A DNA stretch of 64,000 nucleotides from Polytrichum commune (lineage: Eukaryota; Streptophyta; Polytrichopsida; Polytrichales; Polytrichaceae), in assembly GCA_950295325.1 (NCBI GenBank), contig OX485809.1:38595081-38659080 (forward strand), given 5' to 3'. The notes under the pieces are model-generated. The model was not told the origin of the DNA, ran no database searches, and saw only the letters and a program-made list of their open reading frames with translations. Numbering within the stretch: the first letter of the stretch is position 1; every line of letters begins with the position of its first letter. The position numbers were made by a program, and so were the translations under genes. Below, piece by piece: positions 1-64,000 of this stretch.

Positions 1-1532
1 AGCCCTTGCAGGTGGTGGCTATGGCGCCGCCCAAGGCCTCCGGAAAGCCCAAGAAAGGTGCGTGCCTCTTGGGTTTTCTCTTTTCATGTCTTTCTGAGTG
101 AATTATGGGTTTTGCAGGGGTTTCGAGGTTTTTGGAGGTTTGCGATTATCAAGGATTGGAGGTTATTCTCTTCTAGGGGTTAGGTTTGGTTTGGAGCTTT
201 TCTTGGAGCGAATTGTAGATTTCTGGAGGTTTGTGATTAGTGGAGAATTTTGTACTACATAGTGGCCATTAGGTGGACCCAGCCGCGCGTCGGGTCGAAC
301 CGATGCCATTTCCTAACATAATTCTCCACCGGGAAGAGATCATGCACATCACCAAACAGCCTTGTAAGCAATCTGTTGGATTGGTTGTGACTTGGTGGAG
401 TGGGGTGTGGAGGTTTGCAGTGATAGGAATTGTGAAACTGGCTCTGGAGGCCGGTAAGGCCACTCCTGCGCCGCCTGTGGGTCCGGCTCTGGGTTCCAAG
501 GGTGTGAACATCATGGCATTTTGCAAGGAGTACAATGCCAAGACCGCAGACAAGCCCGGTTATGTTATTCCCGTGGAGATTACAGTTTTTGATGTAAGTG
601 GCGATTGAATTGTGGTCTCTTATATTCTTCATACGAGTGGGCAATTTTGCGTAACATGTATACCCATTGTCATTCTAGTCAGTTCATTAATAGAGCACAC
701 GTTTTTGAGCTACATGCATACTATACAGAGCACTGTGCAATAATAATATTATACTCAATGTACCTGCACTAAACCCTTGTGCTGCATTAAGTTGTTTGAT
801 GAGATTTGGTTTGTGCTTGAATAGGACAAGAGTTTCACATTTATTTTGAAGACACCACCAGCCTCCATTCTCCTTTTGAAGGCTGCAGGTAAATACTCCT
901 CTATTGTCATTTTATTCAGTAGACTTTCATTTTGTTTGCTTATACACATGAAGTACGGTCTCTGTGTGATTTGATTCCAATGTGAAGGTTGCGGATACAT
1001 TCCCTCTCTTTGTGGCACAAATTACTGGATTTTCAGTTATGGCAGATATTTCTGATAAAATACCCTGACCACATACCTCACAGAGCAAATGATCATTATT
1101 CATGCTGCACAATTAGCATGATGAATGTGTCAAACCAGGGTAAACGTTGCTTATACCATTGCAATCGCAAAGAGCTATCTAATTATGTTCAGTTATCTCC
1201 CCAGTTAATGTTGTCATCTGCTGATTCTCATGGGTTTGCACTCTCCTCGTTGCATTTTCTATTTACTTCTACTATATGTATGTATATCAGGTTTTTTTAC
1301 TAATCTCAAAGATCATTGTGCAGGAGCTGTGAAGGGGTCCACAAATCCACAGAGAGAGAAGGTGGGGAAAGTCACGATTGATCAGCTTAGACAAATTGCG
1401 CAAGAAAAGATGCCCGATTTGAACTGTACAACTATTGAGTCAGCCATGAGAATTGTAGCTGGAACTGCTGCAAACATGGGCATTGATGTGGATCCACCTT
1501 TGCTAGAAAAGAAACAGAAGGTATTGTTTTAG
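1..1532 (+). CDS. PRPL11: Plastid 50S ribosomal protein L11 (uL11c), 5' partial, four visible exons
   Basis: Stromal protein of the large plastid ribosomal subunit, forming the GTPase-associated stalk base with 23S rRNA. Exons are 1-57, 421-593, 825-888 and 1324-1532 (stop TAG 1530-1532), all with GT-AG introns and compatible phases. From Met at 21 the product has 160 residues and opens [12 protein letters not shown], the start of mature plastid L11; the frame stays open upstream (PLQVVA), so the transit peptide lies off the window. Hallmarks seen: [19 protein letters not shown] (exon 2), [12 protein letters not shown] (exon 3), and [20 protein letters not shown] (exon 4). The lysine- and proline-rich N-terminus and the C-terminal tail favour the plastid over the mitochondrial paralogue. 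Donors GTGCGT, GTAAGT and GTAAAT are all plausible. No frameshift or lost residue is visible, so the gene looks functional. Confidence 0.95.
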
Positions 1533-3742
1533 GTTCTTTAGGTCACTTTTAGGTTATCCGTTCCAGAATTTTAGATATAGGATTTAATCAATCTTTCTGA
1601 ATACTGCTTCATTTTTCTTCCTATCCATCCCTGTTTGCCATGGGATTCATTGTTGTTCATTTTAAGAAATGTTGATGAAACACGAAGAGCCCTCACGATG
1701 CTGACATTGGATTAGAAGAAAGAGTAATTTGGTACTCTCTATGTTTTCATAGGACAAAGACAATTGCATTTAATACAAAACCACCTTAAGAGTAGCAATT
1801 ATTGAAATCACGCTGTGCGTTTGATTTGTATAATAGGCGAATAGGACCAGAGAGCTCTTTGCTCCCTTCACACAACAAATCATTGGCCACAACCAAAGTC
1901 TGCAACCTAATCAAACGTTGTGATAAGTATCTGTTCTGTGTATAGCAAGACCCTGTGCAAATGAGTGGCCAATAACCATCAAAGCGTTAGTATGTTATCC
2001 AGTTGTGATGATTTTGTTCGCTTGATCTCCATGTTTCCCAACAAATCCACCTTCAAGGGCTACAGAATTTTACTTTCGATTATAAAGGTTCTGTTCAAGC
2101 TTGGCCAGAGTCCTGGCAACTTTAGATGCTTTGTCCTGGTGAGTTGCAATATTGGATAAGTGTAATTTGGTCCTCCCTAACCAAGTGCACACATATTAGG
2201 GCAGAACTGATTTGTGTCCTGCCAAGTATGGCCTGACTCTACATTAGGTGAAGAAAATGGAAGCTGACAGTAGCATGATACACAACCATGGCTTGCTTCT
2301 GGTGTGTAACGTGTTGATAATGCCATGATACTCGAGGTAAAATAACTTCAAAATGGTGGATTTCGATAAGTGGAAGATGTTAATCAGATGGAAGGAAGCG
2401 ATAAGAGCATGTATGCACTAGAGCACTTCACCCTGAGGGAAAGGTTCATTCTGGACCCAACACATTCTACAAGAAGTTACAGTCCACCAACCGATGAATA
2501 TTCAGAATATCGATTCGGCTGTCCTTCTGTGGTCAAGGTCCTGTGGGTGTGATTGGTGTGCTCAGCATTACAATAGTAAATCACATGTGTACATTGTGCA
2601 TAGGAAGTTCAATATCATGGCCTACAGATTGGGCACTTATTCCAAGTGTTCTCTCTTCTTTAATTTCTAGAAACTTAGGACCTAGAGCATATACTCCTCC
2701 AGGTGTGCATTTAAGTGGGCTGGATTCCTTGACATTGTCTCTGCAGACAGGTTCAAACTTTGCAACAAATTGCAACCACACATACAGGCAGACAACTCGC
2801 ACAAGGAATCCGGTACTGATCTAGTCCCATAAATACCTTCTAGGTTGTCATCGTCACAGGTGATGAGGATGATATGGAAAAGCATCTAGAAGTGTGGAAA
2901 CTAACTTGTGCATGCAGCCAGTAAGTGCTCCACCACAACCAAGTTAGGATGCATCCAGTGACGATCAATAACTATGGGTTGTGGTTCTTCTAGGTTATGC
3001 ATCGGCTCAAATCGGTGTTGTACACACGGCCCACCACCATGGCCATTCTATGTAACTTACTTCCAGCTTAACATCCCAGGCACTGACTTAGTAATGTTCC
3101 TCTCCCTCCGAATTCACACAAGTGTTACTACTTCAAGCATCGCAGCAAAGTGTACTACTTAAGTTACTTTCCTGCACAAAACTCAGTGGGGGTCCACTCC
3201 GCTAATACACATCGTTGTTGAGGTGGTCAACTCATCATCGGCAAGCAATAAAATTCCATTCTTCATCAAATTAGGTGTAGAAAAAGTATTGGAAAAAATC
3301 ACCATGTGGGTATTGAGTTGGGAGTGGTGAAGAAAGCTGTAGCTTGTGTGGTGGCCAAAAAACTAACTGCACTAACTGCACTAACTGCACAAGGGCGGCT
3401 TGAGTATAATTCATTGAGAGCAATAAATACAAAATTAGGAAAGAAAGCATTGCGTTGAGCTTACGTATTGGAGAGTGGAAACTCGTGTGGCAATGTGCCA
3501 TGCTCGATCGCCAGAGTAGGGTATCATTCTTACTAGATTAGGTCCTCAAATTTGAAAGAAAAGGCAGAAATCCTCAGGATGGTGGATGCGACGCCGGGCC
3601 TATCCTATTCAATATGGTACATTAAAGGGGAGGCTGGTGAGGGATGAGGGGCTGGAACCGGTCAAAACTACAGTTAAGTAATTCATCGAAACTAAAAAAC
3701 TTTAGCTCGGAATATGTGGGTTGATTCATTGATTGATTCTCG
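1533..3742. other. Intergenic between L11 and the convergent MATE gene
   Basis: This holds the 3' flanks of two convergent genes. Short open frames at 1965-3162 show no family resemblance and no coherent exon chain. A possible polyadenylation signal AATAAA lies near 3246. Apart from the 9-bp repeat at 3362 I see nothing supported. Confidence 0.5.
3362..3388. repeat. 9-bp tandem repeat, three perfect copies
   Basis: ACTAACTGC is repeated three times head to tail, followed by a partial AC. It lies in the 3' flank of the MATE gene. Confidence 0.9.
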
Positions 3743-5978
3743 TCACGTGACCTGACTGCCTCTTAAGGCACTCGACTTCCCAGTCACTGCCTCGCCATCA
3801 ACAAGGAGGCGAGCTTGCTCCTCCGCAATGGACACAATGGATTCCAAGTCAAGCTTACATAATCCTCCACCTTTGGTGCTGGTGGTGGTGTTGTTGCTGC
3901 AGGCGAGCATCCCAAGCTCTTCATCCCCATCCTCGTCATCGAAGAGGATTGGCACAACCTTGTGTCCAAGCTTACTCAATTCGCTGGAACTCGGACACTT
4001 CGAGTTAGCCCTGGCACACTCCGCAGCCCAGTCAATGCGAGATGTGATGAGCAGGATGCTGCAAGCACAGCATATCTGTGCAGCCAGCAAGCCATACCAG
4101 AGCCCTTGGAACCCAATTTTGAGCCAAAAGGCTGACACCACGGCAACCGGTGTGCCAACGATGTAGAAGGAGACAAACATGATCACAGCGGTGACGGTGG
4201 GGCGGGCACTCCCTCGCAGGATACCGCAGCCTGCTGTCTGTGGGCAGTTACCAAGCTCGCAGATGCCAATTAGTGGTAGAACAGCCGCTGTTAATGCAAG
4301 CACACTTGCATCCGAGGTGTACAAAGTTCCCCACTGGTGACGAAAGACGATGGTCCACACCACGCTTACAATCCCCACCGCGAAAGCACAACCCATGGAT
4401 ACAACACTGGCGGTTCGTGCCCGCTCTGGGCGATTCGCACCGAGCTCGTTACCCACGCGAGTTGACACCGAGGAGCCTAGTGACATGGGGATGGTGTACA
4501 TCAGCGAGGTTGTCTGGATCAAAATTGCGGTGGCTGCAACTGCGACTTGGGGATTGGGGAGGTAACCAGCTAGAATGGTCATAATCTCATACCACCACCA
4601 CTCGAGGCAGATCTGCAGGCAGCTTGGGAGTGCAAGGGTTAGCACTGGCCACCACTCACACAGACATGCTAGCGAAGGGTTAACCCATGTGTTCTTGAAC
4701 CTCCCCGAACACATCACATACAGAAGCATGAACGCCACCACATTGAAGTTGGTCATGGCGGCCGCAACTGCCACTCCCGGCACTCCCAGTTTGAATCCAA
4801 AGGCTAGCAAGAGGGTTAGTGGGATGTGGAGCAAAACACCAAGAGCGGAGCACCACATCATCGGCGCTGTCAGACCTTGACACCTGAAATAGTTTCGCAG
4901 CGGTTGCAGCAAACTGTTAGCCAGGAGGTCTGGGAGCGAGTACCAGCAGTAGATGCTGGCCACTGATGTGATTTCTGCGTTTTGGCCGAGAAAGAGCATG
5001 AGGGGCTCCATGTTAGCCCACAGCAAGCTGATGGGTATGCATGCGACAAGAAGGATGAGCACCGTGCGTTGTAACGTCAGCCCCACCGTTTGCCAATTCT
5101 TCGATCCGTAAGCTTGCCCGCAGATTGGGTCCATTCCGGAGGCCAGACCATAGAGCACCGAGTAGCCGGTGATGTTTGTGAAACCGATTGATAGAGCGCC
5201 TCCCGCCAAGCTCGCGCCACCCAACCGCCCCAGGCATAGCACAGACACCATCAATCTGGAGTAGGCAATTCCGTTGGCAACCGCCAGAGGTAGCGCAATC
5301 TTCATGAGCTCCATGAGCTCTTCCACAATCTGCACATCGACAAGTTGCACTAATATGTTTAATGAAACTCCAGCATTCCCAATAACCACTAAATTCAATT
5401 ACGGTGATTCAGAGCTCTCTCTCACACACACACGTACACACACTGGCGGATCAACACAAACAGAAAATTTAAACCTGGTGTGGTTGTTCGCAGAGGATTA
5501 TTCATCGAAGTGGAGGTACCGTCAAAGACTAATGAGAATTTTTATTCTACATATTCGATGAGGGTAGACAAAACTCTGTCTCACACGCACTGGAAGATCA
5601 ATACGAATACATGTTTACGCTTGGTGTGGTTGACGCCAGGAGATTATTCATCGAACTTGAGGTACCGTTTAAGAGGTACTCATTCGTTGAGATTCGTTGA
5701 GGGTAGACCAATGGAAAACTGCAGATTGCAAAGTTGGCTGAATCCAAGTTTTAGAGGGAACCATCACTGTTGGTCGTTCTACTTTGTTTTCAAAATGATA
5801 AAAAAACTGATAGTGCTTGCTTACGCATGCTAAGGTCTCAAGTAGCCAGCGAGGAACAACGAGGCGTTACCTGACAAGGAGAAGGCCACGATTGAATTTG
5901 AGCCTCTCGGGGGTCAATGTCGGATTCATCGTCCGATGACGACGACGGGGGCACCTGCAGGGTAATGGCAATACACAT
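3743..5978 (-). CDS. MATE-family transporter, DETOXIFICATION 48-51-like, two exons
   Basis: Multi-pass membrane antiporter that exports organic compounds in exchange for H+ or Na+; members of this plant clade sit in the plasma membrane or endomembranes. Exon 1 is 5978-5871 (36 codons, starting MCIAITLQVPPSSSSDDESD). Intron 5870-5330 has donor GTAACG and acceptor TGTGCAG. Exon 2 is 5329-3743. The product has 564 residues, normal for the family. Motifs in exon 2: IALPLAVANGIAYSR in TM1, GGALSIGFTNITGYS, the GQAYGSKN signature, LLQPLRNYFR, GSSVSTRVGNELGAN, and CGILRGSARP, followed by a hydrophilic C-tail with an acidic DDEDGDEE patch. The start was chosen because the Ser/Asp-rich N-terminus and MC opening match DTX48-51. 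An open frame beginning at 5398 simply reads 69 nt of intron. No damage is visible. The substrate cannot be told from sequence. Confidence 0.92.
5416..5708. repeat. Imperfect tandem duplication (~146-bp period) inside the MATE intron
   Basis: Two copies, about 5416-5560 and 5562-5708. Shared blocks include CACTGG.GATCAA, TGGTGTGGTTG, GATTATTCATCGAA, GAGGTACCGT and GAGGGTAGAC, offset by 139-147 nt. The duplication makes up about half of the intron and does not touch the splice sites. Confidence 0.8.
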
Positions 5979-7674
5979 CTTGCTCCCTCGCTAAATCTTT
6001 GGTCACAGACAATCCAACACCAGGCCTGAACTCGAATAGATTGCGATGAATGCCAGCTGGGTCCAAGGAGGACCACACGCACAACAAAACACCGTGAGGG
6101 GTTAGCTGGATAGCCTGTGGCTCGAAATTCGTGTTGCAACTTGGATCACGAGCATGAGCTTCGAGCTCAGAGATGGAAGTGGTAACACAAATACACGAGT
6201 TTAGCAATCTCAGTGAGGTGAAGATTGCACAAAACACCTCTCCTCTGATGCATAAGACATGGCAGCAAAGTGAACAACACTTTCCCACAAATTCCCCAAA
6301 AACCACACAACCCAGAACGGCTCACAAGCTGAAACCGAAAAATCTGGACTCACTGGCCACCAGGAAAACAGCAAAGAGAGATGCAGAGAGCTCGGAGGGA
6401 TAATAAGGGGAGCTTCCTATAAGAGCAGCAAAGACACACACACACACACACACACACATAAAAAGAAAGGTTTACACAGACAGAGGCAAAGACGAAGACA
6501 GAGAGTGATAAAACAGATGATGGCGTGAAATCAAGGCTATTAAGTTAGTTGAGGTGAAAGATGGGATTTCGGAAGGACTAGAGAGGATGTGCAGAAGAAA
6601 TCCAAGCCGCCGCAATTCATGACAAACCAACACAGGGGCTTAGCCTGCGATTGGAAGCCGCCCTCATAAATGCTCCAGCTATTTCTACCCATTAACTTAA
6701 GGAATATCCTCGCGAGTCACTTCAATACACATCACAGTCCACCATCCTCCATGCACCACCTCCACTGTCTCACTCTCACTCCCCTCCTCTTGGTGCAATC
6801 CTAAAACACTTTATATTCTTAAACTCCACCCCCCACTCTAGTACTTAGTATAACTCACAACCACAAAGTCTAGTCATAGTCTATAACCACAAAGTTGCAC
6901 AAACCTATATAACTGCCTACTTTGTAGTCTAAAGTTACCAGACCTGCCTGCCAGGAGACAATGTTTCCCTCCCTCTTCAAATTCAATCTAACTTAACTGG
7001 ACGCGATCGGTTTGTGGCATCGTAAAAGATAATCCAAATCCTTGTTTTGAGATTAACCAGATCCCATGACCAGCTTGTCCCTACTAGAAACGTCTGCAAC
7101 TGAGACGCGGCCTGATCTCGTGGCGATTCGCTTTGAAGATTACAGTGTAAGTTAGTAAAATTTGTAGGGCAGAGTTGAGTTAAGTTGCTGCATATGCTCG
7201 TTTCTGTAAGCTATGTGGAGAAGATCAGATTCTGGTTGTAATTGGACTTCCCAATTGACACGGGAGTGCAAAGAGTAAATTTTTTGAGGGGTGAGGTGCT
7301 GGTGCTAGGACTGAGAGCTCGTTGCATGGAGTTCGTTTTACAGTGAAAAGTAAATTATGATGGGGAGAGTCATGCAGGGCATCTTTGGTTCAGTTTTACC
7401 TGCAGTAAGACTTGATTACGCAAGAAGCTGTGAAATAAGAGGAAAAACATTCCAAGGATGTTGAGATGAACACTGCTGGAATGTAGTATCTATTGTGATG
7501 TTGAGATCCTAATAGATACAACAACTCAATAGCTGTTAAGCTAAGAGGCTCTTAAACAAACACTTGTTCTCTCGGCACCCATTTCTCGAAGGATATAAAA
7601 GGCGCAATTAGTGCAAGACGATTAGCAAATCCAAGTAGCGCCTGTAGCCACTTTCCTCACGATTCTTGAAGTTC
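5979..7674. other. MATE upstream region and intergenic DNA
   Basis: This is the 5' flank of the minus-strand MATE gene. It contains a CA microsatellite (6434-6458) and a purine-rich stretch up to about 6600 that may be 5' leader. I see no clear TATA box whose position could be tied to a start site, and no further gene. Confidence 0.4.
6434..6458. repeat. (CA)n microsatellite
   Basis: Twelve uninterrupted CA units lie about 460 bp upstream of the MATE start codon. Confidence 0.95.
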
Positions 7675-8170
7675 GTATGAGTATCCTATTCATGAATCAT
7701 TGTCAAAGTGAAAGATTCTCCAAGTTATTAAATGATCATATAGGCCCCCACCAATTAAGTTGATTATTGCAACTAGAATGTTTAACAAATTTCGAGCACA
7801 TAGTCCAATCTTTTTTTAACACGTGTCTTTTTGGTGTCCGCTCTTAGATCCACGTCCAACAATTCATCATGCAAGCATTGGTGTCCGTTTACAACGAGGC
7901 ACCGAATCAAACACATCTAAGGTAGATGTGCCTACCTAATGCAGTGTCTCATCCTAAATGGACACCTATATTTGAGTGGTGTATGGTTACGTGTGAGTCC
8001 AAGCATAGTCACTGAAAAAGACACATATTGAAAAAGAGATTGGAACCCGTGCCCAAAAATTGTTAAACATTCCAGTCACAATAGTCACCATAGTTAGTGG
8101 GGACCTATATGACCATTTACCAACTCAAAAGAATCTTCACTTCGACAACAAATAAAATACTCACATGAGC
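7675..8170. mobile_element. Foldback element with ~130-150-bp inverted arms
   Basis: The left arm (about 7690-7832) and the reverse complement of the right arm (about 8014-8150) match imperfectly over their length. Shared blocks are GTCAAAGTGAAGATTCT, ATGATCATATAGG, GAATGTTTAACAA, GTCCAATCT and GTGTCTTTTT. The ~180-bp centre has no coding capacity. Fragments of the same family recur at 29990-30070 and 30716-30870. No clear target duplication was found, so the exact ends are uncertain. Confidence 0.65.
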
Positions 8171-8360
8171 TCTGAAAATCATGAACAAAAATGGTTAAGT
8201 GCACAATTCAAATTTGCTAATCATCTCACAGTAATTTTTAATCTCAAGTCCTACGAGAGGTCGGTACAGAGAGAGAGAAAAGTAGTGTTCATCTAAGGCC
8301 CGACCCTTGCATTGCACCTTTACATTGTAAAGAAGAAGGGTGGTTGCCTGAATGTAACAT

Positions 8361-8581
8361 ACCAGGGCTCGGGGAGAACTGACAGTTACAGATGATATAA
8401 CCTGTTGAAGTGGGAGACTTCAGGAGAATTACCGATCATTTTAGAGAAATCTATACAAGAATATACCTCAAATGCATAAAGCAAAAACCGGAAGATGTCA
8501 ACATGCACCCGGCTGGATTTAGAATCACATGGATCTTGACCGACTAACTATATATGCCCAAAAACTTCCCGGGCACTACTG
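8361..8581 (+). repeat. Repeat family B copy (GGGAGAACC ... ACTTCCCGGGCACT)
   Basis: About 220 bp. It begins near CTCGGGGAGAACTGAC, passes through ACTTCAGGAGAATTACCG and GAAGATGTCAACATG, and ends at CCCAAAAACTTCCCGGGCAC. Other copies: 20331-20525, 21091-21265, 21280-21465 (+), 23565-23755 and 50222-50460 (-). There are no coding frames; it is a non-autonomous dispersed repeat of unknown class. Confidence 0.65.
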
Positions 8582-11500
8582 TAACATACTTTATGCATTC
8601 TGACTTGATGTGAAGCCCATGAACTGAGATCGATGGGTGGGGACGCTTTTGTTCAGAGAATGTGCAGAAGAACATTTTAAAGTTCAGATAGCAGCAAGTT
8701 TGCATGTCCATGTCAAACTTGCAGGACGTCCCGTCCAATCCTGGCCTACTTAAATTCACGTCATGGAATCTCACTCACTCACTCACTTGCTTGCTCGTCC
8801 CGATCATCACCATCATTGTGTAACTAATTAGACTAATAATTAAGGGGATGGTAATTTAATTATAATCACTCAACCCTACACTACACTACACTGCATGGCG
8901 CTCAATCGCTCGCCCTTTCTCGATCGGTACTTATCCTAAGCTGATCGAAAAGTGAGTTAAAATATCTTCTTGTCACTGAGTCGACCCCGACCTTTTCCGG
9001 CAGTGCTTCAAGGCTTGCGAGTTTCAAGGCGTGTGGAGGCAGCCACCCATTGGTCGAGTGATCCACATTGAGTCCATGTTTGCTTGTGGAGACATCACAA
9101 ACGCAATTAATAAGGGTACGTAACTTCACGTAGAGTCAAGTTATAATCGTAGGCAATAAGTACACGAAATATATTGTAGTTGTTGTTAGTGTCACGAATC
9201 CCAAGTGTCCAAGGAACGGGGAGAACCAACCGCTACACTTTTTGCCTACCATTAGTGTGCGTTACTATTTGGAGAGTTACACGTTGCCATGTATGAACTT
9301 TGATTAAGAATATCGTTTTTTATCCCAAGTAATCTAAGTAGCTACAATGCACACTGAAGGAGATGATCGATATAACTTAGTTGGTAAAAAACGACAATAT
9401 TTGTAAACTTATTCATGTGAAACGTTTTTCAAAAAGTTACACAATGACATAAAATAACCCACATGACACTAAATATGGTATTTAGTGTCTGGTCTTGAAC
9501 CCACACCTTACCGCACATCGTCAAAGAATAGGTGTTCATTTAAAATAGGTGGTGGAATTAGACCCGCTTACCTTATCATTCCCATAGTTGATCAAAGTCA
9601 TCAAAACAACCTTGTAGTCATTTGTCCATCATTCGTATTTCATGCATAGATTTTGAGCTATTCTAGAAAGGTATTTGTCTTGGTAACATAGTCGAATAGG
9701 GTGTAGGATTTGTAGCTAGCTCATTGTTTTAGAACAACCATCTTCTTTTTCAATCGATCATCTAATGCTAGGTGTTGGGATATTCGACTTTGGGATCTCC
9801 TTAAGTCAAAGAGTCGTTGCATCTCCCAAAATAATACGTGAATAGGTGCTAATTGTTTGTCAACATTAGCACAAATACCCAATCGAGACCTGGCCGAGGT
9901 TCAAGAGTGGACCTCCATTGTCCATTCATGTTCCCCAAAAGAAGGTGTTTAGGTACTCACCCGTTCATCCACAAACTTAAACTAATCGGTTAGCCACGGG
10001 ATGTAAGCTCCACCGCAATCTAGGAAAATGCAATACATCAACAATGCATGAGCCTTCAAAGCATCAAATCCACACCACTTGGGAGAGGAGGTCTAAAAAG
10101 CCCAATCCACTTTGGCTATGTTAGCATGAGAGGATGCTCAATCCTCACACCCTTCCAACACTTATTTAACCATTTCCGGTACTCGAGGCTTTACAACCCT
10201 CCTTGGATTGAGCCTCAAGTTTCTTTGTTTTTTTTTTTTTTTTGGGGGGGGGGGAGAGAAGCACATGCCTTATACTATATATTGGAATTTAAACCCCGAA
10301 GTTAAAGCTAGCTTGCTCTCCACCATTGTTGCGTGAAGATATCAGTTAGGACCACATGCACAAAGGAATCGGGTTCAAGGTGATGATCCAAAAACCTATG
10401 GTATGTGCAAGAATAAATGGTAGCTCTACTACCATCACATGAGTCCTAGGCAATCGTCTTACATTGGCGAAGAGACAATGCAAATCTACAACTATGAGAA
10501 ATTAATATATTTCCTAGAACATTGACGCGAGATAATTGCCTAGAACTCGTATGCTTGTAGTGAGACTCAGAGTCTCTTAAAGTCTACCTACGCAACTAGT
10601 ATCTTGAGATAACCACTCCATATGTACCATGCCTAACCTTGAGCATCGGAATTGTGGAAAGAAATGTAAAAAAAGAAAAAGAAAAAAACAACACAAAAAG
10701 TACCGGCATGAAGATGGTCTACTTGTCTTCAGGGTGGACCCAAACTAGAAAAACAAAAACTCATATTACCAAGGTTAAGGTGGGTCATGCTAACCTCAAG
10801 GCTTAGTTGTGGCTAACTAGCACAAAACAAAACAAAGCAAAACATAATCTTGTGCATATGACATCTCGTATGGTTATCAATATGGGGAGTGCACCTTCAC
10901 TAACTATATTGTAGCACATGGGTGCACATAAGGGGTGTTATTAACACTATATGTTACATGGCATACATAGGGCTTCAATATTCTATATCATGGCAATGCA
11001 TATGTATTTTGCCCCATGGAAAATGGAACATAGCTGCAAATTTACATGACTAACATACACAAACAGAAGATTGGAAGAAGTTAGGTAGGGTTTAGATAGT
11101 GAAATTTACTAACTTTTTATCATCTTTTCTCCATTATGTGGATTGGTGATCTTGTTTGGGGGGTGGACTCTTCAATGGAAACCTAAATGACGTGTGTGGG
11201 TTGCTATGAAATTAAACCCCCTATATACGAGAAGTTTATAGAGAAATACTAATGTATACATACTAATGGCATGCTAGAAAATGGACTTGTGTATTTACAC
11301 TAAGTTTTTCAATGTTTGCTCTCTAATGAGAATGTTCATCCATAGCATGTAACTCAACGATTGCATCAAACAAATAAAGACAAGAGCACGATAACTTAGC
11401 CACAATCCGAAGAACAAAACTCAAGTGAGCCCATGAGCACTCCAAGACCCTTTAGATTGTCCTATAAATGAAAAATGCGAACCCTAACAAGAATGGACAA

Positions 11501-12278
11501 AGGAGTCATTAAGGACTATCACCATATGACAACAATTAATGAAAAATGTGAATCAGTGTAAGTTAACACATCCACTATCAGACTTTTCTTTAAACCTTAG
11601 GACCCCAATTTTTACATCTACCTTTACTTCATGATTATTAATAGCCTTTTATATGTTTACACTAGAGAAAATTAATACCTCTCCCTTATGTATACTATGT
11701 CCACTAATGCCTCAAATAATACCCCTTCGTACACTTAAGTTAGTTCATACATGATATGAAGAGTCCAACCCCCAAGTGATCTTGTGCCAAATGTCAAGTG
11801 GTATGTTGCGGACTCATCATTCTAAAAAAACAAAACAAAACAAATTATGGCAGATTTGAAAATGATAGTTGCATTGGCTTAAATGACGACTATGGCAAGA
11901 GATGTTGTATTTGAGTAAATCTAGACATATTTGCAAAATCTAGACTTTTTGGTCGCTCCAATTCCATCATAGAATCCTATGATACTTTGATATACCTAAA
12001 TTTTATGGAAGATGTTTGTGTCCTTTGTGATTACTTGAAGTTTATGCTATTAAATACAATAAAGAAAATAATAAGATTTTTATGTGTTTTGTGGATGGAT
12101 ATATAGATAGATATATATAGATATAGCTAACTTTTCAAAACTTTTACAAAGTTTGAACTTCCTCTTTTCAGAGGCCAAATCCTTCAATTTCTTCCTCTTG
12201 GTAATACAAGGGTGGGTGGGTGGGAACATCCACAAGACTCTCTCTATATGTTTCTTGCATTTTTCCTATTTGATAGTA
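8582..12278. other. AT-rich intergenic DNA without a recognisable gene
   Basis: It holds short fragments of a repeat carrying ACACTAAATAT...ATTTAGTGT (around 9460-9485), a GGGGAGAACC piece near 9218, and a T16-G11 tract at 10228-10254. Open frames here are short and unlike known proteins. Confidence 0.5.
10228..10254. repeat. T16-G11 homopolymer junction
   Basis: A run of 16 T is followed directly by 11 G. It is the first of a dozen G/C homopolymers of 10 or more bases in the window. Confidence 0.9.
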
Positions 12279-13225
12279 TACCGTAGTTTACTAGCAGGTT
12301 CGGCAACTTGCTGCCTAATATTTAATTAAAGTTCAAAAAGTAGGTTCGGCACCTACAAATAGTATATTCATATTTTCAGCAATTTTCTCTTTTAATTTTT
12401 AAAAATTCGGCTTAAATTCAATTTTAATTTTCAATTTAAGCTTACATCTTGTACATCTCTCTTGCATTGAATGACAAGTAAGATGTGAGTGAAGAGTTGA
12501 GAATGCTCTGTGATTTATGCAAGTAGAGTGGAGTTGTGTTCAACAATGCATATGGGATATGTGAACTTTGAGGTGAAGCACCTAGTTAGACTTCATTTTT
12601 ATAACACGCATAACTTTTGCATAGAGTCTTCAAATGACATAAAATTTGTTGGAGGTGAAAGATTACTTGATTTCTAAACTTTTCTTAGACCAACAAAATT
12701 CCAAAAAAGTTGATCTTCTATGCACAAATGAGCTCCGAAAAACTGTTATGAACGCATTTTAATTTTTTGATCTTTACACGGCTGCAATGTTTTGTCCATA
12801 TCTTTTGCATAAAGACTTATTTTGACACAAAACTTGTTGGAGGTGGAAGAAGGATTGATTTCTCAACTTTTGTTAGTTGGACAAAATTCTATAAAACTTC
12901 ATCTTCTATGCTCAATTGGACTCCAAAAATTTGTGTACAACACATTTGAAAAGCCTCACCTAGAGTCTAGCTACTTCTTAACCCATATTCTTTGTGGACT
13001 AATGTAAGTGAGCTTGATTACAAAACGAGCACCTTCTCTCCTTCAAAATTCACATATGCTTCCATTGTAACTAAAACTCTAGTGAGAAGTAAAAATTTCT
13101 TACTTTTCGGCAATTTTGAAAAATCATTAATTTTTTATTCGGCAAAAAATGCCAATAATATTCCAAATTTTTAGGCATCTGTTTTTAGAATTATTTTGTG
13201 CCGAACCTGCTATTAAACTACGGTA
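12279..13225. mobile_element. 947-bp TIR element with internal 188-bp duplication
   Basis: The ends are inverted repeats of about 27 bp (12279-12305 and 13199-13225), carrying ACCGTAGTTT, TAGCAGGTTCGGCA and its complement. TAGTA flanks both sides as a possible target duplication that overlaps the terminus. The interior is very AT-rich and contains two imperfect direct copies of about 150 bp (from 12609 and 12797, offset 188) sharing CTTTTGCATA, CTTGTTGGAGGTG and CATCTTCTATGC. There is no transposase frame, so it looks non-autonomous. Confidence 0.7.
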
Positions 13226-15429
13226 GTACCACATTTCATAATAGAGTCATTTGTCTAATGTCTCATAGTATGTGTTGTACTACACATATACACCTTGCAT
13301 ACCTAGTTTGCCTTGCAAGAATACATACCTTATTTGGATTTTTTGCTATCATATGGTATTCATCTCCCAATGTTTGATTTTAACTATCCCATGCTTTGGA
13401 AGCTAATTGCCAACCTTCTTGCCTCTTTATCAAGTACGTCTAACTATAACACCACGTGCATGTTGTACTTACTAAGGAGATGTACCTAGTAACCTCAACC
13501 AATATCTGTGCATAAAATGTCATCACCACAATACATCACTGCATTGACTGTGTGAAGGGCATGCCTCACCTGTGCCCATGCAACCAACCAACAAACAATT
13601 GAGGATTAGTTACGTACACGAGGTAAATAACAACAAGACCTAGTTGTTATCCATGTCGCACACACTTAGTTCATTTCAAATGCACCAAAATAATTCAACC
13701 TCCAACACTCATTGTAAAACAACATATGAGTGTTCAAACCTGTTCTTTGGCCATGATTGGGTTACTCCAAGTAGAAAACTCCTCTTGGTGATGAACCCTA
13801 GTTACTCTTACTTCAAGCACTTATCTATTACCCTAATGTGTATACACATACCTTGCCGCACCTCTCACTTGCGTGAATGATAAAAAAGAGGTCTTTTTTA
13901 GGGTTAAGGGCTTACAATGTAGTACTTACATATGGTAAGTTCTCGTAACCCTATTTTTACTTCATTCATCTATATCTCTATTACATCCATTCCATGGTAA
14001 GTATGATTTCTTTCCATGTGTGTAGATATAATATTATTTGAGTTTATATCATTTGTTTTACATAGATGACCTTTGCTAGGTCTATTCATGTAAGTGTTTA
14101 AACTTGAATTTTTATGTAACATGGCATTAATCAAGAACTAAAACAAGAGAGAGAGAGAGAGAGAGTACCAAAAATACAATAAAACAAGTGCTATAATATT
14201 ATCATTATCAAATATCACTATCATATTCTATCGGAGGACCTTATCAAACAATCCTATCATAGGATCTCATGATAGAATTCAACATGTTATAACTATTGAA
14301 CTTGGACTCAGTCCGATTTCAATAGAATATGCGTTAAAACCAACATGTACAAAGGACAACCAATGGATGAAACACGATGTTCAATTACTTCATTACACAT
14401 AACGCGTAGCTTTTTTTCCTTTTCCTACATCGGTCGGAGTCCTATTTGTCACAAATACTTATTCTTGTATCCATGAGTCATAATCTTACCTTTTTGTTGC
14501 ACATTTACTTATTGGTATTCCTTGACCACGTGTTCCGTATGTGTTTCCTTGCATCATGCACCAACAAGAACCCCCTCCCTTCTTCTCCTCGTTCCCTTTC
14601 ATGCAATTGAAGAGAACATGACGGGAACACTAAACTCATCTACTTTCATCGAGGACTAATTAAAGAAAGTAAAGGCATTTGATGAAGATTCGACACGCTT
14701 TGTCCTTGATGCGACACTCTATGATCAAGGCTTCAAGCTCATGCAAGTGGAACAAGGTTGGTAAGTGGGTGGCTCCGTATCCGAATTGTTTGGTCGATGC
14801 CACGGTTGAATGAGCAAGCACGGCATGTGCGCTTGGAATACAAGGAGGTTGCGGACAATGTGACCTTGGTTCGGTCAATGGAGGTCGAAAGCACCCCACT
14901 CACAAGCTCCCACGGTTATGATACGGACAAAGTTGAGGCTTAAGTAGGGCATTAATTATAACAAACACATTCCCTAGGCACACGATCAACGTCATAAACA
15001 AACAAACAAAATTGTTAGGAGGGTAAGTAGTTAGCCTAGGCTTAACCGAGTTCACATCCAAAATGCATGTCTCCTCGGTGATCAAATGAGTGGTTCGAAA
15101 CTCGATAACTTACATGGGGTTCATGCACACTTTGATAAGTGTGGTTCCATCTCAATCCTTGGCTAGCTCTTATTTATAAGGTGGCCTGACCCACTGCAAA
15201 CCCGGGTTAGAGGGACGGAGATGACTCCCACATTGCCATGAGCCCGTGATTCATGGTGACGTTTAATCTTTGAGTGGCTTTTGTATTTTTATTTATTTTT
15301 GGTAGTTTTGGAATCGGCGTCATGAGAACTAGAGGAATATCGTCTCGCGTTCAAAGGCGAAAATGGGTTTGAGCAGGTTTGGATAAGATAGCCCGCACCT
15401 ATCTCTCTTTCTCAAGAGCATGCCCCGAG
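13226..15429. other. AT-rich intergenic DNA
   Basis: No gene is recognised. It contains a (GA)n tract at 14146-14165 and many short unrelated open frames. Confidence 0.5.
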
Positions 15430-16060
15430 GTTTTCACATGGTTGGTTGAGAATATTTGGTTTCTTCTTATACCTTGACCCTGATTGGGTGAGCGAGAGCA
15501 ACAAGATGCACCAAAAACCAAGTGCTAGGAAGGTCACCCATTTCTGCATTGTTTCGACGATAAGCGAACCATGGAGGTTTTGTGGGATCCGAATTGCAGC
15601 CTTGGATTCAAGCCATCTTTCCGTAGATACTCATTTATATGCCTCAAGACTGCACTCTTCATTTCGATCAAGAATAACGTGTGTGTGCATGTGTGTGTCC
15701 TTCAAATCAATACCCTTGCTAGAAAGAAAGAAAGAAAGAAATATGACTATGAGGTTGTCACCGGTGTAAGTTAGGGTGTTGCTTCATCTTCGAGTTGATC
15801 TAAGTTTGTACTCCTGAAACACACATCACCAAAAAATAAAAATAAAAATTTAGAGATCTCAAAGACCACTACTTCCTTTCAAAGGTGAACACCTTAAACG
15901 GGCTTGGACAAGTTGGCATGCACCGGAAATCACGTGATAGGAAGGTCACCCATCCAAATATTGGTCTGACCTTAGGCAACTTCACCACAAAGTTCCCATG
16001 GGATCCATGTCAGCACCTTTGGTTTGAGCCACCCCTTCAAAATGATTTGCAAGAACAACA
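15430..16060 (-). mobile_element. TRIM-like element carrying two 5S-rRNA-like modules (Cassandra-like)
   Basis: Two homologous blocks of about 135 bp (15500-15620 and 15910-16045) lie in the same orientation about 415 bp apart. On the minus strand each reads GGATCCCA... followed by (GG)ATGGGTGACCTTCCTA, the order found in plant 5S rRNA. In the block at 15944-16006 the distance from GGATCCC to GGATGGG is 51 nt, which is the spacing I recall for 5S rRNA; in the other block it is 47. Similarity extends beyond the 5S part (GATGCACC.. and ..TTCAAGCCA). Paired 5S modules in short elements are the hallmark of Cassandra TRIM LTRs. The copies are strongly diverged. LTR ends, primer-binding site and polypurine tract were not resolved. 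Confidence 0.6.
15721..15741. repeat. (AAAG)n microsatellite
   Basis: Five AGAA units lie between the two 5S-like modules. Confidence 0.9.
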
Positions 16061-16664
16061 AGAACATACATGCAATTGTAGAGATTACACATAACCTCAA
16101 ATATATGTACTAGTATTAAAAAAAGAAAATTGAACACTCACTCATGGCCAAAACCCTAATTTTGCATTGTCTACCCCAATGATGGGCCAATTGTATCTTT
16201 ACAAATTGAACACCACATTACCACCCAAAATATGCATATAAATTTTCAACAATGTCCAAACTATGCATACGATGTAAGGTACTTATTTAGCTAACAACCC
16301 CCTTTAGTGACCACATGGACATGTACCGCAACATAGAGGACACCCTTAGATTACATGCGAGGGTCATCAATCTACTATTGCCCTTGATTTCCATTTAAAA
16401 TTGAATAGACGAGCTATGTGTTCTAACAAATTTATGTGAATTCTAGTCCAATCTAGAATGGCAATGCCGAGTGTGGCACACAAACCATAGATAAGAGAAA
16501 GGAAAGGAATGGAACGTTATGTATCTAAGCAACCTCATGATGGACTAGGGCTCTAGGATAACCACATTCGCGATGCTCATCCATGTGTACAAAGATGTTG
16601 TTTGGTCTAAAGTAGTTTTTGTTTTTGTTCAAAGCACTTATTTTTTGTTTTTTTGTTCTTTTTT

Positions 16665-17065
16665 TGGATTTGCATTAGAGTTATTTGTAAAGTAAAGGAG
16701 ATGAAACCATGGGTTTAGTTTCAAACCTTGAATTGATGGAATCAACACAAATTCACTCAATTTTTTTAATGCATAAATCATCAAATACAAAGAGTGGTGT
16801 TGGGTTGTTAAAATTTAGCTTTCTAGGTTGTTCTACTAGGATGGGTGGGTAAAGCTAGCCTTGCATACGCTGATCCAAGATTTAGGACAACATGTCCCAT
16901 GTGCATACCCTACTTTAAATCCTAGTTTTTTCTCAAGGTTTGAGAACAAAAAGAGGAGGTCCCCAAAGTCTCACCCAACTTTCAAAATAGGCTCCATTGT
17001 ATGATGAGCTAACGAGCTCTTGACATAAAGTTTTCTCAAAAAAGGATCAAACCCCACAATGTCGT
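16665..17065 (-). repeat. Repeat family E copy
   Basis: About 400 bp, inverted relative to copies at 20555-20940 and 40785-41140. Shared blocks: AAACCATGGGTTT, CAAAGAGTGGTGTTG, ATAGGCTCCA and TGATGAGCTAACGAGCTC. The class is unknown and it is noncoding. Confidence 0.65.
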
Positions 17066-17229
17066 CCCTCTTTGAGAGACTTTACAGAGAACTCCAATGA
17101 AATGAAATGAAATCGATTTTAGAGTCCGAGAATCCGAAAGGCTTTTGGCACTAAAAGTACATCATGATGGTGTCGAACCAACTAATTCTACAAAGTGGCA
17201 GAGTGCAATAGTCTCCATGAGGTAGAGGC

Positions 17230-18200
17230 TAAACTCAACTTGATGGTCCAAGACTTGAGACTCCCTAATACTACCCTCTCAAATAGTGGTTGAAACTTAT
17301 GTCTAATGGAGTTATATAGGGGACACTCCAACACAAAGTGTGCTCATTTTCAATTACATTTTAAGAGCAAAAGCGACATAATCTATTATCTCTAGAGATA
17401 GGGATAGTTGACCACCGTCCATTTTCAATGGCAAGTCTATGATTTGAGGTGCGGTAAGCAAGAATGGTCTTGTGTTGTGTTGGTGCTAATGATTGCTTCA
17501 AATACAATTCACATTCGTATTTGAGAAAATCCTTGAGGTGCAGGTCATCTACTTTCTTCCCCAACGTAGTATTCATGATAACGTCACGTGGCACATATAC
17601 CGTTTTCTCGAATACAAAGAAGACCGGCTTGAATTGGTCTTTTGAGGCAACTTTTGCCAACTACACAAATTTTTGCCAACTATAGTTTTTTCCAAAGTTC
17701 AATTGCACTCCACAAGACTAAAATCTAAGTTAGCCTTGAAAAAACATATGAATGTGATGTTTTCACAAATATTGTGTTTCCCAAGAGATGGAAAGAGTTT
17801 CACTCCTTAGAAGATAAGTCTTCTTGATATCATCAAATGTGATTTTTGATGTTGTGTTGTCATGAGTTTCTTCATGAGGTAGACCCCATGGTTGTTGATT
17901 TGTGCCAAGTCTTAGCCCCTTGTTCAACATGGTGTTGCGAGAGTGATGTTGCTTGATTAGCCAAGCAAGAGGAGGGTAGGTGGGCAATGCATTGTTGAAA
18001 GCTCATAGTTAGCTTAAGAGCGTATAATTCCATGGAAAGTTCTCCAAATTCAGGCAACATAATATGATAGGTTGTCGAAGAACGCACTTTGATGTGAGAT
18101 GCCATATGCATCTTCATGCCTCCTCGAAAACCTTCCAATACCTATTGGATTCCCCATGAGACCCAAATTCAACCTGGGTTTGGGGTTGTTGATATTCTCC
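17230..18200 (-). pseudogene. LINE-type reverse transcriptase C-terminal relic
   Basis: Minus-strand frames joined across shifts resemble the region after the palm domain of plant non-LTR reverse transcriptases. Near 18190-18110 is GSHGESNRYWKVFEEA. In the frame ending at 17872 are KVRSSTTYHIMLPEFGEL and MELYALKLTMSFQQ. In the 17361-17660 frame are YRTSNHRLAIENGRW and NRLCRFC. After an in-frame stop comes NVIENEHTLCW, where a Cys/His zinc-knuckle is expected. At least three frame changes and several stops show it is dead. No N-terminal endonuclease or catalytic YxDD box is present here. Confidence 0.7.
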
Positions 18201-18419
18201 GAATTGGCAATGAAATCCATGATTAAAAAGGGAGAAATGCCACAATATTTGAACTTGAATAATCGTATATAGATTCTTTACAAACTTTGAGCAACATTTT
18301 AAATTGAACTTCAACCGATCACCAATCTTTATATCAATATAGAATACCAAGAAAGGGACCCCTCCCATATGGGAGCGAGTTTTGCCAAATTAAGATTATA
18401 GACCATGCACACATAATAT

Positions 18420-18600
18420 GGTGTGTGGATCTTATTTGGCCAACCTTCTTGATTGGAAAACTATACTTGAGTGGTCTACGTCAAGGCTTGTACTCAAAAA
18501 CCAACACCAAAAGACATGTGTCATGATAAGATTTGACTATGTTTTGAAACACTCACAAAACCATGGGTACAATAGGTAGCACAATTGGGAGGGCCTATGT
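18420..18600 (+). repeat. Diverged copy of repeat family K
   Basis: It shares AGACATGTGTC, GACTATGTTTTGAAA and ACACAATTGGGAGG with the better copies at 38158-38520 and 44773-45185. Confidence 0.4.
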
Positions 18601-18748
18601 GATTGTCATACCTTAAAGTGAGGGTGGATCTTCTTTGGTACGCAATGGAAAGAGACCCCTAGGGAATATAGTTACTACTTATAATGAAGAAAGGTGGTTA
18701 CATTTTTATTATCTTTGCTAAGCCTACTATAGTGATGATTCCTATCTG

Positions 18749-18904
18749 TAATGTAACTATACCTAGTTACCATCCTACGATGACGAGGCGTCCTCAACGA
18801 CGAGGCTAATTGACAATATGATATTGTAAAGTAACTACACCTAGTTGCCATCCTACGACGACGAGGCGTCCTCAACGACAAGGCTAATTGACAATGTGAC
18901 ATTT
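18749..18904. repeat. 78-bp tandem duplication
   Basis: Two copies offset by 78 nt share CATCCTACGA, GACGAGGCGTCCTCAACGAC and GGCTAATTGACAAT. Both lie just upstream of the hairpin array. Confidence 0.85.
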
Positions 18905-19041
18905 AATGTATACCATGATGACGAGGTTGGGTGTATGGACACCTAGTCATCGACGGTAGTGTCATTGTAAGGTAAATACCAATATTGATGGATAATTGAA
19001 TATTCTAACCACATGTGCCAGTGTGTAAGCGGAGGATGATG

Positions 19042-19420
19042 GGAGCTAGACAACTCCTAGTTGAAGATGGATGGATTGGAGTTAGACAACTCCAGATTGA
19101 CAACATGTGCACTGGAGTTAGACAGCTCCGCATATAGTGCATTGGAATTAGACCATTCCATATTGAGAACATGTGCACATGAGTTAGACAACTCTCGATG
19201 AGGTGCATTGGAGTTGGACCGCTCCAGAATTGGAAAGATGAATGTTATTCATTGGAGTTAGACAACTCTTAATGAATAGATGGATCTAGTTGGAATTAGA
19301 CAATTCCAACTAGAAGAATGAATGGATGAATTTAGTTGGAATTAGACAATTCCAACTAGAAAGAAGGATGGATGAATCCAATTGGAATTAGACAATTGGA
19401 ATTAGACAATTCCAATTGGA
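19042..19420. repeat. Array of 11 inverted-repeat hairpins with a conserved AGAC loop
   Basis: Loops AGAC begin at 19048, 19084, 19120, 19150, 19186, 19260, 19298, 19344, 19390 and 19404, with a GGAC variant at 19216. Stems range from GAGTT/AACTC (5 bp) to TCTAGTTGGAATT/AATTCCAACTAGA (13 bp, 19285-19314). Stem bases change in matched pairs (GAGTT with AACTC, GAATT with AATTC), while the loop is constant. Spacing is 30-46 nt, often 36, except the nested last pair. It is noncoding as far as I can see. A 12-residue periodicity in one minus-strand frame (SCLTPxH) is a by-product of the 36-nt period or an alternative origin. Confidence 0.85.
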
Positions 19421-19450
19421 AGAATGAGATTGAGATAAGAGATGGAAGAA

Positions 19451-19607
19451 GGTTCTAGAAGAACCAAAGATAGAAGATTCATAGTAGAACTAAAAGATAG
19501 AGCTATGAATATGATACTTTTACTATATGTAAAGATAGAAAGTAAAAGTAGTGCTTCGGCATAAGAAGAAGCTCGGGGGAGGAGAGAGGACCTTTGGTCT
19601 CTCTCCT
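19451..19607. other. Run of further hairpins downstream of the AGAC array
   Basis: GGTTCT/AGAACC (19451-19465), TTCATAG/CTATGAA (19478-19509), TACTTTTACT/AGTAAAAGTA (19515-19550), and AGGAGAGAGGACC-TTT-GGTCTCTCTCCT with one bulged G (19580-19607). The stems are unrelated in sequence to the AGAC array but continue the same architecture. Confidence 0.7.
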
Positions 19608-21996
19608 ATGGTCGGGTGGTTGAGCTTTAACCAAAACATACTTGGTCTATGATTGTTTTGGGTTGATACGTGTTAGTGTGGAAGTTGGTGATAAACCGGT
19701 GAGAGGTTCGTTACACTATCAGTGTGTGTGTTACTATTTAAAGTAACATAGTGCCATAACATTTTATTGAGGATTTCAACTTCTACTAACGAAAGTTCAA
19801 TAGGTTGTTCGGACATTACATTGTAGAACATAAATGACTTTGCTTGGTAAAATATTACATTCCCATTGAATAGTTGTAACATTGCATAACTACGAATAGT
19901 AACATGCACTAATTGGGATAATTAGTGTACCAATGAACAGGGAGAACCGAAGGCTACACTAAATATGATATTTAGTGTCACCAATCCTAATTGTGTTGCT
20001 CAGTACTAATTGTAAACCGCAGTATAGTGTCACCAACACTATATATTAAGCCAACATTCTTTGACATTCCTTGTAATTTTTTTTGGGGGGTTACAAATTT
20101 ACAGTGTTGCAATTGTTGTTACTTACCAAGTGCTTTTTCATCCAAATTGCAATCATCCATGACAATATTTCATCACAAGTTATTGTCAAGAGAAGGTAGG
20201 GTTTTGGCCAATGGATGAACTCATCCATCATCCATGACAAAATTTGTTCACTTATTCATAAAAAAATGTCATCCGAAAAGTTACCATACTGACATTAAAT
20301 ACCATATGACACTAAATATCATATTTAGTGTAGTTGCATATGAACCGGTTGAGTTTGAGAAATAATCAGTTCAAGTTCACGACTTTAGGAAACTATCCGA
20401 TCATTTTAGAAAGAAGTTATGGAATATACCTTGAATCAATAAAGAAAAACCAAACAATATCATTATGTAACTAGTCAGACTTGGAAACACTAGGATCTCC
20501 ACCGATTATGTCCAAGAATCCTTTTGGACATTAGATTTATCCGTAAAGTTCTTCAAAGAGGGTCGAAACTGTGGGTTTGATCCTTCTTTGAGAATTTTTT
20601 TTTATTAAGAGTTTGTTAGCTCATTGTGTATCGGAGCCTAACCTGGAAGTTGGGTGACACTTCCGGGACCTCCTCTTTCCACCTTAGAATTGTTGAGAGA
20701 ATTTTAGGATCTAAAATTGGGTAAGGACGCATGGGACCCGCTGTCCTAAAACTCGAATCAACCTATGCATGGCTTGCTTGGCCCACTCATTTTTGTAGGG
20801 CAAGCTAGAAATCCAATTTGAACAGTTCAACACCACTCTTTGTGTATAATAATTAAAAAAAACTTGGATGACTCAAGTTTTAGGACTAAACCCATGGGTT
20901 TCATTTGATTTACTCTACAGATAACTCTTCTTGCCTACTATTGTAGAGGGCTCTCTATCCCGACATAACATAATTATTCCCCCTCTCAAATCATGCCATG
21001 TGTAATGCTCACAATTGTCTATACCACATGTTTCCCGTGTGGACACTACATTTTGAGACATGTAAAAATGAAATAGTGAGTCCTCTATGATACACCAATG
21101 AATGGGGACAACCGGTCGCTAGTTATGGATGAACCGGTTGATCTAGTTTGAGAAATAACTGGTTGAAGCTCATCAAGACTTCAGGAAAACTACCCATCAT
21201 TATGGAGGAATTAATAGAATACACCTTAATTCAATAAAGAAAATCCAAAACATGTCAACATCCAAAGATCATCTGCTAGTAACTGATGAACTTGTGGATT
21301 GAGTTTGAGAAATAAGCGGTTGAAGTTCAACACTTAGCGATTAGTTTAGAGGAATTTAGAGAATATACCCCAATTTAATAAAGAAAAACCGAAAGATGTC
21401 AACATGTAACCGGTTGATATTGAAAACACTACTAGGATCTCGACCAATTATGCCCAAAAATGAAGATGGACACTAGAGTACACTTGTAACAAGGTTGCCT
21501 AGAAGTAACCTAGTAACTAGTACCAACAAATAGTTTAGGAGATGGTTTGTTTAAGGGTGTATTTCCATGTAGGTCACTCGTCCACTAGATTTTAGTGTGA
21601 AGAGGAAAAACCTGACCAAATGTAGGTGGAATATAATGGGGTAGGGTTCGTATGTGCCAACTACAGAGTTGCTCCTATCTTCTCGAATCCATGCCCACCT
21701 AGCTATTCCTAGTTAATCTCCTCCTCCTAGTTAACCAAGGATGGAGTGGTAGACCAACATTGATTTTCTTGAGTCTTCAACGGGTCTCAATCCTTTGGTG
21801 ACCAACACATGTAAGGTGAAGATTCTTTAGTGGGCACGTGGACATCTAGTGGCCCATGCCCGCTGCACTCCACATTCTAGCCGATCACCAGAGTGTGGTT
21901 GGATGGTGGCTTGTGCTTTGACTACATGCGAACACCTCTGACCCACTATTATCAAGACTCCAATGGGCAAGCAACCTACATGGAAACTCACCCTAA
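19608..21996. other. Intergenic DNA holding family B and E copies
   Basis: Contains ATATTTAGTGTCACC fragments (19960-19985, 20300-20335), family B copies (20331-20525, 21091-21265, 21280-21465) and a family E copy (20555-20940). No protein-coding feature is recognised. Confidence 0.55.
20555..20940 (+). repeat. Repeat family E copy
   Basis: About 385 bp, shared with 16665-17065 (inverted) and 40785-41140. Blocks: GTTAGCTCATTGTGTATCGG, GAAGTTGGGTGA and AAACCCATGGGTTTCAT. Confidence 0.65.
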
Positions 21997-22333
21997 GGGC
22001 CACTTCACACATGAGACTGAGAGCCCGTGACCATTACACTTCAAGCACTCTCATTGGTGGAAAAGGTGTAGTTGGTCCAAGCTCGCTTAACACTACGCTT
22101 GAGGGACCAACGGAGTATGTGAATGCAAGATGGATGTAAAGTCTACAAGGATTCCTACATGGCATCGAATGGCTCATGTTTCATGGTCACTTGGAGTCAG
22201 TGTCACACTACACTTGAGGGTCCGTGACCACACTACATGATTTCGGAGGTGAGTTGGGACAACATATGGTCGCATTCTTTTAGGCTCTCACAATTTCATG
22301 GTCACAACTCTTGGCTCGTGTGTAAAGTGGCCC
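21997..22333 (-). mobile_element. Family A Harbinger-like MITE, internally deleted, reverse orientation
   Basis: Terminal GGGCCACTTCACACATGAG and its complement CGTGTGTAAAGTGGCCC bound a 337-bp copy. Perfect 3-bp target duplications TAA lie at 21994-21996 and 22334-22336. Compared with 500-bp relatives it lacks about 160 bp of the interior. Confidence 0.85.
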
Positions 22334-22362
22334 TAACTTACGTAAAGCATTGGAAACCAGTG

Positions 22363-22690
22363 CAGGCCACTTCACACACGAGAGTGAAGACCCATGACCA
22401 TTGCATTCTAAGATCTCTCATTGGTCGAAAAGGAGGAGACCGTCCAAGTTCACTTCACACTCGAAGGTGACAATCTAAGGACCCAAGAAAATTATCATGA
22501 AAAAAAAATCTACATGGAAAACTATAAAGAATGTGTTTACGATGTGCTAAAATTTGAGTCATACCGACGACCTCCAAGAGATAAGCTCCGCCCAAATTCC
22601 AAGAGACCATGTTAGCGACACGGCCTTTGGATGAGAATGAAGGGCCCTCACAATTACAATGGTCACGGCTCTTGGCTTGTGGGTGTGGGG
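22363..22690 (-). repeat. Degenerate family A copy
   Basis: It begins GGCCACTTCACACACGAG and ends near CAATGGTCACGGCTCTTGGC. The interior is strongly altered, with an A-rich insertion near 22500. Confidence 0.6.
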
Positions 22691-22978
22691 TTGACGGCTG
22701 CCTACCTTTCCGAACCGATTGGTTATTATAGGTACCACCCCCTACTAGCCACCAGCCCCCACTAGCCTCATAATTATGCCCAAATCCAAAAATAATTTAC
22801 CACCAATCAAATCGCACCCCCTCCCACCCACCCCACACACTTGGGGAGATTCTGGCGGCTCAATTCCACACGCCCTCCTTATTATTATTGCTATTTTTGT
22901 TACTAATATTATGATGAGTATTATCATCATCTCCAAGTCATCACCAAAAATCATTCATCCCATATATACACTAACTAA

Positions 22979-23478
22979 GGCCACTTCACACACGAGCCAC
23001 GAGCCGTGACCATGTAATTGTGAGAGCCCAAAAGAAAGTGTCCAAAGGCCGTCGTCCCAACTCACCTCCAAAATCATGTAGTGTGGTCACGGGCCCTCAA
23101 GTGTAGTGTGAAGTCATATGTGACCGGGCTCTCAACCAAACGCTATTTCAATGAATTTCTATTCATGCGGGTCTTCACACATGATGAAATAGAATAAATC
23201 AATGGTTGTGAGCATTCAGAGTGCCATGGTCTTCCGGTTTTGTGTTAGACCTACTTCCAAGAGGTGGTTCTTGAAAATAGTCCAAGTGACCATGAAACAT
23301 GATGCATTTGATGTCGTGTAGAAATCTATGTGGACTTTACATCCATCTTGCATTCACATACTCCTTTGGTCCCTAAGCGTAGCGTGAAGCGAGCTTGGAC
23401 CGGCTCCGCCTTTTCCACCAATGAGAGTGCTTGCAGTACTACGGTCACGGGCTCTTAGTCTTGCGTGTGAAGTGGCCC
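22979..23478 (+). mobile_element. Family A Harbinger-like MITE, near full length (500 bp)
   Basis: Bounded by TIRs GGCCACTTCACACACGAG and GTGTGAAGTGGCCC, with TAA on both sides (22976-22978, 23479-23481). Subterminal GAGCCGTGACCATG pairs with ACGGTCACGGGCTC. It has no coding capacity. TIRs starting GGGCC with a 3-bp TAA duplication point to the PIF/Harbinger (Tourist-like) class by analogy. Confidence 0.85.
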
Positions 23479-23564
23479 TAAGTATCATTACGTGATCACA
23501 TTTTGGATGAAGTTTTTAGGCTCCGTATCATGAGTTATGTCCTCCAATGTTTGGGGAGGATTTT

Positions 23565-23755
23565 GGGCATAATTGGTTGAGATCATGTTAATGTTTCCAA
23601 TATCAACCGGTTACATGTTGACATCTTTCAATTTTGTCTTTGTTAATTTGGGGTATATTCTCTAAATTCCTCTAAATTGATCAGTAATTGTCTTGACGTC
23701 TTGATGCACTTCGACCAGTTGTTTCTCAAACTCAACCACTTCATTCATAACAACA
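23565..23755 (-). repeat. Repeat family B copy, inverted
   Basis: It runs from TTTGGGCATAATTGG to TTTCTCAAACTCAACC, the reverse complement of the 21280-21465 copy. Confidence 0.65.
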
Positions 23756-24346
23756 TTAGAGCGCACACTAACTTTCTTGAATGCATGGCAAATAAGCATG
23801 CATTCATGAATCTAGTATGACTGAGTTATTATTTTAGCCCTCATTAATTTTGAGACTCAACAAAATAGTAGTCTGTGTTTCAGGAATTAGTACCACATGT
23901 ATTGTTTGGAATAATCAAGGTGCTTGTAGAGTGATTACAAAAAATTACATGCAAACACATGCTTGTTGATGAATAGTGCTAGGACAAATAGTCCCGATAC
24001 TTTCAATGAATATTGTACGCTGATAGCACATTGGGCGGGAAAAAATTCAAAATAATTAAGCATGGAAATTATTGGGCTAGATGGCCTAAAGGAAAGAAAA
24101 TACAATCATCAAATTGCCTAAAATTTAGGAAATTTGATGTGTTGGAACAAACTTAATCTAAAGTCAACAACTCCAAATTGACAACACAACATGTCACACA
24201 TTAGGTACTAAACCTCTCAAATTCAAGTCACTCAAAAACTTAAGCACATTTGAAGTCTACTATAGAAATGTGTGTGTGTGTGTAAGCAAATCTAAGGTGA
24301 GAAGTTGTTGTGTGAAGGCTATAGGATATGCTATATGTTTAATTGA

Positions 24347-24388
<42 letters not shown>

Positions 24389-27300
24389 ATATCCCTATTT
24401 TTTCTTAATTTTTTTATGGACTGCCTAAGCCTTTCTTAGAGTAATAAATTATTGGGAAATTTGCCCAATCTATTATCAACCTATGGTAGTGTTGCTATGA
24501 TTGTATGTTTGGTGAATAGTGTTGAGATGGACAATGCTTCCTAGATCTTTTGGTTGCACTAATTTCTTAGCGTAAAGATCCTTCACTAATTTCATTATTA
24601 GTCCTCCTTGTACTTTTATGTACTCATGAACAACTATGGATTGGTGGTGTATACATAAACTCATTTGTTAGGAAGGTGAAAGTGCAACGAACTATTTTAT
24701 AGTTTGAAAACAACTACGTTTTGATCACTTGACTTCAGAAATGGCATCAAAGACTCTGAATTGCTCTAGTGGACTTCTGGTTGGAATGTATCGGCCCTCG
24801 ACCCTATAGGGGAATTGTTTTCTAGTTCATCCATGATGGATGAGTTTCCATAGACACAACGAACCCCAAGCCTTCATGTACTACTTGTCTACAAAGAGAG
24901 AGAATTATCATATATAAGCGTCCGTCTCATTCATCCACATAAATAGCCTTAAAATAATATGCAATCCGGAGGATACATTTTAAAGTTGATTTGACAACTG
25001 AACTAGCTTTAAAGACCCCAAATTAGTCTACAGAAAGTCATTTGAAATTAGTCGACAACAAGCCTATAGGAAGGGGGTGAAGTTCTTTTATGTTGGATGG
25101 ATGAGAAATATACTCATGTACAATAATTCCCTCTCTTCACTATCTAATAGGTATCACTAGTAGACTTGCCTTGGATGGTGTCATACTTCATTTCCCAAGC
25201 CGTGGCTTGATATCACTTTCCGAATTCATCCCAAATATCCCTAGAGACCACATTAATGCTATAATCCCTTTAAGGCAGGTGGAGTCTTGAATGGTTACTT
25301 TTGCCGATTAGCCTACGGTCCCTAGGATATGAAACAACATGCGATTGGTATGAGATGGTTACCAAATTCAAATCGAGGTTGTAGCCACTTTAATCATATT
25401 TTTTGGTATAATTTACTTTTACTTTTTATGAAAAGTAATGGATGAAAGGAGAGTATGATTGTATGGAATTTGTTGATGAAAATTGATCATATATATTTTT
25501 AATCAAAAATGTAAAAAAAAGAAAAGAGAAGAAGACGTGAAGGCTTGACATGTTGTCTAGATTTTTCTTGACTGTTGTCAAAGAGTTTTCTCATGCCATA
25601 GACCATGCATAGTACAATGCGATTCCATACAAAAAAAATTATTTTATTTTTTGATGAAAAATAATTGATAAAAGGAGGGCATTTTTGCATGAAATTTGTG
25701 GATGATAAAACAATCATAAATAAAAAGTAAAAAGAGAAGAAGGTGTGAAGGCTTGTCATGTGTGGGTTTTATGTGAGGAACAATCGTCCATGATTTCCTT
25801 GTTTAGAGTTGAGGCTTGACATGCGTGGGTAAAAATCAAAGAAAACGAAAAGAAGAGCAAGACGTGGCTATCTCACATGAGTCTGGATAAATCTAGAGCT
25901 CCCATTCTCAACAACAACATTATTGTATCTTGATCATGGGGTTATAAAAGTAAGGATTCTTGTGCTCAATGAGTGGTCAGATTGGTCCACCAAATTTTGT
26001 TGAACAAAATTTAGTTCAACTATTTTCTTTGTTTTGATGCATCTATTTTCTTTGTTTTGTAAGTATTTGGAGAACACATTGGTGGACTAGAGATATGAGC
26101 ATATACACAATAGCCAAAACGTCTTTTGTAAATGTAATACTCATTAAAATGTACCTTCATGACATGGTATGCATCCATGCTCACTGCAAGGCCATATATG
26201 TTCCTTTGAATGAATACTATATGGGACTCCATTAGTTTTTGATTGTTTGGAGAGAGAGAGAGAGAGAGAGAGAGGCTCCAAACTCATATGTAAACCTCAA
26301 GACGAAGCATGGCTATGGAATAAATGATATTGCATCATGTCGGAGGTGATCCCTCCTCATTTGTTCTTTGAAACACCTATGTCCCAACTACATAATTCAC
26401 ACTACAAGAATGCGTCCCTACAAACGCATTTTTTATCCTTGAATAGGTAATGGTCACCCTGCTTCCATGAATCACTTGCAAAACTTTCAAACATCTTACT
26501 TTGAAGTTTTCATCTCCAATCTATTAGGTACTTAACCCTTTAATCATGCGAGAGTCTCATGAGCTCTCTTTTGAAAAGAGAAGCCAACATGGAGCCACAT
26601 CATGTCTTCATATGGCCCCTCCACATGGCATGGAGATCCACGTATATATCAAGAAAAGTTAGGTGGAAGTTTGTTAACTATAAATTGGTTGTTCTACTAA
26701 ATAAGAAATTAGAGGTAAAAGTAGGGCCCTTTTGAAGTGGTCCTAGGGAGTGGCCACTTCAATGATTGACAAAGATATGGATAAGAACAGTGGTTGCGCA
26801 CCTTAGGATCAGTGCTCAAGATTAAAGCCCCCATATGAGTTTCATTTTGAAGGGCTCTCAAATTTTAGCCATTCAATTGAAGGGTTGGCTCAAATTCAAC
26901 ATGTCAATTTAAAAATATAGAAATAAAATACAAAACTCGTATTAAACTTGTGCATGAATTATATGATACGTGTTTCGAGTATAATGTGTAGAATTAAGAA
27001 TCAGCCATCTAACTCCACTTCTTATAGTGACGGTGCCGTATGCTTGTTGGTTCTTGTGGTGGGCAGATTATATTGATGACTTCTAGTGATATCTTCGTTT
27101 TCAATTTGGGGTTGCGTTTTGAAGGGTTGTTTTGAGAGAAGTATATTTTGAAGGGCCAAATCGCGTTTGAAGGGCATTGAAGACTTCAATCTTGAACATT
27201 GCTTAGGATGTCCACATAGAAAGTGGTGGTTAGGATATTCTTAGGATTTCTTAGGCCACAAATCATGGTTAAGGAGTATAAAATATGTACATGGTAGAAG

Positions 27301-28049
27301 CTTGTTGTGAGAGTCATTGCATCACTCTAACTTGGGCTAATAGATGTAGCAGAGGGACAAACCCAACATAGACACCAAATACTAGTATTGAGGACAACAA
27401 ATCCTATTAGAGAATAGTAGAATAAAATATTCTTTAAACAAAGTCCTAGTCGAAATTTTCTTATAAGTTTTTTGAAGGAGAATAATGCTCCGAAGTTATT
27501 TTGAAACTCGTAGAAGCCCATTAAAACTTTGAGCGAGGAAGTAAGGTTTGCTTGGAACAAGTTTGTTTTGCTTGGGAACATGTAAGGTAAGTGTGCCAAT
27601 GACCGCACGATCAATCTTCAAATCCTTGTAAGTACAAATTTACAAGCTTAAATTGTTTCAAATTTTGAAGGATTGTTAATTGTGAAGTGAGGATTCTCTT
27701 ACAAAAAAATAAAAATGAAAGATATTTTGATTTGTGAAAGCTATCACAAATTGAATCCAAACATACACAGGTGGATCTCAAGAGCTTAGTGAGCCCTTCA
27801 CCGCACAGTGTGCGGTACCCGTACATTCACGTTCTCTCCGAAATTCCTTGAATGTTCCCGAAGTTCCCGTGAGAGTTCTCAGGATTGAAAACTGTGCGGT
27901 GGCTGTGCGGTCCATGGGCCGCGTTCGGTCAATGGCGCACTTACCCTAAGTTCAACTTGGAAAACACGAGAAAGCCACAAGGTTGATGGGCCTAACATAT
28001 TTATATCTAGTGACCCACCGTAGACCATATGGCTAACACCAAAGACAAG
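23756..28049. other. AT-rich intergenic DNA with simple repeats
   Basis: Holds (GT)n at 24269-24283 and 24352-24382, (AG)n at 26251-26274, a family I copy (24905-25140), and the palindrome CCGCACAGTGTGCGG near 27801. No gene is recognised. Confidence 0.5.
24905..25140 (+). repeat. Repeat family I copy
   Basis: About 235 bp, shared with 39925-40163: CTCATTCATCC, TATGCA.TCCGG, CAAATTAGTCTAC, TTGGATG..GAG and ATAATTCCCTCT in the same order. Confidence 0.6.
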
Positions 28050-28450
28050 GCATGCCTCTAAGGTTGAGGCAACAATAACCGATAAAACAAGAGTTTTTTT
28101 GCATATGTTCACGTGGAGTAATAGCATGGAACTATTTTTCTTGCAAAGAGAACAAATTCTAAAGAGAATGCAATTTTTGTTTCCAAAAGAATTATGAATA
28201 TGACAATTGCTACAAGTTTTGAAGCGTAAATTGTAGGGTTACATGTAGTCGATCTATAGGTCAACCCATAGCCGTTCATCTCAACACTACTCCTTCACTG
28301 TGATAGTTTTCAAAATTCTTATGAGGGTAATCAATCACAAGCCGCCACCACATAAACCTTAAGTTCGTTTGCTTAAAAAATATATAGATCTCATATAAGT
28401 CGTCATTACATGGCCCTAGTGAGCGGTTAAATGGACTTGGTCGACTACGA
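28050..28450 (+). repeat. Repeat family L copy
   Basis: Shared with 41660-41985. Blocks: AAGGTTGAGGCA, CTTGCAAAGAGA, TTATGAGGGTAATCAATCAC, CCACCACATAAACCTTAA and GTGAGCGGTTAAAT. Noncoding. Confidence 0.7.
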
Positions 28451-28543
28451 ATGCCTTGGCCTTAAACACCACCAAATGGTAGGTTGCTCCCAACCTATGA
28501 AGAGTAACTTTAATACATGCAGAAGTTGTTGATCGACTATATA

Positions 28544-28585
28544 TCCATCCGTCCATCCGTCCATTCATCCATCCATCCATCCATC
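28544..28585. repeat. (CCAT)n microsatellite
   Basis: Interrupted tetranucleotide run (CCATCCGT then CCAT units). Confidence 0.9.
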
Positions 28586-28987
28586 TCATGTTTCAAAACT
28601 TCTTGATTGAAAACGCGTCGATATCATTTCGAGGATAATGACAAAATATTTTATACCCGAACTCCAACCAAGAGGAATATGCAAATACTTGGGTGGTTGA
28701 AGGTATAATTAGTTAGTTGCTTGTGATTATAAAGCACATGCGGATGTTGCTTTACCAAGTCAATCAAGTGGAGTATCATATTATAAGTTAAGTAGTGACA
28801 CTTGCATCCGTTAGCCATAATTGCAATCATTGGCGGAGGTGTTGGTGATGACATGGCAATGGATTGGTGGAAAGGGGATATCATGGCCCTTGTGAAGAAT
28901 GAAGGCTATGCATAGAAATAACTAAACAAAATCTTATATTTAGTGTCACCGATTCTATTTGTCTTGCTCATACTATTAACTTATTGA

Positions 28988-29475
28988 GGGCCACTTCACA
29001 CACGAGCCAAGAGCCGTGACCATAAAATTGTGAGAGCCCAAAAGAAAGTGTCCAAAGGCCGTCCCAACACATCTCCACAATCATGTAAAGTGGTCACAAA
29101 CCCTCAAGTGTAGTGTGAAGTCATATGTGACCAAGCTCTCAACCAAATGCTATTTCAATGAATTTCTATTCATGCGGGTCCTCACACATGATAAAATAGA
29201 ATAAACCAACGGTTGTGACCGTTCGGAGTGCCATGGTCTCCTGGTTTTGTGTTAGGCCTACCTCCAACAGTTGGTTTTTGAAAAGAGTCCAAGTAATCAT
29301 GAAACATGATCCATTTGATGCCATGTAGGAATCCATGTAGACTTTACATCCACATACTCCGTTGGTCCCTCGAGCATAGTGTGAAGCGAACTTGGACCAG
29401 CTCCGCCTTTTCCACCAATGAGAGTGCTTGAAGTGTAATGGTCATGGGCTCTCAGTCTCGTGTGTGAAGTGACTC
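28988..29475 (+). mobile_element. Family A Harbinger-like MITE
   Basis: Starts GGGCCACTTCACACACGAG after TGA (28985-28987) and ends GTGTGTGAAGTGACTC before TAA (29476-29478). It is 488 bp, with the same interior order as the 22979 copy. Confidence 0.85.
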
Positions 29476-29478
29476 TAA

Positions 29479-29875
29479 GGGCCACTTCACATACGAGCCA
29501 AGAGCCATGACCATGAAGTTGTGAGAGCTCAAAAGAAAGCGACCAAAGGCCGTCCCAACACACCTCCAAAATCATGTAGTGTGGTCACGGACCCTCAAGT
29601 ATCGTGTGAAGTCATATGTGACCGGGCTCTCAACCAAATTCTATTTCATTGAATTTCTATTCATGCGGGGTCTGCACACATGATAAATTAGAAAAAAATC
29701 AACGGTTGTGAGCGTTCATGGTCTTCCGGTTTAATGTTGGACCTACCTCCAAGAAGTGGTTTTTGAAAATAGTCCAAGTGACCATCAAACATGGTTCACT
29801 CAATGTCATGTAGGAATCCATGTAGACATTACATGCATGTTGCGTTCACATACTCCGTTGGTCCCTCAAGCGTAG
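29479..29875 (+). mobile_element. Family A copy, 3' truncated, head-to-tail with the previous one
   Basis: Begins GGGCCACTTCACATACGAG immediately after the TAA that closes the preceding element. It follows the family through CCGTTGGTCCCTCAAGCGTAG and then stops at a C-rich sequence near 29878. The last ~100 bp and right TIR are missing. Confidence 0.8.
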
Positions 29876-29989
29876 TCCCCCCTCCCTCTACCACCCCACA
29901 CACAAAGAGCACGGTGCCTTCATTTTGTTTATTTCAAAGACATGGGCATTGCATTGGATGAGGTATTGCTTCGTGGCTAGAAAACAATC

Positions 29990-30870
29990 TTGTTCATTGT
30001 TAAAGTGAAGATTCTCCAAGTTATCAAATGATCGTATTGGTCCCCTCCCCCCAGTATGTTGATTATTGTGCACAGGGAGGTCATTGCCAAAATTTTATTA
30101 AACCATATGAGAAGCCAAATTTGGGTAATATTCATTCAAGAGATGAAAAGATTCAAAATTTTATCGGAATCACTCTAGCTTGCATGAAAGGATCCATACA
30201 ATATAATATCTAAATAGACTATGTGAAAATTATAGGTAGGATTTCATTTTTATCAATAAAGTAAGGTTTGGTATATTTGGAGGAACGAAGAATTTATGTG
30301 AGGTTCAATGAATGCTTTTGGATTGGATGAGAAGTTGCCTCAATTGACTAAAAGTCATTAAATCCAGATGTTGGCAAGCTTGGGGTGGTCACCGAGAGTT
30401 CAAGATAGTGTTGCAACTAGGTATCATCATTTTTTATTTGCATGGACCGTTAATGTAATATATAAATTTTTGGTCGATTAACGTTATTTTATGTCAAAAT
30501 TCAACGTTTATATGAATGGCACGGTTTACAAACAAGATAGAGTCTATAATTTCATGTTGTAAATTATATTTACCTATAGGGTCTTGAAAATACCTCAAAG
30601 TATCATTTTATCTACTAATAGGGTGCCAATTATTCAAGAAATTTAAATAAATAATCCATCTTTAACAATTGCATGTGGTTTGCAAAAGTATATAGCTTGT
30701 GATCTCCCTGGGCTATTGTGATTGGAATAATTAATAAATTTGAGCACATAGTCCGAATTATTTTCAACACTTGTGTTGTTGATGCTTGTTCTTAGATCCT
30801 TACCTAACCATTCAACACTTAAATATAAGTGTTTGTTTAAGATGAGGCATTGAATTAGTCAATTCTACCT
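29990..30870 (+). repeat. Foldback-family pieces split by ~640 bp of other DNA
   Basis: Bases 29998-30070 (AAAGTGAAGATTCTCCAAG, TGATTATTGTG) and 30716-30870 (TTTGAGCACATAGTCC, GTTCTTAGATCC, GATGAGGCATTGAAT) match consecutive parts of the element at 7675-8170. The intervening sequence is unrelated and may be an insertion. Confidence 0.5.
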
Positions 30871-30970
30871 CACATGTCCCAACTACATAATTGATGAGAA
30901 ATAGGCACCCCTACATTGAGTAGAATTATTGAATGTATTCCAAGCTTTATGTCACATGCCATGTCCACAT

Positions 30971-31029
30971 TCTTCTTCTTCTTCTTCTTCTTCTTCTTCT
31001 TCATGATGATGATGATGATGATGATGATG
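30971..31029. repeat. Compound (CTT)n-(ATG)n microsatellite
   Basis: About ten CTT units are followed directly by nine ATG units. Confidence 0.95.
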
Positions 31030-31229
31030 TTGTTTGGTGCATGTTTATGTCATTATAAACTTGACAATTATGATCAAGAATTTCATAAAGTTCCCAAAAA
31101 TGTCATTGATGAGGCAATCTTCACATCCACAACATTGCGATTTTTGAACATGAGAATTTGTGGCCTTCTTAAGGGCACTTTCAACTACCAAAAATTTTAA
31201 AATTTGAATCAAAATGGGAATTGTCTCAT

Positions 31230-31690
31230 CTAGTTAGTAATTGTGAACAACTGAGATTGTCATTTCATTTTTTTAATTAGAGTTGTTAGCACATGACTCG
31301 AGGATTCTAGAGATTGTGAGTGTCAAGTCTTTTGGCCCTGATGGCCTCTATGTGGAATTCTTCATGAAATCTTGATGATTGTTACCTCCATTTAGCATGG
31401 TCGGTGTCCAAATGATATAACCGAAAGCATAAATGTTTGATCCACAAACGTGATATTGGGGAGGAGCTCACCAATTGGCGATCAAATATCTTGTTGTATG
31501 TGGCCTATATAATCTTTGCAAAGGTATTGGAACATTATCTTCAATGCTTCTAACAAAAGTACTTGATGCAAACCAAACGGCCTTTCTCCCTTGTCTTAGT
31601 AGGAATCTTCCGCCCTTACTATTAGATCTCATCTCCTTATTTCTCATGTTGACTCTCTAGACTCTAGGGTTGGTTCTTGCCAACCCTGGC
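31230..31690 (+). pseudogene. LINE reverse transcriptase relic (fingers/palm entry motifs)
   Basis: Plus-strand frames joined across shifts contain KSFGPDGLYVEFFMK at 31325-31370, matching the KSPGPDG(F/L)xVEFFK box that opens plant LINE reverse transcriptases. About 90 nt later comes GEELTNWRS...LLYVAYIIFAKVLE (31455-31540), the NWRPISLLNVxYKIFAK box. In another frame is KVLDANQTAFLP (31552-31590), the QxAFxPGR box. Stops and at least two shifts show decay. The catalytic YADD region was not found downstream. The opposite strand from the 17230 relic is used, so this is a separate insertion. Confidence 0.75.
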
Positions 31691-34221
31691 TGGTATTGGA
31701 GTTTATGTTCTAGTTAGACTAACCATTTCCTAATCACAACATTCTCATCTACTCTCTCAACAAGACTCATCATACCCTCAAGAGTCCATTGCTCTTTACA
31801 CCAATTGTGTCTTTATATCAGTAATAAGAGGTTCAAATTATACACCACCATTGCATATCTACCCTCAAAGTGGGAGGGTTCCTATCCCTCTTGCATTCTA
31901 CTATAATCCTAGCATCTACTTGAATAGACTGTCCAGGGCCTTTATTTTGCGTGCATAACAAGGGCATGCAATCTTGACATGGTCCACTTTGTCATGGTTG
32001 GTTGTGAGAACTTCCGTGGGCCTCATTATGGATAATGCAAGATTCTTGTAGAGATGTAATTCATGAGAATTATTCATTGAGGCTTCAAAGTTTGTATCAA
32101 CTACTCGACGGTGTAGGCCGTTGTCATTGTAATAATGGAGAAGTTTCTCTCAACATATTGAAGAGTATGAGTAAGGGTTGTGGTTCTCAAATGTAGCCAT
32201 TGTCTTGTGAACTATGTGTCAGACACCCTTCATACATGGACATGGTGCAATTGTTTGGTAATAGGCCCATGCAGTGAATATGAGAGTTAAAGAGGTCATA
32301 AAATCTAAAGACCAAGGGTTCCCTATTGTTTCATCTTCCTAACCTTTGGTTGAAATCAAAAGGGCCGCTTGGCAAGTCATTAGGCTCTGAAGAGTCAAGG
32401 AAGAGGGTCAGGAAAAGTGACGACTCTGTCTAGAACTCTCATAAGTACTAGATACCAATTTGATGTACGGGTGTGACTTCACTCTAATATGCTAGAGTGG
32501 TAACTTTGAATTAATCAGGACATGGTGACTAAATACACTAGTCAATAATATTGAGATATCATTAAAGGAATAAATATTTAAGTGTGTAGTGAATTGGGCG
32601 ATGAGCTTATGTATTGACTTCTCCAATTTAAATGGATAAATTAATGATTAATGCCCTGAACTATTAATCCATATATGTGGTATGCCATATGGTCACAATT
32701 GATGGACATGATGGTTACTTGGCTAAGACTAGATAAATGACCATTATCAACCAATGTAATTAGAATAAAGACTAATCAAGGAAACCTCAAAATCACATAA
32801 GGACGAGTGCATTACCGATTCAAGTTACACCAAAAGGACTACTTAATTCAAGACTATTGACCATACCAAAATGTCATTGGCTTTGGTAATGAGACAAAAA
32901 TAGAATACTTATTACAAGATTATTGACAATGCTTGTGCCTATGCTTGTGCATTGCACATGATCCAATTAAAGTGAACTCACTACCATACTATTGCCTGGG
33001 TAAATACTTTGAGTATGAGTGACAACCATAATTGCATGTATTGTTGTCGAGAGATCTTGAAGTCTTTATTATGTATATAATTTATAATATTGTTAATTCA
33101 AAGCCAAAATAGCATGAAATAAACTTGTATTATCCTAAATAACTTATTTGAGACATCTAGATATCCACAAATTGCCTTCTAAGTCCCCCCTTAGTATTAT
33201 CATGGGTGTTTTTTCTAGCCAAAAATTACAATATCCGAGTTGTTGAGCTAACATTTGATCCCACAGTGTGGGGTTGTGAACTTTTTGCTAATCTCCTATA
33301 CTATTCTAAATAGGGCCGTGAGATGTTGGAAGGTGATCAAGAACTCTTGATATCAATTTTGTCCAAATTAAAGAATCAACTTCATGTCTAAATTTCTCCT
33401 ATAAAACCCCTCATTCTGTACAGAGCCAAAATTCAAGCTAGAATTATTGATGCACTTTGCAATGGTAGTGAAAACTAGCAAGGCCGCATCTCTCGTGCCA
33501 TCAAACTTCTTTATAAATGTTGGATTGTGGCTCAAGTTGAATCCTAGCTTCACTACTTGAACTACAACTCCATTTTGTTGCAAAAAGCAAGGACTTGGGC
33601 TAATAATGTCATGTGTTTCCTTGCCCATGCCCCTACTTAGCAGGTTCCTAAACCCTCATTTATCAAGATAATGATCTTCTCTTGCAACCTTTAGCCTAAA
33701 AATATTATTACGTGAAATATGTTGATAAATCATGCCATTTGAAGTCACATAATGGGATTTCACACACACTCAACCTCTTACATCTAAACAATGTGCTGAA
33801 AACAACAATCTATATGATAGACAATCCCCCCCCCCCTCCCCCAACTAAAAATGATGCATAGTGCAAGGTCCAAATCTTTGATTCTTACCATGTGTGGGGT
33901 ATGTTAGTAAACCCAAAGCCATGTATGTCCTACCACCATACATGCATGTTTTGAATATAAATCTTCAAAATAGAAGAGATAAGATAGAATCATGTTGACT
34001 TGTGGTTCTAGTTACATCGTCATTGGGGGCATCATGCAAAGTTTGGTAGACCTTAAACATGCTATGCAAGCTAGAAGACAAGGGTTTGCCCCTATGCCCA
34101 ATGTTTAAAGCCAAAGAGCCCGGTCTACCCTTGAGCACAATTTGTTCTACCATTTACGTATGCATCCCCCCTTATAGATGAGCATTGAATTTTGTAGCTA
34201 GATTTTTTTAGGAAGGCGTAA
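31691..34221. other. Intergenic DNA, no gene recognised
   Basis: Short minus-strand frames at 33368-33628 and 33965-34153 may be the decayed continuation of the 34222-34922 pseudogene, but they match no family I know. A C11 tract lies at 33826. Confidence 0.4.
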
Positions 34222-34922
34222 CTAAAAGAAGTCCCCACAATGCTTGCACCTAACTGTCAAATAGGAACATTTAAGATTACTAGCAAGACCTATCACCAAG
34301 ACAAATGGCTCAATGACATTAACATATGCAAGGATTTGCATGCCTTCTTGGATTGCAAATTTGCGGTCTGCATAAGTGAGCACCACAAACTTTGCTAGCC
34401 TTGGCAAGCGATTGGGGGTGATTGTAGAAATCAATCCCTTTCCACCTACACTAAGAGCGAATGTTGGACATGATGTAAATTTTAGATTTTTTTTGTGGTG
34501 CCACAATTGCCAACAAAATCTTTAATACACTTGTCACAAAAGAGCTTAACAACACTCACAACGTTGTTGTCCCAAGACTTTATGTACCAAACATGATCAT
34601 CAAATGATATTTGTTTCAACTTATTTTTCAATATATCAATATGTGCAACATACTTCTTCATGATCTCTTTGGCAACAAGGTTGGAGTTTAGATGGATTCC
34701 TTCTTCAAGGTAAGGAGCATCACGAACCCTAGAGAATGCATGTGGCAACAATTGATCTATTGTATCAAGTAGTAGCAAACGCTCCTTATTTGGTTTTGCC
34801 CCAGTGATGTCAACAATATTCCCAATGAGCTCAATATCTATGCTACAATGCTTGGGATCATTCCCCTCCCCATGGTCGTGACTTACATTGATGTTGGACC
34901 CAACAATATTCAAGTGTTCCAA
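34222..34922 (-). pseudogene. Unrecognised frameshifted ORF, probably transposon-derived
   Basis: Two overlapping minus-strand frames join into a ~240-residue protein across an eight-A run near 34490, where the frame changes. The upstream part (34922-34482) is acidic then helical, with LLLLDTIDQLLPHAFSRV and a Cys pair in FCDKCIKDFVGNCG. The downstream part (34506-34222) ends CKHCGDFF. Paired Cys motifs at both ends could bind zinc. Codon use and the length without stops suggest a once-real protein, but I cannot name a family. The frameshift could also be an assembly error in the homopolymer. Confidence 0.4.
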
Positions 34923-37900
34923 TCTAGCCCTTATGCATCACACGAGATTCTAAACACCAGAAGTTGGATGGCCCTCCCAACACACCCTCCTACTCAAATG
35001 ATATTTAAAACGCAACACAAGAATCATTGAAATTGCAAGTCAAGGAACCCAGCAATTTGGAGATGGAAGATTCATCTTTTAGAGCCCACAACTTTGCATG
35101 CATTGCCATACTAACAAGGACAAAATAGCAACCACAAATCAACACATAGAAGCATGCCACAAATTGAAAATGATGGGGCTTATTAGCTATTGCCACTCAT
35201 CTTCATCGCTCATTGCATGCCACCAAAATTGTCTTACTCCACAAGCAACATGAGCTTCCATGATCACGTTAGGGCAAAAGGCACCCGCGAAGAACCCCCC
35301 ACCCAAACCCTAGTTGTCCAATGGGATGTGACGAGGTCACAATCACTTGCGAGCTTAAATGCGACATGGTCACCTTGCAACCACTTATTTCTAAACATCT
35401 CCATTGTCCCACTAGATAGGCAAGTAGGACAAGCTAATTTTAGAGGCACCTATTTTATTTCAACTATATCCCTAGTACACCCTCATCCCCATAGCCCTAT
35501 GCTACTTGTAACCTTGGTCACAACATATCAAGAGCCCTATAATGTAAGTAATTTTTTTAAGAATTATGTGAAATTATTTTTATAAACCCTATATTTTCTC
35601 ACTGCATTTTAGAGTCCCCCCCCCCCCAATATCTTCTCTAGGAATTCGAGATATTTAAAGTTGATCCTAGTGTCAACTAAAATTGAATATACTCACCTAC
35701 TTTTTTATGTTGGATGAATGAGAAATGCACTCTCTAGTGGGTGCACCTTTCATTACAACCAAGAATCACGTGCATTCTCAAGATACTCTACAAAAAAAAA
35801 ACCCTATATACAAGTCTCATTTTGTAAAATTAAACAATACACGTGCAATTATGATGATAAAATACAAGCGACAATATATATACATAAATAATCACATTCA
35901 TATATATCTAGTCTTTAAAATAATCATACAGATATAAATTTGAATTACAATCAACCCCTATCACATATATTGTGCAAAACCCTAGCATTCATCAATAAAT
36001 TTGAAGACTTTACAATCTCCCGGATGTAACTCATAAGCATCTTAGTTTGCAATATATGTCATAGAAGCTAATAAAATGATTTTGTCTAAGTTTATCATCA
36101 AATGATTGGTACGATTATATGTCCACCAATTGTTGGTACCTTTTTTATATCAAGATAAGCCAATCTCTATATTTGATGGACACTACCATACATGTGTAAA
36201 TGTTGTATATTTTGAAAAAGTCCTCCATACATGTACATAACTACGAGTTATCTTTTGTGTAACATATGTATACATAGTACAACAAAGTTCAAAGTAATAC
36301 CCCTTTTGTGCACTCACATAGAGTCGTACGTGTTTAGTACCGTGCACCTCCCTGGGTACACACTCATATGCAACAACCGATTCCTTAGCTCTCCACTATT
36401 CATTTCCATAAGGCAAGAGGTGATGGAAACCCTCCAAGTGTCAATTCATTCTCATCAAGAGGAAAACTTAAGCTTCATGGACCCCGGGATACCCACCAAG
36501 CAAGGTACCATGCTCACACCCAAACGTCCCCATTAGGCCGACACATCCATGATCTTTTGTCATATTGGAAATGCACTTCTCCCCAAAGCCAATGGCGTGG
36601 TCAATGAACCACCCAAGTGTCCAAATGGCCCCCACGACCCTCATAAGCAACTTAACCAACTAGGGAGTTGTGCCACTAGCAACTAAACCCACTCGTTAAC
36701 ACTCTATGTGATAAGTTATGTAGGTTGCATTAACTCACATAACCACTCTACTTGGGACGTACAAACTTAAAATTGTTGAATCCACAAAGTCTGGATGTTA
36801 AAAAAAACAACAAGATGATGAACATGGAATACTTCCACTGTTTACACAAAACTGTTGGTGGAGTCTTCTAAAAGATCCTACGGTTGCATTATGTTGGAAG
36901 GGTCAGTTTAGAGCAGGAAAAACTAACAACCAAAAGCGGGAAAATAAAATAAAAAATCACAACACCCCCCCCCCCCCTTCTTCTTGGGCAGTGTTTAGGG
37001 GTTAACCCCTAACATCCTTGGAGACCACATCGTGATTGTTGCATCATCGCAAGTCGAAACTCTTCAGTACCAGATGGAGTCTTCCATTTTTTCTTTTTTT
37101 TTGAGGGAAATAGGTTAAGGGGCGATCTTTGGGGTCTACTCCATATTTAAAGATGTTTTGGGAAGTGGATTTGGAGTTATTGGTGTTATATATATATTTC
37201 TCTTTGAGTCCCTTTTGAGTTCATGACCAACCTCCCAACTCGTGAACACCTTTCTTGATATAATCAACATATTCATAAACTGAAAGGTATTCAATCCGCA
37301 AATGACATTTCCTTTCAAAGAAGAGTTTCAAAGAGGATTTTTTTTCTCTATTATGTAAACATAAAAATCATGTTTAATAAATATGTATTTTTTGTGTTTT
37401 GATTTTTGAATATATGGTTTAGTATATTCTTTATCTCATAGATGTAGTCAAAATAAGGCTTTGATGCTAGGTGGGATCTTGTACAAATTGACATGTAGAG
37501 CATGTAACGAAAGTTTGTAACCTTAAGGGTTGTAAGGATGCATGTAAATATGCCCAAAACATACACCTAAAACCGAAATGTGTAAGTTTTTCTTTGTATC
37601 ATCAAGCATGCAAATTTTTGTTGAACACTTTTGGTCCATTCATCTCCATACATGAAATACCCAAATAATTAGATCCATTATAACATGTCTATAAACCACT
37701 AATGCATAGCATGTACTCCTATGCATGTGATGCCTTGTAACATGGAGGGCCATACATGATTGAGGTTCATAGGGTCTATGTAGAGTGATTTTTTTACATG
37801 GATGATTGGGCTCTTATGATAAAGGCTTGGGCTAGTTCATCTCAGTTAGACCTCAATACACTAATTTGGCGTCTCTGATGTTATTATTGAAATCAATTTA

Positions 37901-38157
37901 TTCTAAATGAACATTTACAACCTAAGTGATGTAGAATAATCTTCTGCATTTTCACCTTATTAATGGATGAGTTTATGTAGACTCCAAAAAAGAAAAGAAA
38001 AGGAAAGAAAAAAAAGAGGAAAAAGAATGTCAATGGTTTTCCATTAACATGTGGTGTGCGTTCTCCACTGCTCTTCGATGTCCACTTAGACTCCAAAAAT
38101 CCTTGACTGGATCATACACTCGAGTCATAAACTATTGTTATAAGCTAGCATTAACAT
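34923..38157. other. AT-rich intergenic DNA
   Basis: Contains C12 (35616-35627) and C13 (36965-36977) tracts and a family H repeat (35745-35980). No gene is recognised. Confidence 0.5.
35745..35980 (+). repeat. Repeat family H copy
   Basis: Shares CCAAGAATCACGTGC, TTGTAAAA.TAA, and AATCAACCCCTA in order with 60505-60725. Confidence 0.5.
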
Positions 38158-38520
38158 AGATGGGTCTTAAGGGACTTGTTTTCTTAATTAGCCGTCTATA
38201 TTCGATTGGTAAGTGGTTTAGTGAGGATCGAAGAGCAAACATCACAAAGACACATGTCTAAAACAAACTGGACTACGTCTTCAAATAAAAATAACTACTC
38301 TACATTCAATAGTAAACACAATTGGGATGACCTACCAATTGAATTTCTCAACCAACATGCACTTCCTACAACCATAGCTAAATAAGGGGAAGTCCAGTTT
38401 TCAATCCAATCTTTTTTGTAGATGTTTTATCGTAGATTTGCTAATCTCATCAATAGAAGTTGGTGAGCATGAAAAAAAAACCAAATAACACTCACATACC
38501 TTACACCAAATTCGGTTAAT
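38158..38520 (+). repeat. Repeat family K copy
   Basis: About 360 bp shared with 44773-45185: TAGATGGGTCTTAAG, GAGCAAACATCA, CACAATTGGGA, GATGTTT.ATCGTAGATTTG. Noncoding. Confidence 0.7.
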
Positions 38521-39087
38521 AGTGTCTCACAAACTAGTACACGTTATCACAAATAGTCGTTTCCTTCAAATTAATAAACTCTTTGCTTCCTACAAGGTCA
38601 TCTTAAGCCCATGAATGGTTTCAACCAAGCTATAGAACGGTCATGGAAAGTATACAAGTCCAAGCATATAGATGTGAGCTTAAGCAACTGAACCTCATGG
38701 GGGGACACTGGTATCCCATAATATACTAGTTCTCGCGCAAAGCCCGTGTCGACATCAAAAATGGTTAGTTGAAAGTGATTGAAGCGGTGTTGAGATTATC
38801 TCAACGTCATGTACATTGATGTTCGAAGTTTTTTTTTAAAATAAAAAATAAAATTGAATTGAATTTTTCTAATCACTTACAACCACAAAATCAATCATCA
38901 AGGAGGCTTTGATTTATTTGGGACACCAGTCTCCCGCCATAAGGTTCAACTTACAGACAAACCCCTTGAAAGGTAAGTAAAGTAACCCTCGAGAGTCGAG
39001 TCTTACTTGCGAGATGATTTTTGTGGACTCAACACAAATACACCTACCCAACCAAGGGTTAATTAGTTCCATTTATTGGACATGTAA

Positions 39088-39555
39088 GGGCCGCTTTAGA
39101 AACATAAACCAAGAGTCATGACCATGAAATCCTAAGGGCCCCTTCAAACTCATCCAAAGTCCGTACCACGGGACATAAAAATGCAGTTTGCAATTGGATG
39201 GGCCCTCAAGTTTAGTGTAAAGTGAAAGTGGACCATATTGAGGGACCACAACACGTGTTTGCATTTTTATTCTCATCATGACAATATAATATTCATAAGA
39301 GCCAATGACAATGTATACAACTGATTTCCACAGTCCCTAATTTTGCATTAGACCCACCTCCTTTTGATGGGCCTAAGTAATATCCAACACACTATGAAAT
39401 ATTCTCCACTTGATGTCATGTAGATTTTTCATCCATTCAAGTTTCTTTGGTCCCTTATGCTCTCTAGGTCTAGTGTAAAGTGAACTTTCTTGACCTATTG
39501 CAAAATTTATGTATCACGGGTGAAGCGCCCTCGAGCTCTAGTGTACAATGGCCAT
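39088..39555 (+). mobile_element. Diverged family A element (468 bp)
   Basis: Left end GGGCCGCTTTAGAAAC is preceded by TAA; right end TGTACAATGGCCAT is followed by TAG. Internal landmarks TGGGCCCTCAAG, TTTGCATTAGACCCACCTCC and TTGATGTCATGTAG keep the family order. Confidence 0.7.
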
Positions 39556-39917
39556 TAGTCATGCAACTAAGCTTGCTTTTATGAAACATTAAGTTGCCAA
39601 CATCGGGACACTAATTATGTGTTATAAAGAGAATTGTGGTTTATACTAAACTCTAGAGTACCTAGACTAGTGTGAGTTGGATATAGGACTTTTGTACTCC
39701 CAAAGTTTGCATGGTCGGCCTTTTAAAAATTTCACAACCAGGTCCGTACTAATTCCCCTTTAAAGCGCCTCAACACGCCCTGGGGTACACATTGGTACTT
39801 CCTGACTCACTTAGCTAGTACAATTAACCCCTACTTATTACAGCCATTTAACCAACTAACAAATATATCCAATTAATCGCCACTACAAAAATCCAATCAA
39901 TACATGGTGCAGGTCCA

Positions 39918-39924
<7 letters not shown>

Positions 39925-39950
<26 letters not shown>

Positions 39951-40183
39951 CATTCTCATTCATCCGATGACATAAAGGCCTTGAAATAGTATGCAGTCCG
40001 GGCGTTATTTAAAAAAAAGTTGTTTTTACACCGGAATCGATTTTAAAGACTTCAAATTAGTCTACTTGTGGTCATTCGTGATGAATCAACAACAAACCTA
40101 CAAGGGGTCATGTTTTGTGTTGGATGAAGGAGATGTATGTTTGTTTATGATAATTCCCTCTATGTGTGTGTGTGTGTGTGTGT
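39925..40183 (+). repeat. Repeat family I copy flanked by (TA)n(GA)n and (TG)n
   Basis: Homologous to 24905-25140. Microsatellites lie at 39919-39950 (TA then GA) and 40163-40183 (TG). Confidence 0.6.
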
Positions 40184-40320
40184 CCAATACAGGGAGTGTG
40201 AAACTGTGAACCAACGAACAAGGATAATTTGGAAACACGTGGTTAAGATCTTAAGGGTTATTTTTCCACCCGTGACCAAGGGATGCGAGGAAAAAGGATT
40301 TGGTGTTTATCTCGTGGTGA

Positions 40321-40491
40321 TGGTGGTGGTTTGAAGACCATGACCAAGAGACGTCCACATCAATTTATAAAGGCCTTAATCAAGTGACATAGTGTAAAGC
40401 GAACTTAGAGCAGGACACAACCTTTTTTTTCTTGGGAAATAGAAAATGAAACCTACAGGAAATACAATTTATAGAGTTGAGGTTACTAAAA

Positions 40492-40523
<32 letters not shown>

Positions 40524-40780
40524 CATTATGATATGGTCGCCTTATTTTCTATTGAGACAATCTATTCGGGTTCTCTCACCACAAGGTCCGAATGACCACC
40601 AAACATTATCCATTTTTGTACATGTAAGATACCATGTAACTTTCTCATTTATTTTCAAAATCCCCACCCATGGTCACTTTTATTTTCGGTGGCCTTTTAT
40701 GAAACGAAGTCGAGCCGCCACTCATTTCTCAACCAATGAGAGATTTTAAAAGACATTGACCATGATCGCTGGTCACTAGC
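40321..40780 (+). repeat. Strongly decayed family A copy
   Basis: GAAGACCATGACCAAGAG, CATTATCCATTTTTGTACATG, and CAACCAATGAGAG followed by CATTGACCATGATCGCTGG correspond in order to family A. A (GT)n tract sits inside at 40492-40519. Confidence 0.5.
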
Positions 40781-40784
40781 TTCA

Positions 40785-41140
40785 TTGAAAGCTCTTTAGC
40801 TTGTTGTGTATTGGAGCCTATTTTGAAAGTTGGGTGAAGTTTTTGGGGCCTTTTTTTTCACCTCATTAAAATTTGAGAAGTTTAGGATTTAAAATAGGGT
40901 ACGCACACGGAACCTTTTCTCTTAAGTCTTGGATCGGCCTCTGCAAGGCTAGCATGTGACCACCCATCCAAGTAGGCCAAGCTCAAAAAGTGATTTTTAA
41001 TAGCCTGACACTACTTTTTGTGTATGGTAATCCAAGCATTAAGAACACTTGGTGATTTTGTGTTTATTCACATAAAACTCGGTTTGAAAACAAACCCATG
41101 GTTTCATCTACTTTAGTTTATAAATAACTCTAATGTTTTC
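40785..41140 (+). repeat. Repeat family E copy
   Basis: Same block order as 20555-20940: TTAGCTTGTTGTGTATTGGAG, AAAGTTGGGTGA, AAACCCATGG.TTCATC. Confidence 0.65.
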
Positions 41141-41659
41141 CATTACTGAGGACCAAACCTTACCTTTAATCAAATGTGTACTTGGTGTGGATAAGTGTTT
41201 GAATTTATCCAGTGCTTTAACATTTTCTTTTCTTTTTCTTTTTCCTTCTACCAAACAATTTCTTTTTCTTCAATATTCTATCTGACATGCCTTAGAATCA
41301 CATTATCGATTGAATATATAGTGCATAGTAACTTAGAACACAAAGTAACCACATTTTTTTTCCTTTTTTAGAACACAAGTGGTGCGTGGCCACCTAGCTA
41401 GTTTTTCTATCAAGTAGAGAGAAGATTTCATAGCTCGAAATCGAACTGCCAACCACTCCATTCGGATTTGGGTGCCTCTGCACTATCATATGGTAGTTTA
41501 GGGTCATCTCGGACCTAACAAAGTAACCACCTTGAAATCCACACAAAAGATCATAGGCTGAGAGTCTTTAATTCATATTCACCCATTGGTTGTATTGGTT
41601 TTTGTTTTGTAGGAGTTGTGACGTCATTCTACAATGCGACCATTGCAAAATAAATTGCA

Positions 41660-41985
41660 CAATTTAAGGTTGAGGCATCTATAACCAAAAAAATAAGAGA
41701 GTTTGCAATTGTTTTGGAGGAGTACCAACGGGGAATTATTTTCCTTGCAAAGAGATACAAGAAATTACTACAAATTTTGAAGCAGTAAAGTTTACTAGGA
41801 CACACAATCAATTTATGATTAATCCATAAACGCTCATTTAAATGCTTATACTCGGCTACGACCATTGTCAAAACTCTTATGAGGGTAATCAATCACAAGC
41901 CACCACCACATAAACCTTAACTTCATTCACCCAAAAATAATAGATCTCATCGTAGTGAGCGGTTAAATAAATTTGGTTAAATGTA
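41660..41985 (+). repeat. Repeat family L copy
   Basis: Homologous to 28050-28450, with CTTATGAGGGTAATCAATCA and ACCACCACATAAACCTTAA nearly identical. Confidence 0.7.
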
Positions 41986-42447
41986 AACGCGTTGACCTAA
42001 AAGAGGGTCATAGATAAGAAAACAATTTCCTTACAATTTCACATTGGCTACTTGGTCAAACATGTTTTTATAGTGAAACTCCACTTAATTCTCCCATGGA
42101 AGGAAAACATATGAAACCCAATGCACTTGTTCTAAGTGCCAATTCAAACCCTAATTCATCACGCGCACTCTATTCCTTGCACAACCTCCCTAGTGATCCC
42201 AACAACAACAACAATGTCCCAAATATCCGAATATTGGAGGTTATGAATTTGATAAAGGAAACGTTTGTTTCATGAACGCAATCTTAAACGTACTACAAGC
42301 CAAATAAACTAAGAATCGTGGTTTTCAACTAGCAAATCGGTCGTTTATTTTGTGATCATTTTCAACTTTGAGCTTGTGAATCAACACTTTATCTTCCTCA
42401 CGATTTGAATCCGAATTGGGTTGCGTCCAATCTCCACCCCCATCAAG

Positions 42448-42534
42448 GTTGTCCCATAGGACGGGACAACCGTCTTTGCCGTCCATTGTCCCGTCCAATC
42501 AAATTGGACGGATGGGACAGTTGTCACGCGTGAC
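42448..42534. other. Three consecutive GC-rich hairpins
   Basis: GTTGTCCC/GGGACAAC (42448-42470), TGTCCC-GTCCAAT/ATTGGAC-GGAT-GGGACA (42487-42519), and the perfect palindrome GTCACGCGTGAC (42523-42534). They lie within 90 bp in otherwise AT-rich DNA, 180 bp upstream of a family A element. Confidence 0.8.
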
Positions 42535-42712
42535 GGGATGCGGATGGAAATTTTTCGAATTTTTTAAAACTGTTTACCGGCCGGTCGACTTGCCTATTGC
42601 CCTACCCGATTGGTCTATACTTTTCAACTTGTTTACTCAATTTTATGTTATTTTTTTTATTTCTATAGAGAAGAATTGTTGTTGGATGGTCGATTGATTG
42701 AGTTGATGTTGA

Positions 42713-43211
42713 GGGCCTCTTCACACATGAGCCAAGAGCCGTGACCATGAAATTGTGAGAGCCTAAAAGAAAGCGTCCAAAGGCCATCCCAACACACCTC
42801 CAAAATCATGTAGTGTGGTCACGGACCTTCAAGTGTAGTGTGAAGTCATATGTGACCGGGCCCTCAACCACATGCTATTTCAATGAATGTCTATTCATGA
42901 GGGTCTTCACACATGATAAAATAGAATAAACCAACGGTTGTGAGCGTTCGGAGTGCCATGATCTCTTGGTTTTGTGTTAGGCCTACCTCCAAGAGGTGGT
43001 TTGTGAAAATAATCCAAGCGACCACGAAGCATGACTCATTTGATGCCATGTGAGCATCCATATAGACTTTACATCCATTTTGCATTCACATACTCCGTTG
43101 GTCCCTCAAGCTTTGCGTGAAGTGAACTTGGACCGGCTCCGCCTTTCCCACCAACAAGAGTGCTTGAAGTGCGATGGTCACGGGCTCTCAGTCTCATGTG
43201 TGAAGTGGCCC
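42713..43211 (+). mobile_element. Family A Harbinger-like MITE with TGA target duplication
   Basis: A 499-bp copy with GGGCCTCTTCACACATGAG and CTCATGTGTGAAGTGGCCC. TGA flanks both sides (42710-42712, 43212-43214). It is noncoding. Confidence 0.88.
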
Positions 43212-43243
43212 TGAGTAATCTAATGCATAAATCTCACCGAAGA

Positions 43244-43390
43244 CATAACATTATTCAGATCCATACCAATGTTCAGTGGGACTAACATTATTATGTGGAA
43301 TATTCCTCACATTCAGTCTGAATATGGGGAATATACTGCAGAATTTTGTCAGTCCCACAAAACACTATTATGGATCTGAATAATGTTATG
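43244..43390. mobile_element. Palindromic MITE of family C (CATAACATTATTC termini)
   Basis: A 22-bp TIR: CATAACATTATTCAGATCC.. at 43244-43265 and its complement at 43369-43390, bounding 147 bp. The interior also folds back (CAGTGGGACTAACA against TGTCAGTCCCACAAAA). Confidence 0.85.
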
Positions 43391-44772
43391 AAACCTGAAA
43401 ATCCTGGTGTAGACTAATTAAATTTTCCAGTCGGTCAATATATGCATATATTGGATGAATGACCGGCCAATCACCTCAACCCTTGGACCAATTGGCTCGA
43501 CTAAATTGCCGATGTCGATTGCTATGCTTGCATTCTATAATAGAAACCAAACAAAGGTCCCAATGTGAAGAATTATGAAATGAGCGCTCCGGCATAATGA
43601 GTTATGTGAGCTTTTATGTGTTCAGTCCTCTTAATCGAACAAGCAATATTAATTGAGGTATCTATAACAAGGTTTGCAAATGAAAACGGAAATAGAAAAG
43701 GCACATGTCATGTTGAGATTGAATTTGTACTATTTGAGCCACTAGCGTACACCATATACACAAGGGAGAGGTGTTAATTTTTTTTGTATGAAATTGTTTA
43801 CAATTGATGTGTTTATTTCATCCAATTCACATTCACCATTGTTGTCATATGATGATAGTCCTCAATGACTTCCTTGCCCATTCTTGTTACGGTTTGCATT
43901 TGGGTTCTAGGACAAGCTAGAGGCCCTTGGAGCGCTCATGGGCTCCCTTCAGTTTTGCTCTCCAGGTTGTGGCTAAGTTATTATGCTCCTGTCTTAGTTT
44001 GCTTGATGCAATCATTGAGTTACAAGCTATGAATGAGAAGAAAAAAATGTTGAATGCCTTTCTCATTGGAGAGTGAACATGGATTTTACATGTAATACGG
44101 GCGTATTTAATAAAAGATTTATATTTTATATATGTGGTGGAGGCAATTATCATATTAGACTAAATTTTTTTGTATAAATACATTAGTCCATTTTCTAGCA
44201 TGTTGTTACTATATATACATTTGTTTTGTCTTTGTAAACTTCTTTACATATACCAATGAAAAAGTTTATCTTGGATCCATGACCTCCCCCCCCCCCTCTT
44301 TTCCTTTATTTTTCCATTGGGAAGTGTATCCTACGAAGGGTTGTGCGATCCATTTATAAAGGATTTTAACAACGTAAAAGGAAACTTGGAACAAAATTTG
44401 GGAAGTCCAAAATGTTGGAGATTGGTATTGCGGATCCGAGAGGTCGCCTCCCATTGTTTTGGGCATTTGTCAAAAGCCTTGGGAAAAGCTTACGAACAAA
44501 ACGTGGGCGAGCCACCTCTAAAGCATGTTAGAAAAATCCAACTTATGGGTGGCCAAAATGTTGGAGAATTTAGTCTTGGTGTTGAGACAAATGTTATTTT
44601 TATTCTTTTGGACATCATGAATAGGTGTTACAAAGTAACTAGGAAACTCTACAAGGGTTATGTGTAGAAGAGTCTTTGTAACATGTTTTAAGACTTGCAA
44701 CCAAGTCTTCGGTGCTCAAGAGTCGCCAATATCTAGTTTGGCACCATGCTAGGTTGCAACTATGTAAACCTA
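43391..44772. other. Intergenic DNA
   Basis: No gene is recognised. A 116-codon open frame at 44317-44667 lacks family resemblance. A C11 tract lies at 44286. Confidence 0.4.
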
Positions 44773-45185
44773 AGGTAGATGGGTCTTAAGTGGCTCGTTT
44801 TCTTAACCAAACCCTTTATATTTGACTGGTACATAGTTCCATGAGAATCAAAGAGCAAACATCATAAAAGACACACGTTAGAAAGACATTAGGCTACTTC
44901 TTCAGATATTGATAAAAAAAAACTACTCTGCACTCCATAGCGAACATAATTGGGAGGACTTGTGTGTCCAGGTAGGAAATCAACAAGCATGCACTTCCGA
45001 TAACCAACACTAAATCAGGACTAGGTCCGATTGTCAATCTGGTTTTTGCAGATGTTTCATCGTAGATTTGCTAAATGCAACACGAATTTCGTTGTGCAAA
45101 TCTAAGCGGTAGTAGTTGGAGAACGTGCAAAACAAACCCACGAACAAACACCCACATATATACCTTACCATTGTGGCCAAATCCT
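44773..45185 (+). repeat. Repeat family K copy
   Basis: Homologous to 38158-38520, including GAGCAAACATCA and GATGTTTCATCGTAGATTTG. Confidence 0.7.
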
Positions 45186-45545
45186 ATGAGGCAAACGTAG
45201 TGGGAAATTTGTAGGGGACACGTTTCGATGCGGCCATGCTTGGAAAGTGTTATGCCAGCCGGGAAGGGCAAAGGACGTGCCGGGGGAGGGGCCTATTATA
45301 AGTACGAGGCTCTGAGCCACTGGGAAATACAAAGCCTTGCCGAATCTTGAGAGCCCAGAGTTGTTAGATATTGAAGGATGTTTGGCCCGACACTTGCTCC
45401 CGACACGAATCTATTGGATCTTCCTCCCTTATCCCACCCCCCCCCCCCTTTCCCTCGGTCTCGTTTTCCAACCTCACGCACCTAATTCTCAACATAATTC
45501 CGCTCGATTCCATGGGATATTAATTAACTCTAGGGTGGGTTAAAT

Positions 45546-45740
45546 CGACCACATAACACTACGCAACGGCAATGAGTTGTTTCATTCTAAAATCATTCAA
45601 CCAGTTTACCAGTTTATCATGTTAAATATGTTATTGACAAGCATCCTGGAGGTGTACTTTGTGCACTCTAAATGACATATTTCCGGTCCCGTCCAACTTG
45701 GTCACTTAGCTGGATACTGTTACGCAGTGTCGGTCTTGTG
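45546..45740. repeat. Diverged family D element
   Basis: ATAACACTACGCAA...GGATACTGTTACGCAG ends enclose blocks shared with 46903-47080 (AATGAGTTG, TTCATTCTAAAATCATTCAACC, AAGCATCCTGGAGGT). Confidence 0.5.
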
Positions 45741-45780
45741 TACATGTGGATGCATTGTGTCGATAATCAACATCAATTAT

Positions 45781-46390
45781 GGTATCAAAGAACCTCCCCA
45801 AGGGTGTCAAGATTGCAGTATCAGTCACGTGTTGATATTTGATGGGTACGTCAAGGTGAGAGAATCTATGTATACCTGAGCTATTATTTGGGTCGATACC
45901 ATTCTAAACGATATTGATAGGAGGGGGATTTTGCCTAGGTACAAGGGTTCTTGCATGGTATATAGATCCAAATGGTATCCAAAAACAAAATACCATCAAT
46001 AATCATATCCTACTAGTATAAAAAAAATTCAAATCCTCATTATAGACACCCGATTGGTATCAAAAGAAGATGATACTTATACCAATGTTGGAGTGGTATG
46101 TAGGTGAATGCATGGGTATCAATGGTATCAAAGAACCTACATGTGGGTATCAAACTTGTAATATCAATTGACAATTGATATTTGGTGGGTATGTCAAGGT
46201 GAGAGTATCTTTATATACATGAGTAATTATTTAGGTTGATATCATTACGAACCACATTGGTTCCACCGTGATTTTACCTAGGCATGAAGGTTCTTACATG
46301 GTATATAAAATTGAATGATGATAAAACACAAATACTGTCAAATACCCATACCCTATTAGTAGGGAAAAAAAATGTGATACTTGTCCAACA
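45781..46390. repeat. Tandem direct duplication, 343-bp period
   Basis: The copies start GGTATCAAAGAACCT at 45781 and 46124. Shared blocks: GGGTA.GTCAAGGTGAGAG, GGTTCTT.CATGGTATATA, CCATA/TCCTA.TAGTA. Both lie between the two family D elements. Confidence 0.8.
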
Positions 46391-46902
46391 CTAGTTCATG
46401 GAAACCAAACATGGAAAGCATCGTATGCATAAAAACCAACTCATGACAAAAAAAAAAAAAAAAAAAACTACGGTAGAATTAACGGATAACTCTAATAGGA
46501 CAATTTTATAGTGTTGACACCACTATTTCTCAACCTTTATGCTAGTTTTCTTGCTATGTCAAATGAATGTTGACAATTGGCTCAATAACCTAAAGGTCAA
46601 CATCCATGCGTGCAAGTGGAAAGCTATAATTTGAAAGAGTGCGATCTCTCATTGTTGAAAGGAAGTAAATTTAAATCATTTTGTTCAACTACAAAAATTC
46701 ACAATTATTTGTTGAGAGATTTTGATTGGAAAGTCCTCCATAAAAGGTGCTTCACACTTTCGTCTCATTGCATACATTTGCAAGGCAACTAGTTTTGCAA
46801 CTTAGATAATGATTGCCACTTTTGAGAAGAAGACAAGAGGCAAATATTGGTTTCAATATTATATTTGAAAACAAACGATCTTGAAATTCCTAAAGAATTT
46901 AT

Positions 46903-47080
46903 ATAACATTATTCAACTACAATGAGCTGATCCACTCTAAAATTAATCAACCAAAGCCGGAACTACTAGTTTACCAAGTTAAATCTACTGCTAAGAAGCA
47001 TCTTGGAGGTATAATTCTTGCACCATATATGATAGGTTCCCAGCTCCACTCAACATGGTCACTCAATTTGATAATGTTAT
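46903..47080. mobile_element. Family D MITE (178 bp)
   Basis: Termini ATAACATTATTCAA and TTTGATAATGTTAT are inverted repeats like those of family C, but the interior differs and is shared with 45546-45740. Confidence 0.65.
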
Positions 47081-47232
47081 GAAAAGCCACCACTAGACAA
47101 AAGTAGAGGTTTTGGAAAAATGGGTTTTTTGCAAGTGAGCAAGAAACCTAAGAAAAATGTCTTCAAGTCAGCTTTATTCTTTGTATAATCTTGCAATTTT
47201 ATATTCTTATGTCTAAGATTTTGAGGTTATAA

Positions 47233-47697
47233 AGGGCTACTTCACACACGAGCTGTGACCATGAAATTGTGAGCCCAAAAGAAAGTGTCGAAATGCCATC
47301 CCAAGACACCTCCAAAATCATGTTGTGTGGTCATGGATCCTCAAGTGTAGTGTGAAGCCATATGTGACCGGCCCTCAACCAAATGCTATTTCAATGAATT
47401 TTTATTAAGAATAAACCAACAATTGTCAGCATTCGGAGTGCCATGGTCTCCTGGTTCTGTGCTAGGCCTACCTCCAAGAGGTGATTTTTTCAAATTAATC
47501 CAAGTGACCACGAAGCATGATCTATTTGATTCCATGTAGGAATTCATGTAGACGTTCCATCCATCTTGCATTCACATACTCCGTTGGTCCCTCAAGCGTA
47601 GTGTGAAGAAAACTTGGACCGGCTCCGCCTTTTCCACCAACAAGAGTGCTTGAAGTGTAATGGTCACGGGCTCTCAGTCTTGTGTGTAAAGTGGCCC
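47233..47697 (+). mobile_element. Family A Harbinger-like MITE
   Basis: AGGGCTACTTCACACACGAG to GTGTGTAAAGTGGCCC, 465 bp, with TAA on both sides (47230-47232, 47698-47700). Confidence 0.85.
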
Positions 47698-47700
47698 TAA

Positions 47701-49032
47701 GATGCTTGAGATAGAAAATGTGAAATGCAACACACACGATTTTTGTCAAATTTTTCATAGGGTGAACTTCACAAACCAAATACATGATAAGTATCAAATT
47801 GGAGTATGCGGATTGGAATGCTTGAACTTGATAGTTGTATTAGGGTATCCATCACGACTACGAGTATATTCTATGAATGGAATTATGAAATATGTTTAGG
47901 GAACATGGTTGGATTCCTTTTTATTTGTGATTAAAATACTTGAAATATGTCATTCCTATTCAACTTAGCGCAACAACTACATCTAGTCCACCCACATAGT
48001 AAATGCAGCTTAGCAACATAGTGTGCTAATGTTATTCGTTGGATTATCATTTCTCCTCCGTGCTTTGACTAGCATAAAGCATGTTGGGGGGGGGGGGGGG
48101 GTGGGTAGTTCAATAGCAAGATATTCACAATTTCCTTTTTTTTGTTGTTGTGCATGTTCCATCTTAAATCTTTAAGGTGTTTGTTAGTACATCCATACAT
48201 AACATTAGTCAGCATCATGGTTCATTTCCAGCCTAAAAATATTCAAATTTTTCTTACCCTTCACATAAGTTGAGGTCAGGTTGACATTGTTTATTTTTTC
48301 ATCGTGTTGCATTCTATTCTCATCATTTTTTGCGGCAACTCTCATGGCCCACCCAGCTCCCCAACTCTGTTAGGTAATGTTATGCAAAGGAGATGCAACC
48401 AAGTTTTTGTTTCTTCTTTTCATTTGCAATGCAAAGGGAGCACATTGGTCCTAACGAGAGAAGAGGGTTGAAGTTAGATGCAAACAATAGTCATTTCATA
48501 TATTAGTACCCCATAACATTATTCAGTTTCTATCAACCATTCCATTTTAAGAGTATCAATGAGAGTGTTTCACTCGAGTTTATAAGGTTGAATTTGTTGG
48601 TAGAAGAGAATAAACATGGTATAGTCTGGAATACTATCTAACGTAGTCCCGACCCCACCGAGCGTGCAATGATCGTTGAATAATGTTGTGCCATACATTC
48701 TACAAACCTAAATTTTAGAGTTGGTGTAACCTAAGTCTATTAAAGCAAAGGTGTTTTCCAAAAGGCATTTGAAAGGGCATAGTAAATAATTTCATTTCTT
48801 GAGCCAACTTTCAATGGAATTGTCGCAAAGATGTCACTTTGAATGGGATTGAAGGTTACTTCCATTGATAAATAATGTTAGGTTTACATTTCCATTGAAT
48901 GTCATCCCAACTTACTTTAGTTCATCCACTGTTGGTATATTTTGCATCCTAACATCTCTGTATTGAAATAATGTCATGAATGATTGAAATTTGGATGAAA
49001 AAACCCTTAATAAGTGGCAACAATTGGAGCTA
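47701..49032. other. Intergenic DNA
   Basis: G16 tract at 48086-48101; an isolated CATAACATTATTCAG terminus near 48522 suggests a decayed family C copy. No gene. Confidence 0.45.
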
Positions 49033-49198
49033 CATAACATTATTCAAATTCATAACAGTATTTTGTGGGACTGACAATATTCCATAGAATATTCTACTGT
49101 ATTCCCACATTCAGTCTAAATGTGGCAAATATCAAGGAATATTCCGTGAAATATTGTCAGTCCCGCAAAACACTGTTACGATTCTAAATAATGTTATG
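49033..49198. mobile_element. Family C palindromic MITE, second copy (166 bp)
   Basis: CATAACATTATTCAAAT at the left, its near complement ATTCTAAATAATGTTATG at the right. GGGACTGACAATATTCC and ATATTGTCAGTCCC make the interior fold back too. Confidence 0.85.
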
Positions 49199-49827
49199 AT
49201 TGTAAACCTTTGCTACCTAAAATTTCTTACAAGGAATGATAAATAATGGTAGGTTTACAGTTAGTGTTGGTGACACCACATCGGCAATTTACAATTATTG
49301 TTGAGCAAGGCCAATGGAATTGGTGAGACTAAAACATTATCTAGTGCAGTAAGGAGTCACCAATCTCCAAAAACGGACTTAGTTTTGAGCTTCTAGGACT
49401 CGGTTCTTTTTGGGTAGTTTATTTCCCTCCTCATTGCCATATACATGATAGTGCTCTAATCTTATGAATTTGGGTCTTACGGTTGGTAATCTCAAATTTG
49501 GATGACAGTGATTGTGATGAGAAGCCAATGACTCTAGGTGGTTATCTTGGGAGAATGCATATAATCTATGTGGTTTCTTATAACATGGATGTCAAATGTC
49601 TATTCTATATGCAAAACTTAAAAGAGATTAAAATGCATTTCACAAGATAGTATTTTACATGATGAAAGGCTAACATGAGAGTGCTCAACTTGGTCACTAA
49701 GAAATTTTTGTAGCCAGATTCTAGCTGCAATGGCTGTGTTTTTTAAAGTCCTAACCACAAGCAACTTACATTATTACCTTTTGGTGTGACCTTCAAGCAG
49801 TGGCAAGGCCTTGACATAGTTTTTCAT

Positions 49828-50216
49828 AAGGTAGGGGTGGCAATTTCCGTCCAAATTTCAGATGTGCCTAGTTGGGATGCTGAAACTATTTTTTTAAATA
49901 AATTTTGAGCGCTCCGCAAAGCTGGTGCAAGAGCAACTGTGAAAAAATCAAAATTTTCCAGCATGTTTATGATTTCCTACAAAATTTTAAAGGAAACCTT
50001 GTAGAGTGACCAACACTCGCACATAGGGTACGTGGTATATCCACATGATGGATTTCTAAAACCAACCGCTGGCAGCCAATGAAATGCTGGCAGCGTTGTG
50101 AACGGTAAAAGCACCTTGATAGGTGTTTTTGTAAACCCAGGTAAAAGCACCTAAAAGGGTGCTTCCGACATAGGGTTCGACTTTAGGACCCGCACGGAAA
50201 TTGCCACCCCTACCTT
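49828..50216. mobile_element. hAT-like MITE with 23-bp perfect TIR (389 bp)
   Basis: GGTAGGGGTGGCAATTTCCG at 49830-49849 is exactly mirrored at 50195-50214. TAGGGGTGGCAA is a common hAT terminus. No 8-bp target duplication is visible, and the right end abuts a family B copy. Noncoding. Confidence 0.75.
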
Positions 50217-50221
50217 GTCCT

Positions 50222-50460
50222 CAGCAGTGCCTGGGAAGTTTTTGGGCATAGTCGGTTAAGATCCTAGTTATTCTAAATCCAGCCAGTTCCATATTGACAT
50301 CTTCCAGTGTTTCTTTTATTTACTTGAGGTATATTCTCCTATATATTCCTCTAACATGACCGGTGATTCTCCTGAAGTCTTGAACATCAACCGGTTATTT
50401 CTCAAACTCAACCGGTTCGTCTGGAACTAACCGCCGGTTCTCCCCAGACAGTGGTGTACC
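50222..50460 (-). repeat. Repeat family B copy, best preserved, inverted
   Basis: From GCAGTGCCTGGGAAGTTTTT to CCGGTTCTCCCC...TGGTGTACC. It shows AACCGGTT motifs three times, each a palindromic hexamer-octamer. Confidence 0.7.
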
Positions 50461-51959
50461 ATAATTTCTAACAGTGTCAGCTCATGCCATGCATGCACAT
50501 GGTGTTTTCAACAGTTAGGTGACCAAAAGAAGAAGAAGAAGAAAAGAAAGAAGAAGCTTGCCAAGGCAATTCATGACTTTGTGAGTGTTTCAAATGTTAC
50601 ACTTCAATAATGTTTTAGAATCAAGGTAGGTGTGTATGATAAGTAGGTGATATTTTCTTTTCTTTTTTTGTTTCCTAGAGGATTTCATAACTATAGAACA
50701 AAATGAGAGTCAAATTCTATGTTTTCAGGAGGGGAACATCAAAATCCACTACTACCTTGTTCTTTATTTTTAATTTTTTCAGAATCAAAGGTTCCCACTA
50801 TGTCCCACAAGGGTGTGTGGTTAGCGTGGTTGGGGATGGACTTTGGAAGGGATTCAAGTAATTCTCCTCACGCATGCACTTGTGTAACACTACAATACCA
50901 TTTTCATAGAAGATGACTGTCATGCTCGTTCCCTGAGGGGTATCATGGGCATGTGTTGCCATGGCTAGCTATACGAGACCATCAAGAACAAGTATGGGAA
51001 ACAATGGTTGTGCGGCAAAGGCCCTATATATGAGACAACCACACTTTTCTCAATTACAAAATTAGTCCACCCCACACTAAATACCACAAGTACTTAATGT
51101 GGCATAGCGTATGGGCTTGCCAAGTTGCCCCGACACAATAGTGCTAGGTTAAGATTCGGTGGCATGAGTACACAAAGTCCCCAACACGATTTAAGGGGGC
51201 TTGACTCTTCGTATTCCATGCCAGGGTATTAAGGTTGTTGTTGAGGCCGGCTACCAGGGGACATCTCACAATAGAGTACCACATGGAAAGGGGGGGGGGT
51301 GTGATAGGCTTGGCGGACAAAGGATGTAGTGCTGCAGAAGTTAATCCACCCTTCCCCCTCCTTGGAAACTGCATTTGCAGCGACGCCCGTATCGAATAAG
51401 AGATTAGTAAATCAAATAAAATTTTATGTTGAGCCAATTTTAGGTGCCAATGGTAGACATAATTTGTCCTTGTGTAAGTGGCATATGTGTTAAAAATGGC
51501 CTAGGTTTTACATTGAAATATTGAATCGGTTGAGCCTACATCAAACCTTTGCTACAGTATAAATTATTTGGTCAAGGAAGACATATTTTGGATAGAAAAT
51601 TTAGGTTTAGGAGGAATGGGGATTAGTGCATCAAGTGTTGGTTGGACGTCTATCTGCAACCGCTAATGAGGCACCATGTCGACGTCGAACCAAGGGCACT
51701 ATTCCTTGCCACAATTGCGCACATTGGCGACCCCCTTGAGTGGTGACAAAGATGGAAAGGGGCGGAAGATTTGCTTGGGTGAGGGGGGGGGGGGTCCACA
51801 ACGCAGACATGCATGGGCTCCTTGGAGTAGTTGATTGTGGACACCGCATCATAGACTGCGTCGTAGAAGAGGCTTTGCAAGTTTGAGTCAATGATGGCTT
51901 GGACCAAATCCTCAAAGAGTTAGTGGACTAGAAAGAAACCAAAACACAATTGGAGGGGT

Positions 51960-52016
<57 letters not shown>

Positions 52017-52075
52017 GATATACATGCAAAGTACAATTACACACATCCAAAAATATTATCTTAAATTATATTATG
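50461..52075. other. Intergenic DNA with possible coding remnant
   Basis: A minus-strand frame at 51650-51907 (VQAIIDSNLQSLFYDAVYDAV) looks protein-like and lies downstream of the FCP1-like pseudogene, but I cannot assign it. G10 at 51290, G12 at 51783 and (GA)n at 51967-52014. Confidence 0.4.
51967..52014. repeat. (GA)n microsatellite, 48 bp
   Basis: The longest uninterrupted dinucleotide run in the window. Confidence 0.97.
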
Positions 52076-52857
52076 TTATTTTTCTTGAATGTACAACTCT
52101 ATATGCATGTAGTCCTTGGGATCCATGTATCTATCCCCTATTGAATTACTCCGTACAAATTGGGGGATAGGGCGCCTACTTCCTACAAGCCCATGAAAGT
52201 ATCTCCCAACGTTGATCGAAAATTGGTCTTGGACCTTCCCGATCGTCCACGTGGGGCATATTATGTAGTTGGAGGTGGGGATCAAGATGTTCTTAAGGGG
52301 TTGTCATCCACCATGAGCATGTTGTCACGGGTGGGCCGTACATCGTAGGGACACCCTATCATGGTGAGGCATTGGTCCTAGAATCTGGGTTTCAACACCT
52401 TCAAGTATTGGTTCATGATGGGATTCACTGGCTTCCCAACAACTCTCCCCTCCGGTGTCAACAATTTCATGCACGACTTATGCCCTAGGACCATGCAAGG
52501 GAGCTTGATCCCTTTGAATATGAACTTTACAATGGCATGGGCGCTTTCCAATCTCATGGAGCTCTAGATGGTCACCCACTATTTGGATAGGGCAATCTAA
52601 AAGAAACAACGGAGTGTGATCTGAATGTAAACAAGCTTGCTCTTGATGTATGTTGGGAGCCCGCCATAGTCCATGTTCTTGGGACTAGACAAGGGGAGAG
52701 GTTGGGGCCCCGGGACATGCACACAATGGACCAAGATCCCGTTGAGGTCCAGAATTACGAATTGCCGCCTAACAACCGCGGTGGGGTGGGAAATAATTGT
52801 GGGATTGGCCATGCCATGCTCCATATATATGATGGGAAGACGAGCAAGGGGGAGCAA
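52076..52857 (-). pseudogene. FCP1/SCP-like (NIF domain) phosphatase pseudogene
   Basis: HAD-fold phosphatases of this type dephosphorylate Ser/Thr, classically the RNA polymerase II tail. On the minus strand: RRQFVILDLNGILVHC (52770-52725) carries motif I, with the nucleophile Asp kept but the usual second Asp replaced by Asn (DLNG). YIKSKLVYIQ follows. Then, in a shifted frame, come ESAHAIVKFIFKGIKLPCM, LGHKSCMKLLTPEGRVVGKP and YLKVLKP. Motif III follows as DNMLMVDDNPLRTS. After another shift come NYIICPTW and YFHGLVGSRRPIPQFVRSN (52076-52285). Order and spacing match a whole domain, broken by at least two frameshifts and stops. DLNG variants are known among plant FCP1-like proteins, so the loss of the second Asp may predate decay. 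Confidence 0.75.
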
Positions 52858-53683
52858 TGACGCTATGCTCCATGCCCTATAGAGACATGCACGGGGGATG
52901 ACTACATTATGCTAAGTCCATTTCAAACATTTTTTAGGCAAGAGAGGAGCATGTGAAATACTATTGATAAGAAGAGATAAAAATGCACATTACAAACCAT
53001 TCAAGGGGACAAAAAAAATCAATAAAGATTCAGACATGGTAATGCATAGGTGAAAAAGAACGGTTTATTTTTTCAAGCATGTACGATTTGTCTAGAATAC
53101 AATTTGAAATGAGTAATTCAACAATTCATACTTCACAATCTACAAAATTGATATCATGCCACAAAGGTTGAGCCTAGTCGCACATAGGAGATCAGGCAGG
53201 GAGGAGGGGGGGGGGTGAGGGCGAGCGTAGCTAAGGAACAACCGCACACTGACCAAACATGACCCAAGAAATTTTGATCAACTGGCCCAAACTGGGAGGA
53301 CTAGATTAAATTCCAGTAAGAGTAGAGTAGGTGCCCTTACTCGCGTGGGGCAAATCTTAAAAAAAACTACAAGAGCTCACTCGTTCGCCATATTTTCATC
53401 TTTGAATCAAAAGGTGGTAAAATGCTACTGGGAATACCAACAACTTTAGGTCAAATTCATTTTTGGATTACTTTTTATGGGTGTGAGCTTGGCATTTTTT
53501 TCTATGCATTTTTAAGGTCTTTCAAGTATGCCATGGCACATTCTAGATTATCTAGATGCTTACACTGGATGGAATGCCTTATGTATAAAGTTTAAAATGG
53601 TGATTTAAAGATTCCATGGGTGTTTCATTTAAGATCGTGAGGGAGGACATAGCTTACGATCATCTGCTTTAATCATGCCACTA
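52858..53683. other. Intergenic DNA
   Basis: G10 tract at 53206; no gene recognised. Confidence 0.4.
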
Positions 53684-53719
53684 GGCTCCTGGCGAAATTA
53701 AGATATAGACCTCAGGATC
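53684..53719 (-). pseudogene. Possible second cox1 scrap, opposite orientation
   Basis: The minus strand reads DPEVYILISPGA, close to the HPEVYILILPGFG box of cytochrome oxidase subunit 1. It lies 170 bp from the cox1 start fragment and points the other way. The match is only about a dozen residues, so chance is possible. Confidence 0.4.
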
Positions 53720-53885
53720 GGGATAGATTTTCTTATTCCCACCAAAGCCCCCCACAGAACCCAACAACCTACAAAGTATGGCTACTTTCTCTATGTGTAC
53801 CAATGTGCGCGAGTTGATGGCGTGAAACAACCCCATTGCTACAATTATACGACATTTTAATCTTTTCTCAAGAGGGGGTTCTGAA

Positions 53886-54164
53886 ATGAACAATTTTGCA
53901 CAAAGAGGATTGTTTTCTACGAACCGCAAAGATATAGGGATTCTATATTACACTTTTGGTACCATTGCCGGAGTAATGGGTACATGCTTCTCAGTACTAA
54001 TTTGCAAGAAATTAGCACAACTTGGCAATCAAATTCTTAGTGGAAATCATCAACTTCATAAAGTATTAACAACAACTCACGTTTTTTTAATGATCATCTT
54101 TATGGTTATGCCTGCAATGATTGGTGGATTTGGTAATTGGTTCGTTTTGATTCTTATAGGTGCG
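53886..54164 (+). pseudogene. cox1: Nuclear copy of mitochondrial cox1, first 93 codons
   Basis: Cytochrome c oxidase subunit 1 is the catalytic core of complex IV, normally about 525 residues and mitochondrially encoded. Here the frame begins [18 protein letters not shown] and runs through [13 protein letters not shown] and [15 protein letters not shown], then leaves the family abruptly after residue 93 (54164). Differences from plant cox1 include W8G, H14R and P87L. These, the truncation and the repeat context show a nuclear mitochondrial insertion (NUMT), not a working gene. The start is bryophyte/fern-like (MNNFAQR). The open frame continues to 54317 through unrelated sequence. Confidence 0.9.
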
Positions 54165-54220
54165 GCTTGGGTTGGTATACCGTGCGTCATGCAAGGTGCC
54201 TTCATTGTTGGGTCAATGAG

Positions 54221-55593
54221 TTACCTCGTCCTAGTCATCTCTAGTAGTTGCAACAACAACCTCCATCCTCCCCCCCCCCCCCCCCTCCCCGGTGCTTGGT
54301 TTGTTGCGCCATTGTAGTCAAGAACTTGTTGTTGCACATGTTGAGTATCAAACCCTTGTCTCAAACTAGGCTCCGCATGCACATCATGCATTGGATCATC
54401 GATTGAGTTGGAAATAAAAGTATCACTAGGCCCTTGCGGACCTTCAACATCTAACATTTGGGCTCAGGATGCATCTTGATGTTCCTCTTGGTCACCCAAA
54501 GGCGGTGGTGGGTTTGGGGTCGGTTGATCCAAACTGCTCAACAACAGGAGGGGTATTAGGGCACCAAGAAGGACTTCACGAGTGGGGGAGATTGGGGTGC
54601 TTGACTCAAACGTGGTGGGGTCATCCCACTACACTAAATAGGTAGATTAGTGTTAGATGAAGATTAGTGTTAGATGCAATAGTTACCTAAAACACTAATT
54701 TTCAACTGATATTACAATTAGTGTTTGAATAGGGTTTGAACAAATTATACCTTTTACGAGGTTCTCATATTCTTCTTCCTTCAATTCTTCATTCCAAGAT
54801 TTACAAAATATCATCTAACACTAAATGCGCTCATGTAAATATTTAAAGTTACTACTTGGTACAAATAGTGTTAGAGTTGACATTTAGTGTTCTAACACTA
54901 TAGAGACAATTTACATTTAGCATTTTCATCGACTATTAGTGTTTCCAACACTAATCTACCTATTTAGTGTAGTGAGAGGGTAGTAATATTTTAGGGATTT
55001 GAGAGGGGAGGGGGACAAAAGTGTTGGGGGCCCCATGCACTCCTTGCATGCTAGGGTTGCTCATTTGTTGCACATGGGTGTATGGCAAACGACGGGGTCG
55101 CCCATGTGAAGGGTTGTTGTGGGATGTGTTGTGTTGGGAACCCCGAAGGCAAGTGAATTAATATGCTCGACGAAGCCATCACCAAACATTGCGCCCACAT
55201 GCCTTGTATCACCTGTGTGATAATATCCGTGCTCGATGGTGGTTGAGCCATGGCCCATTGCCACTCTTAGTTTAGGAGTAGAGCCCTCAACTCTATCACC
55301 TCATTTTGCACCAAAGGTTTTTTGGCCACCACTTTTTGAAGACAAACACATTGCTCTCCTCGCTAAGCCTATGCTTATTGGCCCTCCTCCATGGTGAACA
55401 CCTTGGGCTTCACCCTCACCATATTGGCGAATGTTCTAGGAAGAAGTGGCTCCGACCTCAGTCTCTTCGCAAAGCACATGTCATCCTCATCTTCACTAGA
55501 GATTGTGATGTGTCCAACACTACATACACACTGTAGTGGGTTTTCCCCCTTCAACTTCCTTTGCTCTCTAAACACAGTCATGGCATCGTCCAC
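54221..55593 (-). pseudogene. Degenerate coding tract interrupted by a TIR element
   Basis: Minus-strand frames 55593-55375 (SSEDEDDMCFAKRLRSEP), 55251-55051 (MAQPPSSTDIITQVIQ) and, beyond the 54627-54974 element, DDPTTFESSTPISPTREVLL (about 54620-54565) and MLDVEGPQGPSDTFIS (54457-54221). They read like a low-complexity, proline-rich part of one protein. Removing the element leaves the same strand open on both sides. No family is recognised. Confidence 0.4.
54627..54974. mobile_element. CACTA-ended MITE with perfect 28-bp TIR (348 bp)
   Basis: CACTACACTAAATAGGTAGA starts at 54627 and its exact complement closes at 54974; the full 28 bp match. The interior repeats TTAGTGTT-like octamers many times. 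The 3-bp target duplication expected of CACTA elements is not seen (TCC versus AGA). Noncoding. Confidence 0.85.
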
Positions 55594-57479
55594 AAAGAAG
55601 CCAGGATAACCAATTTGATTAGAGGAATTGCGGCATGCATTGTTTTTTCCCGGCTAGGGGCTTCTAATTGTTGGATGTGGCCATCAACCCAACCTCGTCC
55701 TCCCCTTCAACCCTCGTGCCATCCTCCTCTTCATTGTCTTCCTACATGTCTTTTGCCTCCTAGTCTCCGCCCTTCAAGATGGATTGTCGGGATACACTAC
55801 AATAAGAGACTCAATGTCAATGATGAGGGCCTTTGATCAATTTATGCAGGTGGATGGTGCCTCACCCTATCCAATGGGTTATGTCTCCTCTTGGTAGCTC
55901 CTGGGTAGCCAATCTAGGACATCCATCTTTACTAGTGCCATTTGGGTCTTGTAAAATTCAAAAACATTATCCTCAATATATAATTATATATTCAACCCCA
56001 ACATTTGCACTAGCAAAGGGGAACAAGTTAACAAAACAATTTGGGGCACTGGAACCAAACTAAAACCATTAGTTTGGGGCAGTCAACCTAAAATAAGCAC
56101 TATTAATTTGGGTCGACCAACCCAAACTAAGCACTAAACCCTAAACCCCTAAACTTTGAATCGCTAAATGTTATACTTACCAACGCAACATACATAGGCT
56201 TTGTCCCTTCAAAAATGTTAAAGATAGTGACCCCTCTATGCATAAGGGTCCTCATCATCTTCATGTAGAAATCCATCCTCGACTCGTCTGTGGCATAATT
56301 CCTATATTCTTCCTCTTTATTGAGGGACTTTTGATTACCCAACCTTTCTAGGACCTAGAAGAATTTGCCCATTCTTGGACATTGGGTTGTCTCCGCGCTT
56401 GAAGAACTTTGTTTCGTATATGAAGTAAAGGCATATAATATTGATGACCTTGTTGTTTTTAGTCTTCCAAGGTCAAGTACGCTCTTTTTGCAGGGCCAAA
56501 AATATAGTCATATTTTGTTACAACATAATCCGTCTGCAAGTTCCTCACAATTTTGTAAACTTGCTCAACCCTCCTATCTTCCACTATCCACAACCACGCT
56601 TGGGGTTCCCTCAGCTTGGGACTAGCATAATCAATAAACTTGAAGACAAAAGGCTCGTAGAATGGGGTGCTAATTGTGCCCTCAAATGAACTCTCGGGAA
56701 TGTTCCTAAAGTCCATAATTCCAAAGGAGAGGTGGCATTTTGCTTTCGTCCTTATGGCCAACCTTGGATATTCAAGGGTTCCAATGTAATTTGGTTGAAA
56801 TGTGAGTCGCCCTCAAACCAAACAATCAATTTCTCTTTGATGAAGTTCAAGAAAACCCGCATTATGTAGTTGGAAAATACTCAATCTTGCCCCCCTTGAC
56901 AATCTTGGACTTCAAGTACTCTTCTTCTGCCTCCCGGATAAGAGTGACCATGGATGCATTGGTGAACTTGTACTTAGCCTTGAATGCCCTCTAGTTCTCA
57001 TGGTCGACATCCCCGTCAACAACAAAGTTCATTTGCGGCATAAGCTTGCTAAGCTCCTAGACTATCGTTGTCTTTTTCTTTTCTTTATTTTTTATTTTTT
57101 TAGTTCTCAATCCTTTCCTTCATTGTATAGCAAGAGGGAACGAAGGCTTTTGGTTTAGAGAACACAATGTTGGGATGCACCCAACATCTCTTCATGGTTG
57201 GCTGTCGCAACCCTTGCTAGCCCCCCTTGACAATCTTGCCAATTTTCAATTCTAGCAAAGGTTACGAGCGCTAACCATTCGCATTCCGCCATGCTAATGA
57301 TTAGCTCCTCCTACCCCGGACCTTATAGTTCATAGGAGGGAACCAACCCTCCTACTTTGCTTTCGGGACTCACCCCTTAATTGGTAACCCATTCCTAGAT
57401 GTGGACTTCCATCCATGGAAGTCCAATCCCATGTTGATCATCGCATTGCCGGAGCAACACTACAACAACCCGAACCATA

Positions 57480-58110
57480 CTAGGCAACTATGGCCTCACA
57501 ATGGGCCAATGCCCATGGAGGCCTTGCCGTTCGGCCTCGGGTGGGTGAGGCCACACCACCTCACCCATATAAGCCTCTAGGACTTCACGCGGGGCCCCTA
57601 CCCCACCGTCAACCAACCTCTTGTCTCTCTACCAAGAGTTGGGGCCAAGTGGACATTTTCCTTTAGCCGCTGGGCTAAGAAGCCTCTAGCAGCTTCAGAC
57701 CATCATAACTTCCTTGTATGATGTCCGATGCTAGCAACCAACCACTTCATCTTCATCTACGTTTCACGTAGATGCCGATGGACTCCTCACGTGCCCCATT
57801 TGGGCAAGTAATGAGTACGTTATGCCTCTTTGAACCTTGGCAGTCCCGGGAGTCACTCCCAGGCACTGCTGAACCAGGGCGCTGTCCCGGGACAGCGCCC
57901 CACTCAAATGGCCATAACTCCTAGCTCACACCTCCGATTGAGGTGTTCTTGAGCTTTCTAGAATCACCACGCCATGAGCTACGCATAACTCATGGCCTTA
58001 CCCTTGTGCCTCCTAATCTTCGTGGGTGGGAGGCGTTCCCAACGCCCGGGGCCCTCACCCACACTAGGATCACTTGGGCCCTCTCACCAATGGCGCCACA
58101 AGTCCCGGGT
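57480..58110. other. GC-rich multi-hairpin block
   Basis: Within this otherwise AT-rich window lie ATGGGC/GCCCAT (57500-57515), GGGTGAGG/CCTCACCC (57543-57566), the perfect 24-bp palindrome with half-site GGGCGCTGTCCC (57877-57900), and nested GTGGGTG(GCGTT/AACGC)CACCCAC (58022-58062). AGTCCCGGG.GTCACTCC occurs twice (57842, 58100). It interrupts the surrounding minus-strand coding tract and may be a separate insertion. Confidence 0.7.
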
Positions 58111-58555
58111 GTCACTCCGGGGTCCCCTTTGTGCCCATGGTGTTTCAGGCACTCCTCATGGAGAGGTGCGCGACATTGGCGCTACATGGAGGATATGGGA
58201 TGTGGCCTTTATCATCTCTCTTGTGAGGCCTTGCAATGTCTTGAAGAGCTCCCTCACTAGAGGTTGCATCTGCTTGAAGTTTGAACATAGCTTTAACAAT
58301 ATATTGGTGTCTGGATCAATGAGGTCTCCGGTCTTGTATTTCTTGAACCCTAATTCCACTTTCTCCAAATGGCATCTGAGGAGGTTATTAAGTAGATCTT
58401 CCCCTTGAGCTCCTTGTACCTCTTCTACTTGTGGTAGACGTTATCAATAGATGAGAACTTGTTGATGATTCATATTTGAAAACATGCATGCAACACACAT
58501 GGGGATCTGGCTAGAAGCAAAAGAAAATGCCGTATGTAGAATACTTTAATTGTTT

Positions 58556-58692
58556 GGGGCGATCGCCTCAAACTATGGTTGCGCGGTTTAGGGTGACTGC
58601 TTCAAACTATGAATGCACAATTTAGGGCGACAACTTCAAACTATGAACGCACAATTTGGAGCGACTGCCCCAAACCATGAGTGCACAATCTA
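58556..58692. repeat. 34-bp tandem repeat, four copies
   Basis: The core CAAACTATGAATGCACAATT recurs at 58569, 58603, 58637 and 58671 with an exact 34-nt period and mild divergence. Confidence 0.9.
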
Positions 58693-59887
58693 GGTTAATC
58701 ACCCAAATTGTGCACTCAAAAGCTTGACATAATGAAGTGGAGTTTGGGTCGGTCCACCAAACATTATCACTTCACATTTGGGTTTTTTGTCTTTACATTT
58801 TTTTTTCTGGAGGTCTTCTGTAAAACTTCCATGCCTTTTGAAAAATCATGATATTATGAATCCAAGTTGTTTGGTATGCCATTTTTCAATTGCCTATGTC
58901 AAAATATCTGGAAATGTCACTAAGTCTAGTCTCGTTGTCCAACCACACTACAAGAGCCTTCAAGATGTTCTTCATCTCCATCTGACCATTTGGATCCTCC
59001 CAGTCAATTATCAACTAGTTTTTTTTGTTGCCCCCACGCTATGTTGGTCATCAATAAGCCATAAATCTTCTTTCGCAAGTTTGGGCTACAAATCTTGTGT
59101 TGGCATCTTTTTTTGTGCTGATGCATGACGACAATGGTCTGCCTATTGTCTTTGATTTGTTCGATGACTATTTGAATGATTATTTGGTCTATGTACGCAT
59201 CCTCCTTAGCCCACCCACACTTCTCAAATTTTGGTGGTGCCAGATGCCATTGATTGATGTTCATCTCAAAATTGGAATTCTTGCCCATGAAGAAGCAGTG
59301 TAGACATTTTGTTGTGAGAGTATTTATGATCTTCTGGATTCTTAAAGCATCCACTTCTTGGCTGAATTTTGGCATAGTAGATTGGGATAAACGATCTCGT
59401 CAGTCATTCATGAAGTCTCTCTTGTCCTCTTCATATTGGAACTCAATAAGACTAGAGATGAGATTGCATAAGTAATAACACATACACAAAGGCATATGAA
59501 TAATGCTTGGAGTGAGATGGTCTCTTCCACCCCTTGCCTTGCCCTTTATTGCTCATTTTCTCCTTGATTGATACAAACAATATGGAATAACTCTTCTCCC
59601 ACTATGAACCAGCCTTGTAGGCTTATTACAACCTTATTACTTCTAGTATTACATTTGTATGACTATGAGCAATCTAATGCTTCATCATCAACACTTTGAC
59701 ATGATGTTTTTTCTCACAATGTTGCTCTCAAAATGTTTTCTCAATGTTTTCCAATGCTTTTCTCAAAGGCTCACATTTATCTCTCAAAAATCCCTCACCA
59801 TTCTTTCTAAAACTTCTCTTCTCAAACCTCTCTCTCTCTCTTTCTCTCTCTCTCTCTTTCTCTCTCTACTCTCTCTTCTCAAATGCC

Positions 59888-59995
59888 TCCCTCTAAAACC
59901 ATCAATCTATTTCCCCCTCCCTCAAACACTCAATTTATTTCACTCTCCCTCAAACCCTCAATCTATTTCACTCTCCTCAAACCCTCAACTTTACA
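59888..59995. repeat. 28-30-bp tandem repeat, about 3.7 copies
   Basis: TCCCTCAAACxCTCAATxTATTTC units start at 59888, 59918, 59946 and 59974. Confidence 0.85.
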
Positions 59996-60238
59996 CAACT
60001 TTCACTAATCCTAGAAGTTACTTAGGGTAAACTACCACTTCGGCTTAACATGCGAAAGGAGATTCTCATGGCCTATTTCACTTAATATATGATGAGGTAA
60101 CTATTTGTGGCCATAGATGTAGAGATTACAATCTATGGTGGATATTCGTTATGTAAAACTAACCTAACACTAAATTATTCTTACTTTGGGGATATATTAA
60201 TTTACCGATCTGGTTCCTTTAAAGTCAAGGAAAAACAA

Positions 60239-60275
<37 letters not shown>

Positions 60276-60504
60276 CCATTTTGTTGCAAGATTAGGTGCC
60301 CGTGGAAACAAACGTTCACCCCGTTGGCTTTTCTTTGACCATGTTTATTATAACCTCACCTTAGGTTAGGTAATGTTTGTGGGTGGTATTCAATTTGATT
60401 TTCATGTTCGTCAACTTCTAGCAATTCCATTTACACTAGAAAAGATTGTGTTCCTGGTTTAGCAAAAGCACGACCTTATAAATCAATATTCAAGTGCCCA
60501 AGGA

Positions 60505-60725
60505 TGTGTCTATCATTAAAACCAAGAATCACATGCGTTGCAACATACTATAGACACCCAAGCCTGTTTACAATATTTTATTGTAAAACTAAGTAATAAA
60601 TGTACAATTTCAGTTATCAAAATGTAAGTAATATGTGTATACATAAAAACCTCACAATTATATGTAGTTGTGAACATAAGTATACAAATATAGTTTTGAA
60701 CAACAACCAACCCCTACCAAAATAT
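60505..60725 (+). repeat. Repeat family H copy
   Basis: Homologous to 35745-35980: ACCAAGAATCACATGC at the left and CAACCAACCCCTACC at the right. Confidence 0.5.
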
Positions 60726-62111
60726 CCTTTAGATGAGTCTCCCTACAAATTGTAGTAGGATACGATGGATGGCTTTGTGAGATTAGCATTTGGGATTATC
60801 ACGTCGTGGTTTGTCTCGCCTAATATTGAGCTAGAGACATGTGGTACCTACTCAGGAGATCCAAGTCCTAGTGTATGTTTTGATATCTTCCCAAAGCTCT
60901 TGCAAATGTTGAAAGTGCAAAGCATTTGATGTAAATGTTTGGTATCAACAAATTGGTGAATTTGTTGATTTGAAGACGCTAAAGCAATCTCCTCTAGGGA
61001 ACTAGTCGACCATGGGTGCTCAACTTAGAATTTCATCTCTTGATGCCCTTGTGAGGATAGCATTGAAACCCAACGAAATTCTTCTCAACATTCAATGTGA
61101 TGCATATTTGACATTATTGGGTCTCCACAAACAAATTCCTACTGTTGACGTTGTCACAACCAAATCTTAGTATATACTTTGCCAAGATTTAGCAACAAGA
61201 ATCATAAGCTTTCTACAAGGTTCAATGTTGGAGAATATTGTTGATGTAATGCAAGGAAATGAAGCTAATGACAAATAAAAGAACTTTGCAATGGAGGTAG
61301 TTGAAGTTCAGACACCACATGCACAACAAATTCTAAAGGATGTTGCCATGGAGGACGTAGAAGACATGCAAGCCCATGATTCAAATGAGTTTGACAATGA
61401 AATGAAGATTTGCAATCTTGATGATATTGAGATCGTGGAGGAGGGGGGGGGGGTCAAATACTTACAAGGCGTCAAGAGAGCTCCCGATGCCTTGAGTTGG
61501 ATCACATACCCCTAGTCATTCTCCACCTCACTCGACTTACGTTGTGCCTATGAAGTTGCATTTGCACCGAGTCCTGATCTTGTATTTTCTATGCCCCACC
61601 TCCACCTCATGCACCTAATATGGTAGAACATATTCACCACTAAGAATTTGAGGAAGATGAGTTTTTGGAGGTTATTGCACCACCGCTTGAACCTCTTCAG
61701 TCTAAGCATACCCCCTCCCCCTAGACCACCTGTCCCTCAATTAATAAAGTCCCAAGTGGTTGGGGGTTCCCTTCCATAGGTAAGTTTAGCATCAAAGGGT
61801 ACAAACACAAGGACGTCATGTGGCAACATGAAGGACAATAAACAGAAGACCATTGAGTCTATTGCAACATAAACAACCACTTCTACATCACACGCCAACC
61901 AGGCGCATGTCTCCAAGAGGTGCACTTTATATTTCTTTTTGTATTTGAATTCTTAGTTATATTGGTATGTATGAGGACCAAGAGGCCTCCCAATGCTCGA
62001 ATCTTCACAATACTGCATTAAGTGGGAGAGGTTCATATATTCATTTTCTGAAATTATGTTCTATTGGCTAACTTACCTCACAAGTCCATTAGTGTACCAT
62101 TGGTAAGATAT

Positions 62112-62447
62112 TTACTAGAGTTTGATTTAAATGGGCTTTTGTGTTCCAAACTAGTTAATAAAAAAGACAAGGTTTTATTGTGACCAAGCACCCATGAGCT
62201 TCTAAATTGGTGCCAAAATACACTTGACGTATTGTCCTGGATTTCTACTCAAAAGCCAAAATCTAGGCATATGATTGATGCGCTAATGGAAGAATGTAGA
62301 TACTTCAAGTTGAACGAAGAAGTTGGATTCTTTTATCATGATCACTGCATTGTTTCCAAGCACCGTAATAAACAAGAACAACCAATTTTGATGAACGATC
62401 TGCAACTTAGGGTTTCTAAGAAGTTAAACAATGCTACGTTGCATTAA
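62112..62447 (+). pseudogene. Second FCP1-like phosphatase-domain fragment
   Basis: A single frame from 62112 to the TAA at 62445-62447, broken by one stop near 62190. It opens LLEFDLNGLLCSKL, motif I with Asp at 62124-62126 and again DLNG rather than DxDxT. It continues STHELLNWCQNTLDVLSWIS, matching the ELLxWCxxxFDVxVWSS stretch of FCP1-like domains. Then come KPKSRHMIDALMEECRYF and FYHDHCIVSKHRN, corresponding to the F.W.QDKC region. The C-terminal VDDSP motif III was not found. It is more divergent from the 52076-52857 relic than a simple duplicate would be, so the two probably come from different subfamilies. Confidence 0.65.
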
Positions 62448-62639
62448 GAAAGAAAGAGGAACGCCTGTGCTTTTACATTGATGTGTGATGTTCATTCACC
62501 ATCTCCAATCCATATCCACATGAACATGGGGACGGGGGTGGCTTAATACCTATTTTTCATAGGTGGACCATAAGTTATTTTGATAGTAGTCATGGATATC
62601 AATAGTTTTGTATTGAGTGATTGGCTGGTGGAGGGGTTA

Positions 62640-64000
62640 ATCAAGGAGAATCAATACATATTGTCTTTCAAGTTTAGGTTTGTTGAGTATGATATGTGCG
62701 AAGCATCATATAGACATTTTTTAGAAGGTTTCTAGAAGGCTATATATTTTGTTAAGTGGGATTTTGAGATATGTGAGTTTTAGTATGGTGGATGTATTAA
62801 TAGAGCCTTTGATGCCTACAATGTTAATTATTGTGGGGAGGACCATCCATCCTAGTTGGGTTTGGACGGTTGTTAATGTGTCATACTTTTCTAGTTTTCT
62901 TGTTGCGGCTTCCTAGGGAATTTGTCGTTGCAGTAGGTGAATTCTATGAGCTGTACTTTGAGATTTTGGTTGGAATCAATTGGTGGTTGGGTCGTGGGTG
63001 TTGTTCTCACTATGCATAATATGTCAAGGTGAAGCATGGCAAGGCTATTGCACCGTGGGAGGTAGAAGGTCCAAGGGAGTAGCCATGATGGCATGGTGTT
63101 TTATTTATTGGTTTTATCTTGTATTTATTAGTGTAAAATTATTGGTTGTTGGATGGGCATGTACTACTTTGTTATGCCTATTAGATCTAAATTATGTATG
63201 TGTTAGTTTGTGCAATATAATAGTAAGTGGAGGCATGTGTCATTTTGATGGAGAGGGCATAAGTTATACATCGGTGATATGTCTTGTTTAGGGCATTTTT
63301 TTACGGCAATTGCGAAGGTATCAGCCATATCAAAATGTTAGGATTTGTGTGGTTTGTGTGTTAGTGACCCATGGTTGTCCCGAAGTAGGTTGGTCCATTT
63401 TAGGTGGATTTCTTTGTTATCGAGCCATTTGTTACATTGGGTATGGATGTTTGTGGTGAGGGAGATTAAGGCACTTGTATGTTTTTCTTCTTCTATATAG
63501 TGTTTTAAATTATGAACCAAGCCGTCGTGTTGGGTTGATGTAGGGGGAATAGAGATCTGGTGTTTGGTGGCCTACGTGGTCGATATGGGTGAGAAGGATA
63601 TGCGGTTCTAGTGCCCCTGGTTTGGCTAGTTTATTTGCCTCATCATGACCTATGATATTTGTGTGTGCCCTAACCTTGGTGATGGAAATGTTAGGTGTGG
63701 AGTTTTTTAAGGCATATATGATGTGTGCTATTAGAAGCTTGTCCGAGTGGTTATTTTGGGAGGAGGATGTCGGATATGGTTTTGTAGGAGGTAGATATTG
63801 CTAAGGTCGTCGGTAAATATGAATGTGTCAGTGGTGAATGATTTTGTGTGTTCTATGATGAGTAGTAATGTGTATAATTCCATTCTTAGGATATTTGGGG
63901 TAGCCTAATAGTTTGACAACCATTTTCACGTGTAGAGGATTGTTGAAGACACCTAATCCAGCTAAATTGCCATTACCCTCGGTGTCCGGGAGAGTGAACG
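62640..64000 (-). pseudogene. LINE-type retrotransposon 3' half with RNase H domain, running off the right edge
   Basis: The minus strand carries an RNase H-like domain: near 63880-63860 ELYTLLLIIEHTKS (catalytic Glu region), at 63823-63776 FTDDLSNIYLLQNHIRHP (catalytic Asp region), then STPNISITKVRAHT and NIIGHDEANKLAK (63700-63620). Downstream come LVHNLKHYIEEEKHTSAL (63525-63470) and KWLDNKEIHLKW. The C-terminal part holds LIEFTYCNDKFPRKP (about 62960-62910), GWMVLPTII and IVGIKGSINTST (62880-62780). Several shifts and stops show decay. The reverse transcriptase would lie beyond 64000. The final domain could be endonuclease-like, but I see only weak residue cues. Confidence 0.75.

Follow-up and report, generated by a model that had tools for sequence, protein, structure and literature searches.

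Clustered tandem palindromes in a Ty3/gypsy chromovirus LTR, a possible cis-regulatory array

The window, meaning the whole 64,000-nt stretch of DNA analysed here (C7:38595081-38659080), contains three stop-to-stop reading frames of at least 150 aa. By far the longest, a 551-aa minus-strand frame at 3743-5398, resembles a MATE-type transporter. A 163-aa stretch at 53826-54317 resembles a degenerate cox1 from mitochondria, of the kind left by a transfer of organelle DNA. An imperfect foldback of 707 bp at 7568-8274 matches its reverse complement at 68% identity, and partial relatives of it lie at 18.5, 30.0, 30.7, 38.2 and 44.8 kb.

The feature under study is an array of short hairpin-like repeats at 19042-19420 on the plus strand. 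It occupies positions 296-674 of a 969-bp solo LTR (18747-19715, plus strand), which begins with TGTAATG, ends with CGTTACA, has the termini TG...CA and is flanked by a perfect 5-bp target-site duplication (TSD), CTATC, at 18742-18746 and 19716-19720. The LTR opens with a pair of 78-bp tandem repeats (18747-18902) that are 91% alike. In most of the 20 loci whose flanks we compared, similarity to the window begins at 18734-18747 and ends at 19713-19738; in L041, L044 and L049 it begins later or ends earlier. A perfect 5-bp TSD was found in 14 of these 20 fetched loci and four matching bases of five in one more, while L039 and L043 had none and the ends of L041, L044 and L049 were not placed. 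The stretch is identified as a solo LTR because copies share its ends, because these ends are TG...CA and because CTATC is duplicated on either side; that the array-bearing stretch is the host LTR is close to certain. The solo LTR is the remnant of recombination between two LTRs.

Several other readings of the locus were rejected. A TIR DNA transposon at about 18.64-19.93 kb, guessed from clusters of GTAAC/GTTAC at 18.65-18.85 and 19.70-19.90 kb, is wrong because comparison of copies puts the actual termini at 18747 and 19715; the right-hand cluster extends beyond the LTR. A MITE or foldback was discarded on account of the weak inverted match between the flanks. The array was also dismissed as coding sequence, as only short frames run across it (the longest 79 aa, on the minus strand), and a six-frame Pfam search of 14.0-24.0 kb at E 0.01 returned no match. 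Adjoining the LTR, a MITE-like element at 19956-20331 carries palindromic terminal inverted repeats of about 23 bp (ACACTAAATA tga TATTTAGTGT), and similar copies of it occur in L036, L037 and L045.

We searched the window's own genome (407.8 Mb in 64 contigs) for further copies. Near-full arrays were found at no fewer than 40 places including the window's, at 94-100% identity, on C1-C7 and on both strands. This count is a lower bound, since scoring covered only 40 of the 643 candidates from a first look, and it contradicts the possibility, considered in the original prediction, that the genome holds no other arrays. One of the places, L050 (C1:4184800-4194700), is a full-length relative with two LTRs in the same orientation, at 840-1795 and 7530-8306. 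The second is cut off at LTR position 791, and the pair differs at 4 of 777 bases (0.5%). L050 has a PBS-like sequence, TTGGTATCAGAGC, with ATTGGTATCAGAGC directly 3' of the first LTR, and a PPT, AGGGGGAGAT, directly 5' of the second. Read with stops as X, its frames match the Pfam families Retrotrans_gag, RVP_2, RVT_1, RT_RNaseH, Integrase_H2C2, SH3_Tf2-1 and Chromo, in the order gag-PR-RT-RH-INT with a chromodomain. The Chromo match scores 28.2 bits, above the cut-off of 25.1; the rve core reaches just 22.6 bits, below its cut-off of 32.6. The best solved relative is the Ty3 Gag-Pol. The host of the array is a Ty3/gypsy chromovirus, and its sense strand is the window's plus strand.

This chromovirus family has moved recently. 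The window LTR shows no differences from those of L031 and L032 over the aligned bases, an indel excluded, and a sister subfamily, at 96% over the integrase-chromodomain region, has at least nine places with a 1539-aa frame, eight of them stop-free within the match. A TATA-like CTATATG, the putative promoter, lies at 19523-19529 on the plus strand, about 100 bp 3' of the array, as examined in aligned copies; relatives have CTATATGTAA or CTATATATAA at this site. Because the plus strand is sense and the TATA-like box follows the array, the array probably lies in U3, a placement based on this motif.

The composition of the array agrees in part with the original prediction, which described eleven hairpins with a constant loop and complementary arms of changing sequence. 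Listing of positions confirmed ten AGAC loops, at 19048, 19084, 19120, 19150, 19186, 19260, 19298, 19344, 19390 and 19404, and one GGAC loop at 19216, spaced by 36, 36, 30, 36, 30, 44, 38, 46, 46 and 14 nt. These eleven loops form ten hairpin units, not eleven. Unit 10 (19377-19420) holds loops 10 and 11 and has outer arms of 13 bp, split by a 14-bp tandem duplication that is private to the window copy (19379-19392, as placed by alignment). The repeat is absent from all 23 other aligned LTR sequences, a set that omits L044, which repeats part of L050. Near the same site, L030 has a different insertion, of 20 nt.

The remaining units, all read on the plus strand, differ considerably in quality. 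Unit 1 (19042-19057) has a C.A mismatch at pair 2, unit 3 (19113-19130) has T.G at pairs 2 and 7, unit 4 (19143-19160) has a mismatch next to the loop, and unit 6 (19209-19226), with the GGAC loop, has a loop-adjacent mismatch and a wobble. Unit 2 (19077-19094) pairs over 7 bp and unit 5 (19181-19194) over 5 bp. Unit 7 (19247-19277) combines 5 bp with outer ATTCATT/AATGAAT arms across an internal loop. Unit 8 (19285-19314) has 13 bp, and unit 9 (19331-19360) has 13 positions including one T.G. Counted outward from loops 1 to 11, the uninterrupted Watson-Crick runs are 1, 7, 1, 0, 5, 0, 5, 13, 11, 4 and 11. A non-Watson-Crick pair thus stands near four of the eleven loops; units 1, 3, 4 and 6 have a wobble or mismatch close to the loop, since their perfect runs are 1, 1, 0 and 0. 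The complementarity originally claimed for the arms is to this extent overstated. Long perfect arms (11-13 bp) are confined to the last units, within the 46-bp tandem repeats at 19271-19397 that bear units 8-10. The loop core is TTAGACAA and reads TTGTCTAA on the opposite strand, which contains TGTC, presumably as in auxin-response-factor sites. The loop is not entirely constant, since some copies, forming a subgroup, have AGAG-AG where the others have AGAC-AA in unit 9 (19344-19349); T.G stands at pair 2 of this unit in 8 of 23 sequences.

The array contains more hairpins than expected by chance. Six AGAC tetraloops with a perfect stem of at least 5 bp lie within it, against two in the rest of the 64 kb. 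Between 19036 and 19425, six hairpins score 6 or more, whereas 100 dinucleotide shuffles averaged 1.07 and never exceeded 3. Folded as RNA, 19030-19430 gave z scores of -8.0 on the plus strand and -9.9 on the minus strand, and none of the 100 shuffles was equally stable on either strand. In a scan of 200-nt segments with 20 shuffles each, the segment starting at 19201 came second on each strand, after a repeat at 49.0 kb that is unrelated to it; segments over units 1-5 reached z scores of only -2.0 to -3.4. The array as a whole is therefore structured beyond shuffled sequence, but its strength is uneven.

We do not claim that LTRs in this genome are generally rich in hairpins. In nine distant relatives tested downstream of pol, L064 being left out, three (L063, L069 and L072) beat all shuffles and six did not. 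These three also match another hairpin-rich dispersed repeat of the window, at 57201-58176, in which 901 nt contain 10 hairpins where shuffles average 1.2. This repeat is 89% similar to the L069 stretch downstream of pol and 79% similar in L072, and also occurs in L063, L064 and L067. Outside the genome, a scan for the stem-loop pattern returned 18 prokaryotic and 3 viral stretches. A left arm matching at both units was seen in one of 48 pattern pairs (L005), which we took as chance, and a plasmid search for the array gave no match.

Such folding could mean that the array chiefly gives rise to small RNAs from its hairpins, or that host silencing is directed at it. The strong predicted folding of both strands agrees with this, as does the excess of small RNAs at the palindrome clusters of maize Sireviruses (Bousios et al. 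2016, as reported in PMC10760457). No Rfam family matched at its gathering score; the only weak match was a microRNA family (E=0.085; 23.3 bits, where the gathering score is 97), which speaks against the idea. In addition, none of the stems exceeds 13 bp, which is short for processing by Dicer-like enzymes, though units 8 and 9 can pair across about 30 nt. We regard a mainly small-RNA role as very unlikely.

From the 118 matches of the search that listed the sister subfamily, we picked 20 stretches so as to span identities of 40-96%. The array is retained in ten of them (L053-L062), whose 3' LTRs are 80-87% identical. The number of units of about 46 bp varies among the nine relatives aligned from this group; L053 and L058 are rearranged, and L054, a near twin of L053, was omitted. 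The ten stretches downstream of distant chromovirus pol genes (L063-L072; 40-73%) gave no match to the window LTR. Since unit numbers differ among L053-L062 and no match occurs in L063-L072, the array turns over by gain and loss of units within one family. The LTR itself also varies at its 5' end: the window type has about 217 bp of extra sequence (18747-18963), including the two 78-bp repeats, whereas the LTRs of most relatives start at a point that aligns close to 18964. Among the ten relatives, only L060 has the long-form start.

The tandem periods of 36, 66, 46 and 14 detected by TRF raise the question of a satellite or minisatellite confined to the locus, in which palindromes arose by chance; the original prediction had set this outcome against its own reading. 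The array is 379 bp long, however, and its copies are dispersed, not assembled head to tail in a long local array. Of the at least 40 near-full places, the 20 fetched ones are parts of LTR copies, perfect TSDs flank 14 of these, and the hairpins exceed shuffles. A satellite is thus contradicted as a complete account and is extremely improbable; the array is tandem in its internal build only.

We next consider whether the arms have changed together. The null models were our own scripts, not R-scape. For the eleven window units, own arms paired better than swapped arms (P=0.0013, 13 pairs) and covariation exceeded a tree-based null (P=0.002). Within units 1-7, the corresponding values were P=0.18 and P=0.13. 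The signal comes from one inner pair, GC in six units and AT in five, and from the outer arms of units 8-10. Among 80 distinct units, own arms formed 629 Watson-Crick pairs out of 1040 against 539.1 when swapped, a value reached in 0 of 3000 swaps, with relatedness uncontrolled.

Fourteen LTRs from several subfamilies allowed a broader test, in which 86 of 102 pairs were kept, 16 being dropped as paired in less than 50% or having too few letters, and the rearranged parts of L058 and L053 were blanked. The covariation score was 86 where a tree-based null averaged 32.7 (P=0.005), and 1053 cells were paired where the null gave 1021.8 (P=0.011). Units 1-7 and 8-10 taken separately gave P=0.041 and P=0.014. 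Three of the 86 pairs carry the covariation: pair 6 of unit 1 (GC in 9 LTRs, AT in 5) and pairs 9 (AT in 10, GC in 3) and 11 of unit 10. By parsimony, 6 two-sided changes stand against 94 one-sided ones. Covariation across the 14 LTRs is significant but thin. Some compensatory change, as originally proposed, has support from the tree-based null, while the idea that decay leaves pairing unbroken is not supported, given the excess of one-sided events. Among 23 closely related LTR sequences there were 40 one-sided stem changes and no compensatory one. Variability in this set was 1.06% in stems, 1.16% in spacers, 1.85% in loops and 1.87% in the remainder of the LTR (the second LTR of L050 omitted from this count). 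This comparison says little about selection in active copies, because most of the changes presumably arose after insertion.

One explanation of these data is selection for RNA structure: the array would be kept as a fold of the sense RNA, at its 3' U3, serving for example packaging, dimerisation, stability or 3'-end use. The excess covariation, the better fit of arms to their own partners and the sense-strand fold agree with it, and so does a lean of fixed non-canonical pairs on the sense strand towards G.U (9, or 10 with unit 2 pair 8, against 2 A.C, counted by hand). That lean is not significant, however (binomial 0.065; against singletons at 20:16, Fisher 0.16), and the antisense strand folds equally well or better. 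Units 1-7 of the window lack significant covariation, the predicted sense-strand structure joins units 8 and 9 into one hairpin instead of two, and the Rfam result offers no known family. We consider selection on RNA structure unlikely.

Alternatively, the array could be without function, a tandem repeat of quasi-palindromes that evolves neutrally while template switching, either in DNA replication or in reverse transcription, makes its arms match again. Stems can arise and be repaired in this way (PMC8794818), and the long perfect arms within recently duplicated 46-bp units agree with such a process. Two nearby pairs differ jointly between units 8/9 and unit 10. Compensated and one-sided changes stood at 4:3 in neighbouring units, as against 3:70, plus four two-sided uncompensated changes, in other window repeats; the 4:3 unit pairs were, however, of our choosing. 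A 7-nt segment to the right of unit 1 recurs reverse-complemented to the right of units 8 and 9, but these two hits are copies of each other (P=0.016 only if counted apart), and the left-flank control also gave one hit (P=0.07). We therefore set this microinversion aside as unconvincing proof of template switching. The window has no inverted AGAC loops, and the 40 stem changes among the 23 sequences include none that is compensatory. Neutral re-matching appears doubtful to us.

The account we prefer, to which we give a probability of about 0.5, is that the LTR of a recently active Ty3/gypsy chromovirus carries palindromic motifs in tandem, which act as a cis-regulatory array. The array belongs to the LTR and is copied along with the element. 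From its probable position in U3, upstream of the promoter, its repeated dyad-symmetric motifs may control transcription, as proposed for Sirevirus motifs. The array would then act mainly at the DNA level, in an enhancer-like manner, its dyad-symmetric sites binding host factors; this role, argued from analogy, is about an even chance. Unit number changes between subfamilies through duplication and loss of ~46-bp units. The arms would be kept only loosely complementary, with a few compensatory changes fixed between subfamilies, and the modest covariation could reflect RNA selection, DNA-level symmetry or template-switch repair. As a side effect, hairpins in the sense RNA could feed small-RNA silencing. 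Against a cis-regulatory role stand the near-equal variability of stems and spacers among the 23 sequences, the absence of compensation in their stem changes and the 94:6 excess of one-sided changes across the 14 LTRs. In the 66-bp repeat pair, too, hairpins and spacers have diverged about equally (8/36 vs 7/30). The unit-to-unit sequence variation of the longest arms fits a fixed dimer-binding site less well than it fits structure. A composite in which a Ty3 chromovirus evolved a U3 hairpin array independently of Sireviruses and keeps it as sense-RNA structure, with reverse transcriptase re-matching the arms by template switches within each hairpin, so that replication of the element itself preserves the palindromes, and with unit duplication setting how many there are, is, in our judgement, quite unlikely.

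Enhancer function of repeated U3 sequence has precedent in plants. The tandem U3 boxes of the Ty1/copia elements Tnt1 and Tto1 are transcriptional enhancers, and to our knowledge their units are not known as hairpins. In the literature on palindromic hairpins in chromovirus LTRs we found only work on nesting and insertion preference, most subscription journals lying outside the scope of our search. The original prediction regarded the layout as that of an undescribed type of element. This is not supported: the array sits in a chromovirus LTR, and palindrome clusters have been described in the LTRs of Sireviruses (PMC2829016). The palindromic motifs there, tabulated at 3-14 per 3' LTR, begin 200-400 bp from the LTR start and precede the TATA box. 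A CGG-CCG core is given there for 12 of 13 cases, Tnd-1 being without it, and the authors state that the motifs' role needs experiments. Like these motifs, the window array has many short dyad-symmetric palindromes (ten units) clustered in the LTR's upstream half, ahead of the TATA-like box, and high identity from copy to copy. Unlike them, it belongs to a Ty3/gypsy and not a Ty1/copia element, and has an AGAC core and no CGG-CCG. Its arms are longer, vary from unit to unit and covary in part, and spacers of 30-46 bp form part of the repeat. Given its Ty3 host and the lack of a CGG-CCG core, the array is not a Sirevirus motif cluster, although it may work like one.

Other known systems resemble the array in single respects. 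Among miRNA-like structures in maize transposable elements, hairpins derived from palindromic motifs are likewise concentrated in LTRs, there in Copia/RLC elements; Copia LTRs show a peak, whereas Ty3/RLG elements are reported generally to have no obvious one (PMC10760457). The window case is, by contrast, a Ty3 element with a hairpin array, in another plant. The template-switch hairpin model also predicts clustered two-sided changes and perfect stems; it was developed on RNA genes with phylogenies, while the evidence from the window is thin and mixed (PMC8794818). Tetris, too, is a mobile element with tandem repeats inside its terminal repeats, but it is a Drosophila DNA transposon with units of about 220 bp in place of short palindromes, and has no LTRs (PMC4079207). 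The array thus resembles the palindrome clusters of another group of retrotransposons, and its novelty is mainly its place of occurrence. Palindrome arrays in LTRs are best described from the Ty1/copia Sireviruses, in which they mark a cis-regulatory region and attract small RNAs. A Ty3 chromovirus with a Sirevirus-like layout and an unrelated core points to convergence, and because young copies and subfamilies with varying unit numbers coexist in one genome, this system could separate promoter function, RNA structure and mutational re-matching.
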